A DNA stretch of 64,000 nucleotides from contig JAMXHR010000009.1 in NCBI GenBank assembly GCA_023955635.1, forward strand, positions 1 to 64,000. Direction: 5' to 3'. This document shows, in pieces, positions 1-64,000 of the stretch. A program made the translations under genes and the position numbers. The notes below the pieces were generated by a model. It was not told the DNA's origin. It worked only from the letters and a program-made list of their open reading frames with translations, and made no database searches. The stretch is from Methanosarcina sp. ERenArc_MAG2. GTDB lineage: Archaea; Halobacteriota; Methanosarcinia; Methanosarcinales; Methanosarcinaceae. Positions within the stretch are counted from its first letter, which is position 1. Each line of letters opens with the position of its first letter.

Positions 1-2900
<2,900 letters not shown>

Positions 2901-3080
2901 ACACCTAACCAGGTCCAGTTAGCGTTCAATATACAGCACCTATACATGACTTCATGTACCTGCGTGTCAACACAGGCAATCCGTCCTTCCCCGAAAATTT
3001 ACTTTCCGGGTGCATTAGAGAATGAAATGGTTGAGGTTTTGTCGGTTTATCGGCATCTGGGTGGTGGGTTTTTTACGCTT
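2901..3080 (-). other. 16S-23S internal transcribed spacer without tRNA
   Basis: About 180 bp separate the mature 16S 3' end (anti-anti-Shine-Dalgarno CCTCCT at 3081) from the inferred 23S 5' end. I could not fold a tRNA-Ala or any other tRNA from it. It is long enough only for the processing stems of the two rRNAs. Confidence 0.75.
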
Positions 3081-4557
<1,477 letters not shown>

Positions 4558-4807
4558 TGTTAAACACACTAGATTGAAAATTAAAGGTCTTGGTCGCAGA
4601 AACTTGCACTAACAACTAGCAATTCAGTTATTCTAAGTTTCGCGATGATGTTTTATAGAAAAAAACTCTCACCGCCCAGAATTAACCGAACCGACAAAAT
4701 CCTCGTCAGACAGGAAATAACTCCTGGCTCCATTAAAAGATGAAAGAGATATAGTATAATTCAACTCGCACAATTGCTTTGTGTGAGGGATTCATACAAG
4801 ACGTTTC

Positions 4808-4826
4808 TTGTATATAAAGCTTTTCC
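4808..4826 (-). promoter_or_regulatory. Putative rRNA operon promoter (BRE/TATA)
   Basis: On the minus strand GAAAAGCTTTATATACAAG is a very good archaeal BRE plus TATA box. It would start transcription near 4785, about 230 nt upstream of mature 16S, a length suited to a precursor leader. A weaker AT-rich box (TTATACTATAT, about 4749-4760) could be a second start. Confidence 0.65.
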
Positions 4827-4979
4827 CCGAAAGGAAAATTGAACAAATTTGAAAGATGGAAAATGAATGAGTAAAAGATTTCAAAAGAGTTATACTTTCG
4901 AATCCTTAACTTCGTCCGTTTTTATGAACCATTGTTTGGAAAACAATGCTCCAAGGAACCATCTGATTCTGTTTTCAGA

Positions 4980-5033
4980 TTTCGTTTTTCAAGTTCCGTT
5001 TTTCGAACTTCGTTTTTCAAGTCCCGTTTTTCA
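4980..5033. repeat. Short degenerate tandem repeat
   Basis: Four consecutive 13-15-bp units of the form TTYCGTTTTTCRA occur between the rRNA promoter and leuA. They have no coding logic. Function is unknown; they may reflect slippage. Confidence 0.6.
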
Positions 5034-5123
5034 CATCTTAGATGCGTTGTGACGCCCCAAGAAGCAACCCTAGAAGGGGGTATTTAATATAAATAGTTTT
5101 CCGTTGAAGGCACAATGAAATAA

Positions 5124-5135
5124 AATTATATAAAA
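5124..5135 (+). promoter_or_regulatory. Putative TATA box for leuA
   Basis: The sequence AATTATATAAAA lies about 70 bp before the chosen leuA start. A start of transcription near 5158 would leave a leader of about 40 nt. Confidence 0.4.
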
Positions 5136-5200
5136 CCATTTAAAAATACACATGGAATTTATATACCAGAAGCGTACATTTATGTAGATGATTATCATGA

Positions 5201-6750
5201 ATGTACGAACTGAAAGAAGGGATCGATTTTTACATCGAATCCATGCAGAATAAAAAAGTAACTATTTTTGACACAACACTACGTGATGGAGAACAAACCC
5301 CTGGGGTATCCCTGACTTCTAATCAGAAGCTGGAAATTGCCCATCAACTTGACAAACTTGGGGTAGACATAATAGAAGCTGGATTTCCTATCTCGTCAGA
5401 AGGAGATAAAGAATCCGTAAAATCGATTTCTAATGCCGGACTGGATACCGAAGTCTGCGGACTCGCCCGTGTGTTGAAAAAAGATATCGATGCCTGTTTT
5501 GATAGCGACGTTGGCCTAGTGCATACTTTTGTTCCGACCTCAGATGTACAGAGGATATACACCATTAAAAAAGCCGGGAAGAAGTCATTCAACTGGCTGT
5601 GGAAGCTGTCCAGTACATCAAAGACCATGGACGGAAGTGTATGTTTTCTGCAATGGACGCTACAAGGACTGATCCTGAATACCTCATACAGGTTTTCAAA
5701 GCAGTCCAGGAAGCAGGATGTGATATCATTAACGTGCCAGATACTGTTGGCGTTATGGTGCCGTCCGCAATGTACAGACAGATAAAGGACATTGCAGCTG
5801 AAATAACAATTCCCATCGATGTGCATTGCCATAATGATTTCGGACTTGCGGTAGCAAACAGTCTCATGGCAGTCGAAGCAGGCGCTTCCCAGGTACAGGT
5901 CACGATAAATGGCATAGGCGAGAGGGCAGGAAATGCCGACCTTGCCCAAACGGTCATGAGCCTCAAGGCAATGTATGAGGCAAAAACAAACATTCGGACA
6001 GAATACCTTGTTGAAACCTCTAAAATGATTGAAAACTATACTGGAATCAGACTTCCTCCAAACACCCCTGTGGTCGGCCAGAATGCTTTTTCCCACGAGT
6101 CGGGAATCCACAGCCAGGGAGTACTTGAAAAATCCGATACCTTCGAACCCGGAATAATGACTCCGGAAATGGTAGGACACAGACGACGTATTGTCCTCGG
6201 CAAACATACCGGCAAACATGCAGTCAAGCAGTCCCTCGAATCTGCCGGGATAATAACAAATGACAAGCAGCTCGATGAGATTGTATCCAGAATCAAAGAG
6301 ATTGCAAACAAGGGCAAACAGATCACAGATGCTGACCTTTATGCGGTTGCTTCGGCCGTGCTTGGAAAAGCAAGTTCCGAAGAAGAACTGATTAAACTTA
6401 AAGAGGTATCTGTAATGACCGGCAACATCCTGACGCCCACGGCAGTGGTCAAGGCAGACATTCAAGGCAAAGAAGTCATTGCAGCAAGGACCGGAGTTGG
6501 CCCTGTAGATGCCGCCCTCAATGCTGTAAGAGATATACTGGGAGAAAGTAACCACTTTAAACTCCAGGATTTTAGAATCGATGCCATTACCGGAGGAGCA
6601 GATGCCCTTGCAGATGTGTACATAGGTCTTGAAAACGAACAGGGCAGAATTGTAACTGCCAGGTCTGCAAACACGGACATAGTTATGGCCTCCGTAGAAG
6701 CCCTTGTAAACGCCATGAACCTGCTGTATAAAAAGGAAGAAAAGATCTGA
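5201..6750 (+). CDS. leuA: 2-isopropylmalate synthase family (LeuA), one frameshift
   Basis: This is a DRE-TIM metallolyase that condenses acetyl-CoA with a 2-oxo acid, most likely 2-oxoisovalerate in leucine synthesis. Visible motifs are DTTLRDGEQTPG near the N-terminus and the metal-binding VHCHNDFG. A complete C-terminal LeuA dimer domain supports LeuA or CimA over a plain homocitrate synthase, which lacks it. The frame breaks in an A6 run at 5567-5572. One more A restores the ordinary sequence TIKKSREEVIQLAVEAV and joins both halves into about 517 residues. The start at 5201 lacks a strong ribosome-binding site, and an internal Met at 5243 is an alternative. Citramalate synthase (CimA) and homocitrate synthase are close relatives, so substrate is inferred. 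Confidence 0.85.
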
Positions 6751-6788
6751 ACTGACAGAAACGGCTAAAAGAGCTGGGAAAACTTCTA

Positions 6789-6848
6789 GTTCAAAATATG
6801 GTTCAAAGTATGGTTTAAAATATAGTTCAAAGTATAGTTCAAAGATAA
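6789..6848. repeat. 12-bp tandem repeat, 5 units
   Basis: Five exact-length units of GTTCAAARTATR fill the gap between leuA and the TatD gene. They lie after the leuA stop. They make a periodic open frame on the opposite strand that looks like a protein but is an artefact of the repeat. Confidence 0.8.
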
Positions 6849-6954
6849 TTTCAGACAAAAAATCGGATAAGGACTAATACCTATTCGTTTTTCAGGTTTG
6901 TATTCCACAAATTATGTATAAAAAGTAAAATAAAATGAGGTGGAATACAAATCC

Positions 6955-7713
6955 ATGCCTTATCCAATTATTGATTCTCATTGTCACCTTGATTTTCCAA
7001 AATTCAACCGCGATCGGGAAGAGACTATTTTCCGAGCCAGGGAAACAGGAGTTGTCGGAATGATCAATTCCGGAATTTCGCTGAAGGGTAACCGCATAAG
7101 TCTTGAACTTGCGGAAAAGCATGAAGATATTCATGTCACACTTGGCCTGAGTCCTGATATCGGTAGAGAAGGTAACGATAAAGAAATAAATGCTATCCTT
7201 TCCCAGATTGAAGCCAATGCAGGAAAAGCAGTTGGGATTGGGGAAGCCGGCCTTGATTTTCAGGACTGCAAAACAAAAGAGGAAAGGGAGAAGCAGACAG
7301 CGTCATTCAAAAAAATAATAGAGCTTGCAAAAGACCTGGACAAACCTCTTGTGGTGCATGCCCGAATGGCTGAAGCTGAAGTCCTGAAACTTGTCAGGGA
7401 TATAGATACAGTTATCTATCATTGTTACAGCGGCTCTGTTGAGACCATGAGGGAAATCGTAGATATGGGGTACTACATTTCCCTGGCAACCCTTGTCTGT
7501 TTTTCCGAGCATCACCGGGTTCTCGCAGCAGAGGTGCCACTTGAAAACCTTCTTCTGGAAACTGACAGTCCCTTCCTTTCTTCCCGCAAAGGCAGAAATG
7601 AGCCTGCCTTTATAGTGGATTCGATCCCTGTAGTAGCTCAACTTAAAGATATGGAACCTTCGGAAATTGCTAAATCCGCCACAGCAAATGCAAGCAGGGC
7701 TTTCAATATATAA
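6955..7713 (+). CDS. TatD-family metal-dependent hydrolase
   Basis: This is a TIM-barrel metal hydrolase of the TatD/amidohydrolase superfamily. TatD-type enzymes cleave DNA or phosphodiester bonds, but the archaeal members are little characterised. Family motifs appear in order: DSHCHLDF at the N-terminus (metal pair), GEAGLDF, VVHAR, YHCYSG and ETDSPFLS at the C-terminal metal site. Its length of 252 aa is normal. I chose the ATG at 6955 because GAGGTGG ends 12 nt before it; a GTG at 6940 would overlap that site. The gene follows leuA after a repeat-containing gap. Confidence 0.85.
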   Translation: MPYPIIDSHCHLDFPKFNRDREETIFRARETGVVGMINSGISLKGNRISLELAEKHEDIHVTLGLSPDIGREGNDKEINAILSQIEANAGKAVGIGEAGLDFQDCKTKEEREKQTASFKKIIELAKDLDKPLVVHARMAEAEVLKLVRDIDTVIYHCYSGSVETMREIVDMGYYISLATLVCFSEHHRVLAAEVPLENLLLETDSPFLSSRKGRNEPAFIVDSIPVVAQLKDMEPSEIAKSATANASRAFNI

Positions 7714-7785
7714 GGATTTAAAATAGTTCTAAAGAAAAAGAAATAAAAAAGAGCAAAAAGAGAGAGGAATATAGGAGGAAGAAAT

Positions 7786-8427
7786 ACGGAAGTCCGATAC
7801 ATTTGTCCCACAGCTTACGATTCAAGTGTCTATCTGGTAAATGGGAAGGTCCTTGTCGACGCGGGAATGAGTAGTGATCTGATTATTAAACAACTGGAGA
7901 AATATATCAAGCTTACAGACCTGAAACTCATAATTCTGACCCACTGTCATTATGACCATACAGCGGCAGCAGCAACAATCGCAGAAAAGAGCGGTGCAGA
8001 AATCGGGATACACAAAGCCGACCTTCAGGGCGTAAACGATGAATACCTGAGCGTATCCGTGCTTTTCGGAGACCGCGCACCTGCTGTCAAGCCTACAATT
8101 ACATATGAAGAAGGGGATAAAATTGACATAGGAAATGGGGAACAGCTGGAAGTTATCCACACACCTGGCCACTCAAAGGGGAGTATTTGCCTCTATGAAC
8201 CGGTTTCAAAAAGTCTCTTCTCCGGGGACACTGTATTTCCGGGTGGAGGGTTCGGGAGAATGGATTTTGAGGGCTCAGAACCTGAAAAGATGCTTAGCTC
8301 GGTGGAAAAACTAACAAAACTTGATGTAAAAACCCTGTATTCTGGACACGGAGCCCCTGCGGACAGGGAAGGAAACAACCAGATCATGGCCTCGTACAGG
8401 ATGCTGAGAATGATGATGGGAGTATGA
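7786..8427 (+). CDS. Metallo-beta-lactamase-fold hydrolase, start codon apparently lost
   Basis: This is a cytosolic MBL-fold hydrolase of the glyoxalase II-like group. Visible zinc ligands are THCHYDH, the His of GHSKG, the Asp of FSGDTVFPGG and the final His of YSGHGAPAD. Conserved sequence (YICPTAYDSSVYLVNGKVLVDAG) extends upstream of the first in-frame ATG at 7867, where a normal strand of the fold is needed. The expected start lies about 7 nt after a strong GGAGG at 7774-7778, but the bases read AATACGGAA. One missing G (AATGACGGAA) would supply the ATG. I therefore begin at the ACG codon at 7786. Substrate is unknown. Confidence 0.75.
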   Translation, partial: TEVRYICPTAYDSSVYLVNGKVLVDAGMSSDLIIKQLEKYIKLTDLKLIILTHCHYDHTAAAATIAEKSGAEIGIHKADLQGVNDEYLSVSVLFGDRAPAVKPTITYEEGDKIDIGNGEQLEVIHTPGHSKGSICLYEPVSKSLFSGDTVFPGGGFGRMDFEGSEPEKMLSSVEKLTKLDVKTLYSGHGAPADREGNNQIMASYRMLRMMMGV

Positions 8428-8531
8428 AGACGGCCCTGGAAGACAGTCTGAGAAGAAGAACCGGATATGAGAATAATCCCACTGCCTGTCTAACCGGGGA
8501 TTGAATCGAATGAGGAGCCTGGAAGCACATT

Positions 8532-10843
8532 ATGGCGAAAGATACGGAAGTTTCAAAAGAAAATAAAAAATTCAGCCTGGAGAAACCGGATAAAAAGAGG
8601 CTGAACAGAAAAACCGGTTTTTTTGTCCCAAAAAAAATGGAAGTAAGACAAGAAACAGTAGAAGAAGCACAATTAGAAACGAGGTCCAAGACAAAATACG
8701 AAAAAGCAGACGGACAGAAAACAGAAGCAAAGTCCTCAGCAGATACAGATAAAAAACCGGAAAAAAGATCCAGAATTAAGACCGGAAAAAGGGCAAAAAA
8801 ATCAGAAAAGTCTGTTTCTTCACGCACACCTACATTAGAATTCCTTCCAATGAGCCCTGAAGAAGTAAGATCTCGCGGCTGGAAGGAACTGGACATTATC
8901 CTGGTAACCGGAGATGCTTATGTAGATCATTCCAGCTTCGGCACCGCGATAATAGGAAGGGTGCTTGAAGACGCTGGATTCAGGGTCGGAATAATTGCCC
9001 AGCCGCGGTGGGACAGCCCTGAAGACTTCAGAAAACTTGGAAAGCCCAGACTTTTCTTTTCCGTAAGCGCCGGAAATACTGACTCAATGGTCAGCAACCT
9101 GACCCCGGGCCTGAAGCCTAGAGAGAAGGATGCATATTCCCCTGGAGGCAAAACAGGGCTTCGCCCGAACCGAGCTACAATCATTTACTCAAACAGGATA
9201 AAAGAAGCTTTTCCTGAAGTGCCTATCGTGCTGGGGGTATTGAGGCTTCCTTACGACGCTTTGCCCATTACGATTATCTTTCAGACAAGGTCAGACAATC
9301 CATTCTGGCTGATGCGCCTGCCGATCTTGTGGTCTACGGCATGGGAGAACTTCAGATCGTAGAAATTGCAAGGCGCTTACAGGCCGAGGAAAGTATCAGA
9401 GATGTAAAAGACATTCCGGGAACAGCCTGGAAGATGGAAGTTAAAGCCTGGAAAGAACTCAAAGAAAGAGGCAAAAAGACAGAGAAAGAACAGAAGGAAC
9501 AGGATGTACCTGAACAAAAATATGGGAAAACAACTGCAGAGACAGCCGAATTTTTAGAAGAATACGTTGAAATCCCTTCTTTTTCCGACGTTTCTCAGGA
9601 TAGAGTAGCCTTTGCAGAGGCTTTCCGCAAATATTTCATGGAACAGAATCCTGTTACTGGAAAAGGTGTTTTCCAGCCTCACCCGAAAACCGTCATTGTG
9701 CAGAACAGGCCTATGCGTCTCCTGACAGATGCTGAAATGGACCATGTATATGAGTTGCCGTTCACTGGTGAAGCCCACCCTTCCTATACAGAATCTATCC
9801 CTGCCCTGGAAATGGTAAAATTCTCCCTTACAACGCACAGAGGCTGCTTCGGAGGCTGCACCTTCTGTGCAATTACACAGCACCAAGGACGCACGATTGC
9901 AAGCCGCAGCATCGACTCCGTCCTGAGAGAAGCAAAAAAACTTACAGAAAAACCGGATTTCAAAGGCATTATAAATGGGGTAGGCGGCCCCAGCGCCAAC
10001 ATGTACGGCATGGAGTGTAAAACCTGGGAGAAGAAAGGAGCCTGCCTGGATAAGTCCTGCCTTTACCCCCGTATCTGTCCTGCTCTGGACACCAGCCATA
10101 AAAAGCTGCTCGAACTCCTGCGCCGCCTGCGCGAACTTCCAGGAGTCAAGCAGGTCTTTACAGGCTATGGAGTACGCTACGACCTGGCTCTTGAGGATGA
10201 AGAGTATCTCGAAGAACTTTGCGCCCACCACATTAGCGGACAGTTGAGAATCGCACCTGAACATTTCTCAAAACGAGTCACGAATGCAATGTGCAAACCC
10301 GGCAGAGAAGTCTATGAAAAATTTGCCGAAAAATTTACAACTCTCAACAGGAAGTGCGGCAAGCGACAGTACGTTGTAAACTACCTGATGTCAGGCCACC
10401 CGGGATGCACTCTTGAGGATATGATCGAAATGGCAGAGTATGTGCGGGACCATGGAGGCTATACAGAACAGGTACAGGATTTTACCCCTACCCCTATGAC
10501 CGTATCGACCTGTATGTATTACACAGGGCTTGACCCGTTCACCGGCAAAAAAATATACGTTGCACGGAACAAAAAAGAAAAAGTCATGCAAAGAGCCCTT
10601 ATGCACTACAGGAGCCCTGCAAACTATGAGCTTGTATATGAAGCCCTGGAAAAAGCGGGAAGACTCGACCTTGTAGGAAATGCCCATAAGTGTTTGATAA
10701 GGAGAAAAAAGGGTAAAAGATTTATGATAGCTCAAAAAAAGATAAAAATGATAGTATCAAACTGCAGAAAGATTATTTTTGCACCACAACGTGAAAAGGC
10801 GCTTCGGGAATTTTTGTTCCTAAAGTGCCTTTGCTTCATGTAA
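8532..10843 (+). CDS. YgiQ-family (UPF0313) radical SAM protein, one frameshift
   Basis: This is a radical SAM protein with an N-terminal cobalamin-binding-like domain. The first 95 residues are a Lys/Glu-rich extension. The core begins [14 protein letters not shown], as in YgiQ. The iron-sulfur motif CFGGCTFC (Cx3Cx2C) and the rest of the SAM barrel follow. The frame breaks in a G5 run at 9233-9237; one more G restores [18 protein letters not shown]. The end may also be shifted: after an A6 run near 10706 one extra A would stop the protein at once (RRKKG), and the present tail runs through a terminator-like hairpin. The SD before the ATG at 8532 (GGAGCCTGGAAG) is acceptable. The biochemical function of the family is not settled. 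Confidence 0.8.
10794..10832. terminator. Hairpin between convergent genes
   Basis: AAGGCGCTT pairs with AAGTGCCTT around a second small stem GGGAA/TTCCT. It sits at the junction of the ygiQ-like gene and the convergent flavin-binding gene. It could end transcription on both strands. Confidence 0.5.
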
Positions 10844-10856
10844 CTATAGCATATGG

Positions 10857-11390
10857 TTACCGCGTTTTCGAGTTAAATAATTTTTCAGGCTCCACCGAGT
10901 TTTCTTTGGCCGTCATTCCCTGCAAAGTTATCCGATAAATCGAAACCATATTCCCATCAAGTGAAGAGCGATACTTCTCAATCAAAGTGCTGGTTAAAGG
11001 ATTACTGTAATACTTCAGCATATATTTGTCAAGCAGTTTCTGGAGTGCTTCGGCTGCTTCTTTGGAGTCAGTCACCTTTTCAGCCTTTCCAAAAAGCATT
11101 ACGCTCATGTATGCCGTATCTGCGTGACAGGGCACCGGGTCAGTCACGGTACCATGTTCCTTATATATAGTGAAACATACGAGAGGATTTTGGGAAAGAA
11201 TATTTTCCTTTTTACCCGACCCCATACCATGAAAGTAAACAGAACCTTTGTGCCATACATAATTCATCGGAACAGCGTACGGGAAATTACCATTTACCAT
11301 TCCAAGCACGCCGGTTCTTTCTCGCAAAAGAAACGTTTCGATTTTCTTCGTATCTGTGCAGTTTCTCTGTGTATAACTAACCTGCTCCAT
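10857..11390 (-). CDS. Pyridoxamine 5'-phosphate oxidase-like flavin-binding protein (NimA-type)
   Basis: This 177-aa protein has the split-barrel fold of the PNPOx-like family that includes 5-nitroimidazole reductases. The region VLGMVNGNFPYAVPMNYVW is the characteristic N-terminal strand pair, followed by VYFHGMGSGKK, which contacts FMN phosphate in relatives. I chose the ATG at 11390 because GGAAGGGTG precedes it at good distance; a start further upstream at 11447 would add an unlikely extension. It lies downstream of the anf genes on the same strand, 217 bp after the AnfO-like gene. A role in nitrogenase redox support is possible but unproven. Confidence 0.75.
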   Translation of the reverse strand: MEQVSYTQRNCTDTKKIETFLLRERTGVLGMVNGNFPYAVPMNYVWHKGSVYFHGMGSGKKENILSQNPLVCFTIYKEHGTVTDPVPCHADTAYMSVMLFGKAEKVTDSKEAAEALQKLLDKYMLKYYSNPLTSTLIEKYRSSLDGNMVSIYRITLQGMTAKENSVEPEKLFNSKTR

Positions 11391-11607
11391 TAAAGTACAC
11401 CCTTCCTGTACATTTTTTCCAGTTGTGTAAGAAACATATTCATCCACTTATTGTCTTGTTCGGTATGTTCTAGGTGAATAAGCAGTTCTTCCGGAACCGT
11501 ATCATATGGAAAGAGAATTAACTAAAAGCAAAGGCGTAAAACCGTTTGAGCAATCATCCGCGCTCAAGACCAAAAATGTGACATTATTATAACTTTAGTT
11601 GTAACAT

Positions 11608-12237
11608 TCACAAAGTTTGCACATGTATTATTCTAACGGTCTTTTTATTCGGTAGTACATTTACAGTTTCATATTCAAGCCCCAAGACGCCAAAATCTTT
11701 GTCAAACCACTTTGGAACATGACTGCAAATGACATCCAGCCTATTGAACTCTCCATTTTTCAGATAGGGAATCAGAATTTTCTTTGAAGTCAACTGCGGA
11801 TTCTTTGAAAGGATTTCTTCCATATTAAGACAAAAATCACCTTTATACATACCAGGTTCCAAAAATTGCACGATATCGAATTTGCAGGGTTTCTCCTGCT
11901 GCTCCTCAATTACCTCAAGCATTTCTTTTTTGACTGAATCGAGAACATCCAAAGCGCAATTTTTTACAAGGAATATTTCAAAGCCCGCTGCTTCAAAAAT
12001 ACCGAACGCTATCCCTGGGATTTCACTGGCAACCACTATTTTCACATCATCAAGCTGCTTTATGGTATCTGCCACAGCCATGCGTACCGCAGCAATACCC
12101 TTTGCGTTGCAAACTTTATTTTCAAAACGGTTCATGACTTTCCATTCCCCGCCGTCGTTCTCATATGTTGCAACGAATCCAGGTTCAAATATTGAACTCG
12201 TTTTTTGGTTACTGCTTTCTACAACTGCAATTTTCAA
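11608..12237 (-). CDS. anfO: AnfO-like Fe-only nitrogenase accessory protein
   Basis: The 209-aa protein begins KIAVVESSNQKTSSIFEPGF and continues ATYENDGGEWKVMNRF. This resembles the opening of AnfO, a protein found only with alternative nitrogenases and thought to help them function; its exact role is unknown. The central part also resembles dinitrogenase iron-molybdenum cofactor-binding folds (VASEIPGIAFGIFEAAGF). I prefer the TTG start at 12237, preceded by AAAGGAGGA, over the ATG at 12267, because relatives start MKIA. It is co-oriented with anfK but separated from it by 395 bp holding a hairpin and an IS end, so it may have its own promoter. Confidence 0.7.
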   Translation of the reverse strand: MKIAVVESSNQKTSSIFEPGFVATYENDGGEWKVMNRFENKVCNAKGIAAVRMAVADTIKQLDDVKIVVASEIPGIAFGIFEAAGFEIFLVKNCALDVLDSVKKEMLEVIEEQQEKPCKFDIVQFLEPGMYKGDFCLNMEEILSKNPQLTSKKILIPYLKNGEFNRLDVICSHVPKWFDKDFGVLGLEYETVNVLPNKKTVRIIHVQTL

Positions 12238-12380
12238 GACACATCCTCCTTTCTTGTTGCAATTCATGATGATTTCAGGCTGAGATAAAAATAGTTGCTC
12301 GCCGTCAGAACTATCTGCTCGATTTACGTAAGCCCTACGGGATTAACTCCGTAATCATAGGAATATATCCATGTAACGAC

Positions 12381-12425
12381 GCAAAAATACCCCGTTGCTT
12401 GCAGCGAGATGCGCCAGCGAAATTT
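12381..12425 (-). mobile_element. Remnant end of IS200/IS605-type element
   Basis: The complement (TCGCTGGCGCATCTCGCTG, CAAGCAACGGGGTA) closely matches the left end of the element at 18507 and of the derivative at 57779, including the hairpin arms CCCCGCTG and CAACGGGG. No transposase or matching right end is present. The rest of 12238-12632 apart from the hairpin at 12554 shows nothing I recognise. Confidence 0.65.
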
Positions 12426-12553
12426 TAATTCGGATCCTCTTCTTAGTGATTCTGCCAGAACATGATAACTATCGAGAACTGGCAGGATTGGGATAAAATC
12501 TCAGCTAAGTTTTACAATATTTGATTGTCGGATCCTAATGCATTTAATACTCT

Positions 12554-12628
12554 AGTCACGCCTGTAATTATTGCAACAAAAACAATTTAGTAGCTCATTG
12601 AGTTGTTGCATTATTTAGCCTCGTGACT
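12554..12628 (-). other. Large imperfect stem-loop directly after anfK
   Basis: Arms at 12554-12578 and 12604-12628 are imperfect inverted repeats: AGTCACG pairs with CGTGACT and TGCAACA with TGTTGCA, around a loop of about 25 nt. It starts 5 nt after the anfK stop codon. It could terminate transcription or stabilise the 3' end of the anfHDGK message. Confidence 0.55.
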
Positions 12629-12632
12629 ATCC

Positions 12633-14020
<1,388 letters not shown>

Positions 14021-14035
14021 AATATTTCCCCTTTC

Positions 14036-14386
14036 TTAATAGAGCGGGTTAGTAAGTTCTTTATTCAGTGACCCTTTAATGGTTAAGTAGTCCATACGCT
14101 CTTTGAGTCCTTGCATGAGCAGCTTGATATCTTTTTTGTCCATCGTGGCCAACCATGGGCATGTATTTTTGAAACCCTTAGCCAGAAACACAGCATCCAC
14201 CCAATAGCATCTGTCCGCCGGAGTTTCGAGTTCAACGGGTTCCTCACACAATAACTGCATGGTTTTTGTAAGGATTCCCTCGTTCTGCTTCTCTCTGTCC
14301 CAGGCACGGGAGTGAAACTGCCACAGACACCATTTCATAATATAATCCACCAGTTGCTCGATCCTGTCTTTCATAATATCATCCAT
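14036..14386 (-). CDS. anfG: Fe-only nitrogenase delta subunit AnfG
   Basis: The delta subunit occurs only in V- and Fe-only nitrogenases and lies between the D and K genes. The segments [25 protein letters not shown] and [14 protein letters not shown] match the AnfG pattern of Azotobacter rather than VnfG, which has CLWQFFSRTWDRE and a different middle. This is the best evidence that the system is the Fe-only enzyme. I chose the ATG at 14386 because GGAGGTG is well placed before it; a longer start at 14404 would overlap the anfD stop. The gene is 15 bp from anfK, so the operon is tight. Confidence 0.92.
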
Positions 14387-14403
14387 GAATGACATCACCT
14401 CCA

Positions 14404-16389
<1,986 letters not shown>

Positions 16390-16401
16390 AGTTGCATCTC
16401 C

Positions 16402-16719
16402 TTAAAGACCTGGAACTCCAGTACGTATTGTGTACGCATCGTCAACGGGAGTTACAAAAATTTTACCGTCTCCGTAATTACCAGTGTATGCTTTGCATTT
16501 GATAAGTTTAACAACTTCTTCAACAGACTTATCTTCTACAACTAGCATAATCATGGTTTTAGGAAGTTCATCATAGTGCGTCGTTCCTACCGTGATCCCA
16601 TTCTGTTTTCCACGACCAAATACATTTATTTTTGTTAGTGAGATAAAACCAGCCTCTTCGAGTCCTTCAGTAACTTCATCAGTGGTTTCAGGGCGTAATA
16701 TAGCTCTGATCATTTTCAT
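16402..16719 (-). CDS. nifI1: PII-family nitrogen regulator NifI1
   Basis: The partner of NifI2 in post-translational control of nitrogenase. The 105-aa PII protein begins MKMIRAILRPETTDEV, has VFGRGKQNGITVG before the T-loop, and ends YGDGKIFVTPVDDAYTIRTG. I chose the ATG at 16719 because GGAGG stands 6 nt before it; the upstream ATG at 16746 lacks that. The gap to nifI2 is 12 bp. Confidence 0.92.
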   Translation of the reverse strand: MKMIRAILRPETTDEVTEGLEEAGFISLTKINVFGRGKQNGITVGTTHYDELPKTMIMLVVEDKSVEEVVKLIKCKAYTGNYGDGKIFVTPVDDAYTIRTGVPGL

Positions 16720-16855
16720 ATGAAACCTCCTTTTCCCGCCGAACAAAATTTATAATACGAAACTTCATCCGGCGGCAAATGAAATTTTGTGTGTTTACAA
16801 TGAAGTTTTACGCTGCGTGTGGAGAATGAAATTGCATGAATGGCTTTTTGCATGA

Positions 16856-17704
<849 letters not shown>

Positions 17705-17710
17705 TTATAG

Positions 17711-17771
17711 AGCTCATCCCAAAACTCACAATTTGCCTCTTTGGACATTATATTTTGAACAATCAATCGAG
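17711..17771. mobile_element. MITE-like end fragment in the anfH leader
   Basis: The sequence starts GAGCTCATCCCAAAACT and carries AATCAATCGAG 50 bp later. Both match the left half of the inverted-repeat element at 26913-27043 in sequence and spacing. It ends 22 bp before the anfH ATG, so the operon leader is partly mobile-element DNA. Confidence 0.55.
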
Positions 17772-17847
17772 TTACTCAATAGAATATTGAGATTTTTCCT
17801 GTGTTGCTGACTTCTTTTTTTGCGCCCCCCATATTAATTTATTAAGT

Positions 17848-17869
17848 GATATGTTTATACAAACATAAC
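17848..17869. promoter_or_regulatory. anf palindrome 1, overlapping promoter
   Basis: GATATGTTT, four bases, AAACATAAC: one mismatch from a perfect palindrome. On the minus strand it contains TGTATAAACATA, a plausible TATA element for anfH, so a bound repressor would block the promoter. Confidence 0.65.
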
Positions 17870-18069
17870 TAAGCTTTATAATGGAGGAATACAGTTACCA
17901 TTTTCCTATTTATTTGTATAAATAGTTTTCTATAGGTCGAGTTACCAACTATTAGAAGAAATAACGCATAATTCACGAGATAATTAGAAAACTATCCTTG
18001 AAAAAAGATGTCAATAGACATTATTGTTCATTTTAGCGATGAGCGATTATAAATTTAAAATAGAATTTT

Positions 18070-18091
18070 GTTATGTTGTAGAGAAGATAAC
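18070..18091. promoter_or_regulatory. anf palindrome 2, degenerate
   Basis: GTTATGTTG, four bases, GAAGATAAC. The outer half-site GTTAT/ATAAC and the 22-bp spacing match the other copies; the inner bases differ. Confidence 0.45.
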
Positions 18092-18159
18092 ACTTCGTTT
18101 TGCGAAAAAAGGATTACTGCTTGGACAAGTCACATAGGAACAATAGGAGATATCACACC

Positions 18160-18181
18160 GTTATGTTTAAATAAACATAAC
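18160..18181. promoter_or_regulatory. anf palindrome 3, perfect arms
   Basis: GTTATGTTT, AAAT, AAACATAAC: both 9-bp arms are perfectly complementary. Confidence 0.65.
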
Positions 18182-18324
18182 ACTCATCCCATCAAATAAC
18201 GGACGTATGGCGATTTTAACACAAAAGAAAAAGAAATAAATCATACAGTTATTCTTTGATAAAGATCATATTTTTCCTCTCGAAATAGAACATTTTACCT
18301 CCAGAGAATAGAGCAGATTTCACT

Positions 18325-18346
18325 GTTATGTTTTAAGAAACATAAC
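18325..18346. promoter_or_regulatory. anf palindrome 4, perfect arms
   Basis: GTTATGTTT, TAAG, AAACATAAC: the arms are identical to palindrome 3, and only the spacer differs. This argues for selection on the arms. Confidence 0.65.
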
Positions 18347-18506
18347 GCTTAAACCGTAAACATGGAGGTAGATTGCGTTTTTGGTAAAAACGACTGAGAG
18401 AACACATTCATGAAAAAAATAGTTACAGTAGATCTTGAATTGAGTGTCAATTCAAAAAACACCTCAGCCCGGAAATGAGACGTTTTTCCCCTGAAGCTGT
18501 GTGGGA

Positions 18507-19128
18507 ATCAAAGTTGCGCTGGCGCACCCCGCTGCAAGCAACGGGGTATGTTCGCGCCACCGCTCTGGTTGTAATGGTTATTCAAAATCAAGAATTTTCA
18601 TTTGCTGATATGCTTCTTTTTCCTCCTGGTTTCCCTGATTTTCAACATAGTTTTTGATAACATCGGAAGTTATTCCATCTCCTACAGTTCCAATGTAGCC
18701 TCCATCACTCCACAGTTCACCATCCCAAAGGTGTTTTTTGATTTCAGGGTATTGTTTAAAGATTTGTCTTGCTGTAATACATTTTATAATTTGCATGATT
18801 TTTGAAGGAGAATACTTTGGTTCAGCTCCAACAAAAAGATGTACATGATCGCCATCACTACCAATTGCATCAAACTCAAAACAGTATCTTTCACTAATTT
18901 CAAAGCATACATTTTTCAAAAAGTTTACGAGTTCTGTCTTTAAAAGAAGCTTTTTACGGTACTTCACACAAAAAACCATGTGATATCTTATTTTATATAC
19001 ACAATGGTTTGCATGTCTGAGTTCCATTTACAGTACAAATGTAGCTAAAAATATAAATTGATTATTTAACAACGGTTATCGGGGAAGTTTTCCATCCCCG
19101 CAGCAAGCTGCGGGGTATTCGACTGAAT
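18507..19128 (-). mobile_element. IS200/IS605-family insertion sequence (tnpA only)
   Basis: The element spans two different subterminal hairpins. The left end (18507-18562) has CCCCGCTGCAAGCAACGGGG. The right end (about 19074-19128) has GGGGAAGTTTTCCATCCCC and CCGCAGCAAGCTGCGG. Such imperfect palindromes rather than inverted repeats are the mark of Y1 single-strand transposons. No tnpB is present. A copy of both ends without the gene lies at 57779-57988, which helps define the borders. Confidence 0.85.
18578..19027 (-). CDS. tnpA: IS200/IS605 Y1 (HUH) transposase TnpA
   Basis: The 149-aa protein carries the HUH motif HVHLF after DAIGSDGD and the catalytic tyrosine in IKNYVENQG. It would nick and rejoin single-stranded ends folded as hairpins. 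Family members are about 130-150 aa, so it is full length and probably active. It opens HANHCVYKIRYHMVFCVKYR, typical of the family. Confidence 0.9.
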   Translation of the reverse strand: MELRHANHCVYKIRYHMVFCVKYRKKLLLKTELVNFLKNVCFEISERYCFEFDAIGSDGDHVHLFVGAEPKYSPSKIMQIIKCITARQIFKQYPEIKKHLWDGELWSDGGYIGTVGDGITSDVIKNYVENQGNQEEKEAYQQMKILDFE

Positions 19129-19179
19129 AAACCTTTAACTGTCGAACATGTAATTTTAACTCACTGTGTTTATTATACC

Positions 19180-19212
19180 TGATTTTGTACTTCAAGTACG
19201 TAAGTCTTATAT
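19180..19212. mobile_element. End fragment of TA-flanked MITE
   Basis: The segment ending GTACTTCAAGTACGTAAGTC matches, inverted, the left end of the MITE at 23304. Only one end is recognisable. Confidence 0.45.
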
Positions 19213-19422
19213 AAATTACCCATTCGGAAAAGCGAAGAGCGGAACAAGATCACCGGATGAAAATTTAAGAGTATGCAAATTTCAAAAATTTTCGGGTAAA
19301 CGGGAAACCGCCATCCTTCGCCGTGATACTGCTTTTTATGACACGATAAGTGTTATGGAAAAGCCCGGGTCATAACCAACAGGAGCGTTCCCGGAACCAA
19401 TCGGGTGAAATATCTTCTGTTA

Positions 19423-20274
19423 TTACGCATGAACTGCCTCATGAAAGAGGTTTGCCAGTTTTTTCGTCCACTCACCGGGTCTGCCGCTGCCTATCACGCG
19501 GCCGTCGATTTTATTGACCGGAATCAATTCCGCCCCGGTTCCTGTCAAGAAGCATTCGTCCGCGGTGTAAAGATCGTACTGCGTTAAATGGGTTTCCCGG
19601 ATAGTCATTCCTGCACATTCGGCGATTTCCATTACAAAACTGCGGGTTATCCCTTCGAGAGCGCTGTCCGTAAGGCAGGGTGTGTAAAGAACCCCATTAG
19701 ATACTATAAAAATATTGTCCCCGGTGCATTCCGCGACATAACCTTCCCGCGTTAGCATCACCGCTTCCATGCATTCCGCCTGGGCAGCCTCGATCTTCGC
19801 GAGAGCGTTATTCAAATAATTAAGCGATTTGATCCGGACGTCAAAACAGTCCGGGCTGATCCGGCGCAGACTCGACGTGATAACCGGAATTCCTTCCGTA
19901 TAAAACTTTTCAGGATAAAGCTGGATGTCCCCGACAATGATGATCACCGAAGCTTTTTTACAGAGGAACGGATTTACTCCGAGGTCTCCTTCACCCCGTG
20001 AAACGACCAGCCGGATATAGCCGTTTGTTTTCTGGTTACGCTTCACGGCGTCTTCAACATCCTTTTTTAATTCATCCGGAGTTAATGGAATTTCGAGCAT
20101 TAGCGCCTTCGCGCTTTTATAGAGCCTGTCCAGGTGTTCTTTCAGCTTGAAGACTTTTCCCGAATAAACTCGGATTCCTTCGAAAATTCCATCCCCGTAG
20201 AGAAAACCATGGTCGAATACCGACACCTTTGCATTTTCCTTTTCATAGTACTTTCCGTCGATGTAGACTTGCAT
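19423..20274 (-). CDS. ilvE: Branched-chain amino acid aminotransferase (class IV PLP)
   Basis: Transfers the amino group between glutamate and the keto acids of Val, Leu and Ile. This 283-aa class IV aminotransferase opens QVYIDGKYYEKENAKVSVFDHG and has FLYGDGIFEGIRVY. The PLP lysine is in IKSLNYLNNALAK, followed by EAVMLTREGYVAECTGDNIF and the C-terminal ECFLTGTGAELIPV. I chose the ATG at 20274, preceded by GAGGAAG at 7 nt, rather than 20301. D-amino acid aminotransferase is a related alternative, but the pattern fits IlvE best. It lies alone between an IS and a MITE. Confidence 0.88.
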   Translation of the reverse strand: MQVYIDGKYYEKENAKVSVFDHGFLYGDGIFEGIRVYSGKVFKLKEHLDRLYKSAKALMLEIPLTPDELKKDVEDAVKRNQKTNGYIRLVVSRGEGDLGVNPFLCKKASVIIIVGDIQLYPEKFYTEGIPVITSSLRRISPDCFDVRIKSLNYLNNALAKIEAAQAECMEAVMLTREGYVAECTGDNIFIVSNGVLYTPCLTDSALEGITRSFVMEIAECAGMTIRETHLTQYDLYTADECFLTGTGAELIPVNKIDGRVIGSGRPGEWTKKLANLFHEAVHA

Positions 20275-20477
20275 TTTAAACTTCCTCATCCGAATAAACA
20301 TCGCGTAATTAAAGTATTTTTCTCTAGAATTGTTCGATCAGTTCTCTGTCTATCCACCGGGCGATTTTCATCAAATAAGCGCTATTCTTGATGTAATCCT
20401 CCTGTCAGGATGACGAATCCCCGGTTCTGGAAGTATACCCCTTTGAGGGCATTCTTGCTGTAAATAATTATTAACAT

Positions 20478-20535
20478 TTAGACAATTCAGAGTTTAATGC
20501 TATTGATTTTTTCAGTTTAACTGCGTAAATTATAT
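20478..20535. mobile_element. Decayed half of TA-flanked MITE
   Basis: TTTAGACAATTCAGAG through CAGTTTAACTGCGTAAA aligns with the right half of the MITE at 23304 with many mismatches. The rest of 20275-20707 holds nothing I recognise. Confidence 0.4.
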
Positions 20536-20707
20536 CCTCCTCTGGCCGACTTCTAATAGAAGTAAGGAACAGCACCCTCAGCAGGCGGTCCCTATACTTC
20601 ATAAACCACGAATATTCCAAAAGATATAGGAATGTCGGGCATACCATCGATTACATGCCGAGTAAACGCAAAAAAGAAAATTAGATCCAGGCAAATGAAG
20701 GTTATGA

Positions 20708-20899
20708 CCCTAATTTGACAGAAACATAAATATTAGAATGAATAAATAAGCCATACGCTTATGTTTTATCTTTACAACTGTAATTTAGATACTATGTTCT
20801 TTGATTTATTATATTTTCATTTTTCCAATAAATTCTATGTCGACGTAAGGTGTTTTTGTAAAAAACTACTTTGCAAATTAACAACTTCTGTCAAATTAA
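20708..20899. mobile_element. 192-bp MITE with 8-bp target duplication
   Basis: Terminal inverted repeats TAATTTGACAGAA occur at both ends. The flanks carry the same 8 bp, GGTTATGA, at 20700-20707 and 20900-20907. No gene lies inside. The exact duplication shows transposition by a DDE enzyme that makes 8-bp staggered cuts. Confidence 0.8.
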
Positions 20900-21016
20900 G
20901 GTTATGATACCTCGGAATAGGGGGATGTGGTTTTTGCCCCCTTGATGTCTGAATTCTTGAATTCCGTATGCAGGGAGTTCTTACGGCAATGGTTCACAGG
21001 GGCATGGAATCCCAAT

Positions 21017-22415
21017 TCACTCGTTGGGAGTTAATACAGTCTCAGAAGCAAGGCAGCGGCTTTCTTCACTTACAGTTTTTCCATTCTTGAGAAAACTAAA
21101 CTCCTTCCAGAGTAAGCCCAGTACGACCAAGAACATCAGAAATTCCGCCGTAGGGGTTGCTAGCCAGACTCCATCAAGGCCAAATAAGTAGGGTAAAATC
21201 AAGAGCAGGGGGAGAGGAAGAGGAAAACTTTTCCGAGCAGGATGAAAAGGGCGGTACTGCTCCTGTTTATTGACTGGAAATAAACGGAACTCAGCATAAC
21301 CGTCCCCTGGGCAAGGGGGTAAACATGAAAAGCCCCATGCCGTTAAGGGTAATTGCCAGGAGCTCGGAGCTGTCGTGGTTAAAGATACGGATAATCTGTT
21401 CCGGAAATATAGAGATGATCAGGAAACCGACTACTCCAGTCCCGAGGCAGGAGATAATAGCTATCTGCAGGGTTTTAGCAACCCGGGAGTAATAACGAGC
21501 TCCGTAATTAAAACCGATGATTGGCTGGGTGCCGAGTGCGATTCCTTCATAGATAAAGGAGAAGGTCGAGAAAACGTAACCTATGATTCCGTAGCCTGTA
21601 ACCGCAAGTTCCGAACCGTACTTGAGCAGCATGTAATTGTTCGCAAAGAGCAGGAAGAAGGTCGAAAACTGCATTGCAAAGGAGGGTAGGCCTGCCTTCA
21701 TGATCCAGAAAATAATTTTCGGCTTCAAGAAGAGGGACCTGGGGTTTAGCCTCAGCCCGGCCCATCTGCTGAAAAAATAGATAGATAACAGGATTCCGGA
21801 AAAAGCGAAAGCAATTACCATGGATATAGCAGCCCCAGTGACCCCCATTCCCATGCGCATGACAAAGAGGTAGTCAAGACCGATGTTTATGAGAATCGCC
21901 CCAGTCAGACATATCATGGCAAGTCTTGGTTTCCCATCGTTTCGAGTCAGAGGGTCGAGAGCAAGGGACAGGAGCGTGAATATCGAACCTGCAAATATGA
22001 TTCTGAGGTAAGTATTTGCCATGTCAAAGACCGGACCGGAAGCTCCCAACAGACGGAGATATGAGCCAGAGAAAGCCATTCCGAAGGCGGTAAACCCGAT
22101 TCCCGCAAGTAGGAGCAAGGGAAAAGCGTTATGTATGAGCTTGAGGGCTTCCTGCCGATCAGATCTGCCAAGGGCCAGAGCCATAAGACTTGAAGTCCCG
22201 ACCCCGATCATATGTGCTATTGCAAACATGGCTACAATTGCAGGAAATGCAAGGGTCGTCGCTGCAAGCCCCTGGCTGCCCACCGTATTTCCTACAAAGA
22301 AACCGGAAATAATCCCCTGGATTCCAGCAACAACCATTCCAATGGTTGCTGGGAAAGTGAACTTCAGGAAAAGCTTTCCGAGGCTTGCAGACCCCATTTT
22401 CTGTTCATCAATCAT
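21017..22415 (-). CDS. MATE-family multidrug efflux protein, two frameshifts
   Basis: An inner-membrane antiporter of the MATE family with about 12 membrane helices. It begins LGKLFLKFTFPATIGMVVAG and shows two similar halves. Two single-base losses break the C-terminal part. One is in a G5 run at 21315-21319, where LAQGTVMLSSVYFQSINRSS should follow. The other is near 21222-21223; restored it reads KVFPLPLPLLLILPYLFG. The final ORF ends VLTPNE at 21017. Its ATG overlaps the marR stop by 4 bp (ATGA), so the two genes form an operon and MarR very probably controls it. The substrate is unknown. Confidence 0.85.
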
Positions 22416-22840
22416 GCTTTTTCCTCTTCAAGCCCGGCAGCGATTTTCTCAAAGATCCTTTCAAGAACCTCAAATTCCTCTTCGTCCAGAATTTCCCGGA
22501 TCTTTTCAAAAAACATCATATCAGCCCAGGTTTCAATCTCAACTACCTTTTTTCCTTTATCGGTGAGTTCGAGCAGGCAAACCCTTCCGTCTTTCGGGGA
22601 AGCCTTTGTTTTCAGCAGGCCTTTTTCCGCCATTTTAGAAACCATGTTGCTGGCAGAGGGTTTGCTGACCTCCATTGCCTTTGCCAGTTCGGATATTGTG
22701 GGGTTACCCAAGAAATTAATTTTCCTGAGGTAGAGGAAGATATTGGAGGTGATATCGCTATATTCATCTGAAAATTCATATTCTTTTAAACTTTTTTGAT
22801 AATAGCGATCCATTTTTTCAAGAAGCCTGGAAATTTCCAT
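22412..22840 (-). CDS. MarR-family transcriptional regulator
   Basis: A 142-aa winged-helix dimer. The recognition region reads PTISELAKAMEVSKPSASNMVSKMAEKGLL, followed by the wing ASPKDGRVCLLELTDKGK. It is first in an operon with the MATE efflux gene, a standard arrangement in which MarR represses its own operon until a toxic ligand binds. A palindrome at 22883-22898 between its promoter and ATG is the likely operator. The SD GGAGAGC precedes the ATG. Confidence 0.88.
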   Translation of the reverse strand: MEISRLLEKMDRYYQKSLKEYEFSDEYSDITSNIFLYLRKINFLGNPTISELAKAMEVSKPSASNMVSKMAEKGLLKTKASPKDGRVCLLELTDKGKKVVEIETWADMMFFEKIREILDEEEFEVLERIFEKIAAGLEEEKA

Positions 22841-22882
22841 TTTTGCTCTCCATAAATGATATTTGTGAAATTTAATTAGCCA

Positions 22883-22898
22883 AACTAACTGGTTAGTT
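22883..22898. promoter_or_regulatory. Putative MarR operator
   Basis: AACTAAC, TG, GTTAGTT is a perfect inverted repeat. It lies about 45 bp before the marR ATG and just downstream of an AT-rich TATA candidate (TATTTAATATTAG). The remaining DNA up to 23303 shows no gene. Confidence 0.6.
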
Positions 22899-23303
22899 AG
22901 CGTAACTAATATTAAATATTTTCTTCGGCTAAAAATAGAATTGTAAAATCCGTTCTGTTTTTCGAACTTACTTCGGGTGGACAGCGTCCCGAAAGTTCTT
23001 TAAAATTGTTCTTTCAAAAAAGTCACCAAACTAAATGTACTACAGTATCTAGAAATTTGATTTTGAATTTACAGAAATATTGACACTACTCTGAAAAAAT
23101 CCGATTGATATTGTTTTCCACGGTGATTGAGTTACTCGTCACTGTTTCAAAAACTACCAACGAATAATCAAAATTATGTATTTTTCGAAAATTTTCGAAT
23201 TAAAGCACAAAAAGTAAGGGAAATGGAGAAAAACTCATGGTCCTAGATAGTGATGTTATAATTAATTCAAAAAGAATGATTATACTTATAGATTAAAAAC
23301 ATA

Positions 23304-23416
23304 GGACTTACGCACTTGAAGTACAAAATCAAGTACTAGCAGCATCATCGGAATTTGGGTAATTTAGACAGTTGAGCATTTAGTGTTGCTGTTTTTCTGT
23401 TCAACTGCGTAAGTCC
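23304..23416. mobile_element. 113-bp MITE with TA flanks
   Basis: Perfect 11-bp terminal repeats GGACTTACGCA / TGCGTAAGTCC, each bordered by TA. The TA flank points to an IS630/Tc1-type transposase. A relative with GGACTCACGCA ends lies at 29438-29553. It truncates the C-terminal half of the IS630 gene next to it. Confidence 0.75.
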
Positions 23417-23583
23417 TACTATACTTTTTCCTTTATTTTCTTCCACTATTTTTTCCAGAAACTCACATAAACTTTCTGCCTTTGAACTGTCTTTAAAATC
23501 AATACAATTATTCCCATTAATTGAGTAAAACGCAAATGCGTTTGCCTTTATGTAATCCATATTTTTTATCATTAAAGGTTTTT

Positions 23584-23775
23584 TCATGCGTCTTCGGTTA
23601 AGTGAGGAATCGTGACAAATTGCGTCAATTTCCACAACGTTTATCACATATTTTAATAACTTGTGAGATGGAACAGAGTATCGATTTTATGTAAACAGGC
23701 CAAAATTTAAGGCTGGCTTCCAGTGCAAAATCGATAGCTTTCAGGCAAGAAAATTTCTTAACCGATGACCAATGA
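23584..23775. mobile_element. 192-bp MITE family, copy A
   Basis: Ends TCATGCGTCTTCGGTTAAG and, inverted, TCATTGGTCATCGGTTAAG. It is flanked by AGGTTTTT on both sides (23576-23583 and 23776-23783). Related copies lie at 31090-31280 and 49927-50117. It has no coding capacity. Confidence 0.85.
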
Positions 23776-24083
23776 AGGTTTTTTAAATGACCACAATCTT
23801 TGCGTATTTGCTTTTGTTTGTGGTGAAGATTCATCCAGAAAACCTATTATATATTGCTCATCTGAACCAATATATGCTGGAATTGCTTCGGCTAACTTTT
23901 TTAAAATTCTTCTGCGTTTTCAGGCCTTATGTAGTCAAGAGTATATGGTTTAGAGTGATACATTTTAAAATTATGCAGTATAACTCCTATTTGTTTCTGT
24001 GAATACTCTACACCAAATTTTTCCTTTATTAGCTCCAAAACTTCTCTGATAGTCCAATAATCCTTATTTTCCAACAAGGTTCT

Positions 24084-25682
24084 TGAGTCTTTTTAATTTT
24101 TTCTGGATCTTCTTCAATTTTGAAAAAATCAAGAAATTTCATTCTAATTTGAGTAAACTAATCTACTCATTTTGAGAAAGTTTATTTATTGATGCAAGAA
24201 CTTATCCAATTTTTTTGTTACATGCCCTATTTTTATGGAGATTTTCATCAGCTACCGCTATAGGAATTCCATTTTAAATTGAAGAGTTATTTTTTTTCTA
24301 CCTTTATCCATATTGGAATCTTGCCCTCATTAAAGGTGAGAATCCTCTCCATTTTCCAGTACTGAAACACCGTTTGTTGAAATAAGTAAACAAATTATAA
24401 CAGAAATTAGTTAGCCCACTATCAGTTTTGAATGATCTTGCTTTGTCTACAATATCACCTATCAAAGAAAATATCTGTTCCATTGTGTTATCTGTCTCAG
24501 GTGTAAAACCCTTTTTCAAGAAACTTACATTTTTCGTGAAAATCTCTTTTGCATAAGAAATTGCTTTATGAGACGCTTTTGAAAGTTCCAGACCAGAATC
24601 CAATTCTCGGATCTTTTGAAAACATACAACAGCACTGATAACCGTATCAGAGCGTATTAATTGACATATCTCATTGTACACAAGCTCATCATTACCTGGA
24701 ATATTTGTGATAGAATTGAATTCGTCACTGTATCTCTTACTAACGTTTTTTAATTGATGGAACACACAAAAGGAGTGAGCCACTTCAGGAAAGACACTTT
24801 TTACAGCTCCAATGATTGCTTTATCTTCATCAGAGACGATCCTTTGTATTTTACCTTCAGGAAATCGGTTTTTTATTCGTATGAAAAGAGGCATCAGAGC
24901 TTCAATTGTTGGTAATCTGTCAGTTATCTCAAAATCCAAAACGACCTTTTCTTTTGTGGCAATAACGTAAACAGATTTATATCGCATCTTTTTCCATTCT
25001 TTTTCTGAAATTTCTCTTCCCAACAGAGTTTCAAATTTCTTTTTCCATCCTTTTTTGATCCAATCTCCATCAACATACAATGTTCTGTCAAAAGCAATAT
25101 TTTGATCTAAAAGTTCTTGCTTTGAAAGCTCTGCTTGTTGTTGCTCATATAACCATAGTGAAGTGGCACAAGGAGCTCTCCCACAGAAATCAGTTAGTCC
25201 TTCTGTATATGTTTCTCCAATTTTTCGAGAATTGTTTAGACTGCATCGCCCATCGTATCTAACAGACATTTGTTTTTCATAAAACTCATAACTGTAATTT
25301 GCAGAACCAGGAACACCAATAATCTGATCATGGAAATGTTTCTTACAAGAAAAACAAGTCCAGTATGTAACATCGCGAGCTATAGTACCGTGACTTGATA
25401 AAATAAAACGAGTGTAGTGAGAGTTTACATGTAATTTACTTCCACAATCATCACAATGAGTAGGAGAATATACAAAGAACATAGGGTAGTATCGATTTTC
25501 AACCAAAACCTTTGGTAAAGGAATTATTATTTTTCCGTCAACAACCGTTTTTGCCATTGATTTGTCTATTGCGAGGTTCCCTTTTCCCATTCACAACTAT
25601 ATTATATCAATATAATTAAAATATTATTGTTTTGTATGATATGAGAGAAAGTCTGAAGACCAGAAAATAATAAAAAGTCTCA
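24084..25682 (-). mobile_element. Complete DDE insertion sequence nested in IS630
   Basis: About 23-bp imperfect inverted repeats (TGAG, A or T, CTTTTTA, TTTTCTGG) border 1599 bp. The 6-bp repeat GGTTCT occurs at 24078-24083 and 25683-25688, a target duplication. Removing it rejoins the IS630 frame. I could not place it in a named IS family. Confidence 0.85.
24304..25590 (-). CDS. DDE transposase (MULE-like catalytic domain)
   Basis: This 428-aa protein has an N-terminal zinc-ribbon-like part (CDDCGSKLH and CFSCKKHFHD). A catalytic core follows: LYVDGDWIKKGW, RYKSVYVIATKEK, VLDFEITDRLPTIEAL, RIVSDEDKAIIGAVKSVFP and the FCVFHQLKNVSKRY region. DGD, SDED and a glutamate in MEQIFSL could supply the DDE triad. 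The layout recalls MULE/IS256-type transposases. It appears full length and its IS ends are intact, so it may be mobile. Confidence 0.75.
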   Translation of the reverse strand: MGKGNLAIDKSMAKTVVDGKIIIPLPKVLVENRYYPMFFVYSPTHCDDCGSKLHVNSHYTRFILSSHGTIARDVTYWTCFSCKKHFHDQIIGVPGSANYSYEFYEKQMSVRYDGRCSLNNSRKIGETYTEGLTDFCGRAPCATSLWLYEQQQAELSKQELLDQNIAFDRTLYVDGDWIKKGWKKKFETLLGREISEKEWKKMRYKSVYVIATKEKVVLDFEITDRLPTIEALMPLFIRIKNRFPEGKIQRIVSDEDKAIIGAVKSVFPEVAHSFCVFHQLKNVSKRYSDEFNSITNIPGNDELVYNEICQLIRSDTVISAVVCFQKIRELDSGLELSKASHKAISYAKEIFTKNVSFLKKGFTPETDNTMEQIFSLIGDIVDKARSFKTDSGLTNFCYNLFTYFNKRCFSTGKWRGFSPLMRARFQYG

Positions 25683-25976
25683 GGTTCTTAATTCTTCTAT
25701 TTGTTCATCGGTCAGCTTGGACTCTCTTCCTCCACTAAAATTTGGTATTAAGGCGGCATAGCCGCCTTTATTCCAATCATCTTGCCAGTAATATCCTGTT
25801 TTCTTAGTCACTCCAACTTTAATAGTAGATTCTTCGACAGAGTCTCCCAAATACCTAAATTTGACAAAATCGAGCCTTTTCAGCACTCTTGAATTGTTTT
25901 CATGTTTGATTAAAGCGTTGATCCCATTAAGAGTTACCTTTCGATCAATAGGAATTTGTTCCTTCCCCACCATAAA

Positions 25977-26728
25977 AAAATAGGCTTTGGTAAATAATTA
26001 TAGAGATATATCATGAGAACCTATATTTCTGTATGAACTGCCCAAAATGTAACAGTTCCAGTCACAAAAAGAATGGTATAGTTTTTGGACGTCAACGCTA
26101 CAAATGCTATGATTGTGGATATAACTATACAGTAGAGTTAAAATCAACTGCTAGCTCCCCTTCTGTAAAGAGACAGGCTTTGCAACTCTATCTTGAAGGA
26201 TTAGGATTTCGCTCAATAGGGCGATTTTTAGGAATAAGTCATGTTTCTGTCCAAAACTTGATAAAAAAATTTGGTCAGGAGTTGGAGGACTTAAAAAGCG
26301 AAAATGAGATATCTATTGTTGAAATGGATGAGAGGCACACTTATATCGGTACTAAAAAAAATATTGCTGGATCTGGATTGCTGTTGATAGAGTTGGGAAA
26401 AAGTTCATCAACTGCTCTTTTGGTAGCAGAGGAACGGAAACTGGACAACTAATATGGGAAAAATTAAAGCAGAAAGAGATTGGAGAAGTGATGACAGATC
26501 ACTGGAGGGCATATGCAGAGTTTCTTCCAGAAAATATTCATACTCAATCTAAAGCAGAAACGTATACAGTTGAAGGATATAACGGAATATTGAGGCACTT
26601 TCTGGCAAGGTTAAGACGAAAGACAAAGTGTTATACGAAGAGTCTTGAAATGCTAAAGTACTCTGTTCTTCTATTAATGAAACATAGAAATAAAGAGCTA
26701 GCTATAATTAGTTAACAATACCTATTTT
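25977..26728 (+). mobile_element. IS1-family insertion sequence
   Basis: Imperfect inverted repeats of about 26 bp (AAAATAGG, TAATTATAG) occur at 25977-26003 and 26702-26728. The left end lies only a few bases from the IS630 start codon. I see no clear target duplication, so the junction may have decayed. Confidence 0.75.
26033..26715 (+). CDS. IS1-family transposase, -1 frameshift at an A8 run
   Basis: The N-terminus is a zinc finger (CPKCNSSSHKKNGIVFGRQRYKCYDC split by a few residues) followed by an HTH (FRSIGRFLGISHVSVQNLI). The first catalytic Asp is in VEMDERHTYIG. The rest, DHWRAYAEFLPE, and the Tyr/Glu region YNGILRHFLARLRRK lie in the -1 frame. The shift falls at AAAAAAAATATTGC near 26358-26367, where one extra T restores KKNYCWIWIAVDRVGK. 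E. coli IS1 uses programmed -1 slippage on an A-run, but at an earlier point, so I prefer a lost base. Restored length is about 228 aa. Confidence 0.8.
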
Positions 26729-27321
26729 TCAAATGCCATTCAGCGTTTTGAGAACTCTCAAATTCTAAATGTGGAACTTGTTGTCCTGTTTCGTAGGAAT
26801 GTGATGCAATCTCTGACATATCTGTATTATCTTGACTATGTCACATTTCAATGTATTTATAATACCGATATCTATAAAAAAGGAATTATAGATAAATTAC
26901 AGATTAGTTGATGAGCTGATCCCAAAACTTCAAAGCATGTTACTAAATCTCAAATTTGGAAATAATCAATCGAGCTTCTGATTAGAAAAATGGTTCTGAA
27001 ACTCTTATTTATGTGGAAATAAAACTGATTTTGGGATGCGCTCCGTATTAATCTTTGTACTTTGCATATTATCAACTTTCGTGTTAAAATTGTATATTAG
27101 ATATATATTTCTACTAAAAACCAAGGGCTCACACTCTAATTCTTAGTTTCCACGAGGTTGAGAAAATTCATAAGCTTTAACAGAAAACCTATGCATCAAT
27201 GAAGGAAAAAAGCAGAAACTTTGTCAGCACAACCATCATTCTTTATCCTCTTTTTAGTTAATTGAAAAAGATGGAGAGTGTCCTCTTTTGTAGGTGAAAA
27301 TATGGACTTCCTGCTTGAGAG
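26729..27321. other. Intergenic region with one MITE
   Basis: No gene is supported. Apart from the inverted-repeat element at 26913-27043 I see only AT-rich sequence. Confidence 0.5.
26913..27043. mobile_element. 131-bp inverted-repeat element (MITE)
   Basis: Left end GAGCTGATCCCAAAAC and right end, inverted, GAGCGCATCCCAAAATCAG. It has no gene. Its left half is matched by the fragment in the anfH leader at 17711. Confidence 0.6.
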
Positions 27322-28247
27322 TTACAGGTTTATTCCGGTGACGTTGAAAAATGCATCTTCTAATGAGAGAGAATTTTCCATAAGTTTAAAAACCTGGCCT
27401 CCACTTTCAACAATTAACCTGTTGATTTCCGGTTTGACATCTATCTTGGAGTTTACGTAAATTTCCAAAATGTATTCAGCTTTCAATTCAGTTTTTACAA
27501 CAAACTCCATACTTTGAAGTAATGAAATCATTTCAGAAGAGAGTTGTAGACTCCAACTGTAATAACTCCATTTGACTCAAGGTGACGAATTTTCTCAATT
27601 GTATTTTCGGCTACAAGTTTGCCTTTATCCAAAATTCCTACATGAGTGCAAATCTCCTGTATTTCCAGAAGGTTATGGGATGAAAGAAATATCGTGATTC
27701 CGGTGTTACTACAGTCATGGAGAATTTGCCGAATTTGCCGGATTCCAACAGGATCAAGGCCATTTGTGGGCTCATCAAGAATCAGTATTTTTGGATTATT
27801 CAAAAGAGCCTGTGCAATCCCTAGCCGTGTTTTCATACCATGAGAAAAGTAGCCCACTTTTTTGAACGTTTCATTTCCAAGTCCTACCCTGTCCAATAAA
27901 ATCCTGGATTGTTCCAGGCTCTCTTTTTTACTCAGGCCTTTTAATCTGCCGTAATAGACCATGTGGCTTAAGGCGGTCCGCTCATCGTAAAAATCGGAAT
28001 CCTGGGGAACCAAACCCAGAATCTTTTTAACTTTTCCTGATTCCGAAGACAAGTCCATGCCATTAACAAAAATCTGTCCTTGCGAAGGTATTGAAAGCCC
28101 AGACAATAATTTTATCGTAGTTGTTTTCCCGGCGCCATTTTTGCCCAAAAAGCCATAGATACTTCCTTCTTCTACGTTCAGGGAAAGATCTTCAAGAACA
28201 AAGCGAGAGCCATATTTTTTGTATAGATTTTTGGTAGAGATAGCCAC
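27322..28247 (-). CDS. ABC transporter ATP-binding protein, one frameshift
   Basis: The ATPase of an ABC-2 exporter. It carries Walker A GKNGAGKTT, the Q-loop LVPQDSDFYDE, the signature FSHGMKTRLGIAQ, Walker B ILILDEPTNGLDP and the switch His in LSSHNLLEI. The C-terminal regulatory part (SLLQSMEFVVKTELKAEYIL, then LSLEDAFFNVTG) is in another frame from about 27530, and the break lies just upstream. This tail is usual in NatA/BcrA-type ATPases, so I join the parts (about 308 aa). The GTG start at 28247 follows AGGAGGG, 6 bp after the permease stop. Confidence 0.82.
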
Positions 28248-28252
28248 TGTAA

Positions 28253-29001
28253 TTATAAATCCCTCCTTTTAATGGCTACTAAACTCGTGGACAAAAAGAC
28301 CAATATATACAAGAACATTGAAAATAGGCTTTCACAAAACCTGAGATATCCAGTCTTAACCGAAAAGCTGTTTATAAAACTCATATTTTCAATACCGTAA
28401 AAAAAGGAGTGATATATTTAAGATAGGTATCATGTCCCTGTAAAAAGAAATAGATTAAAATCCCAAGAAACACGATAGACATTGTAAATGAAATTTTGTT
28501 ATTTACAGACAGAGTTGAGATGAGTAAAAAAATACTTATGAAGCAACCTAAATAAAGGCTTGAAAAAATCCAGAACAAAATAGTATTTTTGAACTGAAAG
28601 ACATTATCTGCAGAATACTGATACATCAGACTTATAAGCGCAATTCCAGAAGAAATAGAGATAAATACCAGAAATAAAAAGAAAAATTTTCCTAATATGA
28701 AAGACGATCTATGAACCTTGGGTATAATGTATCTTATCGATCCGGTTTCGATTTCACTGCTTACGATATCAAAAGACGTAATCATTATTATAAAAGGTCC
28801 GATAGACAATACTACCAAATATGAGATTAAAGAATATGGAATGCCCTCGAAATTTGGAAATAAAAGAGACATGTAAGTACCGTAATGCATTGCTAGAAAG
28901 CAAAGGAAGACAAAAACTCCACCAAAAAACCATACATATCTACTTTTTGAACCTCTAAATAGTTCATCCTCCATAGTAACCAGTATTTCTGAAAAATTCA
29001 T
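28253..29001 (-). CDS. ABC-2 type transporter permease, one frameshift
   Basis: An integral membrane protein with about six helices. It begins NFSEILVTMEDELFRGSKSR, a typical cytoplasmic N-terminus of ABC-2 permeases, and has IVSSEIETGSIRYIIPKVHR between helices 2 and 3. The frame breaks in an A7 run at 28399-28405 on the plus strand. One more base continues as YGIENMSFINSFSVKTGYLR and ends SLVAIKRRDL at 28253, giving 249 aa. The ATG overlaps the preceding stop (ATGA) and the ATPase gene follows, so the three genes are one operon. Substrate is unknown. Confidence 0.8.
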
Positions 29002-29375
29002 AATCCGTCATCCTGTTTATTCTTTGTTAGGTTGGAGACAACAAATGCAACAAATGATCCGATTATTGAATTGATAAAAGCTAGAACAATTACAGTGCCA
29101 ATAAAAATAGATGCAACTAAACTTCCAGATTGTAACATAAGCTTTCCATCGGAAGTAAACAAAAATGTTAAAATCCAGCCGATCAGGTTGTAAGCTAATA
29201 TAAAAATAAAAGCAGATTTTATTGAGCCTCTACCTAGAAATTTACCAAATAATATACCTATAATAATCGCACCTGAAACTCTTCCATAAGTCGGATCAAT
29301 AGATAAATAATCAAAAATTCCAAATAACAGAAGCTCGACCAATATTCCTAGCAACAATAAATTTCTAGTTCTCAT
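28998..29375 (-). CDS. Small membrane protein of ABC operon
   Basis: 125 aa with four predicted membrane helices (LLLLGILVELLLFGIF, GAIIIGILFGKFL, SAFIFILAYNLIGWILTFLF, FIGTVIVLAFINSIIGSFVAFVV). I do not recognise a family. Its stop overlaps the permease start, so it is translated together with the transporter. It could be an accessory transporter subunit or, if the neighbouring secreted protein is toxic, an immunity protein. This is inference only. Confidence 0.65.
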   Translation of the reverse strand: MRTRNLLLLGILVELLLFGIFDYLSIDPTYGRVSGAIIIGILFGKFLGRGSIKSAFIFILAYNLIGWILTFLFTSDGKLMLQSGSLVASIFIGTVIVLAFINSIIGSFVAFVVSNLTKNKQDDGL

Positions 29376-29437
29376 TAGATCACACCTAAAAAATACTGGT
29401 TTTGAGTCCAGTAAGATGTACTCAATTTAGAATTTTA

Positions 29438-29553
29438 GGACTCACGCACCTACACTCAAAAATCAATAGCAGTAACACACAAAACATTCTAAAATTTGGA
29501 CATTAATTATGGCGCTTACTGTACTTGATTTTATGGAATAAATGCGTAAGCCC
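29438..29553. mobile_element. 116-bp MITE with TA flanks
   Basis: Ends GGACTCACGCA and TGCGTAAGCCC, each bordered by TA. It is the same family as 23304-23416 with diverged interior. It separates the ABC operon from the secreted-protein gene. The rest of 29376-29843 shows no gene. Confidence 0.7.
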
Positions 29554-29843
29554 TAAGTTTTTAGTACATATTTCGTTCCCTAATTCATGATTAATATTTT
29601 CATAATATTATCTCTACATAGCTTTTACCTGTGTTTATACGAATATACAGGCTAGTGTCTAGGAAATTTAGTTATGGGTCACTATAATTAAGAAAGGGAC
29701 TACGGATGAGGACTAGTTTAAATATGAATGTCTTATAATTAAGTTGCCATGACACTAGCTCCAATAACACCCAAAATCTGGGAAAAAGGAGTTAGAAACT
29801 ATGCTTCGATTTATTTGAAACATATTAGTCAACTATTAGTGAA

Positions 29844-30275
29844 TTACAAGTACCCCTGTTGATGAAGGAAGCTCTTTGCAGCATTTATCGCATCAAGCAG
29901 TTTATTATACAGCCAACTAGCAAGGTTTGAACCCCAATAGGTTAATAAAGTTGTAGAGGTGCGCACTCCACTTAATAAATCAGTGCATCCCGCTGAGATT
30001 TGATTATTTCTGAAGTGATTAGCACCCACAGCCAGTGCATTTTCAGCCTGGCTAATTCTATTGTCGTTTACAACCTGATCAAGCGCCCAAAGTGCTGCAG
30101 TCAGACCATCACATAAATTTTCGCCTAAAACTCCAGTTGCTGATTGTACTATTACTTTATCATTGGACATTCCCGTCGGTATAGTCGTTGGCTCTGCCAT
30201 TACTGCAGGTACAAATGCAAGACTCAAAAGAAGTATTGCTGTAAATATTGCACCTCTGGTTTTATTTTCTATCAT
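29844..30275 (-). CDS. Small secreted protein of unknown function
   Basis: 143 aa with a clear signal peptide: charged start MIENKTRG, hydrophobic core AIFTAILLLSLAFVPAV and cleavage site AVMA. The mature part has two cysteines (ENLCDGL, SAGCTDL) that could form a disulfide. It ends in an amphipathic stretch (WLYNKLLDAINAAKSFLHQQ). I recognise no family. It has its own TATA box upstream and a SD (TTAGGAGTG), and lies upstream of the ABC-2 operon on the same strand, separated by a MITE. Confidence 0.7.
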   Translation of the reverse strand: MIENKTRGAIFTAILLLSLAFVPAVMAEPTTIPTGMSNDKVIVQSATGVLGENLCDGLTAALWALDQVVNDNRISQAENALAVGANHFRNNQISAGCTDLLSGVRTSTTLLTYWGSNLASWLYNKLLDAINAAKSFLHQQGYL

Positions 30276-30324
30276 TTATATCACTCCTAAATTATTCTTT
30301 TCTAGGAGACAAGATCAGGCAAGC

Positions 30325-30338
30325 TTAAATATACGCAA
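30325..30338 (-). promoter_or_regulatory. Putative TATA box of secreted-protein gene
   Basis: On the minus strand GCGTATATTTAAGC, about 50 bp before the ATG, predicting transcription from near 30305. Confidence 0.5.
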
Positions 30339-30351
30339 AGCTAACATAACC

Positions 30352-30366
30352 ACCTACATTCGGCAG
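30352..30366 (-). promoter_or_regulatory. 15-bp motif upstream of TATA box, copy 1
   Basis: CTGCCGAATGTAGGT on the minus strand, 14 bp upstream of the TATA candidate. An identical copy in opposite orientation lies at 30599-30613. It may be a regulator site or the end of a lost element. Confidence 0.4.
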
Positions 30367-30598
30367 GTCGACATAAAAATCCATTCTATTTTTCTATTGA
30401 TGTCGTTTTTTTCAGAACATTTGAAATTCAATTTAAATCAAAAATTACTAAATGTTAACCATGACATCATTAATATATATTTGCAACAAATGAGAGAAAT
30501 GACAAATCAGATTTGACATATAGTCCTCATGACACTGATTTTTAAATAAGCCTACAAAAAATAACAATCAAGGATATATAGATGTTAGGATGTGCTTG

Positions 30599-30613
30599 CT
30601 GCCGAATGTAGGT
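30599..30613 (+). repeat. 15-bp motif, inverted copy 2
   Basis: A perfect inverted partner of 30352-30366, 232 bp away. The DNA between the copies and on to 31089 has no credible gene. Confidence 0.5.
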
Positions 30614-31012
30614 AACCATGCCTCTTAGGGCATATATTGTGGAGTTCAGCTGAACCTGGAGAGTACATTTGGACTCCATAAACTACTTTTTGTTAACTCC
30701 TTATAAGTTTTATGTGCAAACTCTCAAACAATGCGATTTTCATACTCACTTTAAATCTATAATTATTTCCTAATCTTTGATTGTTAGAGACTCTGGCTGG
30801 AAAGTATATATGTGAGAATAATGCCTTAACACATATTCGAACTCTAAAAGAGGAATCGTGCGATTTTTTATCTTATTTAATAAGATAATACTGTTAACCC
30901 ATATGAAACTTAGACTAATAATTTCTCTAATCGTAATATATTGAGAATAAAATGTGTTATTAAAAGTATTTTCTGATGATTTACAGCCCCTATGCTTAGG
31001 TATCACCTTAAC

Positions 31013-31083
31013 TTAGAGCGTCTCTAAAATTAAATTTGATTCTACAATTGGGTCTGGACTTAGAGGCTGTCTTAAAATTAAAT
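31013..31083. repeat. Imperfect direct repeat
   Basis: ACTTAGAG followed by AAAATTAAAT occurs twice, at 31014-31038 and 31058-31083, directly before MITE copy B. It resembles a duplicated IS end, but no matching element is visible. Confidence 0.35.
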
Positions 31084-31089
31084 AATCCT

Positions 31090-31280
31090 TCATGAGTCTT
31101 CGGTTAAGTGAGGAATCATGATAAATTGCCTTATTTCCAGAACAGTTCTCCAAAATATTCATTGATATGAAGTTGGAACAGGGCATCGATTTTAGTTATT
31201 GGTTTCGAAATTTGGGACTGACTTTTGCTCCTAAATCAATAGCATACAAGCAAGAAAATTCCTTAACCGATGACCAATGA
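31090..31280. mobile_element. 191-bp MITE family, copy B
   Basis: Same ends and length as 23584-23775, with more internal divergence. The flanking 8 bp (ATAATCCT, ATACAAAT) are not a clear duplication, so this copy is older or rearranged. It lies directly downstream of the HEPN-type gene. Confidence 0.75.
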
Positions 31281-31570
31281 ATACAAATTCAAGTAAGCAA
31301 ATCATCTTTAGCATGATAAGAAAGCATAAAACCGCTTAAATCAGGCGTGAGGGGAAAATAACCTTTAGGAATTCGGTAACAAGGGATCACTATCTCATCC
31401 AATCTATCCATCATATATAATAGGGATTTCAATGTATCTTTTATTTTCTCTTGTGTAAACGAAGTACTCTTCCCTTTGTGTATTATTTCATGCCTTTCTT
31501 CAAAGAAAACATTTAACTCTGACCATTTGTTAAAAGACTCATTTTTGCTAGGATCAAGCATTTCCATTAA

Positions 31571-32441
31571 GAGCCTATCCGAAAAGTAGAATAACTAGAT
31601 TTTAGGTTAATATTGATTAGTGGTAAGACGAACAAACGTACAAGACTACGAGATTTCTGACGGATTTTGGAATCAAATAAAAGCATTATTCCCTCTCCCT
31701 ATACCGAAAAAGAAGCCTGGAAGACCTCGAAAAGATGATAAGAGAATACTGAGTGGTATTTTTTATCTCCTTCGGACTGGTTGCCAATGGAAATCTCTGC
31801 CACGATTTTATGGAGCTCCAAGCACTGTCCATGATCGATTTCAGGAATGGAGAAGCTCAGGATTCTTTGAGAATATGTGGATAGCTGGTCTACTGGAGTA
31901 TGATCATAAAAAAGGATTAGAGTGGGAATGGCAAGCAATTGACGGTTCTATGACAAAAGCACCATTAGGTGGACCTGGTACCGGAGCGAATCCAACTGAT
32001 CGTGGCAAAAAAGGTACAAAAAGGAGTATTTTAACAGATGGGAAAGGTATACCACTTTCGGTAACTGTTGATGGAGCAAATCGTCACGATAAAAAGCTTG
32101 TAAAAGAAACTTTAGATGCCATTCTTTTTGAAAGACCTTCTCCGGATGAGGGAATTCAGAATATCTGTATGGATAAAGGATATGATTTTCCTGACATCAG
32201 ACAACTGGTTAAAGAATATGGTTATACCGCCCATATCAAAAGCCGCGGAGAGGAAAATATAAGAATACAGATACCAGGTTTTAGGGCAAGAAGATGGGTT
32301 GTAGAAAGGACACATTCCTGGATAAACAGATTCAGAAGGCTGCTTATAAGATGGGAAAAAAGGTTGAGAATTACCTTGCTATGCTTCAGTTAGCATGTGC
32401 ATGGATAATATTTAGAGCAGCGGGACTTTTCGGATAGGCTC
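31571..32441 (+). mobile_element. IS5-family insertion sequence with TAA duplication
   Basis: Inverted repeats GAGCCTATCCGAAAAGT / ACTTTTCGGATAGGCTC border 871 bp. The target duplication TAA is at 31568-31570 and 32442-32444. Ends and 3-bp duplication fit the IS1031/IS427-like groups of IS5. Confidence 0.9.
31620..32437 (+). CDS. IS5-family transposase, one frameshift near the end
   Basis: A DDE transposase: an N-terminal DUF4096-like part (YEISDGFWNQIKALFP, FYLLRTGCQWKSLPRFYG), then IDGSMTKAPLGG, ILTDGKGIPLSV, MDKGYDFPDIRQL and RWVVERTHSWINRFRRL. These supply the D, D and E residues. The frame breaks in an A6 run at 32356-32361. One more A gives KKVENYLAMLQLACAWIIFR and a stop within the right inverted repeat. 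The start is GTG at 31620. Confidence 0.88.
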
Positions 32442-33122
32442 TAAGTCCACATCAAAAAAAGCACGTACGCTTTCCTTACGCCATTTTTATCTTTTAAATT
32501 CTGAAAATTTAGTCTATTTAATCTACCTCTGCCGTCTCCAGAGAAGAGTATCTCATAAATGCTATCAGTTTCTGGATCTAATTGATCCTGATATATATAG
32601 TAATTTCTCAAAAAATCATCATATGCCCCAATTTTCGTTAAATAATCTCTTATTTCTTTTTTAATTTTAACTCTATTTTCCAAAAATACAGCATTTATAT
32701 TACCTTCAGCCCTCGAGCGAAACCAAAAGTCTTTGTATGCTTCTAATAAGTCAGTTAACAGAACCTCTAGCGCACTCACTGTCATAATAATTGCAACATC
32801 ACAAAACCCATTCTTAAGGATAGTGTTTATTTTTAAAATATTTGCATCATAAACATCAAAAATATCCATAAAAACTTTTGCTGTTTTGGTTACATTTGAG
32901 TCAATCATTGAAAAACACCTTTATGGTTACAAAAATTTAACATTCAAGTTAAAGACGCTTAAAGAAAATAATAAAAGATTCAGAAGTTTAAGAAAACCGC
33001 GTATTCAGACAATAACAAGAGATCTCCTTTTACAAAAACAATTGTAATAAACCCACCATCCAAATTGTAGGACTCTGAAGATTATATATAGAAAGCTCGG
33101 CACACTGTTAAAACCCAAAGAA

Positions 33123-33151
33123 TAGCTACATTTATTCATAAAAGGTAGCTA
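33123..33151. promoter_or_regulatory. Palindrome TAGCTAC-N15-GTAGCTA
   Basis: Perfect 7-bp arms at 33123-33129 and 33145-33151. A second copy with a 13-bp spacer follows 56 bp later. Confidence 0.4.
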
Positions 33152-33206
33152 TTTTGTTGATTTTGAGCTAATTTTTCAGGCTACTCAGTGACGTATAAGC
33201 TAAAAA

Positions 33207-33233
33207 TAGCTACGTTTTAATATTTTGTAGCTA
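33207..33233. promoter_or_regulatory. Palindrome TAGCTAC-N13-GTAGCTA
   Basis: Perfect 7-bp arms at 33207-33213 and 33227-33233, the same arms as the preceding palindrome. They may be operators of a lost gene. Confidence 0.4.
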
Positions 33234-33327
33234 TGTTGATCGTCCATTTGTATTTCGTTGTTATTACTTCACAGTAATAGTAATAATATTTACAGTCATT
33301 CTTTTTCCGCGAGTTTAGCGTTTGTAG

Positions 33328-33483
33328 AGCCATCGTGTTGCAAAAGCATCAAAACATAATCAAAAATCACGTTGGGTATTTTATCCTGAAAACACCGATC
33401 CTGTATCAGGGGACGACCAGAGAATTAAAAAACTACTATTAGAATTTGAAAGGCAGAGGTCACTCAATGATATAGCTTTGTAA
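33328..33483 (+). pseudogene. C-terminal remnant of an unknown gene
   Basis: A 51-residue open stretch without start codon reads KSRWVFYPENTDPVSGDDQ and then LLLEFERQRSLNDIAL before a stop. Its composition is protein-like, unlike the surrounding DNA. I do not recognise it. It could be the tail of a gene deleted by IS activity. Confidence 0.35.
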
Positions 33484-33503
33484 TATCAAAAGCAGGGTTT
33501 TCC

Positions 33504-33785
33504 TCAAAATCCCTGGCACTCGCGCAGGAGAGCCCTGAGTTTTCCGCTTACCTGCCCGCAGTAAGTGTTCAGAGACTTTTCCTTGATTTCAAATATCAGG
33601 TTTGCCTCACCATCCCAGCTAAAACTGGCAACTATTCCGTTTCCTTCAAGCATCCCGGAGTTTCCGGGTGAAGTTTCGATCCCGCAGGCCTGAAGTTTTT
33701 TCTTCATGCAGGAAAACACATCTGGAGTAACATTTTTAAACTTAATTCCCTGACAGCCTTCAGTATCCAGTTTTCTTTCGCCCAT
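33504..33785 (-). CDS. Small conserved protein, paralogue of the next gene
   Basis: 93 aa. It shares with its upstream neighbour the pattern FKNVTPDVFSCMKKKLQ, then GI, PGN, LEGNGI and FSWDGEANLIFEIKEK, and ends RECQGF. No family is recognised. The alternation of strands and one helix suggests a small alpha/beta protein. It is 25 bp downstream of its paralogue on the same strand. Confidence 0.65.
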   Translation of the reverse strand: MGERKLDTEGCQGIKFKNVTPDVFSCMKKKLQACGIETSPGNSGMLEGNGIVASFSWDGEANLIFEIKEKSLNTYCGQVSGKLRALLRECQGF

Positions 33786-33810
33786 ATTTCATCCCAATTC
33801 CAGATTTCCT

Positions 33811-34068
33811 TTACGAACCTTGGCACTCTTTTACGAAATGTTTTATTTTCATGGCAGCTACCTCACGGTTGACGATAAAAGGTTTTTCCGTAATTGTGAT
33901 AATAAGATTGGACATTCCGTCCCATTCGAAATCCGCAGTAATCCCTTTGCCAGAAAGTTCTCCTCTATTTCCCGGGGGCACATGGATGCCGTAGTCCTGA
34001 AGCTTTTTCTTCATACATTTAAAAGTATCAGGCGAAACATTACGAAGTGTTATAGGTCTACAACTCAT
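33811..34068 (-). CDS. Small conserved protein, paralogue of previous gene
   Basis: 85 aa: LRNVSPDTFKCMKKKLQ, PPGNRGELSGKGITADFEWD, NLIITITEK, ending KECQGS. Identity to the other copy is roughly half, so the tandem duplication is old and both copies have been kept. Function unknown. Residues C and W are conserved in both. Confidence 0.65.
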   Translation of the reverse strand: MSCRPITLRNVSPDTFKCMKKKLQDYGIHVPPGNRGELSGKGITADFEWDGMSNLIITITEKPFIVNREVAAMKIKHFVKECQGS

Positions 34069-34345
34069 GATTCTATTCTCCCAATCTACTTCTAAAACTT
34101 ATATCTGGTTAAAAATTCAGTAAACAAGAGTCGTTTTACGAAGATAAAAATATGCTGTTATACACCGTTAACAGAAGACAGAGAATTTTCTATTGCTCTA
34201 TCCGGAAATATAAAATCGAAAGATAAAACTATTTCTCAGAAGCAGAAAAAAGAATGAGTTGAACCGGATAAAGTCGGCCCACAGTAAAAATCAATTGAGA
34301 CACAGGCATCTAAATTCACAGATAGCTAAACCCGGACAGCTAAAA

Positions 34346-35506
34346 TTACTCCATCGCCATTGCCACGAGTTCTATAATATCTATGACCTCGATATCTCCG
34401 CCTGCGTCCCTGAGATTTCTCACACAGAGGGGACAGGAGGTAACAATGTAGTCCACACCTTCTGGTACGTCTTTAAGCCTGTTTCTGGCAAGTTCAAGGG
34501 AAATGTCAGGATACCCTATCCTTACCCCGCCTCCGCCGCCGCAGCAGCGGGATTCTTCTTTGATATTTTTCATTTCCTTGAGGGTGCAGATTGCCTGGAT
34601 GACTTTCCTCGGAGCGTCATAAATCTTATTGTGCCTGCCCAGATGGCAGGGATCATGGTAGGTGACTGTAAGGTCAAGTTTCTTCAGCTTGAGTTCATCC
34701 AGATGTTCGGCAAGGAACTCGGGTAGGCTGATGACACGAAGCTCCCCGGGATAATTGTTTTTGAGAGTTGTATAACAACCGGCACAGCTTGTGATAATTG
34801 TGTGAGCTCCTACCTGTATTATCTGCTCAAGGTTGTGTTCCATGATCTTTTCTGCGTCTTCCCTGAATCCGGTACGCAGAAGAGGAGAAGCACAGCACTG
34901 TTCATCAGGCAAGAGAGTTACTCCATAGCGCTGCAGGATTTTAAATGTCTTTTTTGCAAACTCCGGATAACGGTAAGAATCAAAGCAGCCCACGAAATAG
35001 ACGTAATCCGACTTTTCAGGCAGCTGTGAGCGTTCTATTTCGGAAAGCCAGTGTTTGCGATTCTGTGTTTCCCCTAAGGAGTTGCCGTATGTCATGACCG
35101 CCGACTTTAATTTTTCCTGGGCTTCAGTTGTAATGCCGCATTTCACAAGCTGGGCACGGGCAGCTTCCACGACTTCTGGCGGGTTTGCTCCGGCAGGACA
35201 TTTAGCAGCGCAGATCCCGCAGGTTGTACACGAAGCCAAGCTTGGAAGTACATCTTCGGAAGGGAGAGTGCCCTCGAGAAGGCTTTTTATGATGAGCATT
35301 CTTCCGCGCGTGTTAGCAGATTCCCAGCCCACTACGTCAAAGACAGGACAGACAGAGCGGCAGGTTCCGCACTGCACGCATTTATAAACCGATCTGCGGT
35401 CAACTTCAAAGAGCTTCTCTTTTCCTTTTTCCACTCTTATCTCAATTTTATCCAGCTCTTTTGCCTGCTCAGTTTCCTTTTTTCCTTCGTTTTTCATGGT
35501 TTTCAC
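34346..35506 (-). CDS. Iron-sulfur subunit of glycolate/lactate-type dehydrogenase (GlcF-like)
   Basis: 386 aa. Two [4Fe-4S] ferredoxin motifs, CVQCGTCRSVCP and CTTCGICAAKCP, are followed by two CCG (cysteine-rich) domains with EQCCASPLLRTG and SRCCGGGGGVRIG, as in GlcF, LldE and HdrB. It would pass electrons from the flavoprotein encoded upstream, whose stop its ATG overlaps by 4 bp (ATGA). In methanogens the electron acceptor could be a membrane or heterodisulfide-linked carrier; this is inferred. The substrate could be lactate, glycolate or another 2-hydroxy acid. Confidence 0.85.
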   Translation of the reverse strand: MKTMKNEGKKETEQAKELDKIEIRVEKGKEKLFEVDRRSVYKCVQCGTCRSVCPVFDVVGWESANTRGRMLIIKSLLEGTLPSEDVLPSLASCTTCGICAAKCPAGANPPEVVEAARAQLVKCGITTEAQEKLKSAVMTYGNSLGETQNRKHWLSEIERSQLPEKSDYVYFVGCFDSYRYPEFAKKTFKILQRYGVTLLPDEQCCASPLLRTGFREDAEKIMEHNLEQIIQVGAHTIITSCAGCYTTLKNNYPGELRVISLPEFLAEHLDELKLKKLDLTVTYHDPCHLGRHNKIYDAPRKVIQAICTLKEMKNIKEESRCCGGGGGVRIGYPDISLELARNRLKDVPEGVDYIVTSCPLCVRNLRDAGGDIEVIDIIELVAMAME

Positions 35507-36872
35507 AACCCCAATTTGCCCGGATTCAGTATGCCTTTCGGGTCAAGGGCCTTTTTGATTGCACGCATCACCTCAAGGGCAGAGCCCCACTGGGCTTCCA
35601 TGTACTCAGCCCTAGCTGCACCTACACCATGCTCGGAACTGACTGTGCCCCCAAGTTCAATCGCTGTCCTGTGAATCAGGTCTGCGGCTTTGCTCAGGCG
35701 ATCCCACTCATCTTTATTCAGGACATCAATAAAGAGGGCAAGGTGCAGGTTTCCGTCTCCTATATGCCCGTACTTCATGGCAGGCAGGTTGAATTTTTCT
35801 GAAATTTCCTGTGCCTTTTTGAGTAGTTCTGGAACCTTTTTTATGGGAACCCCCACATCTTCTCCGACATAAATACGGGTTTTTGTAGGGTCCAGACGGG
35901 AAACTGCGGCCCCTACAAGTTTCCTGGCCGCCCAGATGTCTGCCATTTCATTTTCGCTTTCCGCAAGCTTTATGGAAAGAGCCAGGGGAGAACAGATTTT
36001 CATTATCTGCTCTGCAGCTTCACGTGCCGAGCTTTCAGTGCCGTCAACTTCGAAAAGAAGAACGTCCCCTTCCGAAGGGAGCACGAGTTTCGGATCGTAA
36101 CGTCTGAGAACCTGCAGAGAAACTCTATCCAGAATCTCGCAGGCTGAGGGAATGACCCCTTTTGAGAACGTTTTTACAACCGCTTGCCCTGCAATTTCTG
36201 CATTTTCAAAGGAGGCGATAACCAATTTTCGAGTTTGCGGGAGAGGCGCTATTTTCAGGCTGGCTTTCGTGACTATACCGAGTGTGCCTTCCGAGCCTGT
36301 AATAAGCTGAGTCAGATCGTAGCCTGCAGCAGATTTCAACATTTTTGAGCCTGTATGGATAATGGTCCCATCCGCAAGAACCACTTCCAGATCGCGGACA
36401 TAGTTTCTCGTGGTACCGTATTTAACGCAGCGCATTCCACTTGCATTATAAGCTATCATGCCCCCTATAGTACACATAGCTGAACTGCCAGGATTGGGAG
36501 GAAAGAAAAACCCATACGGCTTTAGCGCGTCATTTAAAGCGTCCTGAATTATTCCAGGCTCCACCATTACCTGGATGTTATCAATGTCGATTTCAAGAAT
36601 GCGGTTCATGCCCGACATATCCAGCACAATACCCCTCTAACAGGGACTGCACCACCTGCAAGTCCGGTGCCTGCTCCCCTTGCAGTCACAGGGATATTAT
36701 TCTCATAAGCAAGCCTGACAATACGGCTTACCTCTGCCGTGCTTTTAGGGCGTACTACGTAATCAGGCATTCCCTTGACCTGGGATGCATCAGAAGAGTA
36801 ACAATAAAGTTCCGAAGGCGAGACCGAGAGCCGCAAGCCGACAATTTTTCGAAGTTCTGCAGTTATATCCAT
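35503..36872 (-). CDS. FAD-linked 2-hydroxy-acid dehydrogenase (GlcD/D-lactate type), one frameshift
   Basis: A PCMH-type FAD protein. It shows the FAD-binding part YVVRPKSTAEVSRIVRLAYE, ARGAGTGLAGGAVPVRG, then PNPGSSAMCTIGGMIAYNASG and GSEGTLGIVT, and the C-terminal KYGHIGDGNLHLAL and SSEHGVGAAR. The frame breaks in a C4 run at 36632-36635; one more base gives RGGIVLDMSGM. Restored it is about 456 aa. I chose the ATG at 36872, preceded by GAGGT, since the upstream extension is not protein-like. The gene pair with the iron-sulfur subunit forms a two-gene operon. Confidence 0.85.
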
Positions 36873-36969
36873 TATAGACCTCAAATTAGAATTCAGATGT
36901 GAAAATAGAATTTCTGCCACGGCTGGAGACAGATCAATAAGGGATGAGTTGCAGCAGATAATCAAGATT

Positions 36970-36984
36970 AATAATATATAAGAA
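36970..36984 (-). promoter_or_regulatory. Putative TATA box of the glcD-glcF operon
   Basis: On the minus strand TTCTTATATATTATT, about 100 bp before the chosen start. Confidence 0.4.
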
Positions 36985-37134
36985 TATACCATCATTCTTC
37001 CTCCTGAAAAGCCACTGAGAAATAAAACGTAAAGAAGAGAACCTTTCAGCTCTAAGAAAGCAGGCAGTAAAAGAAACTTTCAGGAAAAAGTGCGGGACAA
37101 ACCTTTACATTCTGATAGACATAAGAGGACAAAC

Positions 37135-39014
37135 ATGACACGGTACTTTGAGATAGAACAGAGAGACGGAGCAGCAAGGATAGGAAAACTCCTGCTATCT
37201 TCCGAACTTCTTACGCCCTGCATTCTTAATACAGCAGAGCTTGGAAACTTTGAGAGCCCGGGCCCTGTTGTTGATGCAGGCAGCTTCTGGGGTACGAAAT
37301 CCCAGGCAGAACTTGAAGCACGAGTAAACCGGATCCGGGAAAAAGCAGGAAACGGGACTCTCATACTCCTGCCGCATCAGGCTTATCCACCTGCCATTCC
37401 AGCCGAATCAGTCGGGAAAGAAAAAACATTTACTTCCATCAATAGTGAAAAACCTGAAAATGAAGGCCCAACAGGTTCTCTTCTAAGAAAAGGAAGAAAG
37501 TTTGAGAAAACCGACCTGTATGTAATAGAAGGGGCCGGGAATCTGGAAAATAATGCACGAAGATTTCTGAAGACAGTGATAGATCTCAAAAGCCAGATAC
37601 CCCCGGATACAGCTCTGTACGCTCCCAATCTGGCTCTTCCCGAAAATATAGCGATGCTGGCCTATCTCGGAATCGATATTCTGGATGATACCAGGGCAGA
37701 AATTGCAGCCTATTCAGACATCTATCTGACAGCAGCAGGCAGTTTTTATCTTGATTCACTGACAGAATTTCCCTGCAGATGCAGGGTATGTGCTGCAACC
37801 AGGCCCGCAGAGGTCCGGAAGCTCTCGAAAATCGAAAGATCAAAGCTCATTTCAGCTCATAACAGGGATGCTCTCGAAGCCGAACTTTCTCTTGTGCGGG
37901 AAAAAATCCGGGCAGGGGCGCTGAGGGAATATGTTGAAGGCCAGTGCAGGGTCAGGCCCTGGCTCACAGCCCTGCTCAGGCTTGGGGATTTCGAATATTC
38001 TTACCTTGAGGAAAGAGTCCCTGCTTTCCGACAAAACCAGCTCCTTGCAGATACTTCTGAAGCCCTATCCAGAATAGAAGTGGTAAGGTTCGCACAGCGC
38101 GTACAGGAGAGATATACACCTCCTGATCTTGATATCCTCCTGCTTCTCCCGTGTGCGGCCAGAAAACCTTATTCCACTTCCCAATCCCATCAGAAATTCA
38201 TTCTAGCCCTTGGAAAATATCGGAAGTTTATCCATGAAGTGATCTTAACCTCACCTCTTGGAATAGTGCCCAGAGAACTGGAACTTACATACCCTGCATC
38301 CCATTATGACACTGCGGTTACAGGGCACTGGGACGAAGAAGAGAAAGCCTGGGTTTCCGGCTGCCTTGAGGCTTATCTCTCAAAATATAGGTATAAGGCA
38401 GTGGTTGCCCACGTAGAAGGGGCATACAGGGAAATCTGTGAAAGAGTGGCAAGCAAACTGGGTATCGAAATAGTCTACACTGCCAGAGAAAGCCTCGTAT
38501 CTATGGAGGCCCTTTCAAACCTTAAGAATACGGTTGAATCTCTTTGCACGGCCGAGAATTTCAGCAAGAAGAGCCTGAATGCTGAAGAGGGAAAAAGAAT
38601 TTCCTGAGAGCAATTGCAGGTTATCAGTTTGGAGAAGATGCGGGACTTCTTTTCCCTGAAGAAGCTGGAAAGCTTGCGGTCAAAGGCCGTTTCCCAAAGC
38701 ACCAGCTCTTTGACGGGAAAAAACAGCTTGCAACTCTGGTTCCTCAGTACGGAATGCTTGCCCTTTCCCTCGAAGGGGCGGAACTGATGGTAAAAAGTGA
38801 GAAGTATATGGTAAAAATTGATGATTTTGTCCCACGTGGTTCCATTCTTGCCCCTGGAGTAATAAAAGCAGACCCGGGAATAAGGACAAATGATGAAGTA
38901 ATTGTCATTGGGAAAAAAGCTCTCTGTGTAGGCCGGGCTGCAATGAGCGGAAAAGAGATGGTGGAATCCAGTAGAGGAGTTGCGGTGGATATCCGGCACG
39001 TTAAGAAACTCTGA
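37135..39014 (+). CDS. arcS: Archaeosine synthase ArcS (TgtA2), one frameshift
   Basis: ArcS turns preQ0 at position 15 of tRNA into archaeosine, after TgtA has inserted the base. The TGT-like N-terminal part is degenerate. The diagnostic core PCAARKPYSTSQSHQKF and a C-terminal PUA RNA-binding domain (FPKHQLFDGKKQLATLVPQYG, VPRGSILAPGVIKADPGIR) are present. The frame breaks in an A5 run at 38592-38596; one more A continues KKNFLRAIAGYQFGEDAG. Restored length is about 627 aa. The ATG at 37135 follows AGAGGAC; an ATG at 37090 is less likely. Confidence 0.85.
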
Positions 39015-39221
39015 GGAAGCTGATCCTTAAAGTAAACTATAAGTAAACTATAAAAGATGCATTTAGAACCTTTGAACCTGATGCTGCCAGCTTGGATTAT
39101 CCTGAACTCTGTAATCCATGAATTAGGAAACAGATTTATGAGAAATCCGAACTGCAGTATTCCAGAAAGGGACACTTTCCTCACGAAGAAATAATAAAAT
39201 GGCAGGAATATATTAGATATT

Positions 39222-39752
39222 ATGATAAGGCGTTTTGCACCTGAAGACTTCCAGGAAGTGGTCGAAATTGAAAGAGAGGCCTTTTCGGAGCATAATTCCC
39301 TCGTGTATATGAGTTTTTACGAAATGGTAGGAGACAGTTTCCTTGTCGCAGAGCAAGACGGAAAAGTCGTCGGGTATGTCGTGGGCTACCGTTCCGCAGA
39401 AAACGAAGGGCATATTTTTTCCATTGGTGTCAAAGAAGAATACCGGGGAAGAAGAATAGGTACTGGACTGATCCATGCTATCTGTGACATCTTTGTTGCA
39501 AACGGGCTTAAATACGCAAGACTGGAAGTAAGAATTAGTAATACAGGAGCACAAAAATTGTACAGATCCATAGGATTTGTACCCTGCTGGACCGAAAAAA
39601 ATTATTACTCAAATGGAGAGGATGGTATGGTGATGAAAATGCACCTTCACCCATACCGTCTCTTGATTTCAAAACAAAAATATCTTGAACCAATATATTC
39701 AGACAACGAATTATTTACTACCTTCAGGGGCCTGATCAGTTATTACCCATGA
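39222..39752 (+). CDS. GNAT acetyltransferase, RimI/Nat-like
   Basis: 176 aa. The acetyl-CoA-binding region reads FSIGVKEEYRGRRIGTGLI, followed by YARLEVRISNTGAQKLYRSIGF, as in RimI and archaeal N-terminal acetyltransferases. The last 30 residues extend beyond the fold. It would acetylate protein N-termini, with target unknown. Its 3' end overlaps the convergent UPF0058 gene by 17 bp. Confidence 0.82.
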   Translation: MIRRFAPEDFQEVVEIEREAFSEHNSLVYMSFYEMVGDSFLVAEQDGKVVGYVVGYRSAENEGHIFSIGVKEEYRGRRIGTGLIHAICDIFVANGLKYARLEVRISNTGAQKLYRSIGFVPCWTEKNYYSNGEDGMVMKMHLHPYRLLISKQKYLEPIYSDNELFTTFRGLISYYP

Positions 39753-40014
39753 GCTTGATGACGGAATTAAGAGATTCCCTCATCTGGACCGACGTTTCCT
39801 CAAAGATAGGATCATCCCGGGACATAAGGGTTGCAAGCTCGCCTCCTAAAATAAAAATTGCGCGCTTGTGGTCTGCCTTACTCCGGTGAATATGTACAGG
39901 GCTTATGGATAAAGCCTTGTAATCATCGAATTCGTGCGTTACCCCGTGCCTTTCAAAGTACCTCTTCATTTGGGCCATATATGTGTGCAGTTGTATGAGC
40001 TCTTCCTTGTGCAT
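39736..40014 (-). CDS. UPF0058 family protein
   Basis: 92 aa of a conserved euryarchaeal family: KEELIQLHTYMAQMKRYFE and then SISPVHIHRSKADHKRAIFI. Histidines in VHIHRSKADHK may bind metal. Function is not known. It is monocistronic and convergent with the acetyltransferase. Confidence 0.8.
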   Translation of the reverse strand: MHKEELIQLHTYMAQMKRYFERHGVTHEFDDYKALSISPVHIHRSKADHKRAIFILGGELATLMSRDDPIFEETSVQMRESLNSVIKLMGNN

Positions 40015-40465
40015 AGCGAACAGACCTACAATTTTACAAGATCAATTTAATATTATCTTGAATCGGATAAAAGAATTGCCCGAGGAAACTTATTTCCTAG
40101 TTTTCCATGATAAAGTTTTTCATATAATGTGTATGATAAATAATGAAGGATTATGGCAGAAAGTGTGAAGTTTAGCACCTTAGTGTGAAATGATGCCAAA
40201 TCGTAGTGATTTCAGAGGTTTCATAAATAAATATTATAGATAAGATAATCTTCAGGAGATGGTTGACTTTAGAAAGGAATGAGTAATATAAGGATACCAG
40301 TTTTAGAAAATCGATGAGATAAGAGACAATTACGGTTGGAAGAAAGTGAAATTAGGAAAAAATAAAAAAATTCAGATTAAGAAGAGAAACAAAAAAGAGA
40401 GTAATATCTTGAAAAAAAGATAAACTAAAAAATAGAAAAAGGAAACTGAAAGAAGTAAAGATCTT
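40015..40465. other. Intergenic region, purine-rich downstream of dnaG
   Basis: No gene seen. From about 40320 to 40455 the plus strand is almost all purine, so the dnaG transcript would end in a pyrimidine-rich, U-tract-containing 3' region typical of archaeal termination. Confidence 0.45.
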
Positions 40466-42034
40466 TCAGAGCATGCTTGAGGTCAAAACTTCCATATCAG
40501 CAGGTACTTTAGCAATGTTTCCTATTTTTACACCTATAAGGTTCTTAATTGCATTACTTGAAGCAATATCAACAAGCCTTTGGGTAATCACGCCATCAAA
40601 GACTACACTCCGGATATTGTCCTTATAGGTTTTCAACCTGGTGGCAAGGTCCCGGACTGCAATTTCTTCTATTACCTTGTCTTCAGAGTCAAGAATTCTG
40701 GCCGTAAGAGTACCTTTCAGTGCTTCAACATGAGGCCTGAACCTGACGGCTTCAGGAGAAGAAACAGGAACCGTTTTTACCGGAGCAGGAGAGACTCTGA
40801 CTGCCTCACCCCCGGGAACTTTCACGGCTGAGACCTTTTCAGCTGGAGGCTTTCCCCTGGGGACTCTGGTAGCAGTAACTGCCCGTGAAGAAGCCAGAGA
40901 TTTTGCGACGACATGTCTTGCTTCGACTTTTTCTGCCATCACAGGAACTCTTTCAGAGACCTTCTCAAAAGTTTTTTCGGGAACTTTTTCAGGTATCTTG
41001 TCAAAAGCTCTTTCAGAGATTACTTCTCCCGTTTCTTCTTCCGGAGGCTCATCTTCGTAAAGATCAGACTTTGAGGAAACTCTGTGTACTTTAACACGCT
41101 TATGCAGCTTCTTCTCGGCAATCCTGGGGACAACTTCAGGTGCCCTCATCTTTCTCTTAGAACTCCTTTCTATCCTGCAGGCTCCTTCTTCGCCTTCCCT
41201 TTCCTGGAGCCCGTATTTCTCAATAATCTGTTCTACAGGAACTTTCCGACGGAGAGCTCTGATGATTTCCTTCTGGACAAGATCTTCAACGCATTTTCCA
41301 TCTGGAGCGCGGGCAACATAGTCGATATCTGCTACCTGCAGGAGTTCGCGTATAATGAGTTCCCCTCCACGATCTCCGTCTGTAAAAGCAGTTACCGTCT
41401 TCTTTTTGGTAAGCTCTGCAACTTCAGGAGGAATATTTGTTCCACCTACACAGATAGTATTCTTTATGCCATAGCGGAGTAGGCTCAGAATGTCAGCTCT
41501 GCCTTCAACAATAATGATAGCATCTGAGTTAAGCACATTCGGCCCACAGGGAATCCTGGATTTACCGTAATAAGTAAGTTCGTCAACTCTTACGGACTGC
41601 CGGACTTCATCAGCCAGTTCCTGAGATTCGGGCACGGTCTCATCAAACATTTTAGTAAAAATGAGTTTTGCCCTTTCGATAATTTTCTTGCGTTTTACAG
41701 CTCTTACATCTTCTACCTGGAAAACCTCAATTTTAGCGCTGCAAGGCCCCACTCTGTCAATGGTCTCAAGAGATGCGGCAAGAATGGATGTCTCAACTTT
41801 ATCAAGGCTTGAGGGAACAAAGATATTTCCTTTGGTCTTTCCTCCTTTAGCAGTAACCATTACCTCGATTCTGCCAATTCTGCCGGTCTTTTGCAGGTCA
41901 CGCAAATCAAGATCAGCCCCGAGCAGTCCCTCGGTCTGGCCAAAGATCGCACCTACTATATCAGGACGTTCAATTACCCCATCAGCATTAATTTTAGAAT
42001 GAATGATATACTTTGTAGTATCCGTATTTTGCAT
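40466..42034 (-). CDS. dnaG: Archaeal DnaG primase-like protein
   Basis: 522 aa. The N-terminal archaeal DnaG region ([22 protein letters not shown]) precedes a Toprim domain with [14 protein letters not shown] and [13 protein letters not shown], giving the Glu and DxD metal ligands. After about residue 300 comes a long, low-complexity hinge rich in Lys, Glu, Pro and Val (repeats of [14 protein letters not shown]). A conserved C-terminal part follows ([20 protein letters not shown]). Archaeal DnaG is a subunit of the RNA exosome and has primase activity in some species. AAAGGAGAA precedes the ATG. No frameshift here despite the length. Confidence 0.93.
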
Positions 42035-43455
42035 GTAAATTCTCCTTTAGCTATTGTGAATGATTTATCATGATAATTTTTTAAACTATTTCCCACAGGA
42101 AGTTTATACCTAACAATTATGACAGACTGTTCTTCCGGATTATGATCCAGACAGTCTTCCTGATAATACAAACTATCCTTTATACTCTGAAAATTCGTAA
42201 AGGTCTAGACTATGCAAAAATAGTAAAAATCAGATTTCAGACCTAGTCAGGGATAATACACCCTTGAAGAGACAGATTTAAGAATTAAAGACGACTATGA
42301 TCGGAAAGAAAATTCCGAATCTGCCTGCGATTCCTATTTATTGCTTATGCCAGGAGACTTGATCCGGCAGAATGCCAGAAGTGAAGCTACTGATGGAAGC
42401 TCTTACTTTATGAGAGCTAGGCAAAGTTCCAGGCGTGTGTTAACCTGGCTTAAAGCTCTCTTAGACAAAGATGCTCCTGACTTTCGATCCGGGCAGACAA
42501 TAATACCTGCGATGTCCCTGAGGCTTTCTATACCTGCCCGAAAGCCCTCGCCCTAACATAAGTTCTTATCGCGGCCCTGAAATAAACTTCAGAACCAGAA
42601 GCCAAAATCTGCGTTTATCGTTCAATGAGCCTGATAACTCAAATTTTTCCAGAAATACCCCCGAAAAACGGGTAATCCGAGCACGAGCAACCAGAAGGTG
42701 CCAAATGCCCTGTTCCATAAACAAGGAACTCCCTAATGATAAGTGGTAAAGCGGTAAGTGAAATATGTATCAGGTTTATTGAGAGCACTTTTGACTTTTA
42801 CTTCATGGGTGATAATGTATGAATTTAGTTTTGCATTAAATGATTTATCTTAGCCCTGAGTGATAATGCAGTAAATCTGAAGTTTTTATTACATTTGCAT
42901 GTGAATTAGTTACATTGGATTATCTTTACGAATTTAGCAATGATGAGTAGATAAAGTTGTTAGTTTATGAAATAACCTGACAGAACAGATCCCGCCCGCC
43001 TCCAAAGGAATTTCGGCAAAAGAAGGAACTGTACATCATATATTTTAAATTCATATGTCTAATGCCTGCAGGCTTTAAGAACTTTGTGGTTATTTAAAAA
43101 GTTCTATTAAACTCAAGTCATTTTTTCGTGCCCGATATCTTTGAAAAGAGTAAATTTTCAGAACAACTCCAGAAGAGATTTAAAAATTGTAAAAAATAAT
43201 AAACTGGAAAAATTTAGAAAAGTATATATAAAACAAAAGACTTGTAAAAAATTGAACGGGCGAGGCATAGAAACTTTTTTATGTACTAACCCCCCACTCC
43301 CAAACTCGCTCGTTCAGACCCACCTGGAAATTGCTTTGAGAAATTCCCTATCCAGAAACTTGAAAGCTTTTCAACCTTTAAATACTTATAAAAGGCGTGA
43401 AATACCATTATTAAGAGTATGGGAAGCGATTTTGGCACACAAAGTGCTGTAGGTG
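42035..43455. other. 1.4-kb intergenic region
   Basis: I can support no gene. Around 42340-42560 both strands stay open and base composition is more GC-rich. On the minus strand a protein-like stretch reads AGIESLRDIAGIIVCPDRKS and SLSKRALSQVNTRLE without a start codon, so it may be a decayed gene or a structured RNA. An open frame at 43141-43452 is not convincing. Confidence 0.4.
43384..43394 (+). promoter_or_regulatory. Putative TATA box of the FAD oxidoreductase-rtcA unit
   Basis: ACTTATAAAAG, preceded by TTTAAAT, about 70 bp before the proposed start. Confidence 0.45.
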
Positions 43456-44893
43456 ATGACATCCGGAAAGCAGCCGGGGATGAGGGAGGATCTCAGAAAA
43501 GAGTGCCCGCAGAGAACCTTGAAAAAAAAGTCCTGAAAGAGTGGTTATTATAGGAGGGGGAGCCTGTGGCATGGCAGCTGCTACCAAAATTCGAAGACAG
43601 AGCGATTTTGAAATTACCTTACTTTCGAGGGATTCCCATACCGCGTACAGTCATTGTGGAATCCCTTTTGTTCTAGGCCGGGAAATTGACAGTTTCGAAA
43701 AACTGATAGTGAAGCCCCAGGATTTTTTCAGAAAAAACAAAATCGATATCAGGCTAAACGAGAGTGCCAGGTCAATAGATCTGGATTTGAAAATTGTCCG
43801 GACATGGGAAGGAGTTTATCCTTTTGACAAACTCGTGATTGCAACAGGCAGCCTGCCCTTTATACCTCGAACCGGTGGCAAAAATATTCTCCCTTGTGGG
43901 ATCTTTACCCTTAGAAGCCTTGCTGATGGAATACTTTTTGAAAAAGCTTTGGAAACTGCGGGGAAAGTTTGTATCATAGGCGGAGGGACAATAGGAATAG
44001 AATGTGCGGTGGCGCTTGTAGAAAGGGGAATTAAAACCGTCCTCATAACCAGAAGCAAAAGCCTGCTTTCCAGGCAATTTGATCCCGATATTTCTGAAAT
44101 TATAAGGGAACATCTGGAAGGTTTGGGAATCGAAGTCGTTTCCGGGGAGCCTGTGGTCTTTCCTGAAAGCTTTTGGAAAGAAAAAACTCTACATGTAGGG
44201 AATAGGCAGTTTCCTGCAGATCTTGTGCTTATTGCAAGCGGGGTAAAACCTGAAATCTCCCTCGGCCTGGAAGCCGGGATTGAAATTGGAAAAGCCGGAG
44301 GGATGATTGTAAACGAAATGCTCCAGGTAAAAGCAGGAGAGAAATTTCTTCCCTGTGTGTATGCAGGTGGAGAATGTGTGGAAATAACAGACCTTGTAAC
44401 AGGGGAAGCCAGACTAAGTCAGCTGGGCACAACAGCCCGGCGAATGGCCGACATAATCGGAAACAATATCACAGGAGAGCATACTACTTTCGGGCCCCTT
44501 GCAGACCCCTGGATAGCCGTGGCAGGAGACTTGCAATTTGGTGGAGTGGGGATTACCTCAAGAAAGGCTGAAAGCCATAAAATAATAGTGACTACAGGAT
44601 TTTCCCATGGACGCACAAGAGCTTCCTATTACCCAGGCCGAAAAGATGTGTACATTAAACTCCTGTTCAAAGATGATTTTCTGGTGGGTGCGCAGCTTGC
44701 CGGAGGAGAGGGAATAAAAGAAAGAATCGATGCTCTTTGCCTTGCAGTCAGAAAGAAAGCTACCATTTGGGACCTCCTTAGCTTGGAAACCTGTTACGCT
44801 CCGCCGGTCTCCATGCTTGTAGACCCTCTCCGGCCGGCTGTAAAAGACGCAATCCGAAACATCAAGGAAAAAGAAGACAACAAGATAAAGTAA
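43456..44893 (+). CDS. FAD-dependent pyridine nucleotide-disulfide oxidoreductase (CoADR/NADH oxidase type), one frameshift
   Basis: Two Rossmann motifs, VVIIGGGACGMAAATKIRR and VCIIGGGTIGIECAVALVE, bind FAD and NAD(P)H. The single redox cysteine is in YSHCGIPFVLGREI, the position used by CoA disulfide reductase and NADH oxidase. The conserved frame starts at the very N-terminal strand, so an upstream start is needed. A frame from the ATG at 43456 joins it if the A8 run at 43522-43529 is missing one A (KKKSPERVVIIGGG). Without it the only start is GTG at 43541. rtcA follows after 1 bp. Physiological substrate is unknown. Confidence 0.8.
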
Positions 44894-44894
44894 G

Positions 44895-45909
44895 ATGAAA
44901 ATGTGGGGGAAGGAAGTGTTAGAAATTGACGGTTCCTATGGAGAAGGAGGAGGACAATTAGTCAGAACGGCTGTTGCTCTTTCCGCAGTCACGGGAAAAG
45001 AGATCAGGGTCACGAATATCAGGAGAAACAGACCAAATCCTGGCCTTAAACAGCAGCATTTAAAAGCTCTGGAAGTTACAGCCGGTATCTGTGAGGCTAG
45101 GGTTTCGGGGCTTTTTCCAGGCTCAACAGAGCTTTCCTTTGCTCCAATGGAAATAAGGGGGGTAAGTATGATATTGATATTGGGACTGCAGGGAGCATAA
45201 CCCTGCTCCTCCAGTGCCTTATGCCTGCCCTGCCTTTTGCGAAAGAAAAGGTAGAACTCACGGTAAGAGGAGGAACTGATGTAGCATGGGCTCCGACACT
45301 GGACTACCTGCAGCAGGTAACTTTTAGGGCTCTGGAGCGGTTGGGTTATGCAGGTAATGTAACCTTGAAGAAACGTGGTTACTATCCGAAAGGGGAGGAA
45401 AAGTTTCAGCTTTTTTTGAGCCGTGCAGGCTTTGGGGATTTCACTTTTTAAAAGAAGAGGAAGAAATTGAAGGGATTTCTCATGCTTCGAATCTTCCGGC
45501 TCACGTGCCTTTACGCCAGGCAGAAGCCGCCAGTGCCAGATTATTGGGAGCCGGATATTCCTCCCGGATCGAAACCCAATTTTTTGAAGATTTTTCCACT
45601 GGAAGTGGAATAACTCTTTGGACAGGCTATATAGGTGGGAGTGCGCTTGGTGAAAGAGGACTTCCTGCAGAGAAAGTCGGCAAACGTGCTGCAGAAGAAG
45701 TTATCACTGAACTTAGAGCAGGAGCTTCTGTGGACATGCATCTGGCAGACCAGCTAATACCATATATGGCTCTTGCAGGAAACAGTTCTTACACTGTCCG
45801 GGAAATCTCTCTCCATGCTGCAACAAATATCTGGGTAACCGAACAGTTTCTTGATGTCAAATTCAGGATAGAGGAAAAGGAAGACATTTTTGAAGTATCG
45901 GTGAACTAA
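44895..45909 (+). CDS. rtcA: RNA 3'-terminal phosphate cyclase RtcA, two frameshifts
   Basis: RtcA uses ATP to convert an RNA 3'-phosphate to a 2',3'-cyclic phosphate through an enzyme-histidine-AMP intermediate. Motifs: LEIDGSYGEGGGQLVRTAVA, NIRRNRPNPGLKQQHLKAL, and MHLADQLIPYMALAG, which contains the catalytic histidine. Two single-base losses break it. In a G6 run at 45157-45162 one more G gives RGGKYDIDIGTAGS; in a G4 run at 45392-45395 one more gives KGGGKVSAFFEP-like sequence. Restored length is 339 aa, normal for the family. It follows the oxidoreductase directly. Confidence 0.9.
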
Positions 45910-45962
45910 AAGAAGAAAGAAAGGAAAAGTACCGAAAAGAATTTGCCGGGAAACCTTTAAAA

Positions 45963-46586
45963 TCAGTCTTCAACGACAAAAATGTATTCAGGAGGTATCT
46001 TTTCCGCAAGTACAATATAATCGGTTGCAAGTTTGAGGGAAACCCCATCCTCCTGAGCTTTCAAAGCGTCGATCTGAAGGATAAGAGGGTTTTCAGTATG
46101 AATAAGAGCTACTTCTGCAGCCTTTTCATAAGAAGTGCTGAGATGGACATATCGCTGTTTTATTGGGAAAACTCCGTCTTCCAGAAGAACGTCGACTTCC
46201 TCAGGACTTGCCCCATAATACAGGTATGGGAAATTGCTTTCCTTGTAGTCCAGGTCAACATTGACGGAGTGCCCGTAACGTGCCCTGATCCTAGACTCCC
46301 GGATCTCATACCTACCCTTTTCGTCAGATTCTACAAGGGCATAAAGGTATTCTTTCCTCATCCAGTTGTACCGCTTTCTCATGACGTCACAGAAAGCATT
46401 CAGATCCACCCAACCGCACCTGTCCATTTCAACTCCCGCAGATGCTGGAAAATGCCGGAGAGTGCCTGATACAAACCTGCCTAGCTTTTCCTCTCTTCCG
46501 TCATCCAGAAGGTATCTACCAGGGCGTTTACACTGCAGACAGCTGCCTCCTCTAAAATAGCCGTGCTCAGTGCATTTTCGAATCAT
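45963..46586 (-). CDS. kptA: RNA 2'-phosphotransferase KptA/Tpt1
   Basis: KptA transfers an internal RNA 2'-phosphate to NAD+. The 207-aa protein has an archaeal N-terminal zinc-binding segment (CTEHGYFRGGSCLQC). The catalytic part follows: GRFVSGTLRHFPASAGVEMD, GWVDLNAF, IRARYGHSV and YYGASPEEVDVLLEDG, LSTSYEKA. I start at the ATG at 46586 because the family begins there; further Met codons at 46616 and 46670 lack ribosome-binding sites too. It is convergent with rtcA, 53 bp apart. Confidence 0.88.
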   Translation of the reverse strand: MIRKCTEHGYFRGGSCLQCKRPGRYLLDDGREEKLGRFVSGTLRHFPASAGVEMDRCGWVDLNAFCDVMRKRYNWMRKEYLYALVESDEKGRYEIRESRIRARYGHSVNVDLDYKESNFPYLYYGASPEEVDVLLEDGVFPIKQRYVHLSTSYEKAAEVALIHTENPLILQIDALKAQEDGVSLKLATDYIVLAEKIPPEYIFVVED

Positions 46587-47796
46587 GATATCACGTACAT
46601 AATGAAACTTTACCATAAATAAGGTTTTGTTTTGACAAAGATACGGAGTTAGAAATTTTCTATGTATCAACGATTGTCTGCCTTAGAATTGTTTCCAAGC
46701 ACTTTGTAGAATAAGAAGCTCCCTTGGAGCTGGTAAAAATAGGAACGAGAAGTATGGAGGGTATATTTGTCATATTTGAAAGGAAATGAATTTCATTTAC
46801 CTGCATCAAACCAGTCAGAACCAGAGGAGCATAAGCATAGTTTATTAATACTGTCGGATTTGTTAAAAAAATACTTTCACAGAGCATACGGTAATCTTTA
46901 GTAGGACGTCTTGCATACCGTAGCACGTAAATATGAAGTATTTTTATCCACCTTCATTTTCAAGCGCTAAATAAAGCACTGTCCTGGAAAGTAGATTCTG
47001 ATCTTTCAACTTCCAATTAAAATTCAGTTCCGTAGTCTCTCCAGGTACTGTGTATGAATTTAATTTCAAATGTAGCGTCAAGCTGCAATCCAGAAGCCTT
47101 ATATTGGTAAAGACCACTGCACTGCCAATAGAGTGGGTGCTGCGGCAGAGACAAAAGGAACATAAAAAATAAAAAATAAAATAATGGGAATTTAAAATCA
47201 AAATGAATAAAAAGGCCTTGTCAAAGTACTCCATCTACAGTTTTTCTTATAATAAATCCATTAAAAGATCACAAAGTTTAGAATACATTTACAGCCAATT
47301 ACCCAATCTCCTTCACCGATTTCAAACGAAAAGGTTAACCGCGAAAGATAAGGAATATAGGAAGTATGGGCACAGAGATGTCCATGTTTTCAGCGTTTTC
47401 CATAGTTGTAAAGTCTAGATTGAATTTTCCGTGCCCTTCAGGTTTGTAGTGTATTTAGTGAATTAGAACCACTGAAAGCACCTACAACCCGGAAGAAAAT
47501 AGGGGTACAGTTTCCGTACCTTCGCGATTAAACTCTAAGTTAATTAGTGTAAATATCTACATCCGAAACTATAATCTAAAATCTTACCTCAAACGTAACC
47601 TGAAACATTTTGAATTTCCATAACCATGCTCAGATCTCTTAATCTAATCTACTACTCTCATAAAACAGTTTTTGAATTTTACGCTGTAATACCGAAACTG
47701 GATTCAGCATAATAACAGTCACTCACAGGTATTGCTACGAGAATTGAGGCGAATAGCAAATACTGAAGATAAAAATCATAAATTAAAGGGGATAAT
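46587..47796. other. 1.2-kb intergenic region
   Basis: No gene can be supported. Short open frames at 46660-46926 and 46944-47234 (minus) have no recognised features; the second ends with a vaguely extracellular-like stretch (SYTVPGETTELNFNWKL) and may be a remnant. Confidence 0.4.
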
Positions 47797-49251
47797 ATGA
47801 CAGATATTGAATCGATCTATAAAAAGCTCAGCCATGTGATCAGTAAGGAAGACTTCCTGCAGCGTGTCCAGGAAAAGGTCGAGAATATGGGAGGGCTTTG
47901 CGATGAGCCTATGGCTGCCATGCTGGTTGCCAACGAACTTGGATTTTCGGATATGGGTCGGGACAGTGCGAAAATTGGAGACATTACAGCCGAAAGCGGA
48001 CCGGTTAATTTTGTTGCAAGAGTCGTTTCAGTTTTCGATACTAAAGAATTTACTCGAAACGACGGGACCATAGGTAGAGTAGGTAATATGATCGTCGGAG
48101 ATGAGACTGGTAAAATCAGGGTAACTCTCTGGGACAATATGGCAGACCTGATAAAAGCTGAAAAAGTCAAGGTAGGACAAACCCTCCAGATCAGCGGATA
48201 TGCGAAGCAGGGATATTCAGGAGTGGAAGTCAATATAGGAAATAATGGAGTACTGACCGAAAGTGAGGAGGAAATCGATGTGGCTGCGAGCAGCCAGAAG
48301 ATAAAAGATGTAAAGGACGGTATGGGAGACCTAAATCTGATAGGAAAAGCCCTGGAAATTTCAGAAGTAAAAACCTTCCAGCGAAAAGACGGCAGTAGCG
48401 GCAAGGTAGGAAACCTGTTGCTTGGAGACGCTACAGGCACACTCAGAGTCACTCTCTGGGACGAAAAAACAGAGTTTTTGAACCAGATAAAATGTGGAGA
48501 TCCTGTAGAGTTAATCAATGCTTATGCCCGGGAAAACGCCTTTACTCAGAAAGTTGAACTGCAGGTGGGAAACCGAAGTATTATCAGGAAAAGTGAGAAA
48601 AACGTCGAGTACGAAGAGGAATTTACCCCGATTGCAGATATCAAGGCTGATATGGATAATATTAACATTTCCGGAAGGGTACTTGATATAGCGGAAATCC
48701 GGACCTTTGAGAAAAAAGACGGGTCTACAGGAAGAATAGGAAATCTCCTTCTGGGTGATTCCACAGGCAAAATCAGGCTGACGTTATGGGATGAAAAAAC
48801 CAATTTTCTGGACGAAGTGGATTTTGATGAGACCATAGAAGTACTCCATACTTATTCTCGAGAAAATGCCTTTAACCAGCAGGTGGAACTGAACCTGGGA
48901 GCCAGAGGGATCATTCAGAAGACTGAAAAAGAAGTTGAGTACAGAGAAAAGTTTACGGATATTGCCGATATTATCCCCGGAGAAAGCTATTCAGTCCAAG
49001 GTAAGGTTTCCGAAATTGGAGAACTTCGGGAGTTTGAGAGGGAAGACGGAACCGAAAGTGTGGTTGCAAATCTCGAACTTAAAGACAAAACAGGCAGCAT
49101 TAGGCTTACTCTCTGGGGAGAGCAAGCATATGTGATCGAGGATCTTGATATTGATTCCGAAATCCAGGTCATTGACGCGTATGCAAAGTATGGTCTGAAT
49201 GAAGAAATCGAGCTGAGTATTGGGAACCGGAGCAGAGTGATTATGCTTTAA
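47797..49251 (+). CDS. Single-stranded DNA-binding protein RPA1 (four OB folds)
   Basis: 484 aa with four tandem OB folds, each about 100 aa, marked by repeats such as TGKIRVTLWDNMADL, TGTLRVTLWDEKTEF, TGKIRLTLWDEKTNF and TGSIRLTLWGEQAYV. An N-terminal helical segment precedes them. There is no zinc finger. This is the layout of methanosarcinal RPA1, which binds single-stranded DNA in replication and repair. AAAGGGGATAAT precedes the ATG. The gene is intact. Confidence 0.92.
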   Translation: MTDIESIYKKLSHVISKEDFLQRVQEKVENMGGLCDEPMAAMLVANELGFSDMGRDSAKIGDITAESGPVNFVARVVSVFDTKEFTRNDGTIGRVGNMIVGDETGKIRVTLWDNMADLIKAEKVKVGQTLQISGYAKQGYSGVEVNIGNNGVLTESEEEIDVAASSQKIKDVKDGMGDLNLIGKALEISEVKTFQRKDGSSGKVGNLLLGDATGTLRVTLWDEKTEFLNQIKCGDPVELINAYARENAFTQKVELQVGNRSIIRKSEKNVEYEEEFTPIADIKADMDNINISGRVLDIAEIRTFEKKDGSTGRIGNLLLGDSTGKIRLTLWDEKTNFLDEVDFDETIEVLHTYSRENAFNQQVELNLGARGIIQKTEKEVEYREKFTDIADIIPGESYSVQGKVSEIGELREFEREDGTESVVANLELKDKTGSIRLTLWGEQAYVIEDLDIDSEIQVIDAYAKYGLNEEIELSIGNRSRVIML

Positions 49252-49336
49252 TTATTCCTACTTTTTTCATCCGGTTTTTGCTTTTTATTTATTCCTTAAA
49301 CCTGCGAATTTCCACGGCAAAAATTGAGTAAGTAGG

Positions 49337-49379
49337 TTCCAATGGAAACAGGGGGTTCTGAAAAATTTCCTGTGAGAAA
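49337..49379. repeat. Long direct repeat, copy 1
   Basis: About 40 bp containing GGAAACAGGGGGTTCTGAA and AAATTTCCTG, repeated at 49514-49555 with few differences. It lies in the 3' region of the RPA1 gene. Confidence 0.65.
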
Positions 49380-49513
49380 AATAGAAAGCATTACAAATAT
49401 AATTTACGTTTCTTCTAAACTGCATAAATATATTTTCTAAACCATACTTTTCTTCTGTACCTCTTCTTAATACTTTTTCCGGATTATTGGATATTTTTCA
49501 TTCTCAGCAAAAG

Positions 49514-49555
49514 CCTCCAGTGGAAACAGGGGGTTCTGAAAAATTTCCTGCGAGA
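49514..49555. repeat. Long direct repeat, copy 2
   Basis: Second copy, 177 bp downstream of the first. The rest of 49252-49675 shows no gene. Confidence 0.65.
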
Positions 49556-49677
49556 TTCCTATAAGCCCCTTATCATAAACAAAATCAGAGGGGCCTTAGA
49601 AGATGTATTTCTGACAGTATGCAAGCTTCTTTTCTCTACAAAAAAAACAAATTCCGTTATTGTTATGTACCATTGAC

Positions 49678-49690
49678 TCATATATATAAG
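49678..49690 (+). promoter_or_regulatory. Putative TATA box of CBS gene cluster
   Basis: TCATATATATAAG fits the archaeal consensus and would start transcription near 49715, before the small frame at 49760. Confidence 0.5.
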
Positions 49691-49759
49691 TGTTATAAAA
49701 ACATCCGAAAAGTGTGGGGAAGACACGTTAGAGGTAACGGATAAAAAATAGATCCGGAA

Positions 49760-49926
49760 ATGACAAAGCGGATAAAAATATATCCGGAAATGACAGATCT
49801 CACCGTAAAATCGGCTCTAAAAAGTATGATTGCAGGGCCTGAATTAAAAAGGAAAGATAAAGCAATCCGGAAAGATAAAGCAATCCGGAATGTTTTTCCA
49901 CAGGAAATTGAAAATCCAAGAGATTC
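49760..49926 (+). pseudogene. Probable original N-terminus of the first CBS protein, cut by MITE
   Basis: An open frame begins MTKRIKIYPEMTDLTVKSAL and contains an 18-bp duplication (KDKAIR twice, 49851-49886). The start region is also duplicated: TCCGGAAATGACA occurs before both in-frame ATGs, at 49760 and 49790. Removing MITE copy C with one target copy continues the frame as PRDFIFRIAEVRNERG. Adding one G in the G5 run near 50160 then enters the downstream CBS gene in frame. I infer that this is its former N-terminal extension. Confidence 0.4.
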
Positions 49927-50117
49927 TCATGCGTCTTCGGTTAAGTGAGGAATCGTGATAAATTGCCTTTATTTCCACAACAGTTATTATAAATTTAAAC
50001 ATATTGTGGGTTGGAGCAAGATATCGATTTCATGTAAAAAGGCCAAAGTTTAATCAGGATTAAGATGCAAAATCGATAACTTTCAGGCAAGAAAATTCCT
50101 TAACCGATGACCAATGA
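49927..50117. mobile_element. 191-bp MITE family, copy C
   Basis: Same ends as copies A and B. Target duplication AGAGATTC/AGAGATTT at 49919-49926 and 50118-50125 (7 of 8 equal), so the insertion is fairly recent. It ends 56 bp before the ATG of the first CBS gene. Confidence 0.85.
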
Positions 50118-50173
50118 AGAGATTTTATATTCCGAATTGCCGAAGTACGGAACGAAAGGGGGAACGGCAGTCA

Positions 50174-50827
50174 ATGGCAGATGACCCTGAAAGGGAAATG
50201 GATGCTGGAAGGGAGATAGATGCTGATATTCACAACACAGAGATTGAAAGAGAGGTCTCAGTTGCTGAAGTTATGAATAAAGCAGTCATTGTGATGGATA
50301 TCAAATCAGATATTCCTGCTATTGCAAGGGAAATGGTCAGTCGTGATGCAGGAAGCGTTATCATCACAGAGAATGGCAAAGCTATGGGAATCATAACTGA
50401 AAGGGATCTTGTGAAGGGCATAGTTACAGAGGACAGAAGACCTAGTGAGGTAAAGGTGAGTGAAATCCTCTCAACCCCGTTGATAACCGTAGAGCCTGAA
50501 ACAAGTATAGTAGACGTTTCCGAAATCATGTTAAAAGCAAATATTAAAAGGTTGCCAGTCCTGGAAAACGGTACAATAATAGGAGTGATTTCGAATACCG
50601 ATATCCTGATGGTGACACCAGGGCTGAACACTATTCTAAAAGATCTCATTGACATGAACAGGGAAGCTCTCCTCTCAATCCCTTCACTTGAAGAAGTTTC
50701 AGATTTAGAGGATTTCAGTACAGGCATATGTGAATCCTGTTCTGTTTTCTCATATGACCTAAAGTTTGTGGATGGAAGGTATTTATGCGGAAACTGCCGG
50801 CAAGAGGAAGGGGAAAACTACGAGTGA
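50174..50827 (+). CDS. CBS-domain pair with C-terminal zinc ribbon
   Basis: 217 aa. An acidic N-terminal segment (ADDPEREMDAGREIDADIHN) precedes two CBS domains forming a Bateman module: VAEVMNKAVIVMDIKSDI ... MGIITERDLVKGIV, and VSEILSTPLITVEPETSI ... IGVISNTDILM. A zinc ribbon follows with CESC and CGNC. CBS pairs bind adenine nucleotides or SAM and regulate partners; archaeal stand-alone forms mostly lack a known partner. I chose the ATG at 50174 because an upstream reading from 50114 begins inside the MITE. Confidence 0.8.
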   Translation: MADDPEREMDAGREIDADIHNTEIEREVSVAEVMNKAVIVMDIKSDIPAIAREMVSRDAGSVIITENGKAMGIITERDLVKGIVTEDRRPSEVKVSEILSTPLITVEPETSIVDVSEIMLKANIKRLPVLENGTIIGVISNTDILMVTPGLNTILKDLIDMNREALLSIPSLEEVSDLEDFSTGICESCSVFSYDLKFVDGRYLCGNCRQEEGENYE

Positions 50828-50878
50828 ATTGGAATCTGGAGATCTCGATTTCAAATCTTCTGTTTTAAAGGGAGTATA

Positions 50879-50924
50879 GGAAGGCAAACAATGAATGTTA
50901 GGGAAGGCAAACAATGAATGTTAG
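50879..50924 (+). repeat. Duplicated ribosome-binding site and start codon
   Basis: The 23-bp unit GGAAGGCAAACAATGAATG plus TTAG occurs twice in tandem. The first ATG opens an 8-codon peptide (MNVREGKQ) whose TGA overlaps the second ATG (ATGAATG), the start of the CBS gene. Confidence 0.75.
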
Positions 50925-51729
50925 CGAGATTATGTCAGAAGGGCCTATAAGTATCAAAGAAGGCGATTTTGTAACTCACGCCCGTCAGCTGATGCGCGAT
51001 CACCTTCTTAGAAGCCTTGTTGTTGTTGACGAAGATAATAGAATTGTGGGAATGCTGAGTGACCAGGATATCTTGAGGGTTACGTCTACACGCTCGAATG
51101 TCACAGTAGGCGGGTATGCAAGCCAGTCCCCGACAGTCGCTCCGGATATGGATGTCATGAAAGCTGCAAAACTGATGGTGCAGTCGAAACAAAACAGGGT
51201 TCCAGTTGTCGCATCAACTGTTGATCACACGGTTGTCGGTGTCCTGAGTAATGTTGATATTCTTAGAAACGTGGAGCTTCCAAGAAATCTTCCCAAAACC
51301 GTAAAAGAAATTATGACAAAAAAAGTTGAAACATGTTCTCCAGAGGAAAGAGTCTCCAAGATTTGGGGACGTATGCTTGAGACAGATTACACGGGTATTC
51401 CTGTGGTTTCAAAAAATGGTAAACCTATTGGAATGATCACCAGAAGAGACATAATCAAATCAGGCGCTGTTAGAATATCTCTGGAAGATGAAAGGGCAAC
51501 GAGGCCTAATGACAGCCCAAAGGTTGAAACAGTCATGTCAACTCCTACATATACTCTTTCAGAAAGCGATTCTGTCCGGAGCGCAATTGAGATGATCCTT
51601 CACTATGATATCGGAAGAGTCACTGTAGTAGATGAACATGGAAAAATATCCGGAATCGCTGACAGACAGGACATTCTGGGATCCATTGTCAGTGTATGGC
51701 CTGAACAAACTTCTGAAAACCGTTTTTGA
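50914..51729 (+). CDS. Protein of four CBS domains
   Basis: 271 aa made only of CBS repeats: [18 protein letters not shown] ... [30 protein letters not shown] ... [32 protein letters not shown] ... [32 protein letters not shown] ... [14 protein letters not shown]. Two Bateman modules would make a nucleotide-sensing dimer. There is no enzymatic or DNA-binding domain. Translation may be coupled to the leader peptide above. Confidence 0.85.
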
Positions 51730-52036
51730 AAGGAAAATTTCCAGTGAAATGGTGAAAACTGGCAAAGAATTAATTTGAAAAAATGAAGAGCAAACTCTCA
51801 CGCAAAAAGATTATAACATTACAGATTATCATTAATAATAATTATAAATTGGCAAATAAAGAAAAGAGCTCGGAAAGATTCGGGAGAAATTGCTTTCAGG
51901 TTTTGTTTTTCCAGAAGCAAACCTGGGTTTGCTGAGAAATAAACAGAAATAAACGGTAGACTCAAGGGAAATTCTTGCAAATAGGAAGAGAAAAAACGGC
52001 ATATGAAAAAAAGCAATTAATTGCAACTCGAATTCG

Positions 52037-53035
52037 GTGATCCTATTGAACAAAAATAAGACATTTGTATCAGCCGACAAAACGAAAGTTCAGCCAAATC
52101 TGAACAAACTGGGAAAGAACGCGCAACAGAAAGATCCACACATGATCAGCAGCATGGCCACAATGCGAATAGGCCCTGATTTCAAGTCCCGCATTTCAGA
52201 ACATCAGGGGCGGATCCTCGCCCTGGCAACAAGGGATGTGATAACTCTCCCTCCCACCGCAACAATTATGGAAGCAATCAGGATCATGACTGAAAGGAGG
52301 TTCAGGCGCATTCCTATCACAGATGCCGGAACACGGAGACTGGAGGGAGTCGTTACTTCCGTGGATATCATAGATTTCCTTGGAGGCGGGAAAAAGAATC
52401 TGCTTGTTGAAAACCGCTTCAAAGGTAACCTTCTAGCTGCAATAAACGATGAGGTAAGGCAGATAATGGAAACTAATGCTGCTTATCTTAATGAGCAGGC
52501 AGACTTTAAAGATGCCATTTCGACGATGCTTGAGAGAAGGACAGGGGGTCTGCCAATCGTGAACAATGACATGCAGGTAGTTGGAATTTTTACCGAAAGA
52601 AATGCAGTAGAACTGATGGGCGGGATCGTGACAAACAAAACTGTTGATGAATACATGACCAGAAATGTCAAGATGGTGTCAACAGATACACCCATTGGAC
52701 ACGCAGCAAAAGTAATGGTAGATAACAGGCTCCGAAGACTTCCTGTGGTTAAGGATGGTATTTTTGCTGGAATAGTTACCGCCTCTGACATCGTCCACTT
52801 TCTTGGAAGAGGAGACGCTTTCAGCAAACTGACAACAGGAAATATTCATGAAGCTCTTGACCAGCCTGTGGGTTCTATCATTTCCAAAGAACTGATATGG
52901 ACTACCCCAAATACAGACATGGGAAAAGCGATGAAAATCATGCTCGAGAAAAAGATAGGTTCGCTTCCGATCCTGGAAGAAGGATTGCTTCGTGGCATAA
53001 TTACAGAAAGCGATTTCCTAAGATCTTTCGAATGA
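52037..53035 (+). CDS. Protein of four CBS domains, longer N-terminus
   Basis: 332 aa as read from GTG at 52037. A basic N-terminal segment of about 50 residues precedes the core [20 protein letters not shown]. The repeats include [20 protein letters not shown], a diverged second repeat interrupted by [38 protein letters not shown] and [18 protein letters not shown]. The start is uncertain: ATG codons at 52142 and 52154 are possible and the core seems to begin near the latter. Ligand and partner are unknown. The gap 51730-52036 holds no gene. Confidence 0.8.
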
Positions 53036-53372
53036 ATTCCAGAATGGCCAATAAAACTGGTCCAAAAGCGAAACTTGCTTGGAGCCAGGTCGAGCCCGAA
53101 AAACTTCCGGACTTAATTTATCAGAGGTCTTGAGAGGAGGAATTCTCTAGCTGGATATACCGAGAAGCAGCTCTGCACTCTGAATGTTCAGGATTTCGAA
53201 GTGTAGCTGATTTTTCAATAAGAACCCTTTCAGTGAGCCTGCACTTTCGCAGAAAAGATATATTATTCCTCTAATACTTTAGCTTTTACAGCTAAAAATT
53301 GTGAAGTTAGCATCAGATTCAAAAACTATAATTATTGATACTTATATATTGTAAAAGTGAAGGAGGTATTCC

Positions 53373-54216
53373 ATGAATGTGGCGGACGTCATGAGTTCAC
53401 CTGTATATGTCCTAAACGCAGATGAGCCCGTGTCATATGCAAGAAAACTGATGTTAAAGTATAAAATCAGTACGTTGCTTGTCCTCAACGAGGGCAAGAT
53501 GGTGGGAATCGTCACAAAATCAGACATCAGCAACCGTCTGGCTCAGGCCGAACCTCTATGGAGGAGGAGGCCGATAGATCAGATCCCTATCAAGTTATTG
53601 ATGACTGAATCGGTTATTACCATCTACCCCGAAGCCTCCATTTCCCAGGCAGCCGCCTTAATGCTTGAGAACAGGGTGCATAACATTCCGGTGGTAAAGA
53701 AAGATATCGTAGGTATTGTGACCAGGACAGATCTCGTGCGCTATGTTGCGGAAAACACCGAGGAAATAAAAACAAAAATTCCCAAACTAATGACCGAGGA
53801 TGTCATTTCTGTTCACAGACACCATACTATCAACCATGTAATTGACGAAATGAACAGAAACGAGATTGAAAGGGTGGTCGTTAAAGATGACGTTGGAAAA
53901 TCCGTAGGAATTATTTCCAGGAAAACTCTTGCCTTAAATCTCTTAACTGACAATGAGGGGAAACTTTCCACAAAAAATATTAAAATGGCGCGTAAATCTT
54001 CCCCGCTGGTCAAAAAATCTACAGATACGTAAAAGAAGTGCCTTTGACTGCAGAAGACATCATGGTTTCTCCGATAATTTCCATTGACGTAAATGAAAAT
54101 GTCAGTGCAGCTGCAAAAAAATGATTGAGGAAGAAGTTACTGCTCTTCCTGTCAGTGATGGAGAAGATATAGTGGGCATACTAAGCAGGACCGATATCAT
54201 AAAAGCTATCCTCTGA
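53373..54216 (+). CDS. Protein of four CBS domains, two frameshifts
   Basis: Starts [18 protein letters not shown] after a good SD (AAGGAGGTATTCC). Repeats: [54 protein letters not shown], and a last one split by two single-base losses. In an A6 run at 54012-54017 one more A gives [19 protein letters not shown]; in an A7 run at 54115-54121 one more gives [16 protein letters not shown]. It ends [10 protein letters not shown] at 54216, restored length about 281 aa. The gap 53036-53372 shows no gene, only a TATA-like CTTATATATT at 53341. Confidence 0.82.
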
Positions 54217-54388
54217 AATACTCAGAATGGAGGTAAATACGGCAAAGGAAAAATTAGCAACAGGTAAAGACAACCTAAAACAAAAGAAGGATGCGAAGTA
54301 AGAACATTCGGAAAACGGATGAAGAAAACACGCAAAAAAATTGCGAAAAATATAATTGAAAATTCTGGATACGCATGAGGTGAATTGC

Positions 54389-55163
<775 letters not shown>

Positions 55164-55254
55164 GCTCAAATATAAACAAAAAAGCTTCAATATAAACAAA
55201 AAGGGCTTGAAAATCTGAACTGATCAAAAGAATTAAAAAATCGGTGATTAAAAG

Positions 55255-55286
55255 AAGGCCTGTCCCGATAGGAGCAGGCCTTTTGA
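55255..55286 (+). terminator. Hairpin terminator after CBS cluster
   Basis: AAGGCCTG pairs with CAGGCCTT over a 12-nt loop and runs into TTTT. It lies about 90 bp after the last CBS gene. Confidence 0.65.
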
Positions 55287-55391
55287 ACTTCCGGAATTTC
55301 TGATGTTAAAACATTCAAATTCTCAACTTTTCATCTACTCCTGCATTGACTGTTTTCGAGAATTATGTTCTCAGTATTCCATTTTTACTAG

Positions 55392-55429
55392 TGCTAGCCT
55401 TTTATGAGCTATTGCTAGCCTTTTATGAG
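55392..55429. repeat. 21-bp-period tandem repeat, 2 units
   Basis: TGCTAGCCTTTTATGAG occurs at 55392-55408 and 55413-55429, just downstream of the AIM24-like gene on the opposite strand. Confidence 0.6.
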
Positions 55430-55441
55430 TTTATTTTTGCT

Positions 55442-56230
55442 TTAGAACGATCTATCTCCACCAATAAGACCTCCCAGGATGCCACTTCCTCCAATCCCGT
55501 TCTGTTCGTCCCTGTGACTGTAAGCAGAAGCTGCAAATATCCTGTCGGCAAGTCGGGAAAAAGGCAGACTCTGCATATAAACAGTTCCCGGACCTGTGAG
55601 AGTTGCAAGGACAACTCCTTCACCACCGAAAAGGGCATTTTTAAAGTTCTTTGACCAAGTTATGTCATAGGTTACGGTTTCGGTGAAGGCTGCCACGCAG
55701 CCCGTATCAATACGGTAAGTCTCGCCGGCTGCCAGCTCTTTTCTTATAACTGTACCTCCTATATGAAGAAAAGCCAAGCCATCGCCCCTTAGCCTCTGCA
55801 GGATGAAACCTTCGCCGCCGAAAAACCCTGCTCCAAGCTTGCGGGTGAAAGCTACTTCCACTTCTATTCCGCGGGCAGCACAGAGAAATGAGTCTTTTTG
55901 GCAGAGGAGGCTGCCTCCGAACTCGGTGAGATCAAGGGGAATAATCTTGCCCGGATACGGAGCCGCAAAAGCTACATGCCCTTTTCCGGAACCCTTGTGA
56001 ATAAAACTTGTAATGAAAAAGCTTTCTCCTGTCAGGGCTCGCTTAAGTCCTTTTTTCAGACCTCCGAAAAATCCGCCTCCTTCGTTGCCCATGCTGGTCT
56101 GCATCTGAATTCCGGGTCCCATGTATGCCATAGCCCCAGCTTCTGCCTGAACGACTTCATCTTGATCAAGCTCAATTTCAACTATCTGCATATCGTCGCC
56201 GATAATCTTGTAGTCAATTTCATCTGCCAT
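55442..56230 (-). CDS. AIM24/TIGR00266-family protein
   Basis: 262 aa, rich in Gly, predicted beta-sheet. Markers are VVQAEAGAMAYMGPGIQMQT, GGFFGGLKKGLKRALTGESF, GAGFFGGEGFILQRLRGDGL and FGGEGVVLATLTGPGTVYMQ, all typical of this family related to yeast mitochondrial AIM24 and bacterial TerD-neighbour proteins. Function unknown. No membrane helix or signal peptide. The C-terminus (GIGGSGILGGLIGGD) is a low-complexity tail. Confidence 0.85.
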   Translation of the reverse strand: MADEIDYKIIGDDMQIVEIELDQDEVVQAEAGAMAYMGPGIQMQTSMGNEGGGFFGGLKKGLKRALTGESFFITSFIHKGSGKGHVAFAAPYPGKIIPLDLTEFGGSLLCQKDSFLCAARGIEVEVAFTRKLGAGFFGGEGFILQRLRGDGLAFLHIGGTVIRKELAAGETYRIDTGCVAAFTETVTYDITWSKNFKNALFGGEGVVLATLTGPGTVYMQSLPFSRLADRIFAASAYSHRDEQNGIGGSGILGGLIGGDRSF

Positions 56231-56421
56231 TTTATATCCTCCGATCTTTTTTGAAAGCTTAGAAATAGAGATTAGAAATCAAGTACTTAAAAAGATTTTT
56301 AATGGATTGAACATCCTCAACTTATTCCCTGAAAAGAAGGTTATTTTGAAGACATGTAGATATTCTGAAAATATGCCTGAGAATGATAATTTATTTCAGG
56401 CCTGAAAACAGATAAATAAAC

Positions 56422-57594
56422 ATGAGTAGAGAAGGAAATGAGGAAATTGATCCTGACTTTATAAGTCGACTTGCCAATTGCCTGGGATTTGATCAGGAGA
56501 AGGTTCGTCACCTTTTTGAGAAAAATTATCTTGCCCGAAACTGGGGAAAATATGAGTATTTGTTCCGCTTCGACAAGGAAATTTCCCATATTGAAAGGGG
56601 AACAGTGCTTTATGAGAAAGACAGTTCTTTTGAAATAATTATGGGTTTTCCGAAGATCCGGAGAGCCATGGTGCTGGATCCTACAATTAAAAAGCACTTC
56701 ATTGGCCTTGAAAAGGTAGCTGTAGAAGAGAAAATGAACGGATACAATGTCCGCATAGCAATCGCAAAAGAGGAGATACTTGCAATTACCCGAAGCGGGT
56801 ATATTTGCCCTTATACGACTCAAAAGGCAAAAGAGAAACTGAACCTGAAATTTTTTGATGATTTCCCTGAGCTCGTACTCTACGGAGAAATGATAGGCCC
56901 CGACAATCCTTATGTCTCAAAAGACATCTATGGTATCGAGTCGGTAGAGTTTTATATTTTTGACATTAGGGAGAAAAACAGCGGCAAGCCTCTCTCAATA
57001 AGCAGAAAGCAGGAAATTCTGGAAAAATATGGTTTTTTCCAGGCAAGGTTCTTCAAGGAAATTTCCCTGGAAACAGCCCCTGAAGAGATCGGAAAAATCA
57101 TCAGGGAACTAGGAGAAAAAGAGCATGAAGGTGTCGTAATAAAGGACCCCGAAATGGCTCTTTCCCCATTAAAATATACCTCTTCTGAGAGTAATTGTTC
57201 GGATCTCAGGCATGCCTTTAAGTTCTACAATGAGACAGGCAGAGACTATATGCTTTCCCGGATCGTTAGAGAAGGTTTCCAGACAGTTGAATGGAATGAA
57301 AACGAGACCGAATTCGAAAAACGCTGCATGCAACTGGGAGAAAGCATACTGAACCCTCTCAGGGAATCTATCAGAAGTGTAAAAAATGGCCAGAGAATCT
57401 ATGAAGAAGCAAAGATTCGGGTAAAGGATTTAAAAACTGCAGCAGATTTCGACGATTATCTTAAAAGACTCGGGATTGATGCCGTTTTTGAAGAGCCTCA
57501 ATCTGTCGGAGAAGAATATCTGATAATTATAAGAAAGCTCAACAAAAGCACCAGCGATAAAACTCAGGCAATCTGGCAGGGTGAACCCTGGTAA
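56422..57594 (+). CDS. ATP-dependent RNA ligase, archaeal Rnl3 (DRB0094/Pab1020) family
   Basis: 390 aa. Nucleotidyltransferase motif I is EKMNGYNVRI, with the lysine that is adenylylated. Further motifs are LVLYGEMIGPDNPY, FYIFDIRE, EGVVIK and LKYTSS. A long N-terminal domain and a C-terminal dimerisation domain (about 250-390) fit the archaeal homodimeric ligases that seal or circularise 5'-phosphate/3'-OH RNA. Motif I has Asn where most ligases have Asp (KxDG), seen here as KMNG. The gene has no operon partner. Confidence 0.88.
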   Translation: MSREGNEEIDPDFISRLANCLGFDQEKVRHLFEKNYLARNWGKYEYLFRFDKEISHIERGTVLYEKDSSFEIIMGFPKIRRAMVLDPTIKKHFIGLEKVAVEEKMNGYNVRIAIAKEEILAITRSGYICPYTTQKAKEKLNLKFFDDFPELVLYGEMIGPDNPYVSKDIYGIESVEFYIFDIREKNSGKPLSISRKQEILEKYGFFQARFFKEISLETAPEEIGKIIRELGEKEHEGVVIKDPEMALSPLKYTSSESNCSDLRHAFKFYNETGRDYMLSRIVREGFQTVEWNENETEFEKRCMQLGESILNPLRESIRSVKNGQRIYEEAKIRVKDLKTAADFDDYLKRLGIDAVFEEPQSVGEEYLIIIRKLNKSTSDKTQAIWQGEPW

Positions 57595-57778
57595 TCATTT
57601 ACTTTGAAAATGGGTTTCGAGATTTGAATCTTCAATAACCCTTTTAGAACGTTTCGAAAAGAAATATATTACAGTATAATTAATACCAGTTGTATATTCC
57701 AGAAATTTCAGAGATTCCAGTGATTCAAGAAAGTATCATGAAATTGAATTTACTTTATTCAAAATGATCCAGATTTAG

Positions 57779-57988
57779 ATCAAAGTTGCGCTGGCGCACC
57801 CCGCTGCAAGCAACGGGGTATATTCGCGCCACCGCTCGAAATTCCGTTAAAGGAAATAATAACCCTAAACAGTTTAGTTTGAGCAGAAGTTAACAACCGA
57901 AAAATGGAATTGATAAATTATATAATCATCAACGGTTACCGGGGAAGTTTCCATCCCCGCAGCAAGCTAGCGGGGTATTCGACTGAAA
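57779..57988. mobile_element. Non-autonomous derivative of IS200/IS605 element
   Basis: Both ends of the 18507-19128 element are present and nearly identical (left hairpin CCCCGCTGCAAGCAACGGGG; right GGGGAAGTTTCCATCCCC and CCGCAGCAAGC). Between them only about 100 bp remain, without tnpA. It could be moved by the TnpA encoded at 18578. The rest of 57595-58068 shows no gene. Confidence 0.8.
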
Positions 57989-58028
57989 TAATTTCTAGAT
58001 ATTATAGCACATACTAATTAGAAGGAGT

Positions 58029-58052
58029 ATATAATAATAATAATAATAAAAA
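58029..58052. repeat. AAT trinucleotide microsatellite
   Basis: Six to seven ATA/AAT units followed by AAAAATAAAAAGGG just before the EF-Tu-like gene, between any promoter and its ribosome-binding site. Length changes could alter expression. Confidence 0.65.
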
Positions 58053-58068
58053 TAAAAAGGGACCCACC

Positions 58069-59139
58069 ATGACAAACCTTGCAATTATCGGGACGGAAAA
58101 AAGCGGAAGGACCTCCCTTGCCGCAAACCTTGGGAAAAAAGGGACAGCTTCCGACATAACCATGTATAATAACGATAAAGAGAGCCGGAAAATGGTTTTT
58201 GTGGACCCTCAAGGCTATCCTAAGGCCTTAAAACCCCTGGTTACGGCACTGAATATTTCAGAGATGGCAATCCTTTGCATTCCTCCAGAGGGTCTGGACA
58301 GGGATAGTCCTGTAAGTGTTTACACCGGAGAGTGCATTGTTGTCCTGGATCTACTTGGCTTTAAGCATGGGATAATTGCCCTGACAAGATCCGACAGCAC
58401 CCACATGCATGCAATCGATGAGCTGAAAAAGAAAATAAAACTAATGACTGCAGGCACTTCTCTCCAAGACTGGGAATGTATTTCCCTTAATACCAACAAA
58501 AGTGCAAAAATCCCCTTTGAAGGTGTTGAATATCTCAAAGCCAGAATTAATACGATTTCGGAAGAAATCGAAGCTGAACAGGCTGAGTTGAATAAACTGC
58601 CTGCAAGGGTGTTTATAGACCATGCCTTCAATGTGACTGGAAAAGGCTGTGTTGTTCTTGGAGTTGTCAAACAGGGAATCTCAAAAGACAAAGATAAGAC
58701 CAAAATTTTCCCTCTGGACAGGGACATTGAAATCCGTTCCATTCAGAGCCACGATGTGGATATCGAAAGTGCGCCTACAGGCACCAGAGTTGGAATGCGC
58801 CTTAAAAATGTGCAGGCCAAAGATATAGAAAGGGGATTTATCATTTCCGATAAGGAAATCGTAAGCACTGACTACACCCTGGAATGTGCTCTCTCAAAAT
58901 TCACAAGGAAAATTGAAGCCTCCAGTGTACTTCATCTCTTCGTTGGCCTGCAGTCCGAACCTGTACGTGTAGAAAAAATTCTGGTTGACGGGCAGGAAGT
59001 TAAAGAAGCGAAACCTGGCAGCACCTGCATGCTGGAACTTTCAGGTAACAAAAAAGTAGCTTACAGCAAAGAGGACCGCTTCCTGCTGGCAAACCTTGAC
59101 CTGACACAGCGCTTTGCAGCTTATGGCTTTTTGAAGTAA
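58069..59139 (+). CDS. EF-Tu/SelB-like protein with degenerate GTPase motifs
   Basis: 356 aa with three-domain EF-Tu layout: a G-like domain (1 to about 175), domain 2 (PARVFIDHAFNVTGKGCVVLG, then GFIISDKE) and domain 3 (KIEASSVLHLFVGLQSEPVR). The GTPase signatures are altered: the P-loop reads GTEKSGRTSL with Arg for Lys, G3 reads DPQG, and the G4 region reads TRSD instead of NKxD. Loss of GTP binding is likely. It resembles aSelB-like paralogues found in Methanosarcina, which lack selenocysteine. A role in a special translation step is possible but unproven. Confidence 0.75.
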   Translation: MTNLAIIGTEKSGRTSLAANLGKKGTASDITMYNNDKESRKMVFVDPQGYPKALKPLVTALNISEMAILCIPPEGLDRDSPVSVYTGECIVVLDLLGFKHGIIALTRSDSTHMHAIDELKKKIKLMTAGTSLQDWECISLNTNKSAKIPFEGVEYLKARINTISEEIEAEQAELNKLPARVFIDHAFNVTGKGCVVLGVVKQGISKDKDKTKIFPLDRDIEIRSIQSHDVDIESAPTGTRVGMRLKNVQAKDIERGFIISDKEIVSTDYTLECALSKFTRKIEASSVLHLFVGLQSEPVRVEKILVDGQEVKEAKPGSTCMLELSGNKKVAYSKEDRFLLANLDLTQRFAAYGFLK

Positions 59140-59318
59140 GTTTCTTTAAAAACAAATTATTTTAAGGGAATGACATGGAAAAAGATTTAGGGAATAATAA
59201 AAGCACATGTAAAAACGAAAACAATAAAGTGAAAGACAGAACTCTTTATGGGAATGTGTTCCACAGAAATATCTGCTGGCAACGCTCTTACCAGAGGCCG
59301 GAAGGTAAGGAGATTATT

Positions 59319-59714
59319 ATGGCACTATATGGTAGCCTCAGAGACGGCCTCTACAATAGCCGGCGTTTTGACCTTCAAAATAGGTCAGAGTTCCTGGGAA
59401 TAACAACAGTAAGAGGATATGCTCTTTATTCTCTGGGTCCCTACCCTGGCATCTACCCTTCTGAAGGTTTTTCTGTCGTCGCTGAAGTGCGCAGGTTCTC
59501 AGGAAAACAGCAGCTTGAAGTCGCGAAATCAATTGATTATATGGAACTTTTTGGGGGATACCACAGGGAATATGTGGATCTTGAAATAGATGAACAGAAG
59601 ATCAGAGGCTTCATCTATGTTTATGATGAAAAGCCCGAAACGGAAAGAATCGAGCATGGTGACTGGACCAGATACTTGAAAGAAAAAGATTCCCAACATA
59701 GCGTAAGTTATTAA
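59319..59714 (+). CDS. Gamma-glutamylcyclotransferase-like (AIG2/GGCT) protein
   Basis: The core MALYGSLRDGLYNSRRF carries the YGSLRxG substrate-binding signature. GYALYSLGPYPGIYPSEG and VVAEVRRF follow, as in the GGCT fold. I chose the ATG at 59319 because AAGGAG lies 6-7 nt before it. The frame is open back to 59175, but that extension (with an AAGGGA site) is hydrophilic, low in hydrophobic residues and unlike the family. Length 131 aa fits. The natural substrate is unknown. Confidence 0.75.
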   Translation: MALYGSLRDGLYNSRRFDLQNRSEFLGITTVRGYALYSLGPYPGIYPSEGFSVVAEVRRFSGKQQLEVAKSIDYMELFGGYHREYVDLEIDEQKIRGFIYVYDEKPETERIEHGDWTRYLKEKDSQHSVSY

Positions 59715-59858
59715 TAGAGAATTCACAAAAGTATTTTACAATGAACAACAGCTGAAGCATTCTGTTTTATTGAAAGGTGTTAACGGTTAATCGTAGATAT
59801 AGAGTCATGGTTAATCGCAGTTAGGAGAGTCCGTGAAGTTGGAAAGGAGGGCTCATTT

Positions 59859-60707
59859 ATGAATTTTACAGATATTCTCGAATTTACAAGAAAACCGCAA
59901 ATCTATGCAGAAGGGAATGCTGTTATGTGGACAGATGATCACATTTCAAAGCAGTTGTTGGACGTCCATTTAAACCCGGATATTGACCTAGCAAGTCGGA
60001 AAAGAGCGAGTATAGAGATTACCGTGGATTGGATTTTAAATTCAGTCAATCTGGAAAAAATGAACATTCTTGATCTGGGATGCGGACCAGGATTATATGC
60101 CGAACTCATGGTAAAGAGTGGGCATAAAGTAACAGGTGCCGATTTCTCTAAGAATTCAATCGAATATGCCAGAAACGAAGCCATAAAGAAGAACCTGGAT
60201 ATAGAATACATAAACCAGAATTACCTCGAACTGTGCGAGGAGAATAAATATGACCTTGCAATGATGATTTTTACTGATTTTGGAGTCTTAACACCAGTTG
60301 CAAGAAAGACTTTATTAAAAAACGTTTATAGGGCTTTAAAGCCTAACGGAACTTTTATTTTTGATGTTCTCAGTGATAAAGATATCGAAATGAAAGCTAC
60401 TGAGAAATCCTGGGAAATGCAAGAACGTGGCTTCTGGAAAGATGGGGCATATCTTGTTCTTTCAGACTCTTATTATTATCCGAAAGACAAAGTGATATTG
60501 TACCAGCACATCGTAATCGATAATTCTGACAATTTCAATATATATCGTTTTTGGACTCACTTCTTTACGTCAAATGATCTGAAGAAAATGCTGGAACAGG
60601 AAGGTTTTGAAAAAATCGAGTGCTATGATGATGTCTTGCCAGATATCGATCTTTGGAACGGAAATAACGTTATCTTTTGCAAGGCAACTAGTGTCTTGTC
60701 AATTTAA
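59859..60707 (+). CDS. SAM-dependent methyltransferase, C-terminus rewritten by IS630
   Basis: 282 aa. The class I methyltransferase SAM site reads NILDLGCGPGLYAELMVKSG, followed by VTGADFSKNSIEYARN and the post-II motif region KYDLAMMIFTDFGVL; ALKPNGTFIFDVLSD completes the fold. The last residues TSVLSI are encoded by the right-hand IS630 end. Without the IS the gene would read FCKATRK and stop. So only two residues are lost and the enzyme is likely active. Substrate unknown. The SD GGAAAGGAGGG is strong. Confidence 0.85.
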   Translation: MNFTDILEFTRKPQIYAEGNAVMWTDDHISKQLLDVHLNPDIDLASRKRASIEITVDWILNSVNLEKMNILDLGCGPGLYAELMVKSGHKVTGADFSKNSIEYARNEAIKKNLDIEYINQNYLELCEENKYDLAMMIFTDFGVLTPVARKTLLKNVYRALKPNGTFIFDVLSDKDIEMKATEKSWEMQERGFWKDGAYLVLSDSYYYPKDKVILYQHIVIDNSDNFNIYRFWTHFFTSNDLKKMLEQEGFEKIECYDDVLPDIDLWNGNNVIFCKATSVLSI

Positions 60708-61862
60708 TTATTTCACATAATACTTTGACATTTTCTCGTCCGCATTCTTCCTCGTAAATTTCCATTCTATTTTCTTTTTATGTTCATTCCTTCTCTTTGT
60801 CCATGCATCCACTTCGTGTGTAAGTGTCTCCATATCCCCGATCCTTCTGCCTGTACATTCAATATCCATAACATTGATCTCTATTTCTGCAGCATTAAGC
60901 CAACTTGCATGTTTTGGCGTATAATGGAATTCTATCTTGTCCAGAATTGTTTTTGCTTCTTCTTCGCTGAATGTTTCGTAGAATGACTTTTCTTTATGTA
61001 TATTGAGATTATCCGTAACCAGTCGGATGACTTCAGCTTCAGAATATTCTTCGGTAACGAGAATTTTCACGAATTGTGCAAAATCCTTCATAGTTCTTCT
61101 TTTGGTTACCTGAGTCACCCTTTTTCCTGCTTTGAACTCTACTGCCATGAATATGTTTGCTGTTCCGTTCCTGATATATTCATAATCATACCTCTCTGGA
61201 CTTCCAGGCTTCATAGGAATGGGAATTCTCTTATCTCCAAGCAGTTGCTTTGGTTTCTCGTCAAGACAGATAATAGGGTTTTTAGGGTCGTAATCCTCTT
61301 CGTATAGGTCAAGAACGTCATACATTCTCTTTCTGTACTCGGAATCAATCGTCTGAATGCACCACATCCGTCTTAACCAGGGTTTAGTTTTGCTTTTTTA
61401 GAATAAGCCTGATGCTCTCTTTGTTTATTGTTTCAAATCCTTCTTTTTTCTTCAGTTCTTCAGTAAGCAGTGTAAGCGACCATCTTTTGCTTCCATCGGG
61501 AGAACTGGTACATGCGAGCGCAATTATTTCTGCAACATGTTTTTCGGTGTATTTTATAGGTTGACCAGGTCGTGGTTTGTCAAAAAGAGAACTCAGAAGA
61601 CCTTCTTCAACGTATCGTTTCCTGATATTAAAAGTAGTATTCCTGGAAATACCTAATGTTTTCGCTATCTCTGTACCTGTTTTATGCTGGTTTGAAAGGA
61701 GGAGGACACGTGCTCGGGTGATTTCTCGTGCACTTTTATGTCCTTTTCTCACAAAGTCAAGAAGGAAATTTACCTCGTGATCTTCAAGGTTAATAGTAAG
61801 CATGAAGATGTAAAGGGATTCAGAGCTTATAAAGTTAACAAAGAATTAAATTTTCGCGACAC
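60691..61862 (-). mobile_element. IS630-family insertion sequence
   Basis: Inverted ends GTGTC, AATTTAATT (left) and GTGTCGCG, AATTTAATTC (right, inverted) border 1172 bp. The TA target is duplicated at 60689-60690 and 61863-61864, as for IS630/Tc1 elements. Confidence 0.88.
60708..61803 (-). CDS. IS630-family transposase, frame shifted twice
   Basis: The N-terminal part (61803-61384) has an HTH with TGTEIAKTLGISRNTTFNI and a Pro-rich linker DKPRPGQPIKYTEKH. The C-terminal part has the DDE core: ICLDEKPKQLLGD, LVTDNLNIHKEKSF and WLNAAEIEINVMDIEC. They join if one A is added in the A6 run near 61391-61396 and one in the AAA near 61386 (restored: LKKAKLKPWLRRMWCIQTI). Restored length is about 366 aa. 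Confidence 0.85.
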
Positions 61863-61963
61863 TAGAAAGTAATTTCGACAGGTTTTTCAGGTGAAACAGT
61901 TACTCTGGAAATGTCGGGAAAAAACGGTTTGAAGGAAAAAACGGAAAACAGAGCCCCGAAAAC

Positions 61964-62737
61964 TCACAAATTCCTTAAGAACTCGAGGCTCTTGACTCCT
62001 TCTTCGACTGAACTCATTTCAGTAACAAAAATTCCTTTATAGCTTGAAAGCTTCTTCATAACCTGTTTCCAGTTTACAGTGCCTTCTCCAATGGGTAAAT
62101 GTTCGTCTTTTTTCCCCATATTATCATGGATGTGCACATGAGAAATACGATTACTTAGCTGGTCCAGGAAGTCGTCAACAAGCCCAACTGTATTTGCATG
62201 TCCAACATCGAAGGTAAAGCCCACGTTGTGACTCCCAATTGAATCAAGCATTTCTTGCATTTCGTCGGGATATTTCCCAAAGATCTTAGGAAGATCAGGC
62301 ATATTTTCGACAGCAATCAGGATTCCAAAATCTGCTGCAAAGTCACAAATTTCCCGGAGAGAGGCAAGATTAGTAAAATAAGCCTCTTGCGGAACCTGCA
62401 CGCCATAAGGGGAAAGATAACCGGGGTGTATTACGGCCAGATTGACATAGTTAGAGGCAAGAGTCAGGGAATGTTTCATTTGTCTGATGACTTCTGCCCT
62501 GAGTGAGTCGTTCAGACCTGCCAGATTCATATCCGAGAAAGGCAGGTGAAGGGTCAGCTCAAGGTCAGTGGTTTCATTGATATTTTTCAAATTTTGAATA
62601 TTCTTGCTGTTCAGGCATTGGGACCCTTCCTGTACGATTTCCCAACCAGTATACCCATGGTCTTCGAGCGTGTAAGCCCATTTGAAAGGGTCTTCAACGA
62701 CGGCACGCGACGAATAACTGATTCTATCCAACTGCAT
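61964..62737 (-). CDS. Sugar phosphate isomerase/epimerase-like TIM-barrel protein
   Basis: 257 aa of the AP endonuclease 2/xylose isomerase-like superfamily. Metal-site segments are LELTLHLPFSDMNLAG, AVIHPGYLSPYG, LIAVENMPDLP, GFTFDVGHANTVG and SHVHIHDNMGKKDEHLPIG, giving the usual His, Glu and Asp ligands. Members include isomerases and endonuclease IV; the short length favours an isomerase-like enzyme over a DNA-repair enzyme. No operon partner. Confidence 0.82.
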   Translation of the reverse strand: MQLDRISYSSRAVVEDPFKWAYTLEDHGYTGWEIVQEGSQCLNSKNIQNLKNINETTDLELTLHLPFSDMNLAGLNDSLRAEVIRQMKHSLTLASNYVNLAVIHPGYLSPYGVQVPQEAYFTNLASLREICDFAADFGILIAVENMPDLPKIFGKYPDEMQEMLDSIGSHNVGFTFDVGHANTVGLVDDFLDQLSNRISHVHIHDNMGKKDEHLPIGEGTVNWKQVMKKLSSYKGIFVTEMSSVEEGVKSLEFLRNL

Positions 62738-62803
62738 GATGAAAATTCATTCCTTTTCATTTGTTAATATAAATTTGTGGGTGCGAATTGAGATATATTT
62801 AAC

Positions 62804-62854
62804 TGAATTAAGTTAACTAAACTAAGTTAATTGAATTAAGTTAGCTAAACTCGG
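62804..62854. repeat. 28-bp direct repeat, two units
   Basis: TGAATTAAGTTARCTAAAC begins two adjacent units, at 62804 and 62832, in the upstream region of the TIM-barrel gene. Pure AT-rich sequence. Confidence 0.55.
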
Positions 62855-62986
62855 ATTAATTTAATGCGTTCTTTCAATGGATTTCAACAGAGAACTCAGG
62901 GCTTTTCAGGGTATTAAAGATATAATAAAGGTTACAATCACTAAAAGCGTATTAAGACTTACAGAGCATTAAAACCTTAAAACGTT

Positions 62987-63466
62987 TCAACTCTTCTCCA
63001 CATAATCCATATCCAGTTCAATAATAGGTTTTCCTTCTTCTGTAAGTGGCAAAAGCCATTCAAAAAGTCTCTCCATTTCTTCTTGAGAGTCAGCCCTGAT
63101 AACGACTTTAATAGACCCGAGAGGTTCTTCTTGAGCAGGAATACTGGGAATTCCGACAAAAGCAGCTTGTTTATTGAGCAAAAAACGGACTGAAAGCCCG
63201 TCACGTGATAAGCCTTTCCCGAATGCCTTATTGCGGATGCTATCTATAATTTGTTCTCTGCGAACCAGCCCATACATGGTTAGCAGAAGATCAATTCCTC
63301 CTTCCCCTGAGATAAGAAACGAGGGATTAACTTCTGTCTCAGGTTCAGTGGCCTCAATAGCCTTCTTTTCGAGTATTATGCCAGTAAAAAGGGATGAAAT
63401 TGCTCTGGTAACTTTTTCTGGGCTTTCCGTGGGATATACAGCTGCTGAAATCTTAACGTGTATCAT
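62987..63466 (-). CDS. UPF0201 family protein
   Basis: 159 aa. Family marks are HVKISAAVYPTESPEKVTRA, LLNKQAAFVGIPSIP and EEPLGSIKVVI. The fold resembles ribosomal-protein L5-like RNA-binding modules; function is not established. It lies downstream of the UPF0200 gene on the same strand, a pairing common in archaea. Confidence 0.85.
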   Translation of the reverse strand: MIHVKISAAVYPTESPEKVTRAISSLFTGIILEKKAIEATEPETEVNPSFLISGEGGIDLLLTMYGLVRREQIIDSIRNKAFGKGLSRDGLSVRFLLNKQAAFVGIPSIPAQEEPLGSIKVVIRADSQEEMERLFEWLLPLTEEGKPIIELDMDYVEKS

Positions 63467-63498
63467 AAGTTTACTCCAGTAATTTAAAAAGGGTCATT

Positions 63499-63648
63499 CC
63501 AGGAATTTATTTCATCATTTATTCAAGGAATTTATTTCATCATTTATTCCAGGAATTTATTTCATTATTTATTCCAGGAATTTATCTCATCGTTTATTCA
63601 AGGAATTTATTTCATTATTTATTCCAGGAATTTATTTCATCATTTAAT
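63499..63648. repeat. 25-bp tandem repeat, six contiguous units
   Basis: Six units of CMAGGAATTTATTTCATYATT plus TATT, exactly 25 bp each, fill the gap between UPF0200 and UPF0201. Units differ at one to three positions. There are no spacers, so it is not a CRISPR. 25 bp is not a multiple of three and no frame is maintained. Confidence 0.9.
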
Positions 63649-63694
63649 AAAATTCTTCTCAGCAAAATTATTTTCCCGGATTTATCTTTAACAG

Positions 63695-64000
63695 CTACTG
63701 CGCCGGATTTTCTCCGGAGTAATTGCTCAAAACATCAACGACATCCTTTTTAAAAGTCTCTAGGGTGAAATTATTCTCAATTTGGACATTTGATGCTTCT
63801 ATAGCTTCTCCCATGCCCCAGCTAAGTTCTCGCTCATCCCGGTGGCGGAGCCCTTCTATACTGTTCATATCATCGCTTCTACCTCGCTTCTGAACTCTGG
63901 AAAAGCGGATTTCAATAGGAGCATAAATGGAAATCAGGACAAAACCTTCCCCGAATTCTCGCCTGAAGCACTCAACTTCGGCAATTCCACGTACCCCGTC
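63695..64000 (-). CDS. UPF0200 nucleotide kinase-like protein (5' part outside window)
   Basis: The last 101 residues and stop. They read DGVRGIAEVECFRREFGEGF, VLISIYAPIEIRFSRVQKRG, RHRDERELSWGMGEAIEASN, ending GENPAQ. DG(I/V)RG and RDxRELSWGxGE are hallmarks of UPF0200, an archaeal P-loop kinase family related to dephospho-CoA and adenylate kinases. The P-loop lies outside the window. The frame is open to the window end. Confidence 0.85.
   Translation of the reverse strand, partial: DGVRGIAEVECFRREFGEGFVLISIYAPIEIRFSRVQKRGRSDDMNSIEGLRHRDERELSWGMGEAIEASNVQIENNFTLETFKKDVVDVLSNYSGENPAQ

Follow-up and report, generated by a model that had tools for sequence, protein, structure and literature searches.

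The window analysed here, a 64,000-nucleotide stretch of contig JAMXHR010000009.1 from Methanosarcina sp. ERenArc_MAG2, carries an iron-only nitrogenase operon, anfH-nifI1-nifI2-anfDGK, on the minus strand. Its first gene, anfH (16856–17689), encodes the nitrogenase iron protein and scores 457.5 bits against TIGR01287, over the cut-off. This is followed by two genes for PII regulators, one of the nifI1 type (16402–16746), which shares 73–87% identity with the corresponding anf-operon proteins of relatives, and one of the nifI2 type (16009–16389). The structural genes are anfD (14404–15982), anfG (14036–14404) and anfK (12633–14020); anfO (11608–12267; PF09582, 195 bits) follows them on the same strand and is also counted as part of the anf operon. 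As assembled, anfD falls into three frames, as it lacks single bases near 14995 and 15465 that are present in contig JAUPKS010000251.1 (L191; 4455 bases), where AnfD is intact (526 residues); anfK contains one frameshift at ~13175. Because nifD and modC are frameshifted as well in the same assembly, sequencing error is a likely origin of these interruptions.

Upstream of the operon, an IS200-type insertion (18513–19124; transposase at 18578–19027, minus strand) begins just beyond the most distal of the palindromes described below. Contig L191 is 99.07% identical to window positions 14230–18512 and resumes at 19125, and therefore presents the empty site without the insertion; the insertion is recent. 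L191 was deposited in a Planctomycetota metagenome assembly, yet is 99% identical to a Methanosarcina anf locus, and is evidently mis-binned.

Four 22-base palindromes had been noticed upstream of anfH in a first-pass annotation of this DNA, and the statistics bear this out. When the 18-base form GTTATGTTTNNNNAAACATAAC, which consists of the arms GTTATGTTT-N4-AAACATAAC, is scored at up to three mismatches, the 64-kb window contains exactly four matches, all within 17848–18346. Dinucleotide shuffles of the window give a mean of 0.05 matches and a maximum of 1. Two of the four are perfect copies with identical arms and different spacers, as had been described: a candidate operator at 18160–18181 with the spacer AAAT, and the most distal candidate at 18325–18346 with the spacer TAAG. 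These are the only perfect copies of GTTATGTTTNNNNAAACATAAC in the whole 4.53-Mb genome. The proximal candidate at 17848–17869 reads GATATGTTT-ATAC-AAACATAAC and has one mismatch. The fourth, a weaker candidate at 18070–18091, reads GTTATGTT-N6-AAGATAAC; it differs from the 18-base form at three positions, and had been called degenerate, but by the refined 16-base consensus, GTTATGTT-N6-AACATAAC, it has just one mismatch. The refined consensus identifies eight sites in the source genome.

Alignment of anf and vnf promoters indicates which of these positions are maintained. A palindrome aligned with 17848–17869 is found in all seven promoters compared, and the two outer upstream positions, 18160 and 18325, are likewise kept in 7/7. 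At 18160–18181 there are aligned palindromes in all relatives that have a divergent gene arrangement, and 18325–18346 aligns with degenerate palindromes in relatives. The position of the weak 18070 site is occupied by a strong site, GTTATGTTTATATAAACATATC, in the M. acetivorans-like genome G086.

Phylogenetic footprinting, using nine promoters at first and then seven, also defines the architecture of the anf promoter itself. A conserved TATA-like box lies at 17917–17924 on the minus strand (TATTTATA in the window, TATATATA in relatives). In the direction of transcription it is followed by a second conserved element and then by the proximal palindrome, which begins ~48–50 bp downstream of the box and is centred ~62 bp downstream of it. 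The one-mismatch palindrome had been thought to overlap the anfH TATA region; footprinting rejects this overlap, as the conserved box is ~48 bp away. A TATA-like string inside the proximal palindrome probably misled the earlier reader. Given this layout, the proximal palindrome would sit downstream of the inferred anfH start site.

The second conserved element, GGAAAATGGTAACTGTATTCC, spans 21 bp (17886–17906, minus strand) and is a candidate nitrogen-control site. In the anfH and vnfH promoters compared, the proximal operator lies 36 bp downstream of the start of this element; in the window the distance is 37 bp. The nif promoters contain a similar element, ACAACGGTTACCGGCTTCC, equally far from the TATA box and without a ModE-type site. 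Elements of the type GGAAATAGGTTACTGTATTCC also precede transporter genes of the binding-protein kind and one conserved hypothetical gene. In the anfH and vnfH promoters compared, the nif-like element and the ModE-type site are combined at a fixed spacing; of the two, the ModE-type site occurs only in the anf/vnf and transporter promoters.

The source genome encodes two NRD1_2 (NrpR-domain) proteins. Positional equivalence to the nif promoters makes the element at 17886–17906 a candidate NrpR/NrpA site, and suggests a role for it in nitrogen control. An NrpR-type identity was also considered for the four palindromes themselves and is rejected: the palindrome is absent upstream of the four nif operons examined, and the anf upstream region contains no GGTA-N6-TACC or GGAA-N6-TTCC. 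This agrees with the earlier view that the palindromes differ from the NrpR operators of nif genes.

Outside the anf promoter, sites in the source genome fall beside genes of molybdenum and metal uptake or use. A good site is located 180 bp before modA of modABC. Two operons that encode BtuF/Peripla_BP_2-type ABC transporters together with radical-SAM genes are each preceded by a site, at ~44 bp in one case and 316 bp in the other. Another immediately precedes fmdE in the operon for Mo-formylmethanofuran dehydrogenase (fmd), which is divergent from a second modA. There is no site before modE in this genome. Three-mismatch matches elsewhere in the genome, at C9:251008, C10:508757 and C18:15302, are within or beside unrelated genes and are dismissed as chance.

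The same distribution extends through the genus. At no more than one mismatch to the refined consensus, ~94 sites were found in 25 Methanosarcina genomes, carried by 23 of the 25; the reversed-pattern control gave none in the same genomes. At two mismatches, 75 of 101 genomes of the family contain a match. For most of the loci in relatives the nearest gene is fmdE, modA, wtpA, a binding-protein gene, anf or vnf. In several sister-genus genomes (loci L042 and L046, ~1500), a one-mismatch site lies ~60 bp ahead of the gene for an uncharacterised secreted protein, which is a possible unrecognised member of the molybdenum regulon.

When alternative-nitrogenase loci were collected by the anfD family, independently of the motif, each of the six vnfH genes in relatives proved to be preceded by a site with at most two mismatches, as were the anf operons in G084, G086, G088 and G092 and anfH in G086. 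The separate anfH copies in G084 and G092 also have one. The sole exception among the promoters examined is the anf locus of G100, where the anf genes look broken and ModE was not detected. The first-pass annotation had proposed a search of other anf and vnf upstream regions; this search shows that the motif recurs there, and the contrast with the reversed control shows that it is not randomly scattered. As the sites mark the entire Mo/W regulon, an anf-specific operator is rejected, and the motif is a general operator of that regulon.

The arms of two of the sites are perfectly complementary, and transcription probably runs through the proximal site. In principle, the palindromes could therefore act post-transcriptionally, as RNA hairpins in the 5′ leader with a 9-bp stem and a 4-nt loop. 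Across 110 sites, however, dyad pairing shows no excess over that predicted from column composition, and the arm sequence is fixed. Conservation of the arms without covariation points to the DNA site of a dimer, and sites also adjoin modE and modA in bacteria. The hairpin explanation is rejected on this basis and retains only a negligible probability.

The source genome encodes a single ModE (contig C11, ~34353–34949) with an HTH domain and one Mop/TOBE domain. The HTH domain aligns with two structures, 1b9m (E. coli ModE) and 2ijl. The Mop/TOBE domain scores above the curated cut-off, and the HTH scores 57.5–58.7 bits against TIGR00637, below its curated cut-off of 98.5. Ten bacterial ModE genes that lie beside the motif have TIGR00637 as their best family and likewise all fall below this cut-off.

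An exact-match scan of one genome per species (~85,000 species) returned 43 stretches, of which 14 are archaeal, counting the planctomycete-binned L191, and 29 bacterial. All 14 archaeal stretches are beside fmdE, modA, wtpA or anfH. Among the bacterial stretches, 11 of 29 have a ModE HTH gene no more than ~1.2 kb away, and their usual position is between modE and modA; these are from Alphaproteobacteria, Bacteroidota, Thioalkalivibrio, Hydrogenedentota and a Hespellia. Across genomes, the motif and ModE co-occur (Fisher p of 2e-4 in the family and 2e-5 in the phylum), an association confounded by phylogeny. Some ModE-bearing archaea have no recognisable motif.

The E. coli Mo-box is ATCGNTATATA-N6-TATATANCGAT (PMC545781). 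The motif shares with it the palindromic form, the N6 spacing and, in register, a G-n-TAT-n-T half-site preceded by C; this flanking C is present in 62% of half-sites. The two differ at half-site positions 6 and 8, which are G and T in the motif and A and A in E. coli. The sites had previously been described as only loosely like bacterial Mo-boxes. The likeness holds, but "loosely" understates it, as both the N6 spacing and the C-G-n-TAT-n-T half-site are in register. By half-site and spacing, location at molybdenum genes, a genome-encoded ModE, and adjacency to modE in other organisms, the palindromes conform to a Mo-box.

Taken in aggregate, the ModE encoded in the genome, the bacterial modE adjacency and the Mo-box register make ModE, from sequence comparison, by far the best candidate regulator. 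The suggestion of a dimeric, ModE-like metal regulator of the alternative nitrogenase is supported by the presence of the motif upstream of anf and vnf operons and, elsewhere, at modA, wtpA, fmdE and modE. One alternative is that ModE acts at other places and that the regulon is controlled through this operator by a different metal- or anion-responsive regulator, for instance a sensor specific for tungstate or vanadate or an fmd regulator of the Tfx type. The regulon does include tungstate transporters of the wtp/tup type and BtuF-like binding proteins whose substrate is unassigned. This alternative is nonetheless improbable: the palindrome matches the register of the E. coli Mo-box, and its exact form neighbours modE in groups (Alphaproteobacteria, Bacteroidota, Hydrogenedentota and others) that have no other obvious regulator in common.

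The reading that best joins these observations is that the palindromes are predicted ModE operators of the Mo-box form CGTTATGTT-N6-AACATAACG, through which ModE would repress anf when molybdenum or tungsten is plentiful; a nitrogen element would also gate the promoter, and the distal sites would probably derive from a divergent gene. We assign this joint reading a probability of about 0.88. It builds on the computed sites, their conservation, regulon membership, the association with modE and molybdenum genes across domains, and the promoter layout.

The predicted mechanism would proceed as follows. With molybdate or tungstate plentiful, a dimer of the single ModE would bind the palindromes. 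Occupancy of the proximal site, just past the inferred start, would block transcription of anfH-nifI1-nifI2-anfDGK; such a placement suggests that molybdate-ModE acts as a repressor. Upon exhaustion of molybdenum, ModE would leave, and anf could be expressed if the nitrogen element, the candidate NrpR/NrpA site over the start, were permissive. The promoter would thereby behave as an AND-gate, in which nitrogen shortage frees the second element and molybdenum shortage frees the ModE site. In this way, ModE probably keeps the back-up iron-only nitrogenase silent as long as the cell has molybdenum.

Two or three of the sites, the distal ones, probably belonged to a divergent radical-SAM/transporter gene, which is missing from this locus and which relatives have kept. 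In several relatives (L092 at 5838–7631, L095, L097, L099, L101 and L102), a gene fusing radical-SAM and Peripla_BP_2-like domains is divergent from anfH or vnfH and has the operator region in common with it. A family scan of the all-frames read-through of L214 gave no match.

The number of sites could also reflect activation or DNA looping in place of simple repression, with ModE at the distal pair contacting the proximal site or recruiting factors. Four sites are spread across 500 bp, three of the positions are conserved in seven promoters, and at other genes, such as fmd, which encodes a molybdenum enzyme, ModE may well activate. Against this, the distal sites lie near the divergent radical-SAM gene in relatives, a possible owner; some vnf promoters retain one good site only; and the proximal site past the inferred start fits repression. 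We therefore regard activation or looping as unlikely at anf. Cooperative or looped binding, which the four sites had been taken to suggest, is possible but not needed to explain them, because in relatives the distal sites are on the side of a divergent gene missing from this locus.

The fixed spacing raises a further, more tentative possibility. The archaeal vnf and anf promoters may be rigid composite switches, in which a nitrogen element covers the start site and a ModE operator begins exactly 36 bp further downstream, a distance of some three and a half helical turns. The nitrogen regulator and ModE could then interact or jointly exclude RNA polymerase, and GGAAATAGGTTACTGTATTCC, the anf/vnf form of the nitrogen element, could be a distinct variant linked to the molybdenum regulon and used also at metal-transporter promoters. 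We consider this proposal conceivable, though somewhat short of an even chance.

If the joint reading is correct, molybdenum repression of archaeal alternative nitrogenases would be tied to concrete, mutable sites in a genetically tractable genus. In several bacterial phyla, modE-modA regions contain the same ModE-type operator sequence as archaeal nitrogenase promoters, and the agreement extends to exact 18-base matches. The layout also suggests why both nitrogen and molybdenum shortage would be needed for vnf and anf but nitrogen shortage alone for nif, an explanation that can be tested.

Like the bacterial ModE Mo-box, the palindrome is found upstream of modABC and molybdoenzyme operons, and beside modE in bacteria; here, in contrast, several sites precede the promoter of an archaeal iron-only nitrogenase. 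The comparison with NrpR/NrpA control of nif is similarly mixed. The second element at 17886–17906 holds the place of the nif CGGTTACCG element relative to the TATA box, whereas the four palindromes have no counterpart upstream of nif and do not resemble the GGTA/GGAA-N6 operators. A close precedent is ModE control in Methanosarcinales, as stated in PMC9765008 (2022, which cites Studholme & Pau 2003 and a preprint by Chanderban et al. 2021): ModE is said to govern modABC and to influence the nitrogenase types. Clade, regulator and target genes are the same. ModE control of these genes is thus already proposed, and to that statement the present analysis adds a refined consensus, a regulon across ~25 genomes, the link to bacterial modE loci, and the promoter layout. 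Of these, novelty is likeliest for the composite layout and its fixed spacing.
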